Shown in pieces: positions 1 to 64,000 of a stretch of DNA of 64,000 bases (positions within the stretch are counted from its first letter, which is position 1; each line of letters starts with the position of its first letter). The translations under genes were made by a program, and so were the position numbers. The stretch lies in assembly GCF_002843315.1 (NCBI RefSeq), contig NZ_MVDD01000015.1:36105-100104 (forward strand). The letters run 5' to 3'. The notes under the pieces are model-generated. The model was not told the DNA's origin. It was given only the letters and a program-made list of their open reading frames with translations, and ran no database searches. This DNA is from Labilibaculum filiforme (lineage in GTDB: Bacteria > Bacteroidota > Bacteroidia > Bacteroidales > Marinifilaceae).

Positions 1-1008
1 GTAAACTGGACCCTATTTGATGGTTTTGCGGTGCAGATTCGAAAAGATAAGTTCGATGATTTGGCGCAATTATCGAAAGGGAATACAATAATTGCCATCG
101 AAAATAAAATTGAATTAATTATTCTTGCCTACTACAAAGTTTTGTTAGAGAAGGAGAGCATGGAGGTGAATCAGAAAATCATGCAATTATCTTCCGATCG
201 ATACGAGAAGGTGAAAGTAGGTAAAGAGTTAGGAAGTTCGGTTACTTACGATGTTTTGCAAGCGCAAAATGCTTGGTTGCAGGATCGTTCCTCTTTTTTA
301 ATTCAGCAGGTGAATTTTAATAACGCAGTTCGCGATTTAAATTTCTTGCTGGGAGTAAAAGAGAGCAAAACATACGCTTTCGCGGATGAATTTTTACCAG
401 TGAGTGATGAGTTTGAGATGGCGAACTTGCTCGATAAACTATTTTCGGGAAACAATACGCTTAAGAACAGATACATTCAGGAAATGTTGTTGAAAAGGGA
501 TGTTGATATGGCACGAAGCAATTTTTATCCTAATGTTTCCTTAGGCGCAGGAGTGCAGGGGAATTCTGTGCGATTGAAAATGGATGGTATTCCTACTTCA
601 ACAAGCGATTCGCATAATTTTTATGCCAATGTAAGTTTGAGTTTTATGATTTTTAATGGGAATTCGAACCGAAGAGCTATGCAAATTGCTAAAATTCAGG
701 AAGAAATTGGGAAGATAGAAACTGAAGATGTAAAACATACTTTAACCAATTTATTAGCGCAGCAATTTGAATTATATCAAGTGCGCCGGGAATTGTATGA
801 ACTTGCCGAAGAAAATTTAGCGGCCGCAGAGCTTAATTTGACTATTTCGAAAGATAAATTTGAATCAGGAAGTATTAATTCCTTTAATTATCGCGATATC
901 CAAATTACCTATCAGAATGTAGCATTAGCACGAGTAAATGCTATTTTTAATCTCATTCAATCGAGAACTGCATTGGTGCGGATTACTGGCGGAATACTAA
1001 CCGAATAG
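1..1008 (+). CDS. TolC-family outer membrane efflux protein, 5'-truncated by window edge
   Basis: The reading frame is open from base 1 and the first visible residues (VNWTLFDGF) are the conserved strand of TolC/OEP proteins, so the gene starts before the window. A GTG at 31 is not a credible start because the conserved segment lies before it. The rest shows the two-fold TolC pattern: long amphipathic helices (for example VGKELGSSVTYDVLQAQNAW) alternating with beta strands, and a second repeat of the same motif near the end (SKDKFESGSINSFNYRDIQI). Family members form the outer-membrane channel of RND or ABC efflux systems; the partner pump and membrane-fusion protein would lie upstream, outside the window. 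A hairpin terminator follows 44 bp after the stop, so this is the last gene of its operon. It appears unrelated to the PUL that follows. Confidence 0.88.
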   Translation, partial: VNWTLFDGFAVQIRKDKFDDLAQLSKGNTIIAIENKIELIILAYYKVLLEKESMEVNQKIMQLSSDRYEKVKVGKELGSSVTYDVLQAQNAWLQDRSSFLIQQVNFNNAVRDLNFLLGVKESKTYAFADEFLPVSDEFEMANLLDKLFSGNNTLKNRYIQEMLLKRDVDMARSNFYPNVSLGAGVQGNSVRLKMDGIPTSTSDSHNFYANVSLSFMIFNGNSNRRAMQIAKIQEEIGKIETEDVKHTLTNLLAQQFELYQVRRELYELAEENLAAAELNLTISKDKFESGSINSFNYRDIQITYQNVALARVNAIFNLIQSRTALVRITGGILTE

Positions 1009-1051
1009 AAGGAATATATAAATGTATATCAGCTAAAATGATATTGTATTT

Positions 1052-1088
1052 GGCCATCAGTTTTTTTTTCTGATGGCCTTTGTTTTTT
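1052..1088 (+). terminator. intrinsic terminator of the TolC operon
   Basis: A perfect 9-bp stem, GGCCATCAG (1052-1060) with CTGATGGCC (1070-1078), closes on a loop of nine T and is followed by TTTGTTTTTT. It lies between convergent genes. On the minus strand there is no U tract, so it mainly serves the + strand gene. Confidence 0.85.
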
Positions 1089-1548
1089 ATAATCCGAAAT
1101 TATCGGGAACCAAAACAGAAACAACCTCGCCAACAACGCAAAGCACTCCGTTTGCAAAAAGTTCCGCTTCTACAATTACTTTTCGTGCTCCAATTTCCTT
1201 AATTTTTCCTTTAATTTCGATTTCGCCGCCAATGGGTGTTGGTTTTAAATATTTTACCTGCAAGGAGGCGGTAACGCATCGTGGAGCATTGCTTGCCGAA
1301 AGTTCAATGCCTTGATTTTTTGCCAGAGCCAAAGCCGCCGATCCAGTTCCGTGGCAATCTATCAGCGATGCCAATAAACCTCCATACACAAAGCCAGGAA
1401 TAGCCGTATGATAGGCTTTAGGCACAAAGCGAGTGATTGTTTCCTCACCATTCCAAAAAGTCTTTATTTGATGCCCATGTTCATTTAATCTGCCACAACC
1501 ATAACATTGTGCAAAATGATCTGGGTAGTAATCTTGAATTCCTTTCAT
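1087..1548 (-). CDS. PaaI-type hotdog-fold thioesterase
   Basis: A 153-residue protein with the hotdog signature: a long central helix region FVYGGLLASLIDCHGTGSA (the HGGxxAxLxD-type motif with an acidic residue), then three beta strands (TASLQVKYLKPTP, GEIEIKGKIKEIG, KVIVEAELF). An N-terminal Cys-x2-Cys (CYGCG) and His residues are also present; this cysteine pair is common in one PaaI-like subgroup and may bind metal. Such enzymes hydrolyse acyl-CoA thioesters in the cytoplasm; the substrate cannot be read from sequence. It is transcribed divergently from the two-component regulator and converges on the TolC gene. No functional link to the PUL is apparent. Confidence 0.85.
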   Translation of the reverse strand: MKGIQDYYPDHFAQCYGCGRLNEHGHQIKTFWNGEETITRFVPKAYHTAIPGFVYGGLLASLIDCHGTGSAALALAKNQGIELSASNAPRCVTASLQVKYLKPTPIGGEIEIKGKIKEIGARKVIVEAELFANGVLCVVGEVVSVLVPDNFGL

Positions 1549-1568
1549 TTCAGCTATTTTTATTTATT

Positions 1569-1590
1569 GTATGATTGTAATCAATCATAC
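1569..1590. promoter_or_regulatory. perfect inverted repeat in divergent promoter region
   Basis: Arms GTATGATTG (1569-1577) and CAATCATAC (1582-1590) are perfect reverse complements around a 4-base centre. The repeat sits 21 bp upstream of the thioesterase start and about 108 bp upstream of the regulator start, a position suited to an operator controlling either gene. No binding protein can be named. Confidence 0.45.
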
Positions 1591-1593
1591 TTT

Positions 1594-1640
1594 ACCGCTT
1601 TTGATTTAATTTTAATTGTTTGAGCGGTTTTTTTATTTTG
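1594..1640 (+). terminator. possible leader hairpin with U tract before the regulator
   Basis: ACCGCT (1594-1599) pairs with AGCGGT (1623-1628), followed directly by TTTTTTATTTT. The loop is long (23 nt), so this is a weak terminator. It lies 57 bp upstream of the regulator ATG and could be a leader attenuator if transcription starts further upstream. Confidence 0.3.
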
Positions 1641-1697
1641 GATTGTTTATTTTAGTCGTTTCAATACTAATTTACCTATTATTTTAAGTTGAATAGA

Positions 1698-4600
1698 ATG
1701 CCTACTAAGATCTATATCCTTATAATATTACTAATTTTTACCTTGAATGAGTCGTTTGGAGTGGTTAAAAAACTCGAAAGCTCTCAACAGCTTACAATTT
1801 CGGAGGGATTAGCACATAACGGAGTTACCTGCATATTGGAAGATTCACGAGGGTATTTGTGGTTCGGAACTTATGAAGGTTTAAATAGATATGATGGATA
1901 TGAATTAAAAGTATATAAAAATACCATTGATAAAGACCTACTAGCCAGTAATCGGGTAAGAGCTATTGCCGAGGATAGCAAAGGAAATTTATGGATTGGA
2001 ACCGATGAGGGGATTACAATTTATAACTACTCCCAGGAAAGATTTCAACATATTTTCACCAATAAACTGTATAATAATAAAATGCGGGGACCAATTGTTC
2101 GAAGCATTCTTATTAATGAAGACAAAGGAGTAGTGCTTTGCGTAACCGAAGGCGATGGAATTCTTGTTTTTAAGGATGATAATTCTTTTTCCAAACAATA
2201 TTTGCTGGCATCTAAGGATTTAGATCTTGAGTTTTATGATGCTATAGAACTCGATAAATCCAATTATCTTTTTGCGACATCAGGAGGTCCGGTTCATCTT
2301 AATTTAGAAAGCGGGAAGATGATTTTATGCCAAGAGCCCGGATACAACTTTAATAACTCCCTTACAAAAATTGATGACAATACCATTTTGCTGTGCTTAG
2401 ATTTTGGTATTGCTATTTTAGAGTATCAAATCAGTAATAAAAAAATAACATTAAAATTAAAAGGTACTTATTTGCAGTCGGAATCATTTAAAACAGCTTC
2501 GATAGATCATTATAGAAATTTATGGTTAGGCACCTTGAATGATGGAATGATTCGTATTGAAAATGCAGATCTGATTAAGAATGGTAAGGCATTTAAACAA
2601 TCTCGTTTTAACGCAGGAAAATCAACTTTACGTTCAAGTTGTTTCGCTCCCATAACTAAGAGTGGATGTTGGTATGGTACTTTTAATGAAGGAATTTTTC
2701 ATTTTGATATGGAAGACAATCCTTTCGGGAAATTTAATATTGAAATGGGATACGAATTCGGTTTAACATCGAACCTTGTAACTCATTTTTCTGCTTTGGA
2801 TAAGGATCGTGTTTTTATAACTGCAACACGAGGAGGAATAGCTCTATTTAATACTACTGAAAAAAAGTTTGAGCCTCTTCCTTTCCATTTATCCGATAAT
2901 GATAAAGGAAATATAACCTCAGTTTTTGTTGATTCTAAAAAGAATATTTGGATGAAGATGATGAGCGAGGATGGAATTTACAGAGCTCGCAAGGGGAATC
3001 AAAAGGTTGAGAAAGTGGTTGGTAATACTATACCTGCTGGCATTGGATTGCGTTCTTTTTCTGAAGATAAAAAAGGAAATATTTGGATTGGATCAGCAGA
3101 CAATGTGTATGAAATTTGCATGAATGCTAAGGGAGAAGTTCAGGAGGTGATTTTATTAAACGATCATCCTTTTTTTAAGAACAATAAACTTTCGTTGATT
3201 CGGTCGGTGTATGTCGATCCGGTTTACGATTTTATTTGGTTAGGAGCCGATTCGGATGGATTGTTTCGAGTGCATACCAAAGGAAATGGCGAACTAGAAG
3301 ATTTAACAATTGATCAGTATTTGAATGATAAAAAGAACAAACTGTCTATTTCTGGAAATTTTGTGAGTTCTATTATTCGTTTGCCAAATAAGGATTTATG
3401 GATTGGAACCGAAGGCGGTGGAATTTGCAAGGTTTTAAATAGCGATAAAGAACCCGAATTTGTAGCATTCTCCGAGAAGAACGGCTTATCGAACAATGCG
3501 GTTAAAAATATCCTGTACGACGATGAATACAATTTGTGGATTACGACCAACATTGGATTGAATAAATTCGACACCAAGGATTTTAGATTTAGAAAGTTTA
3601 GTGAGGTAGATGGTTTGCCATTCGAAGATTTTTGGTTTGCCTCCTGTAAACTGCCTAATGGAATTATGATGCAGTCGGGTTTGGACGGTTTCTGTTATTA
3701 CAATCCGGTTGACTTGCCGGATGTAGAAGATCTTCCAATTATTGAGTTTGGTGATTTAAAATTGTTTAATAAACTAATTCTGCCAGGCGATAGTGTAAAT
3801 GGAAGGGTTCTTTTGAACGAACGATTAAACGAGCAGGAAAATATTGAGTTGAATTACAACGAAAATGTATTTTCGGTGGAGGTTAGATCTCTTCATTTTT
3901 CAACGCACGACAATCACTTTATAAAATATCAGCTACTACCAATTAACGACGAGTGGGTAGAAGTAACCTCCGATCAGCGAAATATTTACTATAGTGGTTT
4001 GCAAGCCGGTGATTATGAGTTAAATGTGATGGCTTCGAATTCTTTAAAACAATGGACCGAGCCACGAAAACTTAAAATAATTATTACACCCCCTTTTTGG
4101 GAAACTACCGTAGCTTATATTTCCTATATTTTACTATTGTTTCTCATCGTTTATTTGGTGATGTTTTATATTTTACGATTTCAATCCTTAAAGCATAACT
4201 TACAAATTGAGAAGTTAGAAAAAGACAATGTAAAAGAGGTAAACCTTGCTAAACTCCGCTTCTTTTCAAATATATCACATGAAATTAAAACGCCTATTAC
4301 CTTAATTTCAGGACCAGTTGATTTATTGCTCGATCGGTTTAAGAACAATGCCGATGTAAAAGAGAAGTTGGAATTGGTACAACGACAATCGAAAAAGATT
4401 TCTAAGTTGGTCGATCAGGTTCATGATTTTCAAAAATCAGATGCCAATCAATTAAAAATTCATTATTCCACATTTGGATTTTCCTCTTTCTTAAAGGACT
4501 TGCTTTCCGATTTTGAGTTTATGGCAAAGAATTCGAATAAAAATTTAGAAGTAAAGACTAGTTGCTCCAGTATATTTGTGACGGTGGATAAGGATAAATT

Positions 4601-5822
4601 AGAGAAGATTTTAAATAATCTCTTGAATAATGCATTCAAATTTACCGAGTCGGGCAATACTATTCAGGTAGAATATAGCTGTGAGGATAGAAATTTACTA
4701 ATAAAAGTATCGGATACCGGACGAGGAATTGCACAAGACGATTTGCCATTTATTTTCGATAGGTTTTATCAGTCGCAACACAAACATGGCGCATATACTG
4801 GAGGATCAGGAATAGGATTAGCATTTACCAAACGATTGGTGGAGATGCATTATGGATCTATTAAAGTAGAGAGTGAATTAAATTCGGGAACTACCTTTAC
4901 TGTTTCTATGCCAATAGTAGAAGAGAATGCATCGGTTGATCTTCAAATTAAAGAAAAAGAAATTTTAGAAATAGAAAGGAAACACGATGAGATAGTTCCA
5001 GCTGTAAGTCAGACTAATCTTTCTGAAATAAAAGTAGGAGGAGACTTTTCGGATTCCTGCATTTTTCTGGCCGAGGATAACGATGATATGAGAGATTTCG
5101 TAGCATCTAGTTTGTCTAAGTTTTTTAAGGTAAAATCGTTTACCAATGGACGAGAATGCTTAAAAGCAATGGAAGAAGAGTGGCCCGATATTGTTATTAG
5201 CGATGTTTTAATGCCCGAATTAAATGGGTTAGAATTATGCCGATCCATAAAATCAGATATTAAAACGAGTCATATTCCGGTAATTTTATTAACAGCTTGT
5301 GCAACTATCGAGGATCAGATAAAAGGAATAAAAGAAGGTGCTGATGCCTACATTAAAAAGCCTTTTGACATGCAACATTTGGTTGCTAGAACCGAATTTT
5401 TATTGCAAAATAGGAAACAGTTACGCCAGAGGTTTCAAATTGATATTCCTTTAAGTCTTGATAAAAATAAAGACAAGGGAAATGATACTTTGTTTTTGGA
5501 GAAATTGTACCAATTAATGGCCGGCAATTTAGATAATCAGGATTTGGATTTGGACAGTTTTGCCAAAGAATTATTTTTAAATCGAACTCATTTTTACCAA
5601 AAAGTGAAAGCAATCACGAATCAAACTCCATTTGAACTTTTAAAATCGTATCGATTAAAAAAAGCTGCCGAATTTTTGGTGCAAAACCAATTATCCGTTA
5701 ACGAAGTGTATTTGATGACTGGTTTTAAAAGTCGAACTCATTTTAGCAAATTGTTTAAGGAGAAGTATAATGTTACTCCAGGAAAATTTGCAGAGGAATC
5801 AAGCAAAAAATACTCCGAATAA
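1698..5822 (+). CDS. hybrid two-component system sensor/response regulator (HTCS), PUL regulator
   Basis: About 1374 residues. Order of parts: N-terminal signal/anchor; a periplasmic double beta-propeller of Reg_prop repeats (WFGTYEGLNRYDGY, LWIGTDEGI, IWLGADSDGLFRV and others); a Y_Y_Y domain; a transmembrane helix near residues 805-827; HisKA with phospho-acceptor His861 (SNISHEIKTP); a HATPase domain; a receiver with Asp1169 (VISDVLMPE); and a C-terminal AraC-type HTH. This is the one-protein HTCS architecture that controls Bacteroidota PULs after binding a specific oligosaccharide in the periplasm. ATG at 1698 is preferred over an in-frame TTG at 1689 because the signal peptide follows it directly. 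The gene lies just upstream of, and in the same direction as, the enzyme blocks, so it is the likely activator of the whole locus; its binding sites are unproven (see ACGATTGCG motifs). Confidence 0.95.
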   Translation: MPTKIYILIILLIFTLNESFGVVKKLESSQQLTISEGLAHNGVTCILEDSRGYLWFGTYEGLNRYDGYELKVYKNTIDKDLLASNRVRAIAEDSKGNLWIGTDEGITIYNYSQERFQHIFTNKLYNNKMRGPIVRSILINEDKGVVLCVTEGDGILVFKDDNSFSKQYLLASKDLDLEFYDAIELDKSNYLFATSGGPVHLNLESGKMILCQEPGYNFNNSLTKIDDNTILLCLDFGIAILEYQISNKKITLKLKGTYLQSESFKTASIDHYRNLWLGTLNDGMIRIENADLIKNGKAFKQSRFNAGKSTLRSSCFAPITKSGCWYGTFNEGIFHFDMEDNPFGKFNIEMGYEFGLTSNLVTHFSALDKDRVFITATRGGIALFNTTEKKFEPLPFHLSDNDKGNITSVFVDSKKNIWMKMMSEDGIYRARKGNQKVEKVVGNTIPAGIGLRSFSEDKKGNIWIGSADNVYEICMNAKGEVQEVILLNDHPFFKNNKLSLIRSVYVDPVYDFIWLGADSDGLFRVHTKGNGELEDLTIDQYLNDKKNKLSISGNFVSSIIRLPNKDLWIGTEGGGICKVLNSDKEPEFVAFSEKNGLSNNAVKNILYDDEYNLWITTNIGLNKFDTKDFRFRKFSEVDGLPFEDFWFASCKLPNGIMMQSGLDGFCYYNPVDLPDVEDLPIIEFGDLKLFNKLILPGDSVNGRVLLNERLNEQENIELNYNENVFSVEVRSLHFSTHDNHFIKYQLLPINDEWVEVTSDQRNIYYSGLQAGDYELNVMASNSLKQWTEPRKLKIIITPPFWETTVAYISYILLLFLIVYLVMFYILRFQSLKHNLQIEKLEKDNVKEVNLAKLRFFSNISHEIKTPITLISGPVDLLLDRFKNNADVKEKLELVQRQSKKISKLVDQVHDFQKSDANQLKIHYSTFGFSSFLKDLLSDFEFMAKNSNKNLEVKTSCSSIFVTVDKDKLEKILNNLLNNAFKFTESGNTIQVEYSCEDRNLLIKVSDTGRGIAQDDLPFIFDRFYQSQHKHGAYTGGSGIGLAFTKRLVEMHYGSIKVESELNSGTTFTVSMPIVEENASVDLQIKEKEILEIERKHDEIVPAVSQTNLSEIKVGGDFSDSCIFLAEDNDDMRDFVASSLSKFFKVKSFTNGRECLKAMEEEWPDIVISDVLMPELNGLELCRSIKSDIKTSHIPVILLTACATIEDQIKGIKEGADAYIKKPFDMQHLVARTEFLLQNRKQLRQRFQIDIPLSLDKNKDKGNDTLFLEKLYQLMAGNLDNQDLDLDSFAKELFLNRTHFYQKVKAITNQTPFELLKSYRLKKAAEFLVQNQLSVNEVYLMTGFKSRTHFSKLFKEKYNVTPGKFAEESSKKYSE

Positions 5823-6242
5823 TAGAAAGTTTGTTATTTAACTCATATCTAATGGATTACTTCGTATTTTTGGCCAGGTAAATTCATTATTTACTTTCAG
5901 ACACACGAAATAAATTATCAACTACATAACTAAGGGCATTTATAGTCTATTTTGATTTCAGAATATATTTAAATCTAAGGCCTTTTAAGTTATGATACTG
6001 TTTTTTGTGTGGATACTATAAAACGATTGCGTGTTCAAATAGCTTTTGAACTTGTTCTTTTGTCTTATTGTTTGCAAGTTAAGATAGCTCTCCTACGAAC
6101 ATATAATTTCATAATTTACAGGTTCTATAACCCGATCCTCAACTTAAAACAGCTTGATAAATCAAATTGTTAGTTTGTGCGAATCGGATGATTTAAAAGT
6201 AGGAACAGAAATCGATAATTATAGATAATTAGGGATAAAAGT
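5823..6242. other. 420-bp intergenic leader of PUL block 1
   Basis: No gene is seen. The stretch holds ACGATTGCG at 6023-6031, followed one base later by an inverted repeat, GTTCAAA (6033-6039) with TTTGAAC (6045-6051) around a 5-base spacer. The same 9-mer recurs in two other PUL leaders. The promoter for the GH110-led operon must be here, but no convincing -33/-7 pair stood out. Confidence 0.6.
6023..6051 (+). promoter_or_regulatory. candidate regulator site: ACGATTGCG plus inverted repeat
   Basis: ACGATTGCG (6023-6031) directly precedes a 7-bp inverted repeat (6033-6051). Identical 9-mers occur on the same strand at 22590-22598 and 36787-36795, also beside inverted repeats. A shared site for the HTCS is an inference. 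Confidence 0.35.
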
Positions 6243-8066
6243 ATGAGTAATTGTAAAATGTTTAGGAGAAGTAGATTTTTAGCTTTCGTGTTGTTCGTAA
6301 TTTGTTTTACCTCAATAGGTGCGAACGCTAAAGAAGTAATCGAGCTGAAGGCAACAGATCAGGATATGACCCCAATACTTAGAGAGGTTTTGGAGAATAT
6401 TTCCGATTTGGAGGTTAAAATTGTATTTGAAAAAGGAACTTATCGCTTCAATCCCGATTATGCTACCGAAAAATACTGTTTCATTACCAATCACAATAAT
6501 GGTTTAAAGAGAATTATTTTCCCAATGGAGGGCTTTAAATCTATTGAAATTGAAGGGAATGGTTCCGAATTTATTTTTCACGGACAAATTTTACCATTTC
6601 AGTTTAAAGCTTGTAAAAATGTTAGTGTTAAGAATCTAAGTATCGATTGGGATATGCCTTTCACCTTTCAGGGAGAAGTGATGGAATGTAATTCGGATGA
6701 AGAGTGGCGTGATATTAAACCATTCACAGATGGTTTCTCCTGGAAGTTAAGGAATGGACGACTGGAGTTTCCAAACATCGACGGCTTTAATTATAGTGAA
6801 ATGGGAAGCACTCTTGCCTTTGATGTAAAGGAACAACGCATTGTTCATGGTGCATTTGATGTGTCTAGCGCACCAAGATGGATTGAGAAAAGAGAAGGTG
6901 GTATTTTGCGTTTTCATGAAAAATTGAACCATTACCCTCCGGTTGGATCTATTTTGCACTCAAAAGGAGCCAAAGAGGAAAATCGATATGCACCTGCTTT
7001 TCATGTAATCTCTTCCAACAATACGCTTATCGAGAATGTTGTTGTTCATAGCGCTTTAGGAATGGGATTTTTATTTGAACGTTCCGAAAATGCCATTTTA
7101 AAAAAGTGTGGAATTTATCTGCCCGAAGGCTCAAATAGAGTGGTAACCACCATTGCCGATGCAACTCATTTTTGCAACTGTAAAGGAGATATTTTAGTGG
7201 AAGATTGCCGATTCGAAAACATGTTAGATGATGGAACTAATGTTCATGGTACTTATGTGGAAGTTGATAAAGTGATTGATAATAAAATTGTTAGAGTAGC
7301 TTTGAAACACGGGCAACAAATGGGCTTTGAATTTGCAGGAAAAGATGATGTGATTTGGTTCATTCATAAGCCAAGTGTGCAAAAAGCTTCTGAGAATACA
7401 GTTGCTTCCGTTTCAATTGTAAACGATCAATACATCAATCTTACTTTTAAAAATGCTTTGCCCGAGAATCTTTCCCCAGGCGATTTATTGGAAAATAAGA
7501 CTTGGAATCCGACATTTACGATGAGAGGATGTACCATTCGCGATCATCGTGCCAGAAATGTGGTTTTAAAAACACCTTTAAAAACGGTTATCGAGAACAA
7601 TAATTTTTCATCCATGATGTCCTCCATTTTATTTCGTGGAGAATCGTACTATTGGTTCGAATCGGGAGCCGTAGAGGATGTTGTAATCCGAAATAATCAT
7701 TTTGAATATTGTGCCTATAGTGGTTCCGAACATGCGGTAATGTATATCACTCCACGATTGGGCGAAGGATTTAATCAGCAGGAATGTTACGATCGTAACA
7801 TTCGGTTCGAGAACAATACCATTACTAATTTCGACAATCGAATTGTTTGGGCCGATCGGGTAGATGGATTAGTTATTAAAGGAAATAAGATTACTAAAAC
7901 CAATGATGCCAAAGCACTATTTCCGGATGCACCACTTTTCGATTTCGCAAATTGTCGTAATGTACAGGTGATCGATAATGATTATGATGGAAATCAAAAG
8001 AAAGCAATTGCTGCTGATGAAGCAACTAAAAAGAGTTTAATTGTTGAGAAAAATAAAGGATTTTAA
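6243..8066 (+). CDS. GH110 exo-alpha-1,3-galactosidase
   Basis: A 607-residue secreted protein with a signal peptide (FLAFVLFVICFTSIGANA) and a right-handed beta-helix. It has the GH110 hallmark segments FEKGTYRFNPD near the N-terminus, GNGSEFIFHGQILPF, and the active-site stretch ADATHF...LDDGTNVHGTY. Asp306, Asp329 and Asp330 are spaced 23 and 24 residues apart, the same spacing recalled for the three catalytic Asp of characterised GH110 enzymes. The family hydrolyses terminal alpha-1,3-linked galactose with inversion; members act on blood-group B antigens and on galactobiose motifs derived from carrageenan. A second GH110 is encoded at 36854. It is the first gene of PUL block 1, 31 bp ahead of a sulfatase, which suggests that desulfation and alpha-galactose removal act together. 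Confidence 0.88.
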   Translation: MSNCKMFRRSRFLAFVLFVICFTSIGANAKEVIELKATDQDMTPILREVLENISDLEVKIVFEKGTYRFNPDYATEKYCFITNHNNGLKRIIFPMEGFKSIEIEGNGSEFIFHGQILPFQFKACKNVSVKNLSIDWDMPFTFQGEVMECNSDEEWRDIKPFTDGFSWKLRNGRLEFPNIDGFNYSEMGSTLAFDVKEQRIVHGAFDVSSAPRWIEKREGGILRFHEKLNHYPPVGSILHSKGAKEENRYAPAFHVISSNNTLIENVVVHSALGMGFLFERSENAILKKCGIYLPEGSNRVVTTIADATHFCNCKGDILVEDCRFENMLDDGTNVHGTYVEVDKVIDNKIVRVALKHGQQMGFEFAGKDDVIWFIHKPSVQKASENTVASVSIVNDQYINLTFKNALPENLSPGDLLENKTWNPTFTMRGCTIRDHRARNVVLKTPLKTVIENNNFSSMMSSILFRGESYYWFESGAVEDVVIRNNHFEYCAYSGSEHAVMYITPRLGEGFNQQECYDRNIRFENNTITNFDNRIVWADRVDGLVIKGNKITKTNDAKALFPDAPLFDFANCRNVQVIDNDYDGNQKKAIAADEATKKSLIVEKNKGF

Positions 8067-8097
8067 TAGAGTTCATTTCTAGAAAAAGAAAAGTATC

Positions 8098-9681
8098 ATG
8101 AAGAAGTTATTGACTTTTGTATCAGGTATTGCCTTATTGGCCAGTGTCTCGTCCTGCGAACCAAAACAAGAGGAGGTGAAAAGGCCAAATATTCTTTTCG
8201 CTATTGCGGATGATGCCTCATGGAAACATTTTGGTGCCTATGGATGCGATTGGGTAAAAACACCCGCATTCGATAAGGTAGCCGAAAGTGGTTTGTTGTT
8301 TCAAAATGCATACACTCCCAATGCAAAATGTGCCCCTTCTCGTTCTATTATTTTAACTGGACGAAATAGTTGGCAATTGGAAGAAGCGGCGAATCATGTT
8401 CCTTATTTTCCTGCAAAATTTAAAACTTATGCCGAAGCTTTAGGCGAAAATGGATATTGGGTAGGAAGTGTAGCAAAAGGATGGGCTCCAGGCGAGCCAG
8501 GGTCGATTAATGGAAAGCCTAGAGAATTAACGGGTCCAAAATTCGATACTCATACAGCAACACCTCCTTCAAAAGCAATTTCAGATAATGATTATGCCAA
8601 GAATTTTGAAGCTTTTTTAGACGCTCGTCCTAAGGGAGAACCTTTCTGTTTTTGGTATGGTAGCACAGAACCACATCGCAGCTACGAATTCCGAACTGGA
8701 ATCAGTAAAGGAGGTAAAGATATTGCCGAAATTGACGAAGTTCCTACTTTTTGGCCAGATGTAGATAGTGTTAGAACGGATATGCTCGATTATGCATTTG
8801 AAATAGAACATTTCGATTCTCATCTGCAAAAGATGCTGAAAAAACTCGAAGAAATTGGTGAGTTGGATAATACAATCGTAATTGTAACTGCTGATAACGG
8901 CATGCCTTTTCCACGAATTAAAGGACAAGTTTATGAGTATTCCAATCACTTGCCTTTAGCAGTGATGTGGCCAAAAGGAATAAAAAAACCAGGACGTGTT
9001 ATTACCGATTTTGTGAACTTTACGGATTTTACTCCAACTTACTTGGAACTTGCAGGTTTAACAGCCGAAAGTGCGGGCATGCAAGCAAATTCGGGAAAAA
9101 GCTTGACGGATATTTTTTATTCCGAGAAAGACGGAGCGGTAAGTGCCGATCGAGATCATATTTTGGTTGGAAAAGAACGTCACGATGTTGGTCGACCAAA
9201 TGATGAGGGATATCCAGTAAGAGGAATATTTAAAGGCGATTACTTGTACCTGCATAATTTTAAAACGGAAAGATGGCCTCAGGGCAATCCTGAATCAGGA
9301 TATTTAAATTGTGATGGTAGTCCTACCAAAACATATATTTTAGATACTCGCCGTAAAAAAGGACAAATGGAATATTGGCAACTGAATTTTGGAAAAAGAG
9401 ATTCCGAAGAGTTATACAATATTAAAAACGATCCTTATTGCATGCATAATTTAATCGGAGATGAGGATTTATCAGATGTAAAGGCAGCTATGCAAACTCA
9501 AATGGAGTCGGAGCTTAAAGAGCAGGCCGATCCACGTATTTTGGGAAATGGTGATATTTTTGATCACTATGAATATGCTGGTCCTGTGAAGAATTTTTAT
9601 ACCCGTTACATAAATGGCGAGGATATTCCGACCCATTGGGTGAATAAAAGTGATTTCGACACCTACTTAAAAGAGAAGTAA
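8098..9681 (+). CDS. S1-family sulfatase, lipoprotein
   Basis: 527 residues with a lipoprotein signal (LASVSSC, Cys20). The formylglycine motif is CAPSR (Cys78), followed by xxLTGR, as required for post-translational conversion of Cys to formylglycine. The N-terminal metal-site Asp pair (IADDAS) and the later [10 protein letters not shown] segment for calcium ligands are present. These enzymes remove sulfate esters from sugars; the exact position and SulfAtlas S1 subfamily cannot be assigned by eye. As a lipoprotein it is expected in the outer membrane or facing the periplasm. A hairpin with a short T tract follows the stop, so expression of the genes downstream may be reduced relative to this one. 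Confidence 0.9.
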
Positions 9682-9707
9682 TTTTGTTTGGAACAGAAAA
9701 AATAAAG

Positions 9708-9736
9708 CACGCTAATGAATGTATTGGCGTGTTTTG
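9708..9736 (+). terminator. partial intrinsic terminator within block 1
   Basis: CACGCTAAT (9708-9716) pairs with ATTGGCGTG (9723-9731), nine pairs including one G-U, with a 6-nt loop and TTTTGG after it. The short T run suggests attenuation rather than a full stop between the sulfatase and the next lipoprotein gene. Confidence 0.5.
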
Positions 9737-9766
9737 GTAGTGATGTAATTGATACATTTTAATAAA

Positions 9767-10834
9767 ATGGAGCTGAAAACAGAGTTGATTATTGCAGTCG
9801 TTTTACAAGTATTGCTTTTGCAAGGATGTAAAAATGCAAACAATTCAAGTAATCAGACTGTTGTCGATTTGGTAGAAGCGAAATTAATCCTGAATTCCGG
9901 AATTGATCAAAATCATCCGGATACTGACTCCATTAAATATGGATTTGAAAGTGGCGATGTGAAAAAAGTGGGAGATCGCTTTCATATGCTTGTCAATGAG
10001 CGGTTTGCCGATTTGCCGACTGTTAATAATCGCTTTGCTTATTGGCAAAGTGCTGATAACAAGCAGTGGAAACGAAAAAGTACTTTATTACAATTCTCAT
10101 ATGATACTACGGGAGTAGTGCCCAATTCTTGTATTTACAGTCCGAAATGGGTGTATTCCAAGAAGGAAAATCTTTGGTGCTTGTTTTACATTCAATACAA
10201 ATCTTCACCATCCCGAACAGATGCCTTCTATCTTCGATACGATGGAGAGGTGATGTGTTCTAAATCTCAAACGAAAGGAATGGATGGTATTGCTGGACCT
10301 TTTGATAAAGGGAAACTCGTTTTTAAGAAATCAAAAACTGCGAATTGGGAGGGATTGCAGGGAATTACAGGATTTTCGCCTTATCAGGTAGGAAATAAAT
10401 GGTACGCTTTATACGGAAGTGCGAATACAGAAAATAAGCCTTGTACAAATTGGAGAATTGGAATTGCTACGACAGATAGCTTATCTGGTCAGTGGAATTC
10501 CACAGGTGAAAATTTACCATTAGAACTTCCAATAAGTGCTGAAGCTCCGCAAGTTTTAAAGCTTGAAGATTGTTATTTGGCTTTGGTCGATGAGATTGGA
10601 GGAAATGAGAATTTTAGCTTGTTGACGTCTAAAAACGGACTTGATTGGACCTATCATTCAGAGCTGAAATTTCTTGAAAAGGAACAGTGGAAATGGAAAG
10701 AGGTTCGTTCGCCAATTGGTTTTTTTGAAGATAAAGGAAGTTACTACACGTACTTTACGACTTACTATAAAAACACAGATTTTGCGCCACTAAGACAAAT
10801 GAAGTTCAGTATAAAACCAATAAATCAGAAATAA
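9767..10834 (+). CDS. lipoprotein, five-bladed beta-propeller glycosidase-like (GH43/GH117-like fold)
   Basis: About 355 residues from ATG 9767; an in-frame TTG at 9749 is less likely because the lipoprotein signal (VVLQVLLLQGC) begins right after this ATG. The repeated pattern of W/Y-rich strands (FHMLVNERF, YSPKWVYSKKENLWCLFYIQY, GNKWYALYGSA, EAPQVLKLEDCYLALVDE, SPIGFFEDKGSYYTYFTTYY) is typical of five-bladed propellers of clans GH-F/J and relatives. An EAP segment in the fourth blade is a candidate acid residue, but I cannot assign a catalytic set, so the enzyme family is open. In a sulfated-galactan PUL a GH117-like exo-(3,6-anhydro)galactosidase or a GH43-type activity would fit; both are inferences. 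It sits between a sulfatase and an esterase in the same operon. Confidence 0.6.
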   Translation: MELKTELIIAVVLQVLLLQGCKNANNSSNQTVVDLVEAKLILNSGIDQNHPDTDSIKYGFESGDVKKVGDRFHMLVNERFADLPTVNNRFAYWQSADNKQWKRKSTLLQFSYDTTGVVPNSCIYSPKWVYSKKENLWCLFYIQYKSSPSRTDAFYLRYDGEVMCSKSQTKGMDGIAGPFDKGKLVFKKSKTANWEGLQGITGFSPYQVGNKWYALYGSANTENKPCTNWRIGIATTDSLSGQWNSTGENLPLELPISAEAPQVLKLEDCYLALVDEIGGNENFSLLTSKNGLDWTYHSELKFLEKEQWKWKEVRSPIGFFEDKGSYYTYFTTYYKNTDFAPLRQMKFSIKPINQK

Positions 10835-10847
10835 AACTTACTCGATA

Positions 10848-11741
10848 ATGAAACGAATCAGTCTACTTCTAATTGTATTTCAATTCGCGATATCACTGTC
10901 TTATGCCACTGCAAAGACAAGGTGCGAGAATGTTGTTCATGTGGTTTTACTTGCTGGGCAATCGAATATGGCAGGAGTTGGAAATTTCGATGAATTGGAT
11001 GCCAGGGTAAAACAAAAAATTAAAGAGTTTGGGAAACGGGTTCATTTAAGTATCGATGGAGAAAGTCCAAAGCCACTATCTTTTGTTTTTTCGCAATATC
11101 AGAAAGACAAACGAGGTTTTGGAAATGTATTCGGGCCAGAGATATTTTTAGGCTTGACTTTAGCCGAACAAAATCCAACACGAGAATATCTTTTTATTAA
11201 AACCGCTCAAGGCGGTACTGCATTGTATGGTGCTTGGAATCCGGAGTGGACTGCAGAAAAAGCAATGGCGGTTGAGGCGAAAGGATTCAAGCGTGATTTG
11301 AAGCTCTATAGTCTGCATCAATCCCATATCAAGAAAAATCTGCAAAGGCTAAAACAAAAGGGGAAAGCATATCAAATTATTGGCATGTGCTGGATGCAAG
11401 GGGAGAATGATGCAGCAAAGGAAGTTAGCTCTCGTTTCTATAAAGAAAACCTGGAAAAGCTGATTAAAGGTTATCGTAGCGAGTTTAACGTGCCAGAGAT
11501 GCCATTTGTGATTGGCCAAATTAATTCGAGTTATGGTCGTTTTCCTGAAGGTCCTGAAATGGTAAGAGGAGCAATGGTTAGTGTATCTGAGTCAGATGCA
11601 AATGTAAGTTGCATTAGAACATCTATTGATACCACTTGGAGCGATTACCCAAAAAACGACGATAATGTTCATTACAATACCGAAGGACAAACTCGTTTGG
11701 GAAGAGCATTTGCAAAAGAATTAATGGTTTTGTGTAAATAA
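10848..11741 (+). CDS. secreted SGNH-type carbohydrate acetylesterase (SASA/DUF303-like)
   Basis: 297 residues with a signal peptide. Block I is LLAGQSNMAGVGN (nucleophile Ser within GQSNM), a middle block is WMQGENDA, and the C-terminal block is DNVHYNTEGQTRLG, containing the Asp-x-x-His type catalytic pair. This is the sialate O-acetylesterase/acetylxylan-esterase-like group (CE6 and relatives), which removes acetyl groups from sugars. Its presence suggests that the target polysaccharide carries O-acetyl groups in addition to sulfate, or that the enzyme acts on another ester. It starts 13 bp after the propeller lipoprotein, consistent with co-transcription. Confidence 0.8.
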   Translation: MKRISLLLIVFQFAISLSYATAKTRCENVVHVVLLAGQSNMAGVGNFDELDARVKQKIKEFGKRVHLSIDGESPKPLSFVFSQYQKDKRGFGNVFGPEIFLGLTLAEQNPTREYLFIKTAQGGTALYGAWNPEWTAEKAMAVEAKGFKRDLKLYSLHQSHIKKNLQRLKQKGKAYQIIGMCWMQGENDAAKEVSSRFYKENLEKLIKGYRSEFNVPEMPFVIGQINSSYGRFPEGPEMVRGAMVSVSESDANVSCIRTSIDTTWSDYPKNDDNVHYNTEGQTRLGRAFAKELMVLCK

Positions 11742-11764
11742 TTGTGAGATAAAAAGATACATCG

Positions 11765-14419
11765 ATGAGTAATAGGAGAAATTTTATAAAAAAAGCGGGA
11801 GTCGGATTTATTTTAGTAATACTATTCATTACTGTTTCTGCAGAGAATTGCAAAAGCGAAAAATTTTCAACGGCTGGTTTTTATAATGTGGAAGGAAGTC
11901 CTCGTGAAGTTTATAATTTTAATCCTGGATGGCGATTCCATAAAGGAGATGTTAAGGGTGCAGAATTAGTGAATTTTGATGACAGCAAGTGGGAAGCCGC
12001 AAACCTGCCTCATGGCTTGGAGATATTGGGAGAGAATGGAAGCGGAGGTCGGAACTATCAGGGGAAGGCATGGTATCGTAAGCAGTTTGAGATTCAAAAT
12101 AAAGAAGTTGAAGGGAGAACTTACCTCTATTTTGAAGCCATTATGGGTAAGTGTAAGATTTGGGTGAATGGAAACTTGTTAGTGGAACATTTTGGCGGTT
12201 ATTTACCTATTGCAGTTGACCTTACTGATGTTATAAATCCAAAAGGGAAAAGCAATATTGTAGCTGTTCTGGCTGATAATAGTGATGATACGACGTATTT
12301 ACCAGGTAAGAATCAAAGTGGACTTGATTTTGCTTATTTCGGTGGAATTTATCGGGATACCTATTTAATACAAACCGCTTCGGTGCATTTTAGCTTTCCA
12401 GAATTGAGTAAAACAGTAGCAGGTGCAGGCGTTTTTATTGCGACTTTGGATGTGAATGGGAATGATGCTAAAATGGAAGTGAGAACCGAATTGACCAACG
12501 AAAGTAAAAAAGCCGTTAATGCCACAGTAAAGATTGTTTTGGAGGATGAGGAGCTGCAACCCGTAAAGGAAGTGCTGCAAAATGTAAAGTTGAAGGCTCA
12601 AGCCAAGCAACAATTTTCAAATAAGTTGTCAGTAAATAATGTACACTTATGGCATCCCGATGATCCATATTTGCACTTTGTTCGTACCGAGATTATTATA
12701 AATGGAAAAATAGTTGACCAGATGCGCACGCGAGTTGGAATTCGTTTGTTCGAAATGAAAGGTGCCGAAGGTTTATTTATTAATAAAAAGTTCTACGACC
12801 AAAAGTTGATTGGAGCTAATCGTCATCAGGACTATAGTTATATTGGAAATGCATTGCCAAATTCCGGTCAATGGCGAGATGTGAAATTACTGCGAGAAGG
12901 TGGATGTCGAATTATTCGAGTGGGACATTATCCTCAAGATCCGGCATTCTATGATGCTTGTGATGAATTAGGAATGCTAACAACGACAGCGAATCCCGGT
13001 TGGCACTTTTTTAATTTTAAGAATCCTGTTTTTGAAGAACGATTGTATAATGACACTCGAGAATTGGTTCGAAGAGATCGAAATGTAGCTTCCATTTTAA
13101 TGTGGGAAACCGCTTTAAATGAAACACCATCTCAGCCTGATCGTGCAATGAATAACATGCATAAAATTGCTCATGAAGAATATCCTTTTCCTGGAATGTA
13201 CACCGTTACCGATCATCAGGAAGCAAAAAAAGGTGGCTTAGATATGTATTATCATGGCGATGATGAAAATGTGAATTCATTTAATCGTGAGTATGGAGAT
13301 GGCTGGGAAGTTGATAATTGGCAATCTCAGAATGCAATGAGTCGTGTGAAAATGGAATGGGGAGAGAAAGCGATGCTTACCCAAGCCTTACGACAGGCAA
13401 AAGAATTGAACGATAGATATCCAACACCTAAAGTTCGTATTGGAGGTGCCAAGTGGGCAGGAATCGATCATCAAAGAGGCTATCATCCAGATCCATTTTG
13501 GGGAGGATTATTGAACGGGGTTCGTTTGCCCAAATATGCTTACTACGTGTATAAAAGTCAGTATAGTGCAGATTATAAGGTGAAGGGAATTAAAACTGGG
13601 CCAATGCTATTTAATACAAATGAATTAACTCAAACTTCGCCTAAAGATGTTGTGATTTTTAGCAATTGCGATGAAGTACGCTTGTACTGGTTAGGAGAAT
13701 TGCTTGCAACACAAAAACCGTCTACCGAAAAAGCTTACGCAGATATGCCGCATCCTCCTTTTGTTTTTAAAAACGTGTTCGATTTTGAGGTGATAAAAAG
13801 CACGTGGCGGACAAAAACAAAAGAGATTGAAATGATTGCCGAAGGACTAATTGATGGAAAAGTTGTGATAAGAGATGTAAAAAATTATCCTGAGCAATCA
13901 GCTGGTTTACAACTGAGTATTGCAGATGAAGGAATGAATTTAACTGCCGATGGCTCTGATATTATTCCTGTTCGTGCTACGATTGTTGATCCTGATGGAA
14001 TGAAAAAGGTGTTGGCTTCGGAGTATGTTTACTTTGAAGTAGATGGTCCGGCCGAAATTATCGGAGGGAAATTTAACATGGGAAATCCAGTGAAAACGGA
14101 AATGGGTATTGCCACCGTGTTGATTCGTGCATCAATTTATTCAGGAAAGATAAAGATAAGTGCATTTTCAAATGGATTAAAATCAGATTCGATAACTATT
14201 GAGTCTAAACCTTCCAGCTTAAAAAAACTCTTTGATGAGGATTATTTAAAAGCATCGATAAAACCCAGTTCAAATCAAACGGTAATTATTCAAAAAGATA
14301 GAGGAGATATGCCGATGGATGTAATTGAACTTCAGAAAGAACTAAAACAGCTTCGATTAGAAAAAGTTGGCAAAGAGCAGGAGATTATGGAGTTAAGAAG
14401 TCAATTGAAAGAGCATTAG
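11765..14419 (+). CDS. GH2 beta-galactosidase-like enzyme with C-terminal coiled coil
   Basis: 884 residues. The N-terminus SNRRNFIKKAG looks like a Tat motif followed by a very hydrophobic stretch. The GH2 order is visible: jelly-roll with WRFHKGDVKGAELVNFDDSKWE and KAWYRKQFE, an immunoglobulin-like domain, then a TIM barrel with LIGANRHQDYSYIG. The candidate acid/base is Glu453 (ALNE) and the candidate nucleophile Glu509 (REYGD). The closest relative in the window is the GH2 at 33798, which shares the RGYH and DIFRLPKF-type C-terminal barrel pattern. An unusual C-terminal tail of about 30 residues (residues 852-884) is heptad-like and Glu/Lys-rich (VIELQKELKQLRLEK), predicting a coiled coil that could oligomerise the enzyme. 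GH2 covers several exo-beta-glycosidases; beta-galactosidase is favoured by context only. Confidence 0.85.
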   Translation: MSNRRNFIKKAGVGFILVILFITVSAENCKSEKFSTAGFYNVEGSPREVYNFNPGWRFHKGDVKGAELVNFDDSKWEAANLPHGLEILGENGSGGRNYQGKAWYRKQFEIQNKEVEGRTYLYFEAIMGKCKIWVNGNLLVEHFGGYLPIAVDLTDVINPKGKSNIVAVLADNSDDTTYLPGKNQSGLDFAYFGGIYRDTYLIQTASVHFSFPELSKTVAGAGVFIATLDVNGNDAKMEVRTELTNESKKAVNATVKIVLEDEELQPVKEVLQNVKLKAQAKQQFSNKLSVNNVHLWHPDDPYLHFVRTEIIINGKIVDQMRTRVGIRLFEMKGAEGLFINKKFYDQKLIGANRHQDYSYIGNALPNSGQWRDVKLLREGGCRIIRVGHYPQDPAFYDACDELGMLTTTANPGWHFFNFKNPVFEERLYNDTRELVRRDRNVASILMWETALNETPSQPDRAMNNMHKIAHEEYPFPGMYTVTDHQEAKKGGLDMYYHGDDENVNSFNREYGDGWEVDNWQSQNAMSRVKMEWGEKAMLTQALRQAKELNDRYPTPKVRIGGAKWAGIDHQRGYHPDPFWGGLLNGVRLPKYAYYVYKSQYSADYKVKGIKTGPMLFNTNELTQTSPKDVVIFSNCDEVRLYWLGELLATQKPSTEKAYADMPHPPFVFKNVFDFEVIKSTWRTKTKEIEMIAEGLIDGKVVIRDVKNYPEQSAGLQLSIADEGMNLTADGSDIIPVRATIVDPDGMKKVLASEYVYFEVDGPAEIIGGKFNMGNPVKTEMGIATVLIRASIYSGKIKISAFSNGLKSDSITIESKPSSLKKLFDEDYLKASIKPSSNQTVIIQKDRGDMPMDVIELQKELKQLRLEKVGKEQEIMELRSQLKEH

Positions 14420-14462
14420 TTCTTTTAGTATATGATAATTAGAATTGAAAAAAAATATTTCG

Positions 14463-15920
14463 ATGAGTAATAGAAGAGATTTTATAAAAAAGGCGGGAAT
14501 GGGATTTGCATTGGCAGGAATCTCAGGAAGCTCTATTGCACAGGTTGCAGGAACGGTATTAAACAATGAATCAACTACTGATTTTAATGTCGTGAATGGC
14601 ATCGAAACAGTCGAGCTAAAAGTTACAAAACCTCTATTTTGTCCTTATTACAGCATATCAACACCTGCCGAAAAAGGTGGGGGAGCTCACTATTACAGAA
14701 ATGATGCATTTAAGCACAATCCATTTACTGTGCCTGCCAGTGGTATGTCGGGTTCTCCAATTATTATGGATGCAAAAGGAAAGTTTGTTGGATTTATGAC
14801 CACTTATGCTTACGAAAATTCTATTTTCAGTTTTGATGGTGCCGACACTTTAACCATAACAGTACCACGAGGTCAGGAGTTGTTTATTGACGAGAGTGGA
14901 ATTGGAGATGATGCATGGAAAGCCTACAATTCCGAAATGATGCGCAGATTGGATATCAAGCCAATGACTGAGCATCCAAAATTTTGGGCGGATGTAGAGT
15001 ATTGTACATGGGTAGAGCAGAAGTTTTTATCAACTAAGAAACTGGAACATTTTAATCTTTTAACTCATGATTTTATTGCGAATTATTTGGATAAAATTAT
15101 TGAATTTGGATATCCAAAAGGGAAAATGACTTTAGATCATGGTTGGGGAACTTTTCCGGATGGAACAATCAATTCTGGCTTTGGTTCATGGGTGCCTGAT
15201 CCAAATAAATTTCCTGATTTTAGGAAAACAATGGATATGATAACTGAAAAGGGCTTTACTCCGGGACTTTGGATCGGGTTTCCAAAAATTCATGCTGCAA
15301 GTACTATAGCAAAAAAAAATCCCAACATGCTTGGCAGTTGGGAAGTAAATAATGATTCATGTAAACAAGATGATATTCGTTGGCTAAATCCTAAAGCAGA
15401 TATATTTGAATATGCATCGGAAACAATCGACCGTTTTTATAAAATGGGAGTTATGAAATTCAAAATTGATATGTCGTACAATACCAAATCGGACATGCTT
15501 CATATTCACAAAGAATTGTATAAAGCAGCTAAGTGTATTGATGAAAATATTGAAATGGAATTTCATGTACCGGATATTTTCTTTACTAAATTTACCGATG
15601 TAACCCGAACAAATGATGTATGGTTAAACGATAAGTTCGATTGGCAAGCCCGTGTAAAGACTCATTATAATGTGAGCTTAAAATCTGCTCCTGGTCGAGG
15701 CATTAACCTGGATCATATTGGAGGAAACGATACAGGAGCAATCACCGAAGCGAAATACCTGCAACATTTAGAAATGTATAAATCTAAGATTGGCTATCCA
15801 TGTGTGTCCCTATTATCACATCATATTAGTCAGAAATGCGTTGATGAAACAGGAGATTATTTATGGGATTATGAAAGGGGAAGTAAAAAAATAATTTCTG
15901 ATTTTCACAATGAAAAATAG
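14463..15920 (+). CDS. Tat-exported clan GH-D-like (GH27/GH36/GH31-like) glycosidase, family uncertain
   Basis: 485 residues from ATG 14463; the in-frame TTG at 14445 is rejected because the Tat signal SNRRDFIKKAGMGFALAG follows this ATG. A short beta domain is followed by a TIM barrel. The strand MKFKIDMSYN gives a K-x-D nucleophile candidate (Asp336) and RTNDVW a general acid candidate (Asp385), the pattern of alpha-galactosidase-type clan D enzymes; GKMTLDHGWGTFPDG matches the early barrel strand. It is shorter than typical GH36 proteins, and the overall sequence is not one I can place in a named family. GH129-like anhydrogalactosidase is an alternative suggested by context. The first 47 bases are almost identical to the start of the preceding GH2 gene. 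Confidence 0.65.
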   Translation: MSNRRDFIKKAGMGFALAGISGSSIAQVAGTVLNNESTTDFNVVNGIETVELKVTKPLFCPYYSISTPAEKGGGAHYYRNDAFKHNPFTVPASGMSGSPIIMDAKGKFVGFMTTYAYENSIFSFDGADTLTITVPRGQELFIDESGIGDDAWKAYNSEMMRRLDIKPMTEHPKFWADVEYCTWVEQKFLSTKKLEHFNLLTHDFIANYLDKIIEFGYPKGKMTLDHGWGTFPDGTINSGFGSWVPDPNKFPDFRKTMDMITEKGFTPGLWIGFPKIHAASTIAKKNPNMLGSWEVNNDSCKQDDIRWLNPKADIFEYASETIDRFYKMGVMKFKIDMSYNTKSDMLHIHKELYKAAKCIDENIEMEFHVPDIFFTKFTDVTRTNDVWLNDKFDWQARVKTHYNVSLKSAPGRGINLDHIGGNDTGAITEAKYLQHLEMYKSKIGYPCVSLLSHHISQKCVDETGDYLWDYERGSKKIISDFHNEK

Positions 15921-15941
15921 TTTTCGACAAAGACATAATTT

Positions 15942-18377
15942 ATGAAAAAATACTTAGTAGTAATAGCTTTAATTGGTTTATTCATTGGTTGTTCTGTTAG
16001 TAAAGAAGAGTTAGGGCGACAAGTTGTAGATCTTAAAAAAGGATGGAAATTTACCAAAGGAGAAGTGGAGAATGGGGAAACTGTTCAGTTGGATGATAGC
16101 CAATGGGAAACCGTTAATGTTCCTCACGATTGGGCTATTTATGGACCTTTCGATTCAAAAAACGATGCTCAAAGTAAGAAAGTTGTTGCAGATGGTGAAA
16201 AAAATAAGAAGCTACGATTGGGAAGAACAGCAGGTTTGCCGTATATGGGAATTGGTTGGTATCGAAAATCTTTTGAGCTAGCAGAGAATAATGCGGATAA
16301 AAAGTTAAATGTGGAATTCGATGGCGCCATGAGTCATGCCAAAGTCTATGTAAATGGCAATTTTGTTGGCGAATGGCCATATGGATATACGTCTTTTTCT
16401 TTCGATATTTCTGATTTTGTGAAAGTTGGGAAAAATGTACTCGCAGTGAGATTGCAGAATAAACCGCAAAGTTCACGATGGTATCCAGGTGCAGGTTTGT
16501 ATCGGAATGTTCGTTTGCTTACTACCAATAAAGCACACGTTAAGCATTGGGGAACAAACATCACAACACCTCAGGTTTCTGAAAAAATGGCCGAAGTGAA
16601 AATAAAAACCACTCTTATTGGAAGCGATAAGTGTACGCTGTTAACCGAAATATATAATTCTAGTAACTTGTTGATTGCTAAGAAAGAATCAGAACCAATA
16701 GTTGGGAATGAATTAGAGTTGGAGCAAAGTCTGCCAGTAGAGAACCCGCAACTTTGGTCCATCGAAAGTCCGGTAATTTATACCGTATTATCAAAAGTGA
16801 TTCGGGAAGGCGAGATATTGGATGTTTATGAATCAAGCTTTGGAATTCGGAGTTTTACATTTACAAGTGATGATGGTTTGCATTTAAATGGGAAACGACT
16901 TCAGGTTCAGGGGGTTTGTATGCATCACGATTTAGGTCCTTTGGGTGCGGCGGTTAATATTTCAGCATTGCACCGACAGTTGGTTATTTTAAAAGGAATG
17001 GGTTGTAATGCAATTCGAACTTCGCACAATTCTCCTACGCCCGAATTGTTGAGCATGTGCGATACCATGGGATTTTTAGTGATGGACGAAGCCTTTGATG
17101 AATGGAAAAAAGGGAAGAATAAGAATGGCTACACACATTTGTGGGATGATTGGGCCGAGAAAGATTTAATGGCCTTAATTCATCGCGATCGAAATCATCC
17201 ATCGGTATTTATGTGGAGTGTAGGCAACGAAATATTAGAACAATTTACGGATGATGGCTGGAAAAGAGCAAAGTTTATAGTGGATATTGCTCATCGCGAA
17301 GATAATACGCGACCAGTTACTATTGGAATGAACCGAGAAGCACCGGCAGAAAATAATTTTGCGGTTCAGTTCGATCTAAAAGGATGGAACTATCATACGC
17401 ATTTGTATCCTTGGTTAAAAGAGGAGCATCCCGATTGGTGCTTTATTGCCAGCGAAACACAATCGACCGTTTCGAGTCGTGGCTATTTCGATTTAGATGC
17501 TGTTCCTCGAAAGCATTATGAACGTGAGAATCTGCAATGTTCTGATTACGGATTGGATTATTGCAATTGGTCGAATACTCCCGACGTAGGTTTTGCTATG
17601 CTCGATGATAATCCGCATGTAGCGGGAGAGTTTGTGTGGACAGGTTTTGATTATTTAGGAGAACCATCACCTTATAATTTGCAGTGGCCAACTAAAAATT
17701 CCTATTTTGGAATTGTAGATTTGTGCGGATTTCCAAAAAGCATTTACTACCTATACAAAGCGCGTTGGACCAAGGAAAATGTATTGCATATATTGCCACA
17801 TTGGAATTGGGATCAGTCTCAGGTAAAAACGGTACCTGTGCATGTATTTACCAATTTCAATTCAGCAGAATTATTTGTGAATGGCAAAAGTTATGGAGTA
17901 AGAACTAAAAATCCGAAAGAGGTTTATGAACGATATCGCCTAGTTTGGAAGGATGTAAACTATGAACCCGGCGAAGTAAAGCTTGTTGCTTTTGATGAGA
18001 ATGGGAAACCAGCTATGGAGAATAGTATAAAAACAGCTTCGGAGCCATATGCTTTGCAATTGGTGAGTCAGTATTCTAAAATTAAAGCCGATGGAGAAAG
18101 TCTTTCTTTTGTAGAAGTAAATGTTGTCGATAAAGAGGGTAATTTTTGTCCGACAGCCAATTTGCCGATTCAATTTTCGGTGGAGGGAGCAGGAACTTTT
18201 CATGTTGCAGGGAATGGCAATTCAACCGATATTACTCCATTTCAAAGTCATGTAAGGAATTGTTTCAATGGAAAATGTTTGGTGATGCTTCAATCATCCG
18301 AAAAGGCAGGAACGATTTCTTTAACAGCTACTGCAGATCAATTGAAGTCTGCAAAATTAGAAGTTGTAACTAATTAG
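15942..18377 (+). CDS. GH2 beta-galactosidase-like lipoprotein
   Basis: 811 residues with a lipoprotein signal (LIGLFIGC). The GH2 fold is complete: sugar-binding jelly-roll (WKFTKGEV..WETVNVPHDWAIYGPF, GIGWYRKSFEL), Ig-like domain, TIM barrel with LQGVCMHHDLGPLGAAVN and AIRTSHNSPTPE, acid/base Glu430 (WSVGNE) and nucleophile candidate Glu505 (ASETQS), then the C-terminal beta domains (DUF4982-like). This is the layout of Bacteroidota exo-beta-galactosidases. It begins 21 bp after the clan D-like gene. It resembles the GH2 at 24520 more than the one at 11765, so the locus holds at least two distinct GH2 lineages, presumably for different linkages or sulfation states. Confidence 0.88.
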   Translation: MKKYLVVIALIGLFIGCSVSKEELGRQVVDLKKGWKFTKGEVENGETVQLDDSQWETVNVPHDWAIYGPFDSKNDAQSKKVVADGEKNKKLRLGRTAGLPYMGIGWYRKSFELAENNADKKLNVEFDGAMSHAKVYVNGNFVGEWPYGYTSFSFDISDFVKVGKNVLAVRLQNKPQSSRWYPGAGLYRNVRLLTTNKAHVKHWGTNITTPQVSEKMAEVKIKTTLIGSDKCTLLTEIYNSSNLLIAKKESEPIVGNELELEQSLPVENPQLWSIESPVIYTVLSKVIREGEILDVYESSFGIRSFTFTSDDGLHLNGKRLQVQGVCMHHDLGPLGAAVNISALHRQLVILKGMGCNAIRTSHNSPTPELLSMCDTMGFLVMDEAFDEWKKGKNKNGYTHLWDDWAEKDLMALIHRDRNHPSVFMWSVGNEILEQFTDDGWKRAKFIVDIAHREDNTRPVTIGMNREAPAENNFAVQFDLKGWNYHTHLYPWLKEEHPDWCFIASETQSTVSSRGYFDLDAVPRKHYERENLQCSDYGLDYCNWSNTPDVGFAMLDDNPHVAGEFVWTGFDYLGEPSPYNLQWPTKNSYFGIVDLCGFPKSIYYLYKARWTKENVLHILPHWNWDQSQVKTVPVHVFTNFNSAELFVNGKSYGVRTKNPKEVYERYRLVWKDVNYEPGEVKLVAFDENGKPAMENSIKTASEPYALQLVSQYSKIKADGESLSFVEVNVVDKEGNFCPTANLPIQFSVEGAGTFHVAGNGNSTDITPFQSHVRNCFNGKCLVMLQSSEKAGTISLTATADQLKSAKLEVVTN

Positions 18378-18404
18378 TGTTCTGTTCATTAAAGATGTTG
18401 ATCA

Positions 18405-19958
18405 ATGAAACGATACAAAATAAATAAATCGATGTGTAAAAAGATAGGTTCTAAATTTCCTCTTGTTTTACTTTTGTGTAGTACAATTATTAGTGCTGTT
18501 TCTTGTAGCGAAAGTGTACAAGAGAAGCCGAATATTATATTTATTTTGGCAGATGATTTGGGTTATGCCGATGTGGGATTTAATGGTTCAAAGTACTACG
18601 AAACGCCAGCATTGGATAATTTGGCCAAGCAGAGTTTGATCTTGGATCAATCGTATATGTATCCAACTTGTTCTCCTTCGCGAACAGCCATTTTCACAGG
18701 TCAGCAATCCTTTCGAACAGGGGTTTATACTGTGCCAGTACTAGAAAGTGGAACCGATCAGGAAAATATTTTTTCGCGCTGGACGGTAGGAAAAGATTTT
18801 CCAATTTATGCAGAACCTTTGGCTAAAGCCGGATATAAATCCATACATCTTGGAAAATGGCACATTGTAGGTCCTTATCCCGAAGAGGAATTAGCGAAAA
18901 CTTTTCCACTTACCGAAAAATTGACACAACCAGAACCGGGAGATTACTCTTGGGTAGCAAAACACAAAACGGATGAAATTAAGCAGTTTTATCCCGAAGG
19001 ACGAGGTTTCATGAAAAATGTTGGGGGTACTTTTCGAGGCGATCCAGCCTTTGAAGAAGGTGGATACAAAAGTGAAACAGGTGGTTACAGAGCTCCTTTT
19101 AGCAATCCGTTTATCGAAGCTAAAGCTGATGATGAATGGCTTACCGATCGATTGACTTCGGATGCTATTGAGTTTATGGATCAAAATAAAAAAGGACCAT
19201 TTTTTGTCAATTTAGATTTTTATGCGGTACATCGTCCAATAAAGAGTCGTAATCCAGAATTATACGAAAAATACATCAACAAAGAAGGAGATACGATCAC
19301 CGGCCAGGGAATTGGAAAATATAAAGAGATTATGGCTGGTTATGCCACAATGGTTGAATCGCTTGATCAAAATGTGCAACGTATAGTTGACTATTTGGAT
19401 AAGAATGACTTACGGAAAAACACCATCATCATATTTTCTTCGGATAATGGGTACAATGGCCGACAAAGTAGCAACAATTTAATGCGAGGATCAAAAGGCT
19501 ATATTTACGAAGGAGGAATTCGGGTGCCAGGTTTAATCAACTGGCCGGGCAAAGTCGTGGCAAGAAGAACATCCGAGCCAGTTACACTGCTCGATTATTT
19601 CCCAACATTTCTAAAATTGGCAGGAATAAATGATTTTAAAGGTCAGTTGGATGGAAATTCGATGACCGATTTGTTCGAAAAAGATTGCGATTTATTTGCT
19701 GACCGACCTTTGTTTTGGCAATTATCGAGTGTGTATAAACACGGAACTTGTTCTGTTATTCGAAAAAAACAGTACAAACTCATTCAGTTTTTAGCGACAG
19801 GCGAACTGGAATTGTACGATCTGCTTAAAGATCCAATGGAGTCATACAATTTGGCTTCTGAAAATCCAGATTTGGCGAATGAGTTGCTAAGTGAGTTGGT
19901 AGCTTGGCGGAAAGCGAATCAGGTTCCACTTCCTCCTAATTCTGTTGTTTCGAATTAG
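18405..19958 (+). CDS. S1-family sulfatase, lipoprotein
   Basis: 517 residues with a lipoprotein signal (TIISAVSC, Cys34). ATG 18405 gives a basic n-region; an internal ATG at 18432 is also possible. The formylglycine motif is CSPSRTAIFTG (Cys89), the metal Asp pair is in ILADDLGYAD, and the distal SSDNGYNG and RGSKGYIYEGGIRVPGLINWPG segments are typical of exo-sulfatases such as the arylsulfatase A-like group. Target position is unknown. The gene lies 27 bp after a GH2 and 24 bp before another GH2. Confidence 0.92.
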   Translation: MKRYKINKSMCKKIGSKFPLVLLLCSTIISAVSCSESVQEKPNIIFILADDLGYADVGFNGSKYYETPALDNLAKQSLILDQSYMYPTCSPSRTAIFTGQQSFRTGVYTVPVLESGTDQENIFSRWTVGKDFPIYAEPLAKAGYKSIHLGKWHIVGPYPEEELAKTFPLTEKLTQPEPGDYSWVAKHKTDEIKQFYPEGRGFMKNVGGTFRGDPAFEEGGYKSETGGYRAPFSNPFIEAKADDEWLTDRLTSDAIEFMDQNKKGPFFVNLDFYAVHRPIKSRNPELYEKYINKEGDTITGQGIGKYKEIMAGYATMVESLDQNVQRIVDYLDKNDLRKNTIIIFSSDNGYNGRQSSNNLMRGSKGYIYEGGIRVPGLINWPGKVVARRTSEPVTLLDYFPTFLKLAGINDFKGQLDGNSMTDLFEKDCDLFADRPLFWQLSSVYKHGTCSVIRKKQYKLIQFLATGELELYDLLKDPMESYNLASENPDLANELLSELVAWRKANQVPLPPNSVVSN

Positions 19959-19982
19959 AGTATTTAAAAAAAATGATCAACA

Positions 19983-22475
19983 ATGAAATGTAATAGTTTA
20001 AATCGAAGCTTTATTTTGCTTGTAATGGTTTTCTGTGCCTTAAATTTATTTGCACAAAAATCAGGAGGTGAACGTCATTCGTTTGGCTCACAATCAGTCA
20101 TTATTAATGATAACTGGTTTTATCTTGAAAAAGACAGCGAACAAATTCCTACTGAGACTGATGAGTCTTACCAACAAATATCACTTCCGCATACTTGGAA
20201 TGCACAGGATGTTTTAGAAACGAAAGATTATCGAAGAGCCGGTTCTTGGTATCGTAAATATTTAACTTTCTCAGAAAGTCAGTTAGATCAGCGTCAGTAT
20301 TTAAAGTTTAATGCTGCGGGGCAACAAGCCAAAGTATATCTTAATGGAGAAGAACTCATTCATCATATTGGTGGTTACAGTGCTTTTACCTGCGAGTTAA
20401 CGGATAAACTAAAGTCTGGTAAAAATAAAATAGACGTTTGGGTTTCCAATGCCGATAATCAGAATATTGCACCTCGCAGTGGTGATTTTAATTTCTATGG
20501 CGGATTGTACCGATCTGTTGAGTTAATTTCTTCCCAAAAACTCACTATCTCTAAAAAATATTTTGCCAGTTCCGGAGTACGTGTGTGGAGTGAAAAAGTA
20601 AGTGCTGATTTGGCAGATTTACACATTAGTGCAAGAGTTGATAACGGTACAAATAAAAGAAGCAAAATAGAGATTTTTGCCAGTGTTCTGGATAAAATGG
20701 GTCATGTTGTATCTTCAGGGAAATCAAAATATAAAGTTAGCCCTGGGAAAACCGAACTAGTGAATGTAGCAATGACTAATGTTGCACATCCTACTCTTTG
20801 GAGTCCAGAAAATCCGGAGCTTTATCAGGTGAAAATTGAAGTACATTGTAAAGGGCAATTACTTGATGAGGTGGTCGTAAATCACGGATTCAGATGGTAT
20901 GAATTTACTGCTGATAAAGGATTCTTTTTAAATGGAAAACCATATAAATTGAAAGGATTGAATCGTCATCAGGACAATTACCGACAAGGAAATGCCGTGA
21001 GTTTAAATCATCATTTAGAGGACATTAAACTGATGAAAGAATTGGGTGTTAATTGGTTGCGTTTGGCTCATTATCAGCAAGATGATTATGTGCTTCAGTT
21101 GTGTGATGAAATGGGGATATTGGTTTGGGAGGAAATACCGTATGTGAACAATACATCTTTTGAACCTGAGTTTGAACAAAATCTTCAATCGATGATGAAA
21201 GATTTAATCAATCAGCATTTTAACCATTCTTCCATAATTTTGTGGGGAATGGGAAATGAAGTTTGGATGGGCGATAGAGGAGATGGTAAAGCTAATATTT
21301 ACGATATTGTAAAGAATTTAAATGATTTAGTACACAGCGAAGACCCTGTTCGGAAAACTGTTTTTGTGAATGGTGATAACAACAGACCAATCGATTATAA
21401 AGTATATGAAATTCCTGATGTTTTTGGATACAATTTGTATCGTGGATGGTATGGAACGCATCACAATACTTTTACTGAGAGAGTGAACGAATTGCATGCA
21501 ATGATGCCAAATAAACCGCTAATAATATCTGAGTTTGGTGCAGGTTCCGATGTTCGTGTGCATACAGAAAATCCACTTCGTCAAGATTTTAGTATTGAGT
21601 ATCAGAATGAATTTTTGGAATCGCATCTGAACCAAATCGATAAAATGGATTGGTTGTGTGGAGTGAATTGGTGGTCCTTTGCCGATTTTGGTGCCGCTCA
21701 TCGTGGAGATACAAAACCACATATTAACCAAAAAGGATTGGTAACTTTTGACAGACAGAAGAAAGATGTTTTTTATCTTCTAAAAGCGAAATGGAGTAAG
21801 GAAGCAGTTCTTTATTTGGAGACTCCTACCTGGCAAGAACGAGGTGGTGATGCCAATAAGCTATACCGTGTTTTTTCGAATATGAATGAAGTGGAATTGT
21901 TTCACAATGGGAAATCGTTAGGAAAACAAACAAAAGAATTTAAGTGGAATGTGCTTTTAACAAAAGGGGTAAATAGTCTGAAGGCAATAGGCCGAAGTGG
22001 TGAATTGTTGAAAGAACATGGATTTGAGCTTTCTTATGACAATACTATTTCGGAGTACGCAATAAAAGCAAGTTGTGAGTCGGAAGAGAATCCTGCTACT
22101 TATGTTCTTGATGGAAAACCTGAAACATATTGGAGTGCCAAAGGGGAGTGTTTTATTCAATTGGATTTGAAACGAATTCGCTTAGCCAATGGAGTGAAAA
22201 TTCAATTTAGGAACCTCGATAAAACCTCTTATAAACTCAAGATTAAAGGTTCTGAAGATGGTGAAAATTGGAAGGATCTATTCTCTGGAGTAAGTAATAA
22301 AAATTCTCAAATAGAATCATTTATTTTTACAAAACAAGAGGAAATCCAATACCTTAAAATTGAAGGTTTTGGCAATAATGTAAATGACATGAACAGTTAT
22401 TGTAAAATTGTTCCCATCCTTAGTTTTGAAAAACGGGAAAAGAATTTGTACGAAAAAGTGGGTTCTGGAGAGTAA
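19983..22475 (+). CDS. secreted GH2 glycosidase with C-terminal F5/8-type (CBM32-like) domain
   Basis: 830 residues with a Sec signal ending LNLFAQ. GH2 features: ISLPHTWNAQDVLE and GSWYRKYL in the jelly-roll, LKGLNRHQDNYRQGNAV in the barrel, acid/base Glu426 (WGMGNEVW) and nucleophile Glu517 (IISEFGAGSD). From about residue 690 a discoidin-like module follows (ISEYAIKASCESEENPATY, then YVLDGKPETYWSAKG), which commonly binds galactose-type sugars. A binding module would tether the enzyme to polymer or cell-surface glycan. It is followed by a 172-bp gap containing palindromes and the ACGATTGCG motif, so the next sulfatase may have its own promoter. Confidence 0.87.
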   Translation: MKCNSLNRSFILLVMVFCALNLFAQKSGGERHSFGSQSVIINDNWFYLEKDSEQIPTETDESYQQISLPHTWNAQDVLETKDYRRAGSWYRKYLTFSESQLDQRQYLKFNAAGQQAKVYLNGEELIHHIGGYSAFTCELTDKLKSGKNKIDVWVSNADNQNIAPRSGDFNFYGGLYRSVELISSQKLTISKKYFASSGVRVWSEKVSADLADLHISARVDNGTNKRSKIEIFASVLDKMGHVVSSGKSKYKVSPGKTELVNVAMTNVAHPTLWSPENPELYQVKIEVHCKGQLLDEVVVNHGFRWYEFTADKGFFLNGKPYKLKGLNRHQDNYRQGNAVSLNHHLEDIKLMKELGVNWLRLAHYQQDDYVLQLCDEMGILVWEEIPYVNNTSFEPEFEQNLQSMMKDLINQHFNHSSIILWGMGNEVWMGDRGDGKANIYDIVKNLNDLVHSEDPVRKTVFVNGDNNRPIDYKVYEIPDVFGYNLYRGWYGTHHNTFTERVNELHAMMPNKPLIISEFGAGSDVRVHTENPLRQDFSIEYQNEFLESHLNQIDKMDWLCGVNWWSFADFGAAHRGDTKPHINQKGLVTFDRQKKDVFYLLKAKWSKEAVLYLETPTWQERGGDANKLYRVFSNMNEVELFHNGKSLGKQTKEFKWNVLLTKGVNSLKAIGRSGELLKEHGFELSYDNTISEYAIKASCESEENPATYVLDGKPETYWSAKGECFIQLDLKRIRLANGVKIQFRNLDKTSYKLKIKGSEDGENWKDLFSGVSNKNSQIESFIFTKQEEIQYLKIEGFGNNVNDMNSYCKIVPILSFEKREKNLYEKVGSGE

Positions 22476-22589
22476 TTATCAGTACTAAAAAAAAGTCTCA
22501 TTTATTTTCAACAGATGCTATTGTTTTGCTCATTGACTGCATGTTTCTGGACAAAAGAACTCAGAACGACATGTTATTTACTGCAAAAT

Positions 22590-22612
22590 ACGATTGCGGT
22601 AATCGCATTACT
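22590..22612 (+). promoter_or_regulatory. overlapping inverted repeats with ACGATTGCG motif
   Basis: ACGATTGCG (22590-22598) overlaps nested symmetric elements: CGATT-N5-AATCG (22591-22605) and GTAAT-CGC-ATTAC directly after. The cluster is 36-58 bp upstream of the sulfatase ATG at 22648, where a transcription factor could overlap the promoter. Confidence 0.4.
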
Positions 22613-22647
22613 TTTCTTTGATACAAGGAATTTTAAATCTAAAACAA

Positions 22648-24168
22648 ATGAAATCAATCGTTTCTAAGTTGGTATTCGTAAGCATTGTGCTAAGCATTTT
22701 TACTTCAGTAAATACCAATGCACAAGTTAAAAAGCCAAATATTCTTTGGATTATTGCCGAAGATTTAAACCCAAATATGGGTTGTTATGGAGATACAATA
22801 AATATAGGGCACACGCCTGTTATCGATAAAATGGCAACAGATGGTGTTCTATTTAAAAGAGCTTATGCTACAGCTCCGGTTTGTTCCGCTTGTCGTTCTG
22901 CTTTTATCACAGGTAAAATGCAAACTACAACAGGTACTCAGAATCATCGTTCAAGTCGTACGACCGATGGTGAAGTAGTTCCTGAAGAATTGAGGATCTA
23001 CTTGCCAGACGGAATGAAAACAATGCCGGAATTAATGAAAGAAGCTGGTTATTTTACGTTTAATAGTGGTAAAGACGATTATAATTTCTTTTACGATAGA
23101 ACCAAACTTTACGATGTAGGTAATGCAAAAGATTACCAACCAGGAATGAATGGCTGGCAAGGCAATCATGCAGAGCATAACTTGTCGTGGACCGAAGATG
23201 TGTGGGGAGCAAGACCCGATAAAAACCAGGCTTGGTTTGGTCAGATAGAAATTATGGGTGGAAAAAGAGATTACAAATATGTTCGTGAAGGAGAAGAGTT
23301 AGCTATTAATGATGTGCCTCTACCTCCGTATTTCCCGGATATACCTTCTCAGCGGGAAGCATGGACAGAGCATTACAATGCAGGAAGAGGTTCCGATGCT
23401 CGTATTGAGCTGATATTAAAGCAACTCGAGGTCGATGGAGAATTGGATAATACCATCGTATTCTTTTTCTCAGATCACGGAAGTCCTTCTTCCCTACGCC
23501 ACAAACAATTTTGTTACGAAGGAGGATTGCAAGTGCCTTTAGTAGTTATTGGAAATCATCCATCAATTAAAGCCGGAACAGAAATCGACGATTTGGTATC
23601 GCTATTGGATGTAACAGCAACAACAATGGCTTTGGCAGGATTAGATGTGCCTGATTACATGGATGGACAGGATGTATTTGCAAAAGATTACCAGCCTGCA
23701 GAATATGTTTTTGGTGCTCGTGATCGTTGCGATTTTACGATTGATAGAATTAGAACTGTTCGTTCGGACAAGTACCGTTACATTCGAAATTTTTGGCCCG
23801 AACGCACAATGTTACAGCCTGGTTATAGAGATTTAAAGCCGATAGTTATGGATTTTAAACAAGCTTACGCAGATGGCAAATTAACTCCTTATCAGGAAGC
23901 TCATTGGTTTGGTGTTCGTCCAGAGGAGGAATTGTATGATATTGAAGCGGATCCAGATCAAATGAATAATTTGGCAACAGATTCCAAATACAAATCAGTA
24001 CTAAAAAAGCATCGAAAAGTATTGAATAAATGGATGAAAGAAACGGATGATAAAGGGCAATACCCAGAAGATCCTGCTCAATTAGAAGCGACTTATGATC
24101 TTTGGAAAAATCGCCCTCAGTTTAAAAAAGCAAAGGTGAATCCAGAGTACGATCAATTTAAACTATAG
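22648..24168 (+). CDS. S1-family sulfatase with CSACR formylglycine motif
   Basis: 506 residues from ATG 22648; the in-frame TTG at 22618 is not preferred because the Sec signal (MKSIVSKLVFVSIVLSIFTS...TNAQ) begins at this ATG. The modification site is CSACR (Cys79), Ala replacing the usual Pro at +2; C-x-P/A-x-R is an accepted consensus. Metal residues appear in IIAEDLNPNMG (Glu-Asp instead of Asp-Asp) and FFSDHGSPSS. The segment TGTQNHRSSRTT after the active site matches the NHRS motif of the sulfatase at 32299, so the two belong to one subgroup. It is the last gene of block 1; a strong terminator starts 40 bp after the stop. Confidence 0.9.
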   Translation: MKSIVSKLVFVSIVLSIFTSVNTNAQVKKPNILWIIAEDLNPNMGCYGDTINIGHTPVIDKMATDGVLFKRAYATAPVCSACRSAFITGKMQTTTGTQNHRSSRTTDGEVVPEELRIYLPDGMKTMPELMKEAGYFTFNSGKDDYNFFYDRTKLYDVGNAKDYQPGMNGWQGNHAEHNLSWTEDVWGARPDKNQAWFGQIEIMGGKRDYKYVREGEELAINDVPLPPYFPDIPSQREAWTEHYNAGRGSDARIELILKQLEVDGELDNTIVFFFSDHGSPSSLRHKQFCYEGGLQVPLVVIGNHPSIKAGTEIDDLVSLLDVTATTMALAGLDVPDYMDGQDVFAKDYQPAEYVFGARDRCDFTIDRIRTVRSDKYRYIRNFWPERTMLQPGYRDLKPIVMDFKQAYADGKLTPYQEAHWFGVRPEEELYDIEADPDQMNNLATDSKYKSVLKKHRKVLNKWMKETDDKGQYPEDPAQLEATYDLWKNRPQFKKAKVNPEYDQFKL

Positions 24169-24207
24169 TAATTTGTGTTAAAAAAATAGTTAGTTAATAG
24201 GTAGAAG

Positions 24208-24252
24208 AGCATTAAGGAGTATTTGTAAGAATACTTTTTAATGCTTTTTTTG
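24208..24252 (+). terminator. strong intrinsic terminator ending PUL block 1
   Basis: AGCATTAA (24208-24215) pairs with TTAATGCT (24238-24245) and, inside, AGTATT (24218-24223) pairs with AATACT (24230-24235), with two G-U-compatible positions between. A run of T follows immediately. Confidence 0.9.
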
Positions 24253-24519
24253 TTTCTATAAAACAGTTTTTATTTCTTACTCGTTGGTAGATAATAAAAT
24301 AGGAGAAAGCTGAAATTGCTTCTGTTTTGCCCGTAATTCGCTAATATTTACTCTTACACACATTCAATTAACTGTCAAAAACATCTTTTCAATCGTTTTC
24401 ATCTAGTTTTGGATGGTAAGAAATCTGGATTTACATTTAACTAACAAGTGAATCAGTCCAAGTTGTTTTACGATATTAAATTGTAACTATTCGAATAGTA
24501 AATCAAGTTGATTATAAAG
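24253..24519. other. intergenic leader of PUL block 2
   Basis: No gene is seen. A sequence matching the Bacteroidota -7 consensus TAnnTTTG lies at 24404-24411 (TAGTTTTG), about 109 bp before the next ATG; a -33 element is not clear. CAATCGT, the reverse of ACGATTG, occurs at 24390-24396 and ATTTACTC at 24346-24353; both resemble elements in other PUL leaders. Confidence 0.5.
24404..24411 (+). promoter_or_regulatory. candidate -7 box (TAnnTTTG)
   Basis: TAGTTTTG matches the Bacteroidota -7 consensus exactly. It lies between the block 1 terminator and the GH2 gene at 24520, where a promoter is needed. No good -33 partner was seen, so the call is tentative. Confidence 0.35.
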
Positions 24520-27500
24520 ATGAAAAAATTAGTACTCCTTTTACTCATGGCAATAAGTATAAATTTATTGGCACATGAGCGAATAAATTTCAATTCGGAT
24601 TGGAAGTTCAAATTAAACGACCAAACGAATGCCGAAATGCTAAGCTATAATGATGCCGATTGGCGAGTTCTTGATTTGCCACACGATTGGAGCATTGAGG
24701 GAGAATACGATCTAAATAATCCGATGGGAGGACAATGTGGTTATTTACCATCAGGAATTGGATGGTATCGTAAAACCATTGCCGTTCCTGCCAACTGGAA
24801 AGGAAAACAGGTAGAAATAGCTTTCGATGGAGTATTTATGAATAGCACAGTTTGGGCAAATGGCAGAAAATTAGGTGTTCGTCCGTATGGTTGGATTTCT
24901 TTTGCCTACGATATCAGTCAGGAAACCATGAGTTCCGACTCCATTACATTTGCTGTTCGTGTTGATAATGACAAGCAACCTTCTGCTCGTTGGTATACCG
25001 GAAGTGGAATTTTTGCCAATACTTGGATCGATGTAAAAGAGCAAGTACATGTTGCCAAGTCTGGTATTTTTATTCGAACCAAAGGTGCTCAATTTGAAAT
25101 AGATACTGAAATAGAGAATCAATTGGATAAAAAAGCCAAACTGACTCTGCTTACTTCCATAAAGGATCCATCAGGCAAGGTGGTTGCAAGGATGAAAGAT
25201 CAATTGAAAGTGGATGCTTTTGCTTCTCAAAACATAAAACAAACTGTTGAATTGGCTAGTCCTGAATTGTGGTCGTTAGAGAATCCATATTTATATACTG
25301 CAGTTAGTGAAATTACAGCAGGAAATACGGTTTTAGATCGTGTAGAAACTCGTTTTGGAGTTCGTGATATAGAGTGGAAGCCGGAAACCGGTATGTGGAT
25401 CAATGGAAAGAATGTAAAATTGCAAGGAGTTTGTAATCATCAGGATGCAGGAGCTTTAGGATCTGCTGTTCCCGATAAAATATTGCGTTTTCGAATTCAA
25501 CAGTTGAAAGATATGGGATGCAATGCCATTCGTACCGCTCACAATCCTCAAACACCTCAGTTTTACGATATGTGCGATGAAATGGGCATGCTGGTAATGG
25601 ATGAGATTTTTGATGGATGGATGAAGAAAGCTGAAAATGATTATGGAGCTCATTCATTTGCAGAATGGTGGAATCGTGATTTGACCGATTGGATCAAGCG
25701 CGATCGTAACCATCCTTCGGTGGTGATTTACAGTGTTGGAAACGAAACACATGGCGAAATAGGAAAAGATTTGGTGGCTCGTTGTCACGAATTAGATTCT
25801 ACCCGTCCGGTAACTTCGGGTCATTCGGGTTCCGAATACATGGATGTATTTGGAGTGAATGGAAGTAGCGAAAAAATGGGTTGGTTCGAAACCATGGAGA
25901 AAGATCGAGTGTTTATTGGAACAGAAAATACGCATACCTGGCAAGTTCGTGGTTTTTATCGAACAAAAACTTGGTATCGCGATGGGTATCCTAATAAGAG
26001 ACAAAAAGCTTATTTCTATCCCGATTTAACGGAAAAAGAAGTGTTTTCTTTCGATTGGACCAATGCTTCGGGACGAACAAATTACAAGCAAATATTCAAT
26101 TCGAGTTACGACAATGGGATGGTTCGTTTAACCTCTCGTCAGAACATAGAGCAGTTACGAGATATACCTTTTTATGCAGGTTCTTTTCGTTGGACTGGGC
26201 ACGATTATATTGGTGAAGCAACTTATGTGCATGGAGGCTGGCCTTTTAAATCGTTTATGGGCGGAGCTATTGATATGGCTAATTTTGAGAAGGACTTGTA
26301 TTACCTCTATCAAAGTCAGTGGACCACAAAACCAATGGTTCACATCTTGCCTCATTGGACCCATCCAACGCTTAAAGAAGGAACTGAAATACCGGTTTGG
26401 GTGTATTCCAATTGCGAGGAGGTGGAGCTGTTTTTGAATGGAAAATCATTAGGAAAACAAAAGCCAGGCGTAAGCTGGGATAAAATGCAATGCCAGTGGA
26501 TGGTAGGTTGGACTCCCGGAGAATTGAAAGCAATTGCTTATAAGAATGGGAAATCAGTAGCCGAGAAAGTAATTAGAACGGCAACTCGTCCTGCTCAAAT
26601 TGCACTATCGGTTGATGGAGAAGGTTTCAGTAATAAAACGAAAGATATCGTTCAGCTTCGGGTAACGACTACTGATGACAAAGGAGAGTTTTATCCTTAC
26701 GGGGAAAATAGAACTTATTTTCAGGTGATTGGATCAGGAAAAATAAGAGCATTGGATAATGGCAGTCCGATAGATGTAGAAAAGCATTTTGAAGCAACAA
26801 ATCGAATTGCCTTTTACGGATTAACTCGTGCGTATATCGAATCGACCGATGAAACCGGAAATATAGCAGTTCTGGCATCTTGTATTTTAGGAGAGAAAAA
26901 GCAAGTTACATCCAATAAAGTAAGTATTGATACGAAGATTTTAAACTTGCGAGGAGATGTGCCTAATACTAAAATTGAAGTTTTCTACACTGTGGATGGA
27001 AGTGTTCCTAGCACGAAATCGACCTTGTATAAAGAAGCTTTTGAAGTAGAATTGGTTACAAGTGTAAAAGCTTTGGTAGTAATGAATGGACAAGAAGTTC
27101 AGCTATTAGAAGAACGTTTTGCTACTGACGAAGGTTTTGTTTGGAATGCAAAAGCAGTTGCTACCAATCCAGGAGGCGATCAGGCCGAAGATGCTTCTTT
27201 TGATGGAGCAAATATTGATACTCAAGGAAGTAATTTTAATGGCAAAGGATACATCGATTTTGGCAGAAACAGTGGTGGATATGTAGAATGGTATCAGGAA
27301 AATGATGGAAGTCAAGGGGAGTTTCATTTGCAAATTAGATACAGTGCAAATGATAAAATTCGATCTGAATATAAGGTGCAACTTTCCATTAATGGAGAAA
27401 AACAGGAACTTATACTACCTGCATTATCCAATTACAGAAAAGATTGGGCAGTTTTCGAAGTGAAAGCACAATTGGGATCTGGTGCAAATACAATACGAGT

Positions 27501-27552
27501 TACGGCTCTGGAAGATGATGGATTGAGTATCGATGAATTATTGGTAAAGTAA
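24520..27552 (+). CDS. secreted GH2 glycosidase with C-terminal carbohydrate-binding domain (CBM6/35-like)
   Basis: 1010 residues from ATG 24520 (an in-frame TTG lies at 24508) with a short Sec signal. The GH2 part has WRVLDLPHDWSIEGEYD, GIGWYRKTIAVPA, LQGVCNHQDAGALGSAVP and AIRTAHNPQTPQ, acid/base Glu409 (YSVGNETHG) and nucleophile candidate Glu469 (IGTENTH). Ig-like domains follow, then a chitobiase-like segment (IEVFYTVDGSVPS) and, in the last 140 residues, a beta-sandwich with ASFDGANIDTQG, YIDFGRNSGGYVEWY and GANTIRVTA, typical of CBM6/CBM35 modules. The extra modules make it the longest glycosidase here, and suggest attachment to the substrate. It is the first gene of block 2. Confidence 0.88.
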   Translation: MKKLVLLLLMAISINLLAHERINFNSDWKFKLNDQTNAEMLSYNDADWRVLDLPHDWSIEGEYDLNNPMGGQCGYLPSGIGWYRKTIAVPANWKGKQVEIAFDGVFMNSTVWANGRKLGVRPYGWISFAYDISQETMSSDSITFAVRVDNDKQPSARWYTGSGIFANTWIDVKEQVHVAKSGIFIRTKGAQFEIDTEIENQLDKKAKLTLLTSIKDPSGKVVARMKDQLKVDAFASQNIKQTVELASPELWSLENPYLYTAVSEITAGNTVLDRVETRFGVRDIEWKPETGMWINGKNVKLQGVCNHQDAGALGSAVPDKILRFRIQQLKDMGCNAIRTAHNPQTPQFYDMCDEMGMLVMDEIFDGWMKKAENDYGAHSFAEWWNRDLTDWIKRDRNHPSVVIYSVGNETHGEIGKDLVARCHELDSTRPVTSGHSGSEYMDVFGVNGSSEKMGWFETMEKDRVFIGTENTHTWQVRGFYRTKTWYRDGYPNKRQKAYFYPDLTEKEVFSFDWTNASGRTNYKQIFNSSYDNGMVRLTSRQNIEQLRDIPFYAGSFRWTGHDYIGEATYVHGGWPFKSFMGGAIDMANFEKDLYYLYQSQWTTKPMVHILPHWTHPTLKEGTEIPVWVYSNCEEVELFLNGKSLGKQKPGVSWDKMQCQWMVGWTPGELKAIAYKNGKSVAEKVIRTATRPAQIALSVDGEGFSNKTKDIVQLRVTTTDDKGEFYPYGENRTYFQVIGSGKIRALDNGSPIDVEKHFEATNRIAFYGLTRAYIESTDETGNIAVLASCILGEKKQVTSNKVSIDTKILNLRGDVPNTKIEVFYTVDGSVPSTKSTLYKEAFEVELVTSVKALVVMNGQEVQLLEERFATDEGFVWNAKAVATNPGGDQAEDASFDGANIDTQGSNFNGKGYIDFGRNSGGYVEWYQENDGSQGEFHLQIRYSANDKIRSEYKVQLSINGEKQELILPALSNYRKDWAVFEVKAQLGSGANTIRVTALEDDGLSIDELLVK

Positions 27553-27610
27553 GTGATCGAGGATTGATTTTAAGCGAATTAAATGAAATTGAAATATTAT
27601 TCTATATAAG

Positions 27611-27702
27611 ATGAAACGAGCCATGAGAATACTTCTCACACACGCAAGAATGATTAAGTCTGGTGAGTTCCATGTGGCAAATAAAAATCAAATTATAAAC
27701 CC
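27611..27702 (+). promoter_or_regulatory. diverged single copy of the structured leader element before the FAD oxidoreductase
   Basis: This stretch aligns from end to end with the tandem units at 61982-62351. Conserved blocks are ATGAAACG, CCATG, ACACAC, AATGATTA, TGGTRAGTTCCAT, and AAATAAAAATCAAAT just before the start codon. Where the tandem copy has the hairpin GTGT/ACAC, this copy has an unrelated but equally self-complementary hairpin, GAGAA (27625-27629) with TTCTC (27633-27637). That points to conserved RNA structure rather than mere sequence. As in the tandem array, the element ends exactly at the downstream ATG. Confidence 0.55.
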
Positions 27703-27706
27703 ATGA
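27611..27706 (+). CDS. possible 31-residue leader ORF overlapping the next start codon
   Basis: ATG 27611 opens a 31-codon frame (MKRAMRILLTHARMIKSGEF and so on) that ends in a TGA at 27704-27706, overlapping the ATG of the FAD oxidoreductase (27703) as ATGA. Such an overlap allows translational coupling. The frame exists only in this copy of the element; in the tandem copies at 62 kb the equivalent frame stops after 4 or 17 codons. It may therefore be a by-product of an RNA element rather than a real peptide gene. Confidence 0.25.
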   Translation: MKRAMRILLTHARMIKSGEFHVANKNQIINP

Positions 27707-29625
27707 AAAGAAGAGATTTTTTTGTAAAAGGAGCTCTGGGAGTGGTTGCTACCAGCTTACTTCCGGTGGTTGCAAATGCAACTCCTTCTAGCATAGATAT
27801 TACCTTATCCGATCGATCGAAAGACAAGTGGTTGCAGGTTGGATCGGGAAAACAAGGAATTCCAAATAGAGAACAAATAGTAAATGCGGATGTGCTTGTG
27901 ATTGGTGCTGGAATGGCTGGGATTTCGGCCGCCGTAGCCGCCGCTCGAAATGGAGCGAAAACAATATTGGTTCAAGATCGTCCTGTTTTAGGAGGAAATG
28001 CATCCAGCGAAATGCGAGTTACCGTTAACGGAGCGCCACAGGAAAGGGAAACAGGGATTATTGAAGAGATACTCATTGAAAATTGGGTGTATAACAAACA
28101 AGAATCTTATCCGGTTTGGGATCATGTTTTGTACAATTACATCACCCGTCAGCCTAACTTAGAGCTAATGTTGAATACGCAGGCCTTGGAAGCTATTATG
28201 GATGGCGATAAAATTAAGGCCGCAATTTGTTGGCAATCGACTTCAGAAACACGCTTTACTTTAAACGCAAAGCAATTTATTGATTGTTCGGGAGATGGAC
28301 TGCTTGCAGCTACAGCAGGTGCCGAATATCGTACAGGTCGCGAGGGGAAAAAAGAGTTTGGGGAATCTTATGCTCCCGACCAAGCGGATGGATGGACTAT
28401 GGGAGATTGTATCATGATGATTACAAAAGACATGGGACGCCCAATGCCATTTAAAGCTCCGGATTATGCTTTACCTTTCGATCACGAGACTGCTTTTAAA
28501 GACAAGCATCGCAGAATTAAGCAGGTAAAAGAAGGCTTTTGGTGGATTGAAGTAGCAAGTGAATACGATATTATTGCAGATCGAGAACAAAATCGGCATA
28601 AATTAATGGCTTATTTTTATGGGGTTTGGGACTATATTAAGAATTCAGGAGATTTTCCCGAGGCGGAGAATATTGCCTTAGATTGGGTTGGTTCTATTCC
28701 TGGTCGTCGGGAATCGCGTCGTTTTATGAGCGATTATATTTTAACACAGAACGATATTCTTAACGATCCTCATTTCGAAGATGCCATAGGTTTTGGAGGT
28801 TGGTCGTTGGATGAACACAATCCAGGAGGAATCGAAAATTTGAAGGAGCCAGCAAGTTATTTTCATCAGAAATCGGAAAAAGTGTACGAAGTGCCTTATG
28901 GCATTTTGTATTCAAAGAACATCGAAAATCTTTCTTTTGCCGGTCGAAATGCTAGTTTAACACATATTGCCTTATCTTCAACCCGAATTATTTCCACTTG
29001 TGCGCTAATGGGACAGGCAGTAGGAACTGGTGCAGCTATTTGTTTGCAGAAAGGTATTAATCCTAGAGAATTACGAAGCAAGTACATGAATGAATTGCAG
29101 GAACAATTGTTGCGCGATGATGTATTTATTCCAAATCGTCCTGCTAAAGATTCGAATGATTTGGCTAAGAGTGCAATGGCTATTATGGCATCGTCCACCC
29201 TTTCGGGAGATACTAAATTATTGGTAGATGGTGTTTCTCGCGATAGAGGCGAAGAAATTCACCATTGGGAAGCGGATGGTTTGGATGCGGAATTGCAATT
29301 GGAATGGAAAAAACCGGTGAAAATTTCGAAGGTGGAATTAAAAGGAGATACCAATGTGTTGCGAAGAATAATGATGCATAAAAATCCACAGAAGAACATT
29401 CAAAATGAGCAGATTTTGGATGTGCCACCAGAATTAATTAAAACAGCAAGTGTGGAAGCTCGAGTAAAAGGCCAATGGCTTGAAGTTGCCAAGATTGAAG
29501 AGAACATTACCCGATTAATGAAAACTAGTTTCGATCAGGTGAGCACTACTGCCATAAGAATAAAACTAAAGGAGACTTGGGGTGCTAAAAATGCCAAGTT
29601 GTTTGAAATACGTTGCTATTCATGA
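27703..29625 (+). CDS. Tat-exported FAD-dependent oxidoreductase
   Basis: 640 residues. The N-terminus MKRRDFFVKGALGVVATSLL is a twin-arginine signal, so the protein is folded with its cofactor before export. The dinucleotide-binding fingerprint VLVIGAGMAGISAAVAAARNG is followed by LGGNASSEMRV and, later, FIDCSGDGLLAATAGAEYRTG and SFAGRNASLTHIALSSTR, which mark the FAD-dependent oxidoreductase family PF12831. A beta-rich C-terminal part (from about residue 500) may be an accessory sugar-binding domain. The stop overlaps the next start codon by ATGA, so the two proteins are likely made together. Substrate is unknown; oxidation of a released sugar or a glycoside in the periplasm would fit, but that is an inference. 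Confidence 0.85.
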   Translation: MKRRDFFVKGALGVVATSLLPVVANATPSSIDITLSDRSKDKWLQVGSGKQGIPNREQIVNADVLVIGAGMAGISAAVAAARNGAKTILVQDRPVLGGNASSEMRVTVNGAPQERETGIIEEILIENWVYNKQESYPVWDHVLYNYITRQPNLELMLNTQALEAIMDGDKIKAAICWQSTSETRFTLNAKQFIDCSGDGLLAATAGAEYRTGREGKKEFGESYAPDQADGWTMGDCIMMITKDMGRPMPFKAPDYALPFDHETAFKDKHRRIKQVKEGFWWIEVASEYDIIADREQNRHKLMAYFYGVWDYIKNSGDFPEAENIALDWVGSIPGRRESRRFMSDYILTQNDILNDPHFEDAIGFGGWSLDEHNPGGIENLKEPASYFHQKSEKVYEVPYGILYSKNIENLSFAGRNASLTHIALSSTRIISTCALMGQAVGTGAAICLQKGINPRELRSKYMNELQEQLLRDDVFIPNRPAKDSNDLAKSAMAIMASSTLSGDTKLLVDGVSRDRGEEIHHWEADGLDAELQLEWKKPVKISKVELKGDTNVLRRIMMHKNPQKNIQNEQILDVPPELIKTASVEARVKGQWLEVAKIEENITRLMKTSFDQVSTTAIRIKLKETWGAKNAKLFEIRCYS

Positions 29626-30755
29626 TTTTTTTAAGATGTAGAAATATCGTCTTGTTTTGCTGTCTGTTGCTAACTTTTAATAAGTTGGCAGTAGCAGACA
29701 TTCTTTTATCCTCTTCCAAAGAAAAGTTACATGAGGTAATTTACAAGCATCCTGCACAAAAGGATTCAAGTCAAATGCATCAAATTCTTTTCGAAACGGA
29801 GGCTAAAGAATTCTACATGGATGTTGCTTCGGTTTATTGTTTCGAGGATGTTTGTAAAATAGATACGATTCGAATTTATTGGAATAGGATTGGAAAGTAC
29901 CAAAGGTTTGAATTACAGGCAGGTATTGCACTCGAAAAAGCCAATGGAGAACTGTTTACAGATCAGGATTATAAAAAATTGCATTTTATTTTAAATGAGG
30001 AGGATTCTCCGTTTAAAAATATTCGAATAGAGAGTATCATCAGCACGCAAGGAGCAGAGCATTCGGATGTGGATGGGTATTCAGGAGCAACAGCTATCGA
30101 ATTAGACGAAAGTGTTTCTATTCAGGGAGCCGTTTTAACTTCCTATACACTTTGGCATTGGGCGAATGGAGATTTGGTAAAGCAAATTAGAAAGATTACT
30201 GGCGAGGCTACGAATGCTGACGATTTGCTGACTTATTTGAGAAATAGCGAGGCAGATTACAAACTTTTTGCGCTAGAACAGCTAATGGTTCGTAAGAATT
30301 TTGAAGCAAGACTAATCGAGGAAATAAAAGAGCAATATAAAGGCAATTGCCTACCTTTAAAAAGGAATATTATTTCCTATTTAGAGAGTGCGCCAAAGGA
30401 AATATACCAGAATGTGATGTTGGATTTATTCAAGTCCGAAGATTCAAAACAACGAATTACTTGTTTGCAGTCTTTACTACACACTAATTCGAATCTTTCT
30501 TCCGATGCTTATTCAAAGCTTTATCGGCAGTTAAATAATATGGAAACTTATCAGGAAGTAGATTTATTTTTAAGCCTTCTGGAAAAACAAAGTCAAGAGT
30601 TAGAGGCTCGAATAGCACCTTTATATTCATTGCTAGCCAATTCAAATATTTTAATCTCGCGAAGAGCTTTTTGGTTTTTAGAAAGAAAAAATGCTTCGAA
30701 AGAACAGCAAAAACTACTGAACGATTTTGCAAAAAAGAACAAGGACTATCTATAA
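29622..30755 (+). CDS. secreted FMN-bind-like protein with SGAT motif and C-terminal helical repeats
   Basis: 377 residues from ATG 29622 (ATGA overlap with the FAD gene; an in-frame TTG at 29613 is not needed). A signal peptide is followed by a domain with CKIDTIRIYWNRIGKYQRFEL and, at residues 150-157, DVDGYSGAT. SGAT is the core of the flavinylation motif, in which ApbE links FMN to the Thr (here Thr157) of FMN-bind domains. The region after residue 190 is all-helical and repeat-like (ADYKLFALEQLMVRKNFEA, then KQRITCLQSLLHTNSNLSS), resembling HEAT-type repeats. With the adjacent exported FAD enzyme this suggests an electron-transfer pair outside the cytoplasm. No apbE gene is in the window. 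The family call rests on my reading of the motif. Confidence 0.6.
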   Translation: MIFLRCRNIVLFCCLLLTFNKLAVADILLSSSKEKLHEVIYKHPAQKDSSQMHQILFETEAKEFYMDVASVYCFEDVCKIDTIRIYWNRIGKYQRFELQAGIALEKANGELFTDQDYKKLHFILNEEDSPFKNIRIESIISTQGAEHSDVDGYSGATAIELDESVSIQGAVLTSYTLWHWANGDLVKQIRKITGEATNADDLLTYLRNSEADYKLFALEQLMVRKNFEARLIEEIKEQYKGNCLPLKRNIISYLESAPKEIYQNVMLDLFKSEDSKQRITCLQSLLHTNSNLSSDAYSKLYRQLNNMETYQEVDLFLSLLEKQSQELEARIAPLYSLLANSNILISRRAFWFLERKNASKEQQKLLNDFAKKNKDYL

Positions 30756-30936
30756 TCAAAACAGAACGAAATAACTGTGTTACTATGATTTTTGTATGGT
30801 ATTTGAAATACAAATAATCAAAATACGCTTTTAATTTCCCGATTTTACGGATAAATACAAGAACTTAACTTGGAAAGACAAATTCACATTTTAAAAATAT
30901 AATATTCGTACTTAGATAAATAATAAAATCAAAATA
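30756..30936. other. 181-bp gap with small inverted repeat
   Basis: No gene is seen. TATTTG and CAAATA form a short inverted repeat around a 5-base spacer near 30801-30817. The gap is long enough for a separate promoter for the two sulfatases and the GH2 that follow. Confidence 0.4.
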
Positions 30937-32283
30937 ATGATAAAGCAGGTATTAATAGCATTTTTTGCATTGGCAAGTTTGCAAGGACTAGCACAGGAAA
31001 AACCGAATGTAGTGGTGTTTTTTATTGATGATTTAGGTTGGGCCGATGTTGGGTATCAAAACCAAGATTTTCAAACTCCTAATATTGATCAGTTAAAAAA
31101 AGAAGGGGTTAACTTCGACAGAGCTTATGTAGCCACGCCAACATGTAGCCCAAGTCGTGCATCGATACTAACAGGGAAAGAGGCTATTCGTTTGCAAATG
31201 CCTCGACACATTACCGAAGAAGATAAATTTGGGCGGAATACCGAAAAATATAACTACTGGAAGAATGATCCGGTTCAAATGCCTTCTATCAACTGGTTGC
31301 CACTCGAGGAAGTTACCTATGCCGAACGTTTAAAAGACTTGGGTTACTACAATATGTTTATTGGAAAATGGCATTTAGGTCACGAGGCGTATCATCCTAC
31401 TCATCAGGGATTTGATGAGCAATACGGAACCAGTAATTTCGGACATCCTAAAAGTTATTATCAGCCTTTCTTTCAGGTGAATAATCCTTTAAAGGAGATA
31501 TCGGATGATCAGTATTTAACGGATGTTTTAACCGATAAGGCGGAAGATTTTATTAAGAATTACGATAAAAAACAACCATTTAGTTTAAATGTTTGGCATT
31601 ATGGAGTTCATGGTCCTCATGTAGGGAGAAAAGATTTAATTGACCAATACAAAGCCAAAGGTTGGGAAGATCGATATGCAGAATATGGGGCAATGGTTAC
31701 TGCCATGGATGAATCTTTAGGGAGAATTCGTAAAGCATTAGAAGAAAAAGGAATTGCCGATAATACGGTGATATTATTTACATCCGATCAAGGAGGTTAT
31801 TTCACAAATTTCCCATTACGGGGAAAAAAGAATGGTGGAAATACGCTTGGCGAAGGTGGCGCACGTGTGCCATTCGTTTTGTACTATCCTGGAGTAACAA
31901 AAGCCAATACGACCTGTCAAGTGCCAATTCAAACCATCGATGTTTATCCAACTTTAGTAGAAATTGCATCGGGTAAGCAATGTACCGATGAACAAATACA
32001 GGGAAAAAGCTTGATTCCACTCCTTAAAGGGGAGAAGTTTGAAGATCGTGATTTGTTCTTTTTTCGCTCTTACGAGGATCAGTATTGTTCGGTAATTTCT
32101 GGCGATTGGAAATTAATAAAATACCATAGTGGATTGTTGCAATTGTATAATGTGAAAGAGGATATGGGAGAGGTGAACAACCTTATTTTTGTGAAGACCG
32201 CAATTGCCAAAAAAATGGCGAAAAAATTAAGTGATTGGGAACAGGAAGCTGTGCCAAGTAAAGAATCGTACGATTGTAAATAA
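30937..32283 (+). CDS. S1-family sulfatase
   Basis: 448 residues, the shortest sulfatase in the window, with a Sec signal ending LQGLAQ. The formylglycine motif is CSPSRASILTGK (Cys70), the metal Asp pair lies in FFIDDLGWADVG, and the distal site is FTSDQGGYF, where Gln replaces the usual Asn. The C-terminal region is compact (LFFFRSYEDQYCSVISGDWKLI). It is probably secreted to the periplasm rather than lipid-anchored. It is followed after 15 bp by a second sulfatase of a different subgroup. Confidence 0.92.
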   Translation: MIKQVLIAFFALASLQGLAQEKPNVVVFFIDDLGWADVGYQNQDFQTPNIDQLKKEGVNFDRAYVATPTCSPSRASILTGKEAIRLQMPRHITEEDKFGRNTEKYNYWKNDPVQMPSINWLPLEEVTYAERLKDLGYYNMFIGKWHLGHEAYHPTHQGFDEQYGTSNFGHPKSYYQPFFQVNNPLKEISDDQYLTDVLTDKAEDFIKNYDKKQPFSLNVWHYGVHGPHVGRKDLIDQYKAKGWEDRYAEYGAMVTAMDESLGRIRKALEEKGIADNTVILFTSDQGGYFTNFPLRGKKNGGNTLGEGGARVPFVLYYPGVTKANTTCQVPIQTIDVYPTLVEIASGKQCTDEQIQGKSLIPLLKGEKFEDRDLFFFRSYEDQYCSVISGDWKLIKYHSGLLQLYNVKEDMGEVNNLIFVKTAIAKKMAKKLSDWEQEAVPSKESYDCK

Positions 32284-32298
32284 AAAAGGAATCAGATC

Positions 32299-33774
32299 AT
32301 GAAAAAATATTTATTAGTGTGTGGATTATTTCTTGCGCTATTTACTGTGAAAGCACAAGAAAAACCGAATATTATTTGGTTAATGGCTGAGGATATGAGT
32401 TTGGATTTGGAATGTTATGGCATGCCAGCTGTAAAAACTCCAAATTTGAATAAAATGGCCGAACAAGGAGTGCGGTTCGATAATTGTTTTGTTACCAACT
32501 CAATTTGTTCGCCTAGTCGGTCGGCAATGATGGTTGGTACGCATCAGCTAAAAATAAATGCTCATAATCACCGAAGCAATCGGGATGTGCCTTTGAACGA
32601 AAACTTTAAGCCATTTACCTCCTTACTGAAAGATGCAGGTTACACCTGTGTATTGGGAAATCATGCGGTAATGAAACTAGGTCGTAAGATTGATGTCAAC
32701 TTTAAGCACGAAGCGCTAGGAAATTGGGATGGTAAAACAGAATTTGGCTTATTCGATAAGTACGATAATTTCGAAAAAGAAGACCAACCATTTTTTGCTC
32801 AAATACAGTTAGTAGCAAGTCATCGTGGCGATTGGTGGAACGAGGTGCGAAACAATTCAGCTCATCCAGTAAATCCAGATTCGGTAGTGATGCCAGCTTT
32901 CATGGCCGATCATCCAGTTGTTCGATTGGATTGGGCAAAGTACTTGGATCAAGTTGAATTCTTGGACAATGAAATAGGTTTGATTTTTAAAGAGTTGGAA
33001 GAAAAAGGAATGGCTGAAAATACCATTGTGATTTTTATTGGTGATAATGGAAGGTGCAATATACGTGGAAAAGGGTATTTGCAGGACCCAGGTTTACGAA
33101 TTCCTTTTATTGTATATTCTCCCATTAAATTGCCAGGGGCAAAAGTTAGAAAAGATGTTGTTGCTTCCATCGATATTACTGCAACAGTACTCGATTTTGC
33201 AGGAATTGAAATTCCTGATTACATGACTGGAAAACCAATTTTCGATAAAAAATTTAAGCGGGAATACACTTATGCCGCCAGAGATTTGTGGGACGAAATA
33301 CAGGAAAAAATTCGTGCCATAACTTCTAATGAATGGAAGTACATCCGAAATGATAAACCAGAGATTCCTTATGATGCACATCAGGCCTATTTGGAATTTT
33401 ACCGACCTGCAGTGCATATTATGCGAACTTTAAAGCAGGAGGGCAAATTAACACCGGCTCAGGAATTATTTTTTGCAGATTCAAAACCGAAGGAGGAATT
33501 GTACAATTTAAAGAATGACCCTCAGGAGTTAAATAATTTAGCAACGAATCCAAAGTATGCCAAAATTCTTGACAAAATGAGAAAAGAAACCCTGAAATAC
33601 GACGAATTCTACACACCGGTAAGCGATGTTTTTGAACCAGAACATCCAGGAGCTGTTGATGTATTTGAGTGGTTGAAAAAAGAAAAACCCGAACAGTATC
33701 AAGAAATGTTGAATGGGGTAGAAATCGGATTGCATGAGTTAACCAACGAATACAAAAAATCAAAAAAGAAGTAA
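32299..33774 (+). CDS. S1-family sulfatase (NHRS subgroup)
   Basis: 491 residues with a Sec signal ending FTVKAQ. The active site is CSPSRSAMMVGTH (Cys70), followed by AHNHRSNRDV, the same NHRS segment as in the sulfatase at 22648. The first metal site reads LMAEDMSLDLE (Glu-Asp), again like 22648, and the distal site is FIGDNGRCN. It overlaps no neighbour; the next GH2 gene starts 23 bp after the stop. The pair of related sulfatases in separate blocks suggests two sulfate positions handled by one subgroup. Confidence 0.91.
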   Translation: MKKYLLVCGLFLALFTVKAQEKPNIIWLMAEDMSLDLECYGMPAVKTPNLNKMAEQGVRFDNCFVTNSICSPSRSAMMVGTHQLKINAHNHRSNRDVPLNENFKPFTSLLKDAGYTCVLGNHAVMKLGRKIDVNFKHEALGNWDGKTEFGLFDKYDNFEKEDQPFFAQIQLVASHRGDWWNEVRNNSAHPVNPDSVVMPAFMADHPVVRLDWAKYLDQVEFLDNEIGLIFKELEEKGMAENTIVIFIGDNGRCNIRGKGYLQDPGLRIPFIVYSPIKLPGAKVRKDVVASIDITATVLDFAGIEIPDYMTGKPIFDKKFKREYTYAARDLWDEIQEKIRAITSNEWKYIRNDKPEIPYDAHQAYLEFYRPAVHIMRTLKQEGKLTPAQELFFADSKPKEELYNLKNDPQELNNLATNPKYAKILDKMRKETLKYDEFYTPVSDVFEPEHPGAVDVFEWLKKEKPEQYQEMLNGVEIGLHELTNEYKKSKKK

Positions 33775-33797
33775 TTTTTCGATCTAAATTTTGGGGA

Positions 33798-36134
33798 ATG
33801 AAGCAAGCTGTATATTTAGTAGCCTTGTTATTTGCAATTCTGTTTTTCGAATCTTGTGGACAAACGAAAGAAACGAGAATCAAGATTAATAAGGATTGGA
33901 AGTTTAAATTGGCGGAGGAATCAAATGTATTGGATGAGCGTTTTCACTTGTCTAACTTTAATGATTCCGATTGGGAAGATGTTAGCTTACCACACACCGC
34001 ACATATAGAACCATTGGTGGTGAACAACCAATGGCAGGGAACCTGTTGGTATCGAAAATCGTTTACTATTCCGAAATCCGAAGAGGATAAGAAGGTAATT
34101 ATTGAGTTGGAAGCAGCTATGAATCATTCTAAAATTTGGATGAATGGTGTGTTAATGACGGTGCATCAGGGAGGGTATCTGCCAGTTGTTTTGGATGTGT
34201 CGAAGTACGTGAAAAAGGGAGAAGAAAATACGATTGCTATCCGCTTAAATAATACCGATAATCCAACAACCGGGCCAAAACCTTTAAGCAAATTAGATTT
34301 TAATATGTATGGAGGCTTGTACCGAAATGCTTGGTTGATTAGTAAAGATCAGGTGCATATTTCGCATCCTGTTTTGGCAAATAAAGTAGCTGGTGGAGGC
34401 GTGTTTATTACTTATCCGAAAGTATCGGAAAAGGAGTCTGTTCTTCAGGTGAAAACTCATGTGTTTAATGAATCGAGAGAAGATAAAAACATTCATTTGC
34501 AGCATTCTTTATTTTACGATGGCGAGTTGATTACAAAATTGAAGTCGAAATTGCAGTTGGTAAAATCGAAGGATGAGGAGGAGTTTGTAGATACGATTGT
34601 TTTGCCAAACGCGAAATTGTGGTCGCCAAAGCATCCAAATATGTATCAAATTAAAACTTGCCTTGTTGCTAACGATGAGGTGCTCGATCAGGAAGTAAAC
34701 AAAATTGGAATCCGGGAGTTTACTTTTAAAGATAAGGAGCTGTATATCAATGGAGAAAAAACCTTTTTGAGAGGAGTAAATCGTCATCAGGAATATCCAT
34801 TTATTGGTTATGCTTTATCCGATAATGCGCAGTATCGCGATGCAAAAAAAATTAAGGATGCTGGATTCGATTACGTTCGCTTATCGCATTATCCGCAGTC
34901 GCCGGCTTTTATGGATGCCTGTGATGAGTTAGGACTTGTAGTGATTGATGCGATTCTTGGATGGCAGTACTATTTAGATAATGATTTGTTCAGAGAATAT
35001 TGTTATCGTTCCGCTACCGAATTAATCCGCAGAGATCGAAATCATCCTTGTGTGTTGGCTTGGGAGGTATCTTTAAATGAAACAGACATGCCTATTTTCT
35101 TTATGGAGGAATTGAATCGAATTGTTCACGAAGAATATCCGGGAACGAATACCTATTCCTGCGGATGGAAGAATGAGGTGTACGATATGTATTTGCAAGC
35201 GCGTCAGCATCGTTTAATGCACTTCGATTCCCTACAAACAAAACCTTATGTAGTTTCGGAATATGGCGATTGGGAATATTACTCGAGCAATGCAGGTTTA
35301 AATCAACATCAATTGTCGAAGCAAAAAAGGTTCGAAACCAGTAGCCGACAGCTTCGCGAATATGGAGAAGAAAGGTTATTGCAACAAGTAAAAAACATAC
35401 AGGAAGCGCACAACGACAATTTTAATACAACAGCTTTCGCGGATGGATATTGGGTAATGTACGATTACAATCGTGGTTATCATGACGATTTGGAAGCTTC
35501 GGGGATCATGGATATTTTCCGTTTGCCTAAATTTAGCTACCGATTTTTCCAAAGCCAGAAAGATAGAGAGGAAGAACTTGTTTTGGAAATCGCCACTTAC
35601 TGGAACGAGAAATCACCGTTAGCAGTGCAAGTATTTAGCAATTGTGAGCAGGTAAAATTATTTTTGAACGACAGTCTAATTGCAAGGCAAAATCCCGATG
35701 AAAATCAGATGTCGAATAACTTAGCTCATGCTCCATTTACTTTTACTATGAAGGCCTTTAAGCCGGGAACATTAAAAGCAGTAGGAATAGTAAAGGGCAA
35801 ATCGGTAATAGAAAAAGAGGTTAAAACACCCGGAAAACCAGTACAATTAAAGTTGTGGTTGGATGAAAGTGGGAAAGCACCGCAAGCGGGTTGTAATGAT
35901 GTTTTGTTCCTATACATTGCTGCTGTAGATAAGAATGGAACTGTGATTCCTGATTATTCTGAAATAGTGAATTTGACAACAGATAGTGATGTTACCACAG
36001 TGAATGTTGGAGAAATGAAAGCGGAAGCAGGTATTGCAACAGCAGTAATAAAAATTGGCGAAACCATAGGAGAGAAGTCGTTTACCGCAAATTCGGGAGA
36101 ACTGAAAGGAAGCTTAACATTCAGCACCAATTAG
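33798..36134 (+). CDS. GH2 beta-galactosidase-like lipoprotein
   Basis: 778 residues with a lipoprotein signal (LFFESC). The GH2 fold shows WEDVSLPHTAHIEP and GTCWYRKSFTIP in the jelly-roll and LRGVNRHQEYPFIGYAL in the barrel. Acid/base candidate Glu428 (VSLNETD) and nucleophile candidate Glu488 (VVSEYGDWE) both match the pattern of the GH2 at 11765, as does MYDYNRGYHDD, so the two are paralogues; this one lacks the coiled-coil tail and is a lipoprotein instead. It closes block 2. No terminator was seen after it. Confidence 0.87.
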   Translation: MKQAVYLVALLFAILFFESCGQTKETRIKINKDWKFKLAEESNVLDERFHLSNFNDSDWEDVSLPHTAHIEPLVVNNQWQGTCWYRKSFTIPKSEEDKKVIIELEAAMNHSKIWMNGVLMTVHQGGYLPVVLDVSKYVKKGEENTIAIRLNNTDNPTTGPKPLSKLDFNMYGGLYRNAWLISKDQVHISHPVLANKVAGGGVFITYPKVSEKESVLQVKTHVFNESREDKNIHLQHSLFYDGELITKLKSKLQLVKSKDEEEFVDTIVLPNAKLWSPKHPNMYQIKTCLVANDEVLDQEVNKIGIREFTFKDKELYINGEKTFLRGVNRHQEYPFIGYALSDNAQYRDAKKIKDAGFDYVRLSHYPQSPAFMDACDELGLVVIDAILGWQYYLDNDLFREYCYRSATELIRRDRNHPCVLAWEVSLNETDMPIFFMEELNRIVHEEYPGTNTYSCGWKNEVYDMYLQARQHRLMHFDSLQTKPYVVSEYGDWEYYSSNAGLNQHQLSKQKRFETSSRQLREYGEERLLQQVKNIQEAHNDNFNTTAFADGYWVMYDYNRGYHDDLEASGIMDIFRLPKFSYRFFQSQKDREEELVLEIATYWNEKSPLAVQVFSNCEQVKLFLNDSLIARQNPDENQMSNNLAHAPFTFTMKAFKPGTLKAVGIVKGKSVIEKEVKTPGKPVQLKLWLDESGKAPQAGCNDVLFLYIAAVDKNGTVIPDYSEIVNLTTDSDVTTVNVGEMKAEAGIATAVIKIGETIGEKSFTANSGELKGSLTFSTN

Positions 36135-36251
36135 AATAAGAAATGAAGCAGTAGATTTTAAAGAATAGATTAGTTGATAATGTCAAATAGATTGTTGCAT
36201 TGGCTAGTATATAACGCAATAGTTCTGTTTGGCATTTATCTTTTTTAGGAA

Positions 36252-36414
36252 TAATACCAATTTAATTTCAAAAGTATCTTTAAATAAAACGGAATAATTT
36301 TCTGCTATATCAATGCAAAAAAGGTAGAGATAGGCAAGCTTGCATCTATTTTAACGAAGATACAGCGGAATAGAAACATGTTACAAGATGTGTTTTGATG
36401 TTAATTTGGTATAA
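36252..36414. repeat. possible MITE-like element with imperfect terminal inverted repeats
   Basis: The 14-base ends match in reverse complement at 12 of 14 positions and share the core TACCAA/TTGGTA. The 163-bp interior has no ORF. No target-site duplication was identified, so this could also be chance in AT-rich DNA. Confidence 0.2.
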
Positions 36415-36668
36415 GCTGAGGCACTGCTCCAAACTAAAAAGGAATAGTGATAGCTGGATGCGATTCATTTCGAAAATTAAGAATACGATGCTTATCCTAT
36501 GGGAATACACTTAAAGGTTTTGAATACCAAATTTTCCAGGTAAAGAATAAACGTTAAAATAGGAGTTTCGATTTGATGTATTTCCATTTTTCTTACCACT
36601 ATTTTTATTCAGGCTTAGGTAGGTAGATATCTATTTTAGAGCACTCTAGAGTAGAATATTTATATCTG

Positions 36669-36736
36669 TGAGTAAATGTCTTGTAGCTCTCCGTAAAAGC
36701 TTTGAAATATACTCATAGATACATACTATTTACTCA
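36669..36736. promoter_or_regulatory. 9-bp inverted repeat upstream of second GH110
   Basis: TGAGTAAAT and ATTTACTCA are perfect reverse complements separated by 50 bp. ATTTACT is also present upstream of the first enzyme genes at about 5887, 22576 and 24346. Confidence 0.3.
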
Positions 36737-36784
36737 AGCTTACCTTTCCTTTTGGTAAAAAATGAATTTTTGTAACCAGTCTGT

Positions 36785-36821
36785 TAACGATTGCGGAAGT
36801 GAAGTTGCAAGTGAATCGTTA
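36785..36821. promoter_or_regulatory. 8-bp inverted repeat containing the ACGATTGCG motif
   Basis: TAACGATT and AATCGTTA are perfect reverse complements with a 21-bp spacer, giving two copies of one site on opposite strands 29 bp apart. The element ends 32 bp before the GH110 start codon, where a bound factor would contact the promoter or leader. Confidence 0.4.
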
Positions 36822-36853
36822 CGATCAGTTTAAAATTCAATTTTACCTATAGA

Positions 36854-38743
36854 ATGAAAAGAAATCAAATTATTTATAGTATTCTCTCATTGTTTGTTGC
36901 GATACTTTGTGTGAGTTGGGTGAGTGGTTCCGAAAAGGGAACAAATGTGGTTTTTACTACCAGTATAAGCGAAGATGCAACGCCAGCAGTATTGGCCAGA
37001 ATCATGCAGGCAGATGAAAATCCAATTTCTGAAATCAAATTCGAAAAAGGAACTTATCATTTTTATCCCGATAAGGGACTAGAAGAGTACTGTCATATTT
37101 CCAATCATTGCGATGTGATGGTGAGTACCGCTTTTCCGATTCACGATTTTAAAAATCTAACCATCGACGGACAAGGATCTACTTTTATTTTTCATGGAAT
37201 CATGATTCCTTTTTTAATTGATAAGAGTAAAAATATTACGGTGAAAAATTTATCTGTGGATTGGCACGAGCCTTTTCATAGCGAAGGCGTAATTATTGCA
37301 AATGATGAGGCCAAGAATACTTTTGATATGCAGCTATCAGAAAAGTATCCGTACGAAATTCGAAATGGTCAAATTTATTTCATTAAAGAATACTACGAGC
37401 ACAATTTAGGGCAAACAATTCTTTACGATCCGGCAAGAAAAGCCATCACCTTTGATACCGAAAGTTATACCAACCTAACTACTACAAAAAAATCGGAAGT
37501 ACAGCGGTATCTCGATACTATTGATTACAAATATGAGGTGGATTTCCGCGGACCAGAATATAAAAATTTAGGTCGCGAGGATCGATTGTTAGTGGAGGAA
37601 TTAAAGCCCGGAGTAGTTCGTATTCACAATCATGGCAAAAAAATTCCTCAGGTTGGAATGATATTAAGTGCCAAGGGAGAACAAGGATTCAATCGGGTTG
37701 CACCAGCATTCAGGGTGACTCATACTTATGGTTTTAATGCTAATGATGTAACTGTTTATCATGCCGGAGGAATGGGTTTAATTGCCGAGAACTCTGCCGA
37801 TTTAATTCTAGATCATTTTAATGTAATTCCACCCGAAGGAAGAATGGTTTCTACTACCGCAGATGCCACTCACTTTGTAGGTTGTCGAGGAAAAGTGGTA
37901 CTTCGCAATTGTGTGCTTACCAATCAGTTGGATGATGCTGCCAATATTCACGGCACCTACCAAAAAATTGTGGATGTATTGGACGATTATCGTATTGGTG
38001 TGCGAATGGGACATTCTCAGCAAAAAGGGTTTGTGATAGGAATTCCAAACGACACTTTAGGTTTGGTGCGTTTGAGCAATTCATTTTATCCTTATCAGCA
38101 GCTTACCATTAAAAGTTCAGAATATTTAAATGGAAGGTACCAAATCATTACACTGAACGAAAAATTACCGAAAGAAATTAAAGTTGGCGATTTAATTGAA
38201 AATCTATCTGCTTATCCTGAATTGTTAGTGGAAAATTGCATCATTAAGGGAAACCGAGCACGTGGTTTGTTGCTTTCTACGCCTAAAAAAACGGTGATAA
38301 AAAATAATTTTTTCAGTACTGAAATGGAAGCTCTGCTAATTCCAGTGGAAAGCGGTCATTGGTACGAATCGGGTAACGGTGCTAATATAACGATTACCGA
38401 TAATGTGTTTCAAGATTGTAACCATAGTGGTTTAAACCGAGGAATTATTCGTTTCGAAACCGATGATGACAATGAAAATATTGCATTTCATAATATCGAA
38501 ATCACCAATAACCAGTTCAATCAGTTCGACAATTTGATTCTAGAAGTTTCAAATACCGATCATCTAAAATTTATAGATAATACCATTACCAATTCAGGAA
38601 CCTTTCCCATGCTATTTCCCGAAAATCCGGCGATAATAGTGGAATCCTCTAAGAATATTGTTTTTAAAAATAATACCTACTCCGGAAAAGCCAGGCAAAT
38701 TCTGGTTTCCGATGAGTCGGTACCCAATTTAAAGTTTCACTAA
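36854..38743 (+). CDS. GH110 exo-alpha-1,3-galactosidase (second copy)
   Basis: 629 residues with a signal peptide. It shares with the GH110 at 6243 the segments FEKGTYHFYPD, GQGSTFIFHGIMIPF, FNRVAPAFRVTHTYG, the triad ADATHF...LDDAANIHGTY (Asp337, Asp360, Asp361) and the C-terminal beta-helix coils (IKNNFFSTEM, ITITDNVFQDCNHSG, then FIDNTITNSGTFPMLFP). It has an extra stretch near residues 200-240 with many charged residues, which in the first copy is short; this may shape the binding cleft for a differently sulfated substrate. The gene is followed by SusC, so it is probably induced together with uptake. Confidence 0.9.
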   Translation: MKRNQIIYSILSLFVAILCVSWVSGSEKGTNVVFTTSISEDATPAVLARIMQADENPISEIKFEKGTYHFYPDKGLEEYCHISNHCDVMVSTAFPIHDFKNLTIDGQGSTFIFHGIMIPFLIDKSKNITVKNLSVDWHEPFHSEGVIIANDEAKNTFDMQLSEKYPYEIRNGQIYFIKEYYEHNLGQTILYDPARKAITFDTESYTNLTTTKKSEVQRYLDTIDYKYEVDFRGPEYKNLGREDRLLVEELKPGVVRIHNHGKKIPQVGMILSAKGEQGFNRVAPAFRVTHTYGFNANDVTVYHAGGMGLIAENSADLILDHFNVIPPEGRMVSTTADATHFVGCRGKVVLRNCVLTNQLDDAANIHGTYQKIVDVLDDYRIGVRMGHSQQKGFVIGIPNDTLGLVRLSNSFYPYQQLTIKSSEYLNGRYQIITLNEKLPKEIKVGDLIENLSAYPELLVENCIIKGNRARGLLLSTPKKTVIKNNFFSTEMEALLIPVESGHWYESGNGANITITDNVFQDCNHSGLNRGIIRFETDDDNENIAFHNIEITNNQFNQFDNLILEVSNTDHLKFIDNTITNSGTFPMLFPENPAIIVESSKNIVFKNNTYSGKARQILVSDESVPNLKFH

Positions 38744-38822
38744 TTTAATCTCTAACTGTTTATGATTACAACGTTTTTTTTATCTAAAGAGCCTGATTCA
38801 GGTTAATTTTTGATGGTCATAC

Positions 38823-38872
38823 TTCTTTCGGCAACCGAAAGAAAGTAGGAATCAATTCTGTTAAATTGATTC
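38823..38872 (+). promoter_or_regulatory. two tandem perfect hairpins in the susC leader
   Basis: Hairpin 1: TTCTTTCGG (38823-38831) with CCGAAAGAA (38835-38843), loop CAA. Hairpin 2: GAATCAATT (38849-38857) with AATTGATTC (38864-38872), loop of 6. Neither is followed by a T run. They lie 125-175 bp upstream of the SusC start and could be RNA structures controlling translation or stability, or protein-binding operators. Confidence 0.5.
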
Positions 38873-38997
38873 ATTATTACTGATAATTTAAATTGCAAAA
38901 AATCCAAATTGAAGGAATCAAATTTTTATTAATGCAATTGTTTGCGTTAGATTTGAAGATCTGTTTTGGGAATTGCAGGAAAGTAATACCTAATCAA

Positions 38998-41900
38998 ATG
39001 AAAAATATTAATAATATGATAGTATTAAAGAAAGTGTTAGGGCGATATCTGCTCTTAACCTTATTTGCTCTGCTATTTTGTGGCTTTGGAGCAAAAGCCC
39101 AAGAGCTTGCCATAACAGGAACAGTAGTAAGTGCCGAAGATGGCTTTGGAATTCCTGGTGTTAGTGTTATTATTAAAGGAACAACAACCGGAACTGTTAC
39201 TGATATGGACGGTTTGTATTCTATAAAAGCAAACATGGGTGATGTACTTCATTTCAGTTTTATTGGAATGAACGAACAGGATGTTACCGTTGCAAAATCG
39301 GTAATTGATGTTACTCTTAATGCCGACGTAATTGGTCTTGAAGAGGTAATTGCCATTGGTTATGGTACAACAACAAAACGGAAAGCTGTAGGAGCCATTT
39401 CAACAATGAAAGCAGAGCAATTGGAAGCAACTCCTTTTGCAAATGTGGGAAATGCATTGCAAGGACAAGTTGTTGGTTTGGTAGTACAAAATAATGGTGG
39501 TGGTCCAGGTAGTTCCCCATCTATTTCCATCCGTGGTGGAGGAGAACCTCTTTACGTAATTGATGGAGTAATTACTTCTTCCGAAGATTTTAACGCATTA
39601 AACTCCGAAGATATCGAAACAATTAGTTTCCTTAAGGATGCATCTGCAACAGCAGTTTACGGATCCAGAGCGGGTAATGGTATTGTGTTGGTAACCTCAA
39701 AAAAAGGAACCGATGGGAAAATCAAAATCAATTATTCTTATAACTATCAGTTAAGCGAGCCAACTACACTTCCAGACATGTTAAATTCTTACGAGTATGC
39801 AAAGCTTCAAAATGCAGCCAATGCTTATGATGGAACCGATTTAACTTATAGCGATGCTCAATTGGAAGCCATTCGTACTCATTCCGATTTAGATACTTAT
39901 CCGGACAATAACTGGCCCGATTTAACCTTGAAAGATTTTGCCACAGAACAACGTCATAATCTTTCCTTGACTGGAGGAGACAAAAGAACAAACTATTTTG
40001 TATCTCTTGGATATATCGATCAGGGAGGTATTTTAAAAGACGATGTGGTTAATTATGAGCGATACAATATTCGTAGTAATATGAACACCAAATTCGAAAA
40101 AATTGGTTTGGAAATAGGCGTGAATATTAATGCAAGTATCGAGAATTATAAGGAACCATCAGCTGGGATGTATAGCATTTGGAGAGCCGTGAATCAAAAC
40201 ACAAATCCATTGTATCGAGCATATAATTTAGATGGAACTTTAGCTGGTGGAGGTAATGGAGATCACCCAATAGCGATTTCAAGTAAAGACGCTGGTTATA
40301 AAAAAACCAGAGATAAATTTATTAATGCACAACTTAGTGCCAATTGGGCTGTTCCAAACGTGAAAGGGTTAAAGTTAGGTGTTATGGCTAACTATCGCGA
40401 CGGAGATGGTTGGGGTAAATTGTGGGAGAAAAATGTTCCATTATACATGCAGGACGGTTCGGTACAGGCACAACCAACACCAGCTCTAACTGTTGATTCA
40501 TATTACAGCGAGCGTTTGTATTTCGAAACAAGTGCGTCTTATGCCAATACTTTTGGAAAACATGGTGTTGAGGGTACATTAGTTTACAATCAAACCACCA
40601 GCAATTATGAAGAAATGTCTGCTTATCGCAGAGATTATTTGTCGAGTGCGGTAGATCAGCTTTTTGCAGGTCCGGTAGATGGTAAAGATAATAACGGAAC
40701 CGAAAAAGAAGGCGCCAATGCAGGTTATGTATTTAGGGTGAAATACGATTACGATTACAAGTATATTTTCGAATTAAGTGGTCGTTACGATGGAAATGAC
40801 AATTTTGCCAAAGGTGAAAAATGGGGATTTTTCCCAGCTACCTCTTTAGCTTGGAATATTTCGGAAGAAAACTTTATGGATGCGCTTAATGATAAAAACA
40901 TTGTGAATACTTTGAAATTAAGAGCTTCTTATGGAGAAACTGGTGTAGACGAAAATGTGAATAGATTCGGATACATTCCAGTTTATAATCTGGAAACGAG
41001 TGCATACACAATTGGTAATTCATTGGTGAATGGATATTCCGAGGGTAATTTAGTTAATCCAGAAGAACTATCATGGTACACCAGAAAATCATTGAATTAT
41101 GGACTCGATTTTTCTTCTTTAAACAATAAGTTAAGTGGTAGCTTTGAGTATTTCTTTTATAAAACTACTGGTTATTTACAAAGTCCTAAAGACACCTATT
41201 CTCAGCCATTAGGTAAGGATTTACCTCAAATTATTTCCAAATCGGAACAACGAAGAGCAGGATACGAATTATCGCTTCGTTACAAAGGAAAAGTGAACGA
41301 TTTAAGCTACGAAGTAGGCGTAAACTATTCTTACTATAACCAACTTTGGAAGCGATTGGATACAGAATTAGAATCTACGCTAAAAAATCCGTACCTAAGA
41401 GAAACCAACAGAACCGATTATTGGGCTGGTGGAGCAGTTTACTTATCGGATGGATTGTATCAGAATAGCGATGAGTTCTTGAACTCAGCTCGTTTACCTG
41501 GTTCTACCCAAACACAGAGTGGTGATATTCGTTACCAGGATGTGAACGGCGATGGTAAAATTGACGAGCAGGATAAGCGATTGGTAGGATTGCCATCGAA
41601 ACCTCATGCAAATTATGGCATCGATTTTAGTCTGAAATACAAAGGCTGGTCTATGAGCGGATTGTTCCAAGGAACAGGAGACCGTTACATTGCGTTTGAC
41701 AATTTTATGGTGGTTGAGGCCAAACGACGTACTTACGATTATCAATTAGATTATTGGACTCCAGAAAATACAAATTCTTTGTTTCCAAGAGTTTCACATC
41801 TTGAGGGAGTGAATGGTGGTAATAATAGTAACGAAGATAACAGATCTGATTTTTACTTGAAAAATGCGAAATATTTTAGATTGAAAAATCTTCAGATTGG

Positions 41901-42105
41901 ATACGATATGAAAAATAAGGTATTGGCTGATGTTTCCTGGATTTCGTCTTGTAAAATGTATATAAGCGGAACCAACTTATTTACCATCTCTGATGTGATG
42001 GATTATTTTGATCCAGAGCAAGCTGAAGCGTCCGAAACAGGTACTCAATCGTATGGATATCCAGTACAGCGTACTTATTCTTTTGGTATAAATGTTGGAT
42101 TTTAA
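38998..42105 (+). CDS. susC: SusC-like TonB-dependent outer membrane transporter
   Basis: About 1035 residues. ATG 38998 (MKNINNMIVLKK) is chosen over an in-frame TTG at 38893, which would put about 35 unlikely residues before the signal peptide; ATG 39016 is an alternative. After the signal (LLFCGFGAKAQ) comes a carboxypeptidase-regulatory-like domain (TGTVVSAEDGFGIPGVSV), then the plug with the SusC signature IAIGYGTTTKRKAVGAIS and ISIRGGGEPLYVIDGV, then a 22-strand barrel ending in YSFGINVGF. It forms, with the SusD-like lid encoded 15 bp downstream, the importer for oligosaccharides released at the cell surface. Confidence 0.96.
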   Translation: MKNINNMIVLKKVLGRYLLLTLFALLFCGFGAKAQELAITGTVVSAEDGFGIPGVSVIIKGTTTGTVTDMDGLYSIKANMGDVLHFSFIGMNEQDVTVAKSVIDVTLNADVIGLEEVIAIGYGTTTKRKAVGAISTMKAEQLEATPFANVGNALQGQVVGLVVQNNGGGPGSSPSISIRGGGEPLYVIDGVITSSEDFNALNSEDIETISFLKDASATAVYGSRAGNGIVLVTSKKGTDGKIKINYSYNYQLSEPTTLPDMLNSYEYAKLQNAANAYDGTDLTYSDAQLEAIRTHSDLDTYPDNNWPDLTLKDFATEQRHNLSLTGGDKRTNYFVSLGYIDQGGILKDDVVNYERYNIRSNMNTKFEKIGLEIGVNINASIENYKEPSAGMYSIWRAVNQNTNPLYRAYNLDGTLAGGGNGDHPIAISSKDAGYKKTRDKFINAQLSANWAVPNVKGLKLGVMANYRDGDGWGKLWEKNVPLYMQDGSVQAQPTPALTVDSYYSERLYFETSASYANTFGKHGVEGTLVYNQTTSNYEEMSAYRRDYLSSAVDQLFAGPVDGKDNNGTEKEGANAGYVFRVKYDYDYKYIFELSGRYDGNDNFAKGEKWGFFPATSLAWNISEENFMDALNDKNIVNTLKLRASYGETGVDENVNRFGYIPVYNLETSAYTIGNSLVNGYSEGNLVNPEELSWYTRKSLNYGLDFSSLNNKLSGSFEYFFYKTTGYLQSPKDTYSQPLGKDLPQIISKSEQRRAGYELSLRYKGKVNDLSYEVGVNYSYYNQLWKRLDTELESTLKNPYLRETNRTDYWAGGAVYLSDGLYQNSDEFLNSARLPGSTQTQSGDIRYQDVNGDGKIDEQDKRLVGLPSKPHANYGIDFSLKYKGWSMSGLFQGTGDRYIAFDNFMVVEAKRRTYDYQLDYWTPENTNSLFPRVSHLEGVNGGNNSNEDNRSDFYLKNAKYFRLKNLQIGYDMKNKVLADVSWISSCKMYISGTNLFTISDVMDYFDPEQAEASETGTQSYGYPVQRTYSFGINVGF

Positions 42106-42120
42106 TAAAAACTAGAAGCA

Positions 42121-43920
42121 ATGAAGAAAATAGTAATATATATACTAATAGCAACCACAGGCATCCTCGGTTTTTCATGTAGTGATAGTTTGTTGGATAC
42201 CAAACCACTCGATAAGTATACTGGTTTGGAAGTTTGGAATGATGTAAACTTAACTCAAGGATTTATTTACAATACGTATGCATCAGTGATTCCTGAGATG
42301 ACAGTAAATCCTTTGGATCCGCAAGCTCGTTTTGGTGGCGTTGGTTGCGATGATTATACCGATAATGTACTGACACGTACTTCGAATAATATTGCACGTG
42401 ATTTAATTGATAAATACTTTGATGCAGGTTGGGCTACCAATAATTCTTACTCTTGGTTTGGAAAAGCTCCACTAGGAAATAAAGCTCCAGTGAAAGAGAA
42501 TTCTTTTGAGGTGATTCGCGATTGTAATTTAATTATCGAGGAGGTTACTGCTTCCGAAGGAATTAATGAGGTAGAAAAACCAGCTTTAATTGCACAGGGA
42601 AAAATGTTACGTGCTTTAATTTATTTCACCAAAGCTCGTTTATTTGGAAAATATGTAATTGTTGATAAGGTACTTACAACAGATGATGATTTAAAGTTGC
42701 CACGTACTTCTACCATCAAAGAAACTTACGATTTTATTATTAAAGACCTTCAGGAGGCAGCTGTTGATTTGCCAGCAGTTGGTGTTGCAGGTAAATTAAC
42801 TAAAGGCGCTGCTTATGCCATGCTTGCCGAAGTTGCACTTCATGGTGCTGCTTATATCGAAACTGGCAAAGAGGACTATTATCAGATTTCTAAAAAGGCA
42901 AGTGAAGATTTATTTGATTTGGGATACGGTTTAGAGGATGATTACGAAGCATTGTTTAACGATTATGAGAAAGCTTCTGCTTCCAACGAAATTATTCTTG
43001 GATTGTTTAAGCACATCGATGCTACTTGGTATCAACAAACCTTAATGCAGGGAACGGTTCCAAATATGGAAGTTTCGGCAACAACAGGAACTCCTAAATT
43101 GAACGAATCTTTTTTAGGCTGGACCGAAATTTGGCCTAGTTGCGATCTTGTAGATGCTTATTTAATCGGAGATACAGATGGGCTTGCGAAAAAATGGGAT
43201 GAAACTTCTTACTTTCAGGATTTTGAGACCAATGGAGGATATGTTTCTGAGGCGATTTACAATGAACACCGCGATGCACGATTTTATGCTTCTATTGTAC
43301 AAGATTCATCCAGATTATTTTCCAATACAGTAACCACTCGTATTGGCGGTAATATGCACTATTCCGAAAGTACGAAAGGTACTAACCGTTCTACACCATC
43401 AGGATATTTTGTTAGAAAAGGCGTGTACGACGTGGACAATTTTAAAGCGGTAGTAAACACGAACTATCACCAAAGTATTACCCGTTTGGGTAGAGCATAC
43501 CTAAATTATGCTGAGGTTTTATTGCGCTTAAATCAACCTGGCTTGGCAACAGACTATATCAACTACACAAGAACAACACACGGAAAACTACCGGCATTGG
43601 CAAGTGGTTTAAGTACTAGTGAGGTGTGGAATTGGTATAAGATTGAACGTAGAGTGGAGTTGTTTTTTGAGAACGATAGATATTGGTCATTGCTGCGTTG
43701 GGGAAAAGAAGATGGTGGAGGAGTTATTTCAGAAATGAATGATACCAAACATACTTTCTTCGAAATTTCTGCCGATGGAAAATCGTATGAAGTGAAAGAC
43801 GTATTTTTAAGTGCAGGAAATCATGCCAAACGATTCTCTACAAAACGTTACTTATTTCCAGTTCCTCAAGCGGAGAGAGACTTAAATGAGAAGTTAGATC
43901 AAAACCCAGGTTGGGAATAA
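42121..43920 (+). CDS. susD: SusD-like surface glycan-binding lipoprotein
   Basis: 599 residues with a lipoprotein signal (TTGILGFSC). SusD/RagB features: DSLLDTKPLDKYTG at the start, the TPR-like helices (ALIAQGKMLRALIYFTKARLFG, LTKGAAYAMLAEVALHGAAY), and the C-terminal motif IERRVELFFENDRYWSLLRWG and YLFPVPQAERDLNEKLDQNPGW that are near-universal in the family. It caps the SusC channel and delivers oligosaccharide. Pairing with SusC at 15 bp spacing is the standard arrangement. Confidence 0.96.
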   Translation: MKKIVIYILIATTGILGFSCSDSLLDTKPLDKYTGLEVWNDVNLTQGFIYNTYASVIPEMTVNPLDPQARFGGVGCDDYTDNVLTRTSNNIARDLIDKYFDAGWATNNSYSWFGKAPLGNKAPVKENSFEVIRDCNLIIEEVTASEGINEVEKPALIAQGKMLRALIYFTKARLFGKYVIVDKVLTTDDDLKLPRTSTIKETYDFIIKDLQEAAVDLPAVGVAGKLTKGAAYAMLAEVALHGAAYIETGKEDYYQISKKASEDLFDLGYGLEDDYEALFNDYEKASASNEIILGLFKHIDATWYQQTLMQGTVPNMEVSATTGTPKLNESFLGWTEIWPSCDLVDAYLIGDTDGLAKKWDETSYFQDFETNGGYVSEAIYNEHRDARFYASIVQDSSRLFSNTVTTRIGGNMHYSESTKGTNRSTPSGYFVRKGVYDVDNFKAVVNTNYHQSITRLGRAYLNYAEVLLRLNQPGLATDYINYTRTTHGKLPALASGLSTSEVWNWYKIERRVELFFENDRYWSLLRWGKEDGGGVISEMNDTKHTFFEISADGKSYEVKDVFLSAGNHAKRFSTKRYLFPVPQAERDLNEKLDQNPGWE

Positions 43921-43937
43921 TTAAAAATTAGATACTG

Positions 43938-44423
43938 ATGAAAAAGATATTTAAATATATACCGGTTTTGTTTTTCATGTTGCTATTTACATCCTGTTTA
44001 AAATCAGGCTTGGATGATTTACCAGCTTACGAAGAAGCAAACATAGATAGTTTTAAGTTTGAGTACCGATGGGTGGTTAAAAATGGCGATAATGACCAGT
44101 TAAAGCTTTATCCGATGAATGTGGCAGCAACTATTGATACGATTGCGAATACTGTGGATTGTGTGATTACAGTTCCTAATCCAACCGATGTAGGTACAAA
44201 ACCTAAGGATGATTTCCCAACGGCAATAAGAGAGCAGGTTACAGTAAACAATTTGGTTGGTTATTGTAGTATTTCTACTGCGGCAACTATGAAACCAGTA
44301 GGAGATGCTCCTGAATTGGGAGTAGTTGCTGATTATAGTGTAACACCAATACAGTACGAGATTACTGCGGCCAATGGTACCTCTAAAATATGGACAGTAA
44401 CAATTTCCGATTTTATTAAGTAA
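43938..44423 (+). CDS. small lipoprotein following SusD (DUF5018-like)
   Basis: 161 residues with a lipoprotein signal (LLFTSC). The mature part is beta-rich, with FKFEYRWVVKNG at the start and a final YEITAANGTSKIWTVTISDF, a pattern found in short DUF5018-type lipoproteins that follow SusC/D genes. By position it probably contributes to glycan capture at the surface, as SusE/F-type proteins do. The domain name is from memory of the pattern. The gene ends block 3, with a terminator 31 bp further on. Confidence 0.65.
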   Translation: MKKIFKYIPVLFFMLLFTSCLKSGLDDLPAYEEANIDSFKFEYRWVVKNGDNDQLKLYPMNVAATIDTIANTVDCVITVPNPTDVGTKPKDDFPTAIREQVTVNNLVGYCSISTAATMKPVGDAPELGVVADYSVTPIQYEITAANGTSKIWTVTISDFIK

Positions 44424-44454
44424 TTGGTTAGAATAGAATATTATGAGGTGAGTG

Positions 44455-44491
44455 AAGGGCTGGAACGTAAAGTTTTAGCCCTTACTTTTTT
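44455..44491 (+). terminator. intrinsic terminator after the SusC/D operon
   Basis: AAGGGCT (44455-44461) pairs with AGCCCTT (44477-44483), followed by AC and TTTTTT. The loop is 15 nt and can fold further. Confidence 0.8.
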
Positions 44492-44973
44492 ACAAATTTT
44501 ATGGAACAAATAGCTAGTTTATTTTAAGCATAATTAAGATCGATTGTTATTTATTATTGATAAAAGTTGGGTTTGAGATTTAATAAACTAATGAATATTT
44601 CAAATAAAGATTTATCTGTTTACTGATTTTGCACTGTTAATAAAACAAATCTAAAACGCAGAAGTCCGTTCGGTTATAATTGAAAATGTCTGAAAGTCTG
44701 GTTTCATTATTTACGAATGTTTAATTCCTTAATAAAGCTTCCATTAGCATAAGATTTTATCTGTTTTGAACTGATGCAGACAATAAATTTATCGGTAGTA
44801 ACAACGAGTTTTGTATAAACCAGCATCTTTGTTGTAAGCTGTGTTGCGATTTAAAAAATGACTTCGGATCCAATTATACTGGTTGGAATCTATTTTTTAG
44901 AAAGAATACCTGTTTACTTTTCTCGATAAACCGGGAATATCTATTTTGTAAAAAAACTAAAAATGATAAACGG
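44492..44973. other. 482-bp intergenic leader of PUL block 4
   Basis: No gene is seen. It contains CTGTTTACT twice (about 44615 and 44907) and GATCGATTG near 44541, both loosely related to elements in the other leaders. The promoter for the three sulfatases must lie here. Confidence 0.45.
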
Positions 44974-46524
44974 ATGAAAATAAAAAATTTAATTTGGTCG
45001 ATTTTGGTGATCCCAAGTTTAATTAGTAGCTGTCAACCAGCTAAAAAAGCGGTTGAAGAGTCAGATACAAAACCCAATGTTGTGGTGATCTATTTGGATG
45101 ATTTGGGCTACGGCGACTTAAGTTCTTACGGAGCTACCGAATTACAAACCCCAAATATTGATGCGCTTGCAGAAGGTGGAAATCGTTTTACCAATGCTTA
45201 TGCATCTTCGGCAACTTGTACACCAAGTAGGTATGCACTTTTAACAGGTTCTTACCCATGGCGCAATAAGGAGGCAAAAATACTTCGAGGTAGTGCTCCC
45301 TTAATAATTGGTACCGATCAGCCAACACTTCCAAAAATGATGCAGGCAAACGGATACTACACAGGAGTAGTTGGTAAGTGGCATTTAGGTTTGGGTGCTG
45401 GCGATTTAGATTGGAACAAACACATAACTCCAGGTCCTAACGAAGTTGGATTCGATTATTCGTATGTTATGGCTGCGACTCAAGATCGTGTTCCTACTGT
45501 ATTTATCGATAATGGAGATGTGGTTGGTCTGGATCCAAACGATCCTATCGAAGTAAACTACAACGAGAATTTTGAAGGGCAGCCAACCGGATTGGAGAAT
45601 CCAGAGCTTTGCAGATTAAAATGGCATCATGGTCACAACGGCACTATTGTGAATGGGATTCCTAGAATCGGATTCATGAAAGGGGGAGAAAATGCGAAAT
45701 GGGAGGATGAAACAATGTCTGGTCACTTTTTAGCATTGGCGCAAAAGTTTGTGAGAGATCATAAAGAAAAACCATTCTTTTTGTACTACGCCTTGCAACA
45801 ACCTCATGTGCCTCGTACTCCAAATCCTGCTTTTGTTGGAAAATCGGGAATGGGTGCACGTGGCGATGTAATTTTGGAAGCAGACTGGACCATTGGAGAG
45901 TTTATGAAAACTATGAAGGAAGAAGGTTTATTGGAAAATACATTGATCGTTTTTTCAAGCGATAATGGTCCTGTATTGAATGATGGTTACAACGATGAGG
46001 CAGTAGAGAAATTAGGAAATCATAATCCTTCCGGGCCTTTACGAGGTGGAAAATATAGTCTGTTCGAAGCAGGAACACGAATTCCTTTTATCACCTATTG
46101 GAAAGGAAAAATTCAGCCACAAGAATCCGATGCTTTGCTTTGTCAGATGGATTTAATGGCTTCTATTGCTCAATTAATAGGAATCGAAGCACCAAAAACC
46201 GATAGTCAGAACCAATTAAGTGCTTTACTGGGCGAGAGCAAAATAGGTAGAGAAAACCTAATTATTGAAGCAACCTCGCGAACAGCAATCCGCCAAGGAG
46301 ATTGGTTGATGATTCCGCCTTACAAAGCCAAAGCAGTAAACGAATTGGTGAATATCGAATTGGGAAATGCACCAGAATTTCAACTGTATAATTTAAAAGA
46401 GGATGAGGGAGAGCAAACTAATTTAGCAACAAGTAATCCTGAAAAATTGAAAGAAATGCTGGAGAGTTTTGAGACTTTACGTGGAAAAGATTACTCGAAA
46501 ATTGAAAAAATAGAATTGAAATAA
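44974..46524 (+). CDS. S1-family sulfatase, lipoprotein
   Basis: 516 residues with a lipoprotein signal (VIPSLISSC, Cys20). The formylglycine motif is CTPSRYALLTGSYPWR (Cys82), the metal Asp pair is YLDDLGYGDLSSYG, and the distal site is FSSDNGPVLNDGYNDEA followed by GPLRGGKYSLFEAGTRIPF. This is the arylsulfatase pattern with a large central insertion (residues about 150-250, including HHGHNGTIVNGIPRIGFMKGG). It is the first gene of a three-sulfatase block and precedes a different subgroup after 23 bp. Confidence 0.93.
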   Translation: MKIKNLIWSILVIPSLISSCQPAKKAVEESDTKPNVVVIYLDDLGYGDLSSYGATELQTPNIDALAEGGNRFTNAYASSATCTPSRYALLTGSYPWRNKEAKILRGSAPLIIGTDQPTLPKMMQANGYYTGVVGKWHLGLGAGDLDWNKHITPGPNEVGFDYSYVMAATQDRVPTVFIDNGDVVGLDPNDPIEVNYNENFEGQPTGLENPELCRLKWHHGHNGTIVNGIPRIGFMKGGENAKWEDETMSGHFLALAQKFVRDHKEKPFFLYYALQQPHVPRTPNPAFVGKSGMGARGDVILEADWTIGEFMKTMKEEGLLENTLIVFSSDNGPVLNDGYNDEAVEKLGNHNPSGPLRGGKYSLFEAGTRIPFITYWKGKIQPQESDALLCQMDLMASIAQLIGIEAPKTDSQNQLSALLGESKIGRENLIIEATSRTAIRQGDWLMIPPYKAKAVNELVNIELGNAPEFQLYNLKEDEGEQTNLATSNPEKLKEMLESFETLRGKDYSKIEKIELK

Positions 46525-46547
46525 GTTTTTAGTAATCAATAAATCAG

Positions 46548-48005
46548 ATGAATAAAATGAAAATCAGACTACTATTATCGGCTTTAGCCATAAGCGTTTC
46601 TTTCGTATCCTGCTCTGCAGGAAAAGAAAAAAAAGAGCAAGAAGTTAAAAAGCCTAATATCATATACATTTTGGCCGATGATTTAGGTTATGGTGATTTG
46701 AGTTGTTATGGACAAGAAAAATTTGAAACTCCAAACATCGATCAATTAGCCGGGCGAGGAATGAAATTTACGCAGCATTATTGCGGTTCTGCTGTTTGTG
46801 CTCCTTCTCGTTCTACTTTATTAACAGGAATGCATACTGGGCATACTCCTATTCGTGGGAATAAGGAGTTGGAAACCGAAGGACAAACAGCTATTCCTGC
46901 CAGCACACTAACCTTAGCCGAAGTGATGAAAACTGCTGGATATACAACAGGAATGTTCGGAAAATGGGGATTAGGCTTCACAGGGTCTGAAGGAGATCCT
47001 AACAAACAGGGTTTCGACGAGTTTTACGGTTACAATTGTCAGCGAATGGCTCATCGTTACTACCCACCTTACCTGTGGCACAATCAGGAAAAGGCGTATT
47101 TAGAAGGCAACGACTGGACCAATATGGTGACTTATGCTCCCGATAAAATTCAGGAAGCTGCCATTCAGTTTATTGAAGCGAATAAGGACAAGCCGTTTTT
47201 TGCTTACGTGCCTTTTACTTTGCCTCATGCCGAATTAATTTCTCCGGATGATTCTTTGGCTAAAATGTTCGAAGGAAAATTTGTCGAAGACAATGTTTAC
47301 ACGGCCGATGATTCTTATGCATCGGATTATGGACCGGCTATTGAAACTTATAAATATTGCCCGCAAAAAGCACCCTATGCTACTTTTGCTACAATGATTA
47401 GCCGCATGGATGCCTATGTAGGACAAATTGTTGCAAAACTCGAAGAATTAGGAATTGCCGAGAATACCATTGTGATGTTTGCAAGTGATAATGGGCCGCA
47501 TACCGAAGGAGGAGCCAATCCTGAATTTTTTAATAGTGCAGGCGGATTGCGTGGTGTAAAACGCGATTTGTATGAAGGGGGAGTTCGTTCTCCATTTATT
47601 GTGGTGTGGCCAAATAAGATAAAAGCAGGTACGGTTTCCAATCATATCTCTGCATTTTGGGATGTGTTACCAACTTGTGCCGCTATTGCGGATGTAAAAC
47701 CGACTTCTACTATCGATGGCATCTCTTTTTTACCAGAATTATTGGGAGAGGGAAATCAAAAGAAGCACGATTATTTGTATTGGGAGTTTGGTATTCAAGG
47801 TGGTCGTCAGGCAGTGCGAATGGGCGACTGGAAAGCTGTAGTTTACAATTTAAAAAAACAGGGCGAAATGCAGTTGTTTAATTTAGCCGATGATGTGGCA
47901 GAGACAAGCAATATTGCCGGTCAGCATCCTGATATCGTAGCTCAAATGAAAGGAATTATGGCAAAAGAACATGTAGATTCTGAGATTTTTCCATTGATGA
48001 ATTAA
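46548..48005 (+). CDS. S1-family sulfatase, lipoprotein (tandem paralogue A)
   Basis: 485 residues with a lipoprotein signal (VSFVSC). The active site is CAPSRSTLLTGMHTGHTPIRG (Cys84), the metal pair ILADDLGYGDLSCYG, and the distal site FASDNGPHTEGG followed by RGVKRDLYEGGVRSPF. The segment YNCQRMAHRYYPPYLWHN and many others are shared almost word for word with the next gene, so the two arose by tandem duplication. The main difference is an insertion near KFVEDNVYTADDSYASDYG. The pair may act on the same sulfate position in different contexts. Confidence 0.93.
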   Translation: MNKMKIRLLLSALAISVSFVSCSAGKEKKEQEVKKPNIIYILADDLGYGDLSCYGQEKFETPNIDQLAGRGMKFTQHYCGSAVCAPSRSTLLTGMHTGHTPIRGNKELETEGQTAIPASTLTLAEVMKTAGYTTGMFGKWGLGFTGSEGDPNKQGFDEFYGYNCQRMAHRYYPPYLWHNQEKAYLEGNDWTNMVTYAPDKIQEAAIQFIEANKDKPFFAYVPFTLPHAELISPDDSLAKMFEGKFVEDNVYTADDSYASDYGPAIETYKYCPQKAPYATFATMISRMDAYVGQIVAKLEELGIAENTIVMFASDNGPHTEGGANPEFFNSAGGLRGVKRDLYEGGVRSPFIVVWPNKIKAGTVSNHISAFWDVLPTCAAIADVKPTSTIDGISFLPELLGEGNQKKHDYLYWEFGIQGGRQAVRMGDWKAVVYNLKKQGEMQLFNLADDVAETSNIAGQHPDIVAQMKGIMAKEHVDSEIFPLMN

Positions 48006-48016
48006 GTTGGTTAGTA

Positions 48017-48030
48017 CGTAAAATTTTACG
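48017..48030. promoter_or_regulatory. 14-bp perfect palindrome between the tandem sulfatases
   Basis: CGTAAAATTTTACG is fully self-complementary. It lies just after the first tandem sulfatase and before the terminator hairpin at 48048. Operator or chance cannot be told apart. Confidence 0.25.
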
Positions 48031-48047
48031 AATTAAAAATAAAAAGG

Positions 48048-48093
48048 AAAGGTTTGGGCGGTTTTTAATCAAATCTCTGCAAACCTTTTTTTT
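48048..48093 (+). terminator. intrinsic terminator between the tandem sulfatases
   Basis: AAAGGTTTG (48048-48056) pairs with CAAACCTTT (48080-48088), continuing into further T bases. The 23-nt loop makes it of moderate strength. If functional, the last sulfatase gene depends on read-through or its own promoter. Confidence 0.6.
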
Positions 48094-48116
48094 GGATCTA
48101 TAAATAAATCGATAAA

Positions 48117-49535
48117 ATGAATAAGTTATTTTTTCTATTAATTACCATTTTTTGTGCCTGCACTTGCAACGCGAAAAAGGTACAGGAGAATCAGAAACCA
48201 AACATTGTTTACATTTTGGCCGATGACTTAGGTTATGGCGATTTGAGTTGTTATGGGCAGACTAAATTTGAAACTCCGAACATCGATAAATTAGCAGCAC
48301 AGGGAATGAAGTTTTCGCAACATTACAGTGGTGCGGCTGTTTGTGCTCCTTCGCGTTCTACATTAATGACTGGTCTGCACACCGGACACAGCTCCATTAG
48401 AGGAAACAAAGAGCTCGATGAGGAAGGTCAGACACCAATGGAGGGCAGTGCTGTTACCATTGCTGAATTATTGAAAACAGTAGGTTATAAAACGGGTGCA
48501 TTTGGAAAATGGGGATTAGGATTTCCAGGTTCGGAAGGGGATGCAAACAATCAGGGATTCGATGCGTTTTACGGTTACAATTGTCAGCGAATGGCACATC
48601 GTTACTATCCACCTTATCTTCGTCACAATCAGGATAAAGAATATTTGGAAGGCAACGACTGGACCCATACGGTGACTTATGCTCCCGATAAAATTCAGGA
48701 TGCTACTCTGCAATTTATTGAGGATAATAAGGATACCTGTTTTTTTGCTTATGTGCCTTTGGTATTGCCTCATGCCGAATTAATATCGCCAAACGATTCT
48801 ATTTTAAAGATGTTTGAAGGCAAATTCGACGAAATTCCTTACGAGGGACTGCCTGGTTCCGATTATGGTCCCGATATCATTAAAGATAAATATTGCACAC
48901 AAAAAACACCCTATGCAGCTTTTGCAACCATGGTTACCCGAATGGATATTTATGTGGGACAAATTATGGCAAAACTCGAAGAATTAGGCATTGCGGATAA
49001 TACCATCGTGATGTTTGCCAGCGATAATGGTCCACATGCTGCAGGAGGTGCAAATCCAGCATATTTTAATAGTGCAGCAGGTTTTCGTGGAATTAAACGC
49101 GACTTGTACGAAGGCGGAATACGATGTCCTTTTATTGCTGTTTGGCCAACAAAGATCAAGGCAGGTTCTACATCCGATCATGTTTCGGCTTTTTGGGATT
49201 TTTTACCTACTTGCGCAGCTATTGCCAATGTAAAAACTCCTGAAAATATCGATGGAATTTCATTTTTACCTGAATTACTAGGTCAGGATAATCAAAAACA
49301 GCACGATCATTTGTATTGGGAATTTGCGCACAAAAGTGGCCGTCAGGCAGTACGAATGGGCGACTGGAAAGCCGTTATTTACAACTTGCATAAGCAAGGT
49401 GAGTTGGAACTTTATAATTTGGCTGCCGATGTATCTGAATCCAATAATGTGGCCGATCAGCATCCTGATATTGTTGCTAAGATGAAAGAAATTATGGCAG
49501 AAGAACATGTCGATTCTGAACTTTTCCCTTTATAG
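48117..49535 (+). CDS. S1-family sulfatase (tandem paralogue B)
   Basis: 472 residues. The signal region (FFLLITIFCACTCNAK) is Sec-type, possibly a lipoprotein. The active site is CAPSRSTLMTGLHTGHSSIRG (Cys76), the metal pair ILADDLGYGDLSCYG, and the distal site FASDNGPHAAGG with FRGIKRDLYEGGIRCPF. It is closely similar to the preceding gene from the first metal site to the C-terminus (both end EHVDSE-F/L-FPL). It is the last PUL gene on the + strand and is followed by a strong bidirectional terminator. Confidence 0.93.
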   Translation: MNKLFFLLITIFCACTCNAKKVQENQKPNIVYILADDLGYGDLSCYGQTKFETPNIDKLAAQGMKFSQHYSGAAVCAPSRSTLMTGLHTGHSSIRGNKELDEEGQTPMEGSAVTIAELLKTVGYKTGAFGKWGLGFPGSEGDANNQGFDAFYGYNCQRMAHRYYPPYLRHNQDKEYLEGNDWTHTVTYAPDKIQDATLQFIEDNKDTCFFAYVPLVLPHAELISPNDSILKMFEGKFDEIPYEGLPGSDYGPDIIKDKYCTQKTPYAAFATMVTRMDIYVGQIMAKLEELGIADNTIVMFASDNGPHAAGGANPAYFNSAAGFRGIKRDLYEGGIRCPFIAVWPTKIKAGSTSDHVSAFWDFLPTCAAIANVKTPENIDGISFLPELLGQDNQKQHDHLYWEFAHKSGRQAVRMGDWKAVIYNLHKQGELELYNLAADVSESNNVADQHPDIVAKMKEIMAEEHVDSELFPL

Positions 49536-49555
49536 ATTTTGTTTTAATTAATAGC

Positions 49556-49596
49556 AAAAGGAGCAGTCGTGAGTGGTACGACTGCTCCTTTATTTT
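49556..49596. terminator. bidirectional intrinsic terminator between convergent genes
   Basis: GGAGCAGTCGT (49560-49570) pairs perfectly with ACGACTGCTCC (49578-49588) around a 7-nt loop, flanked by AAAA on the left and TTTATTTT on the right, so it works on both strands. It separates the PUL sulfatases from the minus-strand outer-membrane protein. Confidence 0.92.
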
Positions 49597-49616
49597 GTGC
49601 TATATTTTTCTGTTTT

Positions 49617-52391
49617 CTACATCATTCTATCGTAATAGCCAGGATAGTTTCTAAATCCTTCCCGGTCACGATTTCGGCTTTTTCCTTTTGCATTTCCATC
49701 CCTAAGTTTAAAAGTAAAAGTAAGCATGTAAAAATTGGTTAGCTTGTTACTGTAGTAATCCCAAGTATATAGTTCTGTTTCCATGTGAGATCTTTCATCG
49801 TTCTTACTAAATAAATCGTAAGCGGTAAAGGAAATCTCTCCTCGTTTACTTTTAAAAATTTTAGAGGACAAACCAAGGTTTACATGCCAAAAATTATCCT
49901 GGTTATCGGTCGAAAAATTGTTCTGATAGTTGTTGCTGGCATTGGTTCTAAAAATAAAATCTTTAAAAAAACTCCAATACATGTTCAACGAGGTGGTTTG
50001 CGAAATGTACTCCGAGCTATTCGAGCTACTGTTTTTAGAATTGGAATACTTACTGGAACTGGAAAAGGTGAAGTCGACCTTCTCGCTGATATTCGAACTA
50101 AGAATCATTCCATGCATTATATTCCAAGTATCGGTGTAGGATTTTTTGCTGTTCACCAATACTGGCGAATGAGAAAACGATCCCCGCGTATTAATATTCA
50201 GTTTCGATTTTAATTTCTTTATCGGCAAACTATAGCCAATCATGGTCGATAAATTGTATTGTCCATCTAAATTAACAGGTTGAGAAAATTGTCCACCCGC
50301 CGGCAGAAAATAGGAATCGTTGATGGTGGTATCATTCGCTGCTACAATAGTATTACGACCAACCGTATTGCTGGTGCTCGATAGTCGGGTGTTGATGGAA
50401 AGATGCGTGCCTTTTTCGATGTTCGAAGCGCTATACATACCCATTAGCATATGTGTTCGGGATTGCTCCAACTGCGAATTTCCGGTGCTTAGGTATAGTG
50501 GATTCGATAAATCAATTACTTCCTGCAAATCGTCTACCGAAGGAATATTAGTTTGCGAGTTGTAAAACACACGCAGGCGTTTGTTCTTGGCAAGACTATA
50601 CGTATAGCGGGCATTTGGTTTTAGAGCGTAAAAATCCTTTTTAAATTCGCTCCTATTCGGAAAAGATTCCTCGCTTTGTAAGGAATTCATTTCAATGTCG
50701 CTGCCAATGGTAATCTGATGTTTTTCAGTCCGGTAATTATAGGCAAAACGACCGTTATTGGTTTGTGTTGTATTCTCGAACTGGTTGCTGGTTAATTCAT
50801 CCAGTTCCGTGTGTAAATTCGTTTCCGGATCTAAATTATAACCATATTTATCCGAGTTTCGTTTTTGGTGCTCGTAGTTGTAAGCAAGGGTTAACGAGCC
50901 ATTGGTGCCAATAGGCTCGGTATACGAAATTCCTGCTGCTAAATTGGTATTGGTATTTTTACCATCAGAAATTCGGTTGATACTCTGACTAACTTCATTG
51001 GTAGCATTCTGTGTTTCCGAAAGCTGTTTTCCTTCCAAATCGTTATTGTTGTAATCGATACTGGCCTGCAAGGAAAATGTTCGTCCTTCTTTATTTAGTC
51101 TTCTCGAAAATTTTAAACTCTGACTAATATCATAATCCTGATTTTCGGAAGTATTCAAATTGTTATTCGAATTAATTTGTTTCCCGTTCAACCAAGTGTC
51201 CGAAATAGATTTACTATTCGAACCTGCATCAGCACTTCTAATGTCGGTACTCAGTAAAAAGCGGTTTTTAGGATTGGAGTTCAACTTTACCCGTAGGTTC
51301 ATGTTGTGATTGGTATTTTCACTTGCGGCAATGTCCTCACTATTTTGCAACTGTCCTTCCAATGCCTCCGAAGTGTAGTTTCTAATACTTTTACTTCTGT
51401 TTTCATATTTATTATTGCCAAATTCGTAGCTAAACTCCAGCTCGTTTTTATTCTTGCTCGCCGTAAGATTAATTCCAAGTGCATCATCCTGAATATCGTT
51501 GCCACTAATACTCGTTTGTCCGAATCTTCGGTTACTTAATCGCAAAGGAGCATTCACATTTCGGCTTCGCCCCGTAATGGTTACACTGTTATTATCCGAA
51601 ATACTATTAATATTTCCATTAAATCCGTATTTACTTTCCTTTCCTACTCCTGTGGCAAGTTCTCCAAATAGCAGTCTTTTGCTGGTTTTGGTAGTCACAA
51701 TATTTACCGATCGTTTCTCCTCTTTATCGGCAATGCCCGAGAATTTTGCATTATCGCTTTCGTATTTAAATACCTCAATGTTTTTAATTACATCAGTAGG
51801 AATAGTTTCCAAGGCCTGACTCATATTCTTGCCAAAGAATTTTTTCCCATCCACCAGTATTTCCGCAATCTGCAGTCCTTCGGTCATTAATTTCCCATCC
51901 ATTTCGGTAAAACCAGGCATCTTTGCCAACAGTTCGCCCGCGGTAGCATCCGGATTTATTTTAAATGCCTGCGGATTAAATACCGTTGTGTCGCCTTTTT
52001 GCTGCGTAGGAGGTAAAGTTTCGGTGATATTTATTTCCTGAAGAAATTCATTGTTCTCAATCAGTTTTAGTATTCCTAAATCGATGTCCTGTTTTTCAAT
52101 ACTAATGCTTTTTTGAATGTTTTTGTAGCCAATAAACGAAACCTGAAGTTGATACTTTCCAGCTTCTGCATAAATACTAAAATCGCCTTTTTCGTTGGTA
52201 ATTGTACCCAATCGATTAATACTATCGCTTTCGCTGATTAAAAGAATACTTGCACCAGGCAAAGTTTCCTGCTCTTGCGAATCCAGAATTCGTCCTTTAA
52301 TCGCCACGTTTTTTTGTGCATAAGTCCCGGTTCCTAACAGTACAAGCAGTAGGAGGAGTGTAAATCGATACCTATTTTTCACTATTTTCAT
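49617..52391 (-). CDS. outer membrane beta-barrel protein (TonB-dependent-receptor-like) with carboxypeptidase-regulatory domain
   Basis: 924 residues with a Sec signal (LLLLVLLGTGTYAQ). Residues about 27-110 form a carboxypeptidase-regulatory-like domain (IKGRILDSQEQETLPGASIL). A plug-like domain (ATAGELLAKMPGFTEMDGKLM, GLQIAEILVDGKKFFG, ALETIPTDVIKNIEVFKY) precedes a long barrel with alternating aromatic strands. This is the OMP_b-brl_2 group of TonB-receptor relatives, often found outside PULs. It lacks the SusC-type signature and has no SusD partner, so an oligosaccharide role is not implied. It ends in a basic, Asn/Gly/Arg-rich tail (GNAKGKSRNRDREGFRNYPG). It converges on the PUL. Confidence 0.85.
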   Translation of the reverse strand: MKIVKNRYRFTLLLLLVLLGTGTYAQKNVAIKGRILDSQEQETLPGASILLISESDSINRLGTITNEKGDFSIYAEAGKYQLQVSFIGYKNIQKSISIEKQDIDLGILKLIENNEFLQEINITETLPPTQQKGDTTVFNPQAFKINPDATAGELLAKMPGFTEMDGKLMTEGLQIAEILVDGKKFFGKNMSQALETIPTDVIKNIEVFKYESDNAKFSGIADKEEKRSVNIVTTKTSKRLLFGELATGVGKESKYGFNGNINSISDNNSVTITGRSRNVNAPLRLSNRRFGQTSISGNDIQDDALGINLTASKNKNELEFSYEFGNNKYENRSKSIRNYTSEALEGQLQNSEDIAASENTNHNMNLRVKLNSNPKNRFLLSTDIRSADAGSNSKSISDTWLNGKQINSNNNLNTSENQDYDISQSLKFSRRLNKEGRTFSLQASIDYNNNDLEGKQLSETQNATNEVSQSINRISDGKNTNTNLAAGISYTEPIGTNGSLTLAYNYEHQKRNSDKYGYNLDPETNLHTELDELTSNQFENTTQTNNGRFAYNYRTEKHQITIGSDIEMNSLQSEESFPNRSEFKKDFYALKPNARYTYSLAKNKRLRVFYNSQTNIPSVDDLQEVIDLSNPLYLSTGNSQLEQSRTHMLMGMYSASNIEKGTHLSINTRLSSTSNTVGRNTIVAANDTTINDSYFLPAGGQFSQPVNLDGQYNLSTMIGYSLPIKKLKSKLNINTRGSFSHSPVLVNSKKSYTDTWNIMHGMILSSNISEKVDFTFSSSSKYSNSKNSSSNSSEYISQTTSLNMYWSFFKDFIFRTNASNNYQNNFSTDNQDNFWHVNLGLSSKIFKSKRGEISFTAYDLFSKNDERSHMETELYTWDYYSNKLTNFYMLTFTFKLRDGNAKGKSRNRDREGFRNYPGYYDRMM

Positions 52392-52652
52392 TTTGCTGTG
52401 TTTAAAAGTTGTTTATCCCCAATGGGAAAGTTGATAGATTCGTATTTTGTTTTTTGGCAAAACGATATTTTCTACAAGGAATTTCCTGTAGTAGATATGG
52501 TGTTGCAATTAAAAAAGTACCCGCTTAATTTTATTTGCCAGGTAGTCTTCTTAAATCTTATATCTCACGAATTATTGCCAATATATAGAGTAGACAATAA
52601 AAAAAGGACAATGGGTGAATGATAATTTGTTAACGATTGTTAAGATTCTTTA

Positions 52653-52775
52653 ATGCCTATTTTTAAGATTGATTTGGAAGAGGATTCGATTTTTAGAAGT
52701 ATTCGATATGTTGCCGATGGGCGGGGAAGTTTTGCCGGTTTATTGCGAAAACAGGCCAATGGGAAGCATATGTAA
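52653..52775 (+). CDS. possible small ORF or coding remnant
   Basis: ATG 52653 opens 40 codons (MPIFKIDLEEDSIFRSIRYV, then ADGRGSFAGLLRKQANGKHM) with a composition that looks coding, in opposite sense to both neighbours. The 3' part overlaps the 21-bp phased repeats, so the composition may simply reflect the repeat. No start signal is evident. Confidence 0.2.
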   Translation: MPIFKIDLEEDSIFRSIRYVADGRGSFAGLLRKQANGKHM

Positions 52776-52838
52776 GCCTATTATTTGTATTTTTAGGCCA
52801 ATGGGCGGGGGTAGCATGCCTCGGGACTAACATTTATA
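52713..52838. repeat. degenerate 42/21-bp phased repeat
   Basis: Three 42-bp units (52713, 52755, 52797) each start GCCRATGGG and carry a second GCC at position 22. Outside these anchors the units differ, so this is either an old tandem repeat or a set of sites spaced by two helical turns. Confidence 0.4.
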
Positions 52839-52883
52839 GGTGTTTCAGGAAATAGGTTTTAGGGTTTTTTGTTCGCAGTTCCG

Positions 52884-54437
52884 TTAAAGACTACCAATAT
52901 GACTAGTTAAGCTGGAATTAGAAGTCAATCCCAGTTTTTTTCTTATTCGGTAGCGTGAAGTATGAACGCTACGCAATGATATATTGAGTATTTTCGACAT
53001 TTCGTGACTGTTGAAATTCAATTTTATAAGTGCACAGTGTTTAAGTTCTGTAGATGTTAAATCAGGATATTTTTGGCACAACACTTCATAAAATTGGGTA
53101 TTTACTTCGGTAAATCGTTGGTTAAATTCGTGCCATGCATCATTATTGATTTGTGAATATTGGTTAAGGTATTCTTTGTGTTGTTTCGGGGATTTTATTT
53201 TAAGTGTTGCGTCTAAGAAATGAACGGCTTCCTCCATTTTCACCATTTTTAGAGCGTAACTTGTTAATTCTTTGTTTTTAACTTCTAATACAGCTTTGTT
53301 TTTCTCTATTTCGTGATTATTGATGAGGGTAAGTCTTTTAAATTTATTGCGTTGGTAAAAAAGTACATATATGCCAATGGCTATTAGTAGTGTTATGCCA
53401 AACAGGCTAAGTAAATTCGAGAGATCTTTATTTTTTTGTTTAATTACAGATTCTTGTTTCGATATAATTGCTTTATTTTCTTCAAGTTTTGTTTTGTATT
53501 TATTCTTTATTTCAAAAAGTCGTTGGTTGTGTTTACTTGTGGCTCCAAATAGTTTGTCGTTGCTTGTTTTTGAGGCTTTTAGATTGGTTATTGCTTCGTA
53601 TAAGTCTCCTTTAATAATGTTTAGCTCAGCTATTTTTTGTTGCAAGTCAGATTTTAGTTCTGTATGTACTTTGCTATTTTCAATTATTTCTAAACTTCGT
53701 TGATAATAGAATAGAGCACTATCGTATTGGTATTTTTCTTTTTTTAGGTCGCCAGTAAAATAAAGATTTACAGCGGTGTATGGTGCATTATTTTCCTCAA
53801 GAATTATTCTGGAATGCTTCAGTTGTTTTTCCGCTTTCGACAACTTGCCAAGCTGTAAATTACAGTAAGCTTGGTCGGTTAAAACATAGGGTAGTTCTTG
53901 GGAATTTTGATGAACTGTATAACAGGAGTCAAGATATATTAGTGCTTTTTGGTATTCCTTTCTATCTCGCAAAAATGTAGCAATACTAAAGTAGTTGGAT
54001 ACCATTTGATCCTTAATGTAACTGCTGGTTACAGCATTTTTTTTAGAAACTCTTAGTGCTTTTTGTAAATAAGATATGGCCAATGAATCTTTATTATAAA
54101 TATCGTACAATATGCCAATGTCTCTATATATCTCTACTAAATATTCCTTGTAATTTTTTTGTTCGGCTAGTATTTGAGCTTCCCAAAGATGATCAAAGGC
54201 AATATCATAATTTCCACTATAGCGATTAATATCACTTTGGTCAATTAGCCATTTTACTCTTGTAACACTATCATTAGCTAAAACTTTTTCTTTGGGTTTG
54301 GTTTTTAGTTTTAAATAGGAGCTTGAATAAGAACTGGATTTATTTTCAGTTTTCTGCGCAAAGATTCCATGTTCTCCATTTAGAATAAGCAGGAAAACGA
54401 TTAATGCAATGTTTGATTTGAGGCTAAAAATATTCAT
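52884..54437 (-). CDS. membrane-bound TPR protein with LuxR-type HTH
   Basis: About 517 residues from the ATG at 54437; the TTG at 54452 is not preferred. Signal peptide, then TPR repeats over roughly residues 55-290 (for example DIAFDHLWEAQILAEQKNYKEY, ALIYLDSCYTVHQNSQE), a coiled coil (KYKTKLEENKAIISKQESVIKQKNKDL), one transmembrane helix (LLSLFGITLLIAIGIYVLF), a second coiled coil and a C-terminal LuxR-like helix-turn-helix (LTSTELKHCALIKLNFNSHEM then ILNISLRSVHTSRYRIRKKL). This is the Bacteroidota group of tetratricopeptide transcription factors with periplasmic repeats and a cytoplasmic DNA-binding end. It is divergent from the GH127 gene, with 259 bp between their start codons, which makes the GH127-GH29 pair a possible target. 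Confidence 0.85.
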   Translation of the reverse strand: MNIFSLKSNIALIVFLLILNGEHGIFAQKTENKSSSYSSSYLKLKTKPKEKVLANDSVTRVKWLIDQSDINRYSGNYDIAFDHLWEAQILAEQKNYKEYLVEIYRDIGILYDIYNKDSLAISYLQKALRVSKKNAVTSSYIKDQMVSNYFSIATFLRDRKEYQKALIYLDSCYTVHQNSQELPYVLTDQAYCNLQLGKLSKAEKQLKHSRIILEENNAPYTAVNLYFTGDLKKEKYQYDSALFYYQRSLEIIENSKVHTELKSDLQQKIAELNIIKGDLYEAITNLKASKTSNDKLFGATSKHNQRLFEIKNKYKTKLEENKAIISKQESVIKQKNKDLSNLLSLFGITLLIAIGIYVLFYQRNKFKRLTLINNHEIEKNKAVLEVKNKELTSYALKMVKMEEAVHFLDATLKIKSPKQHKEYLNQYSQINNDAWHEFNQRFTEVNTQFYEVLCQKYPDLTSTELKHCALIKLNFNSHEMSKILNISLRSVHTSRYRIRKKLGLTSNSSLTSHIGSL

Positions 54438-54696
54438 TTTACAAATATACAATAATATAGAGTATCGAGGTGTAGTGATTATAAGTTTTGTAGTTGCAGT
54501 AGGATTGTTAAGTGTCAGGCTATCAGTGTGTGTTTGAATTTAATGTAGTGTGTTGATGTGTTTTTGAATCATCAAAATAATCTCTTGTACAGTTTCTGAG
54601 TCATTTATTATTGCTTGTTTTTATCGAAATTAAAGAATTTAGTGCTGATAAAATTTAAGGGTGAAACAACTAATGTATAATTCAATAATTGCAAGC

Positions 54697-56706
54697 ATGA
54701 AACATTTATTTTTAAAGCTAGGAGTGCTAACAATGCTTATGGTTTTGCTATTTTCAAGGCCAATTTTTTCACAGAGTATATCTCGTACAGATTTACCATC
54801 TAGTCAGTTTATTGCTCAAGGATGGGTGCAGGAGTTTCTGCATCGACAAGAGCTTGGCTTAACAGGGCATCCCGAAGAAAGTGGCTGGCCGTTTAATACT
54901 AAATTATGGACTGAAGAGATGGATGTGAAAGATGATGAGTTTCAATATTGGCGATCACCATGGTGGCCATACGAGCATACCGGCTATTATTTAGATGGAG
55001 CATTGCGAACTGCATATGCTATTAATTCTACTTTTTTAATGGATAAGGTAGATGCAAATATCAACTATGTTTTAAGTCATGCAGATGCAGAGGGCAGATT
55101 GCACGCGGGAACTATTGGTGTGGAACACGAATGGTGGCCTATGGTTGTTTTTATGCGCTTGTTATTTGAAAAGTATGATGCTACAAAGAATCCTGAATTA
55201 CTAAAAGTCATCGAAAAGCATTATAAAGTAACTTATCGTTTAGAGGAAAGTTTCCGGGTTCCAAAAACATCAGGTTTTTATGTGAGATCGGTTCTTCATG
55301 TAGAGCACTTGTGCGAACTGTATCGAATTACAGGAGATGATTTTTACTTAAATGTTGCAGAAAAATTGTATGCAGGTTTTCAGAAACAGGCCGAGACCAT
55401 GGGTGTTGAAAATCAAATGTTTCAGTTTTCGGCAAAAGGAATGGCGGAAGAAATAAAATCAACAGGGCATGGGGTAACCTACCACGAGTTTTTGAAACTA
55501 CCAGCCATTTTATTTAAATATACTGGAAAAGAAGAATATAAAAAGGCGATTTATGGGGCTGTAAATCAGTTGGAAACGAATCACGAATTAGCCGATGGTT
55601 TGGCTAGTTGTTCTGAGCCCTTTGCAGGAAAAGGACCCGAAAAAGCTCATGAATTGTGTAATACCATAGATTATAACTGGTCTTTAGGTTTTGCTTTGTT
55701 GGCAACGCGAGATGTTTATTTTGCTGATAAAATGGAAAAGAATTTGTACAATGCAGGATTTTCTGCTGTAACCAGTGATTTTAAAGCACATCAGTATTTT
55801 TCTGCACCCAATTTGGTGATGAGTACGGGAATGTCAAGCGAATTTGATGACGAATGCGATTGGGGATTTGGTTCAAAAGGTCGTTTAAGTTATAAACCAG
55901 GGCACGATACGCAATGCTGTTCGGGAAATGTTCATAGAATGTTTCCAACATTTATTAGCAGAGCTTGCATGACAGCAGGAAATAGAGTAGATCTGGTGTT
56001 TTACCTGCCATCAACAATTAATATTCCACTTGAAAAAGGACTTTTTAGTTTTACACAAAAAACGAATTATCCGTTCGAGCACAAAGTGGATCTTGAAGTC
56101 AATTCGGCACCATCTCAAAAAGTTGATTTCGGATTTCGTATACCATCCTGGTCCGATTCTTATTGTATTTCATTAAATGGAGAAAAAATACATGAAGGAA
56201 CTGAAAAAGCTATTTTTAAAAGCATCAGTCGAAAATTTAAAAGAGGAGATCATATTAAAATTACATTTTCAACAAGCCCGAAGATAGACGATAGAGGGAA
56301 TGGTGTAGCTGTAAATTATGGGCCTTTGGTTTTTTCTCAGCCTATTAAAGCTAAAACCAGATTGATAACAAGTGATTTTGCTAAAAAATGCAGTGCCGAA
56401 TTTCCTGCTTATGAAATTTATCCATTGGAACTGCACGATTGGGCAGTAGCTTTATCGAAAAATATTACACCGTCGGATTTAGAAGTAGTGAGAACCGGCA
56501 ATAAGGGGTATCCATGGGATTATGGAAATTCGCCAATAAAGCTGAAAGTAGTAGCCAAAACGGTTACAAATTGGGAGTTAATTCGATGGCAATCGCTTTC
56601 CCCATTTCCAAATAAGATTGAAACGGACAAGGATATAAAATTGGAGTTGGAACCTATGGGAGGAACCTTGTTACGAATATCAGAGTTTCCAAAAGGGAAT
56701 TTTTAA
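54697..56706 (+). CDS. GH127 (DUF1680) glycosidase
   Basis: About 669 residues. ATG 54697 directly precedes the Sec signal (MKHLFLKLGVLTMLMVLLF); in-frame GTG 54661 and ATG 54673 lie upstream. The alpha/alpha-barrel holds HELCNTIDYNW and, at Cys407-Cys408, HDTQCCSGNVHRM. In GH127 the zinc-bound cysteine of this CC pair is the nucleophile, and the ELC segment supplies the Glu and another zinc-ligand Cys, so the active site is complete. Founding members are beta-L-arabinofuranosidases; in red-algal galactan loci, members act as alpha-1,3-(3,6-anhydro)-D-galactosidases. The large sulfated-galactan PUL nearby favours the second activity, as an inference. It is followed by a GH29 gene. Confidence 0.88.
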   Translation: MKHLFLKLGVLTMLMVLLFSRPIFSQSISRTDLPSSQFIAQGWVQEFLHRQELGLTGHPEESGWPFNTKLWTEEMDVKDDEFQYWRSPWWPYEHTGYYLDGALRTAYAINSTFLMDKVDANINYVLSHADAEGRLHAGTIGVEHEWWPMVVFMRLLFEKYDATKNPELLKVIEKHYKVTYRLEESFRVPKTSGFYVRSVLHVEHLCELYRITGDDFYLNVAEKLYAGFQKQAETMGVENQMFQFSAKGMAEEIKSTGHGVTYHEFLKLPAILFKYTGKEEYKKAIYGAVNQLETNHELADGLASCSEPFAGKGPEKAHELCNTIDYNWSLGFALLATRDVYFADKMEKNLYNAGFSAVTSDFKAHQYFSAPNLVMSTGMSSEFDDECDWGFGSKGRLSYKPGHDTQCCSGNVHRMFPTFISRACMTAGNRVDLVFYLPSTINIPLEKGLFSFTQKTNYPFEHKVDLEVNSAPSQKVDFGFRIPSWSDSYCISLNGEKIHEGTEKAIFKSISRKFKRGDHIKITFSTSPKIDDRGNGVAVNYGPLVFSQPIKAKTRLITSDFAKKCSAEFPAYEIYPLELHDWAVALSKNITPSDLEVVRTGNKGYPWDYGNSPIKLKVVAKTVTNWELIRWQSLSPFPNKIETDKDIKLELEPMGGTLLRISEFPKGNF

Positions 56707-56776
56707 TTTGAAAAATTCACTGTAAACATGCTTGTGCGGTGCAAATTGTATGTAATTGGCTCGTAAAATTTCAGCG

Positions 56777-58300
56777 ATGAGTAGATTTGTTTTTAGTTTT
56801 TATAAAATGATACAGAAAAGAAAATTTGTGAAATTATATCTGTTAGGAATCGTATTTTTCCTATTGATGAAGGTAGGAATGACTCAAGAATATCAAGAAA
56901 CATGGGAGTCTTTGTCTGAGCATACGAAAGTGCCCGAATGGTTTAAGGATGCCAAGATGGGAATCTATTTTCATTGGGGAGTGTATACGGTTCCTGCTTA
57001 TGGCGGTGAATGGTATTCTCGTTGGATGTATCAATATAAGGAATCTGGCTGGGGATCAGGCTGGAAAGAATATCATGAAAATAAATATGGTACGGATTTC
57101 AATTATCACGATTTTATTCCTGCTTTTACTGGAGAGTATTTTGATGCTAAAGAGTGGGTAAAACTTTTTAAAAGTGCAGGTGCTAAATTTGCAGGGCCAG
57201 TTGCTCAACATCACGATGGTTTTGCCATGTGGGATAGCCAAATAAATCCATGGAACGCTAAAGCTAAAGGTCCACATAAGGATATAGTGGGTGAGATGCT
57301 GAGAGCTTTAGAAGAGGAGAACATGAAAACCATAACAACACTTCATCATGCCTTTACTTATCAGTCAGAAAATGCACCGAGTTATTTTAACCTAAATCAT
57401 AAAAATTTAGCAAGCATTACGGATACATCTTTGATGCAATTTTATGGCAAGCTCGCTTTGGAAGAGGGGCGGGAATTTTGGTTGAATTTAACAAACGAAC
57501 TTGTTGATAAATATTCTCCAGACTTAATTTGGTTCGATTCAGATTTGAATAGAATGCCTGTATCCTATCTTAAAAAAATGACGGCACATTTCTTTAATGC
57601 TTCGAAAAATTCAGGGAAAGAAACCGCGATAATTTGCAAGCAAAAGGATCTGCCTGAAAATATACGGATTTATGATATTGAGCGTGGTGGAATGAAGGAG
57701 ACGCCCGAAGATTATTGGATGACTGATATTACGATTAGTGAAAACGGTTTTGGTTGGGGTTATATTGAAGGACAGAAGTATAAATCAGTAGAACTGATTG
57801 TGAGAAATATGATTGATGTTTGGAGTAAAAAAGGGGTTGTTTTGCTTAATGTTTCTCCAACAGCAAAAGGGATTATAAACAAAGAACAGCGAGAGATATT
57901 AAAGCAGATAGGTTGGTGGTTAAAAATTCACAACGAGGCCGTTTATACTACTAGAACGCATAGTATTTATGGTTATGGCATTGCAGAAGTTCAAGATGGA
58001 AGTCATGGAGGACAAGCATCGACTATAAATTATTCGTCTAAGGATATTCGTTTTACTTTATCAAAAGATGGAAAATCATTGTATGCTTTTCTTTTGGGAA
58101 AGCCCAATGCCGATACAACAATCAAACTTGAGCACATATGGGCGAAGAATAATTCGGCTGTGAAAAAGGTGACACTTATTGAAAATTGTAGAGAAATGGA
58201 ATTCAAATATTTTCAAAAAGAACAAATGTTGGAGGTCAAAGTGCCCAAGGATATTGTTTTTAACAATTACGCATCTGTGTTTAAAATAGAGTTTGATTAA
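56777..58300 (+). CDS. GH29 alpha-L-fucosidase/alpha-L-galactosidase
   Basis: About 507 residues from ATG 56777; alternatives are TTG 56756 and ATG 56807, the last starting just before the basic n-region KRKFVK of the signal. GH29 features: WFKDAKMGIYFHWGVYTVPAYGGEWY, KFAGPVAQHHDGFAMWDS, the nucleophile strand PDLIWFDSDL (Asp254), and the downstream GWGYIEGQKYKS and GVVLLNVSPTAKG. A C-terminal beta domain follows. GH29 removes alpha-linked L-fucose, but some members from algal-galactan loci remove L-galactose or its 6-sulfate. With GH127, and near a sulfatase-rich PUL, L-galactose from a porphyran-like part is plausible; fucose remains equally possible. It lies 70 bp after GH127 and is probably co-transcribed. 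Confidence 0.88.
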   Translation: MSRFVFSFYKMIQKRKFVKLYLLGIVFFLLMKVGMTQEYQETWESLSEHTKVPEWFKDAKMGIYFHWGVYTVPAYGGEWYSRWMYQYKESGWGSGWKEYHENKYGTDFNYHDFIPAFTGEYFDAKEWVKLFKSAGAKFAGPVAQHHDGFAMWDSQINPWNAKAKGPHKDIVGEMLRALEEENMKTITTLHHAFTYQSENAPSYFNLNHKNLASITDTSLMQFYGKLALEEGREFWLNLTNELVDKYSPDLIWFDSDLNRMPVSYLKKMTAHFFNASKNSGKETAIICKQKDLPENIRIYDIERGGMKETPEDYWMTDITISENGFGWGYIEGQKYKSVELIVRNMIDVWSKKGVVLLNVSPTAKGIINKEQREILKQIGWWLKIHNEAVYTTRTHSIYGYGIAEVQDGSHGGQASTINYSSKDIRFTLSKDGKSLYAFLLGKPNADTTIKLEHIWAKNNSAVKKVTLIENCREMEFKYFQKEQMLEVKVPKDIVFNNYASVFKIEFD

Positions 58301-58524
58301 ACTCAGTTAAATTGTTGTTTTAGCTTTTTAAAAATGATTGGTCTAAAGTGACTTAGGTTAAATTGTTTGTTTTAGAAACAGAATGATTAATAGTAGTTTA
58401 GAACTTCAGAAATCTCATTTTTGTTGGGTGAAAAATAAGTTGCAAAAAATTGTTCTAAACTTTTGGTTATAATAGATGTTTTGGCTGATTTATAAGCTCC
58501 TTGCATATGGCATATGTGCTTTAT

Positions 58525-58629
58525 TTTTCTTAGAGTTCTACTCGTCTGCGAATATCTTTATGCCTTTTTATTGGATGATCACATTCATTTTTTATCTCTT
58601 TCAGCTTTTTCTCAAAAGCTTTGTTGACC
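58525..58629 (-). pseudogene. possible C-terminal gene remnant
   Basis: A short open frame on the minus strand with strongly charged, protein-like composition ends in a proper stop, but an in-frame stop lies two codons upstream of it and no start exists. The source family is not recognised. It could be chance; neighbouring bases give no mobile-element signature. Confidence 0.2.
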
Positions 58630-58752
58630 TGTTAATAATTAGCTGAAAGGTACAGTGTGGAATGGTGTTTTACTATGTTTTAGGTTCTGCTCGATCCTAC
58701 TTAAGTATTCTTCTATAAAATTAGTAAATAGTGTATTTCAAAATTATGAAAA

Positions 58753-58779
58753 ACGCGCAGGCATGCAATATCTGCGTGT
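58753..58779 (-). terminator. hairpin with minus-strand U tract
   Basis: An 8-bp stem with one G-U pair and an 11-nt loop; read on the minus strand, TTTTTC follows. It would end transcription coming leftward from the fbp side, or be the leftover terminator of a lost gene. Confidence 0.35.
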
Positions 58780-59091
58780 AAAAAGAGATAAAATTTTTGA
58801 TCGGATTTTGCACTTTCTTAAAGAGGACTACTATTTTTTAATAGAAGAGTTGTAACAGTTTTCGAAAGTTTTCAAAATTGATAAATGGTTCAATTTGTCA
58901 ATTGGTGTGAGATACCTTGTTTTTTTTTGGAAGCCACCTAATGTCTTTCTAACTTAAGGGCTTGCTTTATGGAGCATCTGCTTGGAATCAAATTCTAGTT
59001 TTTTCTTAGTTACAATAATGGGAAAAGCTTGTTTTAACTCACTAACGAAGAGCATTTGGAGGTCATTTTAAACGAATAGATACATAAATAT

Positions 59092-61092
59092 ATGGTACCC
59101 AACTACGAGAAAGATCAATTGTTAAAAAACAATTACAGTGACGATGAATTACGATTTCTTAATTTGCTTGCCGAAAAATTTCCAACCGTTCAGGCGGCTT
59201 GTACCGAAATTATCAACCTCGAGTCCATATTAAATCTGCCCAAAGGAACAGAGCATTTTCTTACGGATATTCATGGCGAATACGAGACTTTTAGTCACGT
59301 GTTAAGAAATGCATCTGGAATGGTGCGAAAGAAGATTGATATTGTATACGGCGATACGCTTAGCGAGAAAGAGAAAACTCAGTTGGCAATATTAATCTAC
59401 TATCCCGAGGAGAAACTAAAACTAATAACTAACGAACAGGAGGATTTAAACAAGTGGTTCGGAATTACACTTCGTCGTTTAATCGAGGTGGCTCGTGTTT
59501 CTGCTGATAAGTACACCCAATCAAAAGTGCGAAAGGCAATGCCTCCCGATTTTGCCTATGTAATTGATGAGCTGCTAAATGAGCCAACTGCAAAAAAAGA
59601 AAAGTATTTCGATTGCATTATTCAATCCATTATTGATGTAGACCGAGCCAATCAATTTATTGTGGCAATCAGTAAATTTATACAGCGTTTACTGATCGAT
59701 CGATTGCATATTATTGGCGATATTTACGATCGGGGACCATTTGCAGATAAGGTGATGGATGTAATTCACGATCATTATTCGGTCGATATTCAATGGGGAA
59801 ACCATGATATTGTATGGATGGCGGCGGCAACCGGAATTCGTGCCAGCATTGCTGCAGTAATCCGTTTAAGTGCCCGATACAACAATTTGGATACATTGGA
59901 AGATGCTTATGGAATTAATCTGATGCCACTAGCTACCTTTGCAATGAAAGCTTACAAAGGCGATCCATGCGAAGCTTTTATTCCTAAAAATACTCCTGCC
60001 GAAAATATTGGTTCTACTCAAATAAAACTGACGAGTAAAATGCACAAAGCCATTATGGTGATTGAAATGAAATTGGCAGGAGAAATCATACAACGAAATC
60101 CAGAAATGGAGATGGAAAATAGATTGTTGCTGGATAAAATTAATTTCGAGAAAGGAACCGTTACCATCGATGGGCGAGAGCTGGAATTGAACGATACCTT
60201 ATTTCCTACCATTGATCCAAAACATCCGTATCGACTAACAAAGGAGGAGAAAGACCTGGCCGAAAAGCTTCGTTATTCATTTTTGTATTGCGAAAAACTG
60301 CAACGGCACATTAAAACATTGTTTTCAAAAGGGGGAACTTACCTTTCTTATAATTCAAATTTACTTTTTCATGGTTGTATTCCGCTCGACGAAAATGGGG
60401 ATTTTAAAGCGCTTATTTTACAGGGAGAGAGCTACAAGGGAAAAGCACTTTGCGATCAGTTCGATTTGATTTGTCGTCGTGCCTACTTTAATCGGGAACA
60501 TCCCGAAAGAACCAGCAAAGACAGGGATTACATGTGGTATCTTTGGAGTGGAGCATACTCTCCGCTTTTCGGAAAAAAGAAGATGGCCACTTTCGAGCGT
60601 TATTTTTTGAGCGATAAGGAAGCACAACAGGAGGAAAGCAATACCTACTATAAATTGCGAGACGATAAGGAGGCCTGTTGTCGTATTTTAGAGGAGTTTG
60701 GACTCGACCCTGAAGTTGCCCACATTGTTAATGGTCATGTGCCTGTAAAAGTGGCAAAGGGAGAAAGTCCGGTGAAAGCCGAGGGAAAACTTTTTGTGAT
60801 TGATGGTGGAATGTCGAAACCTTACCAAAAAGTAACCGGTATTGCTGGTTATACCTTAATTTATGATTCTTATAGTTTAATTCTTGCAGAACATACCTCT
60901 TTCGAATCAAAACGAAGAGCCATACTCGATGAGGTTGATATCGTCTCCACACGAAGCATGATTGAGCATGCTACCAAACGTATTCGTGTTGGCGATACTT
61001 ATATCGGCAAAAACCTGCGACAGCAAATTCAAGATTTGAACCGACTATTGGAAGCTTACCGGAAAGGGATTGTGAAAATTAAAAGAGTGTAG
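59092..61092 (+). CDS. fbp: fructose-1,6-bisphosphatase class III
   Basis: 666 residues, the usual length of the class III (Firmicutes-type) enzyme, which many Bacteroidota carry. Metallophosphatase motifs are GDIYDRGPFADKVMD, WGNHDIVWMAA and, near the C-terminus, HIVNGHVPVKVAKGESP with GGMSKPYQ. The N-terminal helical part (AEKFPTVQAACTEIINLESI and KGTEHFLTDIHGEYETFSHVL) is also typical. It converts fructose-1,6-bisphosphate to fructose-6-phosphate in gluconeogenesis, in the cytoplasm. It is separate from the PUL, although gluconeogenic flux would be relevant to growth on galactans. No operon partner. Confidence 0.96.
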   Translation: MVPNYEKDQLLKNNYSDDELRFLNLLAEKFPTVQAACTEIINLESILNLPKGTEHFLTDIHGEYETFSHVLRNASGMVRKKIDIVYGDTLSEKEKTQLAILIYYPEEKLKLITNEQEDLNKWFGITLRRLIEVARVSADKYTQSKVRKAMPPDFAYVIDELLNEPTAKKEKYFDCIIQSIIDVDRANQFIVAISKFIQRLLIDRLHIIGDIYDRGPFADKVMDVIHDHYSVDIQWGNHDIVWMAAATGIRASIAAVIRLSARYNNLDTLEDAYGINLMPLATFAMKAYKGDPCEAFIPKNTPAENIGSTQIKLTSKMHKAIMVIEMKLAGEIIQRNPEMEMENRLLLDKINFEKGTVTIDGRELELNDTLFPTIDPKHPYRLTKEEKDLAEKLRYSFLYCEKLQRHIKTLFSKGGTYLSYNSNLLFHGCIPLDENGDFKALILQGESYKGKALCDQFDLICRRAYFNREHPERTSKDRDYMWYLWSGAYSPLFGKKKMATFERYFLSDKEAQQEESNTYYKLRDDKEACCRILEEFGLDPEVAHIVNGHVPVKVAKGESPVKAEGKLFVIDGGMSKPYQKVTGIAGYTLIYDSYSLILAEHTSFESKRRAILDEVDIVSTRSMIEHATKRIRVGDTYIGKNLRQQIQDLNRLLEAYRKGIVKIKRV

Positions 61093-61094
61093 GC

Positions 61095-61153
61095 TCTGGA
61101 AAATGGAAATTTCAGCTCCCGCAGATTTTTGTCTGCGGGAAAAGAGTTCCAGA
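61095..61153. other. nested stem-loop in the fbp 3' region
   Basis: Outer arms TCTGGA (61095-61100) and TCCAGA (61148-61153) enclose a perfect 8-bp inner stem, CCCGCAGA (61118-61125) with TCTGCGGG (61132-61139). No T run follows on either strand, so it is not a classical terminator; it may stabilise the mRNA 3' end of either convergent gene. Confidence 0.5.
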
Positions 61154-61218
61154 TTTGTAATCCGTTTTGTATTTTATAATCATTGGAAATGATGCTTTTG
61201 CAGAAGAACAATTACAAT

Positions 61219-61689
61219 TTAATTCTCCACCACCTTCAACTCATAATAAGTAGTTTCTGGATCAATCTCACGAGTAAAATGGATGTCTTTATTGTTGAGA
61301 AGTACAATTTCTGCAGTTGTGTAAATAATATTGCCATCTACCAAATGCCCACCAATGGTGTTGCCTGTGCTATCCGATACCGAAATATGAATGTGATTAT
61401 TTGCTCCATTGTCGGCAAAAGTTCCGGTAAGCGAAACAATTTCGAAATGACCTTTTAAATGCAGCAACCTTTGTTGATTTGCCAGACGAATTGTTAATTC
61501 TCTTAAGCTACCAACGCAGGTAGAAATGGATGCCGATTGCAATTGTTTCGTACTAACGAATTGTGCCATTTCTTGTTTTAAATCCATTCCTGGTTTTAAT
61601 CGTAGGCCGTAGCTTTCCACATTATTTTTTTGGCAAGAAAGCAAACCAATAAACATGGCAAGAATAAGGCAGGGTTTCAATTTTAACAT
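61219..61689 (-). CDS. lipoprotein with PPC (DUF296) domain
   Basis: 156 residues with a clear lipoprotein signal (LAMFIGLLSC, Cys19). The mature part matches the PPC (plants and prokaryotes conserved) domain: YGLRLKPGMDLKQEM, then NNHIHISVSDSTGNTIGGHL with the conserved H-x-H and GGH metal-ligand-like histidines, and a final TYYELKVVEN. Cytoplasmic PPC proteins are usually single-domain trimers, in plants fused to DNA-binding AT-hooks. Export by a lipobox is unusual for the family and rules out a DNA-binding role here. Function unknown. It converges on fbp. Confidence 0.75.
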   Translation of the reverse strand: MLKLKPCLILAMFIGLLSCQKNNVESYGLRLKPGMDLKQEMAQFVSTKQLQSASISTCVGSLRELTIRLANQQRLLHLKGHFEIVSLTGTFADNGANNHIHISVSDSTGNTIGGHLVDGNIIYTTAEIVLLNNKDIHFTREIDPETTYYELKVVEN

Positions 61690-61981
61690 CGGTGATTTTT
61701 TAGTGAGATGTAAAATTAGAAATTATAAAACTTTTAGAGGCGATAAAAGAAGTAAAGTTTTATGTCGCATTCCTATGCTTCTCCTAGTATATTTTTCCAG
61801 CGACTTTATTGGCTTTTAAGTTTTTGTTAAAAATAAGCTATTGAAAGAATAGCATAATTTATAACTTAGGGATATTTCTTCGTGATATCAGGAAAACTCA
61901 GTTGTTTTTGTTTCCCTTTTTAATTTCACGAAGGAGTAATAATATTTTTGTATAAAAAGATAATTTGGAGGAGAAAGAGCT
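61690..61981. other. intergenic region with promoter for leader array
   Basis: No gene. TATTTTTG at 61943-61950 fits the -7 consensus TAnnTTTG exactly and would start transcription a few bases before the first leader unit. GGAGGAG at 61967-61973 resembles a Shine-Dalgarno sequence 8 bases before the ATG that opens that unit. The minus-strand promoter of the PPC lipoprotein is also here. Confidence 0.5.
61943..61950 (+). promoter_or_regulatory. candidate -7 box of the glyoxalase leader transcript
   Basis: TATTTTTG is an exact match to TAnnTTTG, placing the start site just upstream of the repeat array. No matching -33 element at normal spacing was seen. Confidence 0.4.
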
Positions 61982-62351
61982 ATGAAACGTCCATGACAAA
62001 GGTGTTTTGACACACAGGGAAATGATTATCCCAACATGGTAAGTTCCATATGGCAACTAAAAATCAAATAATAATCATATGAAACGTCCATGTACAAAGC
62101 TTTCTACACACAGGGAGATGATTATATGGTAAGTTCCATATGACAAAAACATAAAGTAATAATCATATGAAACGTCCATGACAAAGGTGTTTTGACACAC
62201 AGGGAAATGATTATCCCAACATGGTAAGTTCCATATGGCAACTAAAAATCAAATAATAATCATATGAAACGTCCATGTATAAAGCTTTCTGCACACAGGG
62301 AGATGATTATATGGTAAGTTCCATATGACAAAAACATAAAGTAATAATCAT
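61982..62351 (+). repeat. 2 x 185-bp tandem array of a structured leader element
   Basis: Two 185-bp copies (61982-62166, 62167-62351) differ at only two positions. Each copy is two related units: A (97 bp; 61982, 62167) and B (88 bp; 62079, 62264), so the basic element occurs four times. Every unit starts ATGAAACG and ends ATAATCAT. In unit A, CCATG (61991-61995) pairs with CATGG (62035-62039), enclosing hairpins GTGT/ACAC (62002-62013) and GGGA/TCCC (62017-62032); a palindrome CCATATGG follows. ATGATTAT in the second hairpin is also complementary to ATAATCAT next to the following ATG, which could hide the start site. One of the two differences between copies (A to G at 62108 versus 62292) keeps a possible pair as G-U. 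The last unit ends exactly at the glyoxalase start codon. A diverged copy is at 27611. Confidence 0.75.
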
Positions 62352-62741
62352 ATGAAATACAAATTAGAACACGCATGTATTCGAGTAATGGATTTAGACA
62401 AGTCGTTGGAATTCTACAAAAAAGCATTGTCTTTAGAGGAAGTAAGAAGACTGGATTATCCTGATTATAAGTTTACCCTGGTGTATTTGAGCGATGAAGA
62501 TAAAAATTTTGAAATAGAATTAACACATAATTATAATCCCGAGAAACCTTACGAGATGGGAAATGGATTCAGCCATTTTGCATTAACCGTGAGTGACTTG
62601 GAAAGTTCTTATGAATTTCATAAAAATATGGGGCTCGAAATTACAGCGCTTAAAGGGCTGCCCGGTGAAAAACCTAAATATTATTTCATTACCGATCCTG
62701 ACGGATATAAGATGGAAATTATTAGAGGGGATGAGCTTTAA
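62352..62741 (+). CDS. glyoxalase I-like VOC-family protein
   Basis: 129 residues. The vicinal-oxygen-chelate fold has two beta-alpha-beta-beta-beta modules. All four metal ligands of glyoxalase I are in place: His7 (EHACIRV), Glu56 (FEIELTHNY), His75 (GFSHFALTV) and Glu122 (GYKMEIIRG). Glyoxalase I isomerises the hemithioacetal of methylglyoxal with a thiol; since Bacteroidota often lack glutathione, the thiol partner is uncertain and no gene symbol is given. The ATG is the last in a series of five ATGAAA starts created by the tandem leader units. The unusual 370-bp leader suggests that its expression is tightly controlled, perhaps by a small molecule or stress. Confidence 0.85.
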   Translation: MKYKLEHACIRVMDLDKSLEFYKKALSLEEVRRLDYPDYKFTLVYLSDEDKNFEIELTHNYNPEKPYEMGNGFSHFALTVSDLESSYEFHKNMGLEITALKGLPGEKPKYYFITDPDGYKMEIIRGDEL

Positions 62742-63040
62742 GTGAGAGGTGTTAAACATTTTTATTTCAGATGCTCTTAAAAATAAAACACCAAATGATT
62801 TTTTAAATTGTGGGAGTAGTAATTTTAGTTCTTAGGCGGAAATAGAAGTCTTTCGAATGGGCATGAATGAGTTTCTCTTTCACCGTTTTGTAGTAGCCAT
62901 TTCAGGTCGTTTTTTTGTCTTGTTTTTATACTTTTAAAGCTACAAAAAGCATCTTAAACCGCAATATTTAAGTAAATATAAGGCAAAATAAAAGCGACTG
63001 TATGGCGTGCAATCGCTTAATAATCAGTAATCTTACATTG
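62742..63040. other. intergenic region with weak terminator
   Basis: No gene. GGTGTT (62749-62754) pairs with AACACC (62787-62792) and ATTTTT (62758-62763) with AAAAAT (62779-62784), followed by ATTTTTT a few bases on, giving a weak terminator for the glyoxalase. The rest holds nothing recognised. Confidence 0.4.
62749..62804 (+). terminator. weak intrinsic terminator after the glyoxalase
   Basis: A two-part stem (6 + 6 bp with internal loops), then AAATGATTTTTT. The A-T-rich inner stem makes it weak. Confidence 0.35.
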
Positions 63041-63083
63041 TCGGGGCGAGAAGATTCGAACTTCCGACCCCACGCCCCCCAGA
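63041..63083 (-). tRNA. 3' half of a tRNA-Pro(GGG) gene: attachment-site fragment
   Basis: On the minus strand, the acceptor strand CGCCCCG plus discriminator A ends at 63041, preceded by an intact T arm (GGAAG, loop TTCGAAT, CTTCT), a variable region and an anticodon loop CTGGGGG with GGG at 34-36. The acceptor strand would need CGGGGCG at the 5' end, the C1-G72 start typical of tRNA-Pro. That 5' half, the D arm and the 5' side of the anticodon stem are absent. A 3' tRNA half cut at the anticodon loop is the usual product of tyrosine-integrase insertion into a tRNA gene. By orientation, the element and the intact tRNA should lie to the right of this window. Confidence 0.7.
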
Positions 63084-63147
63084 CACAACCACTCTATCGT
63101 TAATTGTCTGTAAGCCAGTGGTTATGAGAGGGTGGGGGTTTGGATTT

Positions 63148-63169
63148 GCAAGTTTTTTGCAAGTTTTTG
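63148..63169. repeat. tandem 11-bp direct repeat beside the tRNA fragment
   Basis: GCAAGTTTTTT is followed immediately by GCAAGTTTTTG, then CTTGC. Short direct repeats next to a tRNA fragment may be integrase arm-binding sites, an inference from location. Confidence 0.3.
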
Positions 63170-63224
63170 CTTGCGATATCTTTTCTAAACTAGGCGTGTT
63201 GACTAATTTAAAGATCATTTTTTC

Positions 63225-63698
63225 TTAATGTTTTATGCGTTCGTAGAAGACCTCATGTAAGAATGAGTTTATTGCTTTTTTAAAATCTAATAAGAGTTGT
63301 TTATCTGCTATTTCAAATGTAAAAGAATTCTCTCTTTCCTTATAATTTAAGTTTGCTATAGATTTAAAAATTGTTATCAGATTTGAATTTTTATTATCAA
63401 TTGTGTTCACAGGAGAGTGTACTAATTGATTTCTAAGTTTATTATATTTTTTAATTAATTCCCATTCATCCTCAACAGTATTAAGATCAATAAGAAGAAC
63501 CTTTGTGATGTAGTTGTAATATTTAATTACTCCATTACCATTTAGATCATTTAATTTTAAAATGTTTTCCTTTTCTGCAAGTTTACATAGTTGATTCATT
63601 TTTTTCTCCAAAAAAGAATACAAAGAGATGAATATAGAGTTATAATATAATTGATGAGTGTGGAACTTTATTTCGTGATCTTCAAAATCATGTTGCAT
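63225..63698 (-). CDS. HEPN-like domain protein (R-N-x3-H motif), N-terminus uncertain
   Basis: 157 residues from the only ATG, all-helical, with KLRNQLVHSP carrying the R-N-x3-H signature (Arg89, Asn90, His94) of HEPN domains, many of which are RNases in toxin and phage-defence systems. The frame stays open upstream to 63944 for 82 more codons with protein-like sequence (RGYYRQRSVFGKNKFQYVVE, then EYISITEQEIKTEVKEKLIK), but contains no ATG, GTG or TTG. So the gene is either longer with an unusual start, frameshifted near 63945, or truncated. It lies on the presumed mobile-element side of the tRNA-Pro fragment, which fits a cargo or defence gene. Its partners would be further right. Confidence 0.55.
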   Translation of the reverse strand: MQHDFEDHEIKFHTHQLYYNSIFISLYSFLEKKMNQLCKLAEKENILKLNDLNGNGVIKYYNYITKVLLIDLNTVEDEWELIKKYNKLRNQLVHSPVNTIDNKNSNLITIFKSIANLNYKERENSFTFEIADKQLLLDFKKAINSFLHEVFYERIKH

Positions 63699-64000
63699 AT
63701 CAATTTCCTCGTAAGATGCTTCCTCAAGAAATTTATCGTATTTGATTAGTTTTTCTTTAACTTCTGTTTTTATTTCTTGTTCGGTAATTGATATATATTC
63801 ATCAAAAGAATATAATTGAAAGTCAACTTCAACAACGTATTGAAATTTATTTTTACCAAAAACTGATCTTTGCCTATAGTACCCTCGTTTTGTTGGACCA
63901 AGATTTCTGTTTTCTAAGTTGAATTTAAGCTGCCATATTATAGATTATAAACGGCTTCTTCCTATCGATGCCTTGATGATCTCTGTTATGATATCTATCA

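Follow-up and report, generated by a model that had tools for sequence, protein, structure and literature searches.

A probably mobile repeat at start codons precedes a glyoxalase gene in Labilibaculum filiforme and recurs across the Bacteroidota

The array ahead of the glyoxalase gene and its family

The window analyzed here is a stretch of 64,000 nucleotides from Labilibaculum filiforme, and all features placed by window coordinates lie on its forward strand. A gene of the glyoxalase/dioxygenase superfamily (62352..62741; Pfam Glyoxalase, E 1.2e-18) is preceded by an array of four units spanning 61982-62351, with lengths of 97, 88, 97 and 88 nt: units 1 and 3 (61982..62078 and 62167..62263) are of type A, while units 2 and 4 (62079..62166 and 62264..62351) are of type B, with a short second hairpin. 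The sequence and a repeat search agree with the original prediction on this A-B-A-B arrangement, which consists of two 185-bp copies (61981-62165 and 62166-62350) that are 99% identical, with two differences. Each unit of the array opens with ATGAAACG and closes with ATAATCAT, and the last stops at the start codon of the glyoxalase gene, abutting its ATG at 62352. The motif GGAGGAG, presumed to be the native ribosome-binding site of this gene, is found at 61967..61973. A diverged unit that stands singly elsewhere in the window (27611..27702) abuts the ATG (27703) from which a 640-aa frame is read. Elsewhere in the window, the sequence GGGGCGAGAAGATTCGAACTTCCGACCCC at 63040-63083 resembles the 3' half of a tRNA; ARAGORN calls no tRNA in the window, and this sequence is possibly the remnant of an integration site.

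The units belong to a repeat family with a unit length of about 90-120 bases, found in scattered genomes across the phylum. In the host genome the 185-bp pair has at least 56 matches (40 of 80 candidates were scored), and the units form at least 43 arrays, each made up of one to four copies; two of these arrays lie in the window. Among named genomes an exact 22-base core was located in 53 stretches, every one from Labilibaculum, Marinifilum or Marinifilaceae, and blastn detected matches in 17 of 40 near relatives, the host counted. A covariance model built from 30 diverse units (R1) placed the family in 125 of 393 genomes and 82 of 207 genera of the order, and in 20 of 395 genomes and 17 of 171 genera of a phylum sample, the host genome being counted in both and the threshold (E 0.01 per genome) allowing about four chance matches per search if the rough E-values hold; ten candidates were scored per genome, which makes copy numbers lower bounds and the lack of a match weak. 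This search, together with a comparison with Rfam, had been named as a check in the original prediction. There was no Rfam match at gathering scores in the window or in the loci of 20 relatives, a permissive search of 61850-62400 returned sub-threshold families only, and no description of the repeat was found in Rfam or in the literature searched by title and abstract.

Copies differ in their apparent age. Genome G275 has nine full or nearly full copies with 99-100% identity, which points to recent amplification, and the copies in genome G553 are at most 87% alike, barring the query copy and a few short partial matches. Long variants (G275, L186-L190, L201, L203) retain both ends around a stretch of GATGATGTGATGATGCGA-like repeats that can reach a few hundred bases. 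The idea that partial units are the ends of a longer element was discarded, given a single weak partial match in the examined loci and long variants in G275 that, by eye, contain simple repeats; so was carriage by phage, with one viral contig holding a 20-base core and no unit around that core in the inspected stretch. In L055, L084, L086, L116, L128 and other Labilibaculum units, the guide region (see below) holds a nested hairpin insert of the TCCCGAAACAAGTTCGGGACAGGC type, apparently a second small repeat. At L035:4989-5173 and L089:4002 a unit stands in front of GAAAGTCCAGAGGGTGTAAGTCCC, a sequence also present in another species that, we presume, may belong to a group II intron-like repeat. 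Among the host loci, a comparison of neighboring frames (at least 90 aa, more than 40% identity) gave no recurrent neighbor gene beyond two two-locus pairs; a cluster covering nine loci consists of frames read through the repeat itself.

Covariation and the folded unit

An internal strand of the form TTC-CATNTG, here called the guide, pairs with the unit's own 3' end and the start codon (CANATGAA). In unit 1 of the window the guide TTCCATATG lies at 62044..62052 and is complementary, with one bulged C, to CATATGAA at 62076-62083, a pairing that covaries; in unit 4 the same guide TTCCATATG (62319..62327) is complementary, again with one bulged C, to CATATGAA at 62349-62356, a segment which includes the start codon of the glyoxalase gene. 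The variable base of the guide is paired in 160 of 167 parsed units vs. 138 expected (148 A/T, 10 C/G and 2 G/C), a count in which 11 of 178 units were not parsed and those fetched through the exact 22-base core have A by selection. In a column-pair scan of alignment A1 (at least 80% paired, two pair types), guide position 76 with end position 108 ranks first. A structure of 13 pairs on A1, located by eye and with the column-pair scan, scored above all 500 shuffles in three of five measures; in the other two, double-change pairs and pair types, it did not exceed them, and RNAalifold predicted no pairs on A1.

For 73 order- and phylum-level units the structure score was 0.260, a value biased upward because they were collected with the covariance model, compared to 0.082 for shuffled and at most 0.068 for slid controls. 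The guide is perfectly matched in 57 of the 65 parsed units from this set, in five versions (8 of 73 were not parsed), and the pair sets CATCCG/CGGATG and CATACG/CGTATG are present although the training alignment had no C-G there. The stem P1, whose arms in unit 1 are CCATG (61991..61995) and CATGG (62035..62039), covaries as well: CCATG/CATGG, GCAT/ATGC, AATGCCCA/TGGGCATT and AATGGCCA/TGGCCATT all occur among relatives. Compensatory changes thus exceed both shuffled and slid controls, as in a structured nucleic acid, and the conserved structure proposed for the array finds support in the covariation of its relatives.

The fold first suggested for unit A, with three stems, was borne out in part. 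Its stems do appear in the minimum-energy fold and P1 covaries; however, the stability of unit A does not exceed that of shuffled sequence (z -0.21), and the case for its fold comes from covariation in relatives instead of energy. The two B units have z values of -1.52 and -2.25. The second hairpin, GGGA/TCCC, was set aside: it is fully paired in 99 of 151 parsed units, and its paired fraction of 0.858 lies only just above that of the shuffles (mean 0.833, maximum 0.856). A switch had also been proposed in which the loop pairs with the unit's end. Complementarity between ATGATTAT and ATAATCAT does exist in the window, and of 177 units 97 are perfect, all with one sequence pair, 63 have a mismatch and 17 lack a parsable loop; the tails vary (ATAAACAT, ATAAACAG) while the loop stays ATGATTAT, and with no covariation between them we abandoned the switch. 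Another pairing, between the guide and the start codon itself, is supported instead.

Junctions, start codons and empty sites

Arrays in the host run into ATGAA at their 3' end, and AT precedes the first GAAAC in 40 of 42 arrays, the printed ones starting with ATGAAAC except L013 (CTGAAAC) and L028 (AAGAAAC), which have CT and AA, respectively; for this count L019, L037 and L038, where the parser chose an earlier GAA, were entered as AT from the letters, and one of the 43 arrays was left out. The base after the 3' ATGAA is A in 39 arrays, T in two and G in one, and L017, L027 and L031 have ATGAAT or ATGAAG at the 3' side vs. ATGAAA at the 5' side. Since this base varies, any duplication would comprise GAA at most. 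These letters are read most simply as a cut that separates AT from GAA, the latter possibly being common to both ends; this reading is suggested by five sites (L013, L028, L017, L027 and L031), and mainly by the odd sites L013 and L028, which could be later mutations. A long target duplication, suspected at L034 where the upstream flank has a unit tail, was dismissed once the flank had been recognized as a diverged unit of greater age. The element also differs from a classical MITE: its ends, ATGAAACG and AATCAT, are not inverted repeats, and no more than three bases (GAA) could be duplicated.

With ATGAA at both ends, precise removal of a unit would restore the native gene. One might therefore imagine that the unit is taken out of the RNA by splicing, or passed over by ribosome bypassing, with the native leader and ATG restored in the message. 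We consider this highly improbable: the downstream gene already has a complete start codon, which makes removal unnecessary, and none of the ribozyme or intron families in Rfam matches the repeat.

With arrays collapsed, 32 of 43 host sites are start-like, with a frame of at least 60 aa opening from the ATG in question; the remaining 11 are ATGAA elsewhere outside long frames, and frames of at least 100 aa contain none of the 43. The DNA retrieved with these sites has a further 1745 ATGAA, of which 163 are start-like, 307 are outside frames and 1275 are inside; start-like sites are therefore in excess even relative to ATGAA outside reading frames (32/43 vs. 163/470; Fisher P = 6e-7), and the interior of frames is avoided (0/43 vs. 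1275/1745). By eye, two of the 11 non-start sites, L011 and L020, have another ATGAA start within about 16 nt downstream. A cruder gene-caller scored the 43 sites as 20 starts, 20 intergenic, one near a start and two inside called genes; the frame-based count is preferred because this caller seems to misplace the starts of secreted proteins. The start-codon excess beyond what ATGAA predicts could mean retention by selection; targeting fits the counts equally.

A start codon at the head of each unit raises the question of whether the unit encodes a short upstream peptide coupled to the gene. Open frames of at least 20 codons do run from the unit's ATG in 59 of 173 units, 18 of which reach the terminal ATGA overlap; yet 50 of 173, the type A units of the window among these, stop within six codons, and the frames shift between units. 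We give this reading the least credence of all those considered.

Comparison of flanks over the examined loci identified bare sites in related genomes with no net base gained or lost (L041/L083, L035/L089 and L103/L033). The window site itself is, by eye, bare in genome G003, with GAGGAGG seven bases ahead of the ATG; in the window, the similar GGAGGAG seems to have been displaced by the array to a position 370 nt further from the glyoxalase start codon. For a LUD-domain gene, 10 close orthologs (76-100% protein identity; 24 of 40 genomes gave any match) are divided into five with a unit and five with a bare ATGAA. In a one-gene tree of LUD sequences the bare G004 groups with the carriers G006 and G002, and this nesting suggests precise loss. 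A second unit is present in L053 at one ATGAA where L122 has a single unit, and array size differs at other orthologous sites too. Clean empty sites in related genomes imply that the element moves or moved recently, as judged by the comparison of sites. Dispersed copies, fixed ends and empty sites in relatives are together the marks of a non-autonomous mobile repeat in the wide sense, and of the roles originally suggested for the array, the one sustained by these copies, by the empty sites and by the fixed ATGAA junction is that of a small repeat that has inserted itself where a gene starts.

In 30 host arrays, 25 of 43 pairs of adjacent units have a tail in common, against 11% of random pairs, and nine of 43 have a body in common, against 1.2%; 17 of the 43 share the tail alone and one shares the body alone, with arrays L019 and L034 as examples. 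New bodies seem to take on the resident tail. Plain tandem duplication does not account for this pattern, nor does plain insertion.

Structured units in tandem before a coding region invite comparison with leader RNAs, and glycine-type riboswitches occur in tandem. Unlike those, this repeat is dispersed, is missing at the same sites in relatives, serves no single pathway among the genes scanned and has no Rfam match. The scan covered 11 downstream genes, of which one is in the window, nine are at other places in the host and one is in L. euxinus. They encode glyoxalase, GH2, 2-hydroxyacid dehydrogenase, URO-D-like, zinc alcohol dehydrogenase, sugar transporter, CGGC, AtuA, ArsR-type and LUD proteins and one product without a match. 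Neither a coherent downstream pathway nor a known aptamer was found; with unrelated downstream genes and 11 of 43 sites not start-like, neither the riboswitch suggested at the outset nor a glyoxalase-specific leader is supported.

A broader alternative takes the element mainly for a cis-regulatory leader RNA that passes between genes and is kept for translation control, in which the guide hides the start codon and a signal frees it. An effect on translation is plausible, since the guide stem would include the start codon, and the excess at start codons beyond what ATGAA predicts is in keeping with such a role. So is the LUD locus, where in all nine non-identical pairs conservation is higher in the unit (0.938-0.989) than in the 100 bp upstream (0.725-0.941) or in the coding sequence (0.841-0.941), which fits a function there. 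This extra conservation, however, comes from one locus, at which an independent insertion in G001 is possible, and other orthologous pairs show no excess of the unit over the gene (L106/L125, 0.979 vs. 0.985; L084/L097, 0.907 vs. 0.975). Where the guide varies most, G-U accounts for only 3 of 70 paired cells, which also speaks against this reading, as do the mixed downstream genes, the sites away from starts, the bare sites at the same genes in relatives and the lack of an Rfam match. On balance we judge regulation as the chief role to be unlikely.

A proposed route of movement and related elements

The reading we prefer, with a probability of roughly 0.68, is that the array is a non-autonomous mobile element whose folded strand would find AT/GAA, mostly at start codons, insert there and rebuild the codon. 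The guide is complementary to the unit's 3' junction and, via ATGAA, also to its 5' junction and to any ATGAA target; its pairing would in this way pick the target and both cut sites, as the guides in IS200/IS605 elements do. An HUH/Y1-type or similar enzyme would act in trans on the single strand, cutting at AT/GAA, and the last two bases of the element would rebuild the ATG. Because units begin with the GAA they seek, new units would land beside old ones and head-to-tail arrays would result. Insertion would push the native leader away from the gene, translation would start from the element's A-rich tail, and the start codon would be partly held in the guide stem. Single-strand transposition of the IS200/IS605- or REP-like kind, by an enzyme in trans, is probably the mode of movement; we favor it because TTC precedes the presumed cut at both ends on the bottom strand and the guide lies 5' of the stem. 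Accounts of IS608 (PMC5934647) and of REP elements (PMC6006769) give this layout.

No mobilizing gene was found among the candidates examined (Y1, TnpB and reverse transcriptase). Y1 transposases (PF01797) number six in the host and are present in 18 of 20 chosen carriers, and 15 of 22 genomes that lack a model match have them too; genome G599, a carrier rated 100% complete with nine matches, has no Y1 hit. Among 36 Y1 loci a model match occurs in two: L280, where it appears to belong to a neighboring gene, and L285, where it is marginal. No unit lies within 1.5 kb on either side of the six host Y1 genes, and at these loci the element does not share its ends with an autonomous IS200/IS605 copy. 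Four of these six genes match the subclass 1.2 signature and the other two escaped the pattern. Several different short palindromes are seen by eye around the host Y1 genes (L047-L052). TnpB had no match in 20 of 21 genomes and reverse transcriptase none in 11 of 21, the host being among the 10 that have one. In 20 further regions there was a model match in L323 and a 16-bit match in L324; of the subclass-2.6-like loci, L325, L326, L330, L333 and L338 had no model match, and L324 had only its 16 bits. In L323 the element (2154-2246 and 4867-4959 (-)) lies inside two paralogous, subclass-2.6-like and RAYT-like (NHVH) genes, a non-start target. Guide and end of the first copy (CTTCTG and CAGAAGAA) have changed together and are matched; in the second, paralogous copy they are not fully matched. 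By eye, other palindromes surround the L323 genes.

These observations bear on a competitor, in which the repeat is of the REP type, or derived from IS200/IS605, and has a resident Y1 (RAYT) transposase as its mover, perhaps one from the "atypical" subclass 2.6 that occurs in Bacteroidetes; it would then be a diverged representative of a kind already described. The bottom-strand layout, the frequency of Y1 genes in carriers and the copies inside the two L323 genes are in its favor, and subclass 2.6 genes in Bacteroidetes are described as flanked by atypical structures with genomic copies (PMC6006769). It must contend, however, with a carrier lacking any Y1 hit (G599), with the subclass 1.2 signature and other palindromes at the host Y1 genes, with other subclass-2.6-like loci where the match is absent or 16 bits, with the other palindromes around the L323 genes, and with units in which a GTAG/GGAG-type foot was not seen. 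We regard it as a real possibility, though one on which we would not wager.

Known systems resemble the element without coinciding with it. PATEs are non-autonomous derivatives of IS200/IS605 single-strand transposons, and insertion here is likewise precise and next to a short target of fixed sequence. Complementarity and covariation would be consistent with a guide of the IS200/IS605 type, one that pairs with the letters of the cut site. As in IS608, stem-adjacent guide letters would pair with cut-site and target letters (PMC5934647, in its treatment of that element). Unlike IS200/IS605, the pairing of about eight bases between guide and end covaries, the target is ATGAA, for the most part that of a start codon, both ends would be served by a single stem, TnpB is missing from the matches in nearly all genomes searched and no embedded transposase was seen in the examined loci. 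With REP/RAYT systems, including subclass 2.6 (PMC6006769, as far as its description extends), the element has in common its small size, mostly intergenic location, many copies, guide-bearing fold and occurrence in Bacteroidetes. It is distinguished from REPs by a length of 90-120 nt, a variable interior, head-to-tail arrays, a fixed ATGAA junction and the want of a GTAG foot; it is rarely beside RAYT genes here, with model matches in two of 36 Y1 loci (one marginal), and inside them in L323. CGTC-tagged palindromic repeats, according to one description, also seem to lack a dedicated transposase and are reported in Bacteroidetes among other phyla (PMC3733652). Units in the window do have CGTC at the stem foot, whereas CGTC is found in about five of 65 order- and phylum-level rows, others having CGAGCC, CATCC or TGCCC; most units at these levels thus go without the tag, and the element is longer than the 20-40 bp of REPs and bound to start codons.

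Beyond the array itself, the wider proposal is that these are phylum-wide start-codon-seeking elements, in which a DNA guide reads AT/GAA, the codon is split and rebuilt, the leader is replaced by a portable initiation module, and arrays record successive captures; this we advance tentatively, at a little below even odds. If true, the Bacteroidota, a phylum with abundant gut and marine members, would harbor a widespread and apparently unnamed mobile repeat that lives in compact genomes without breaking genes, entering the start codon and restoring it. Such a repeat would be another case, beside IS608, of target reading by base pairing, with a guide that has visibly changed along with its site. 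It would also explain structured leaders in 5' regions that otherwise seem unrelated, each insertion being a natural leader-swap experiment.
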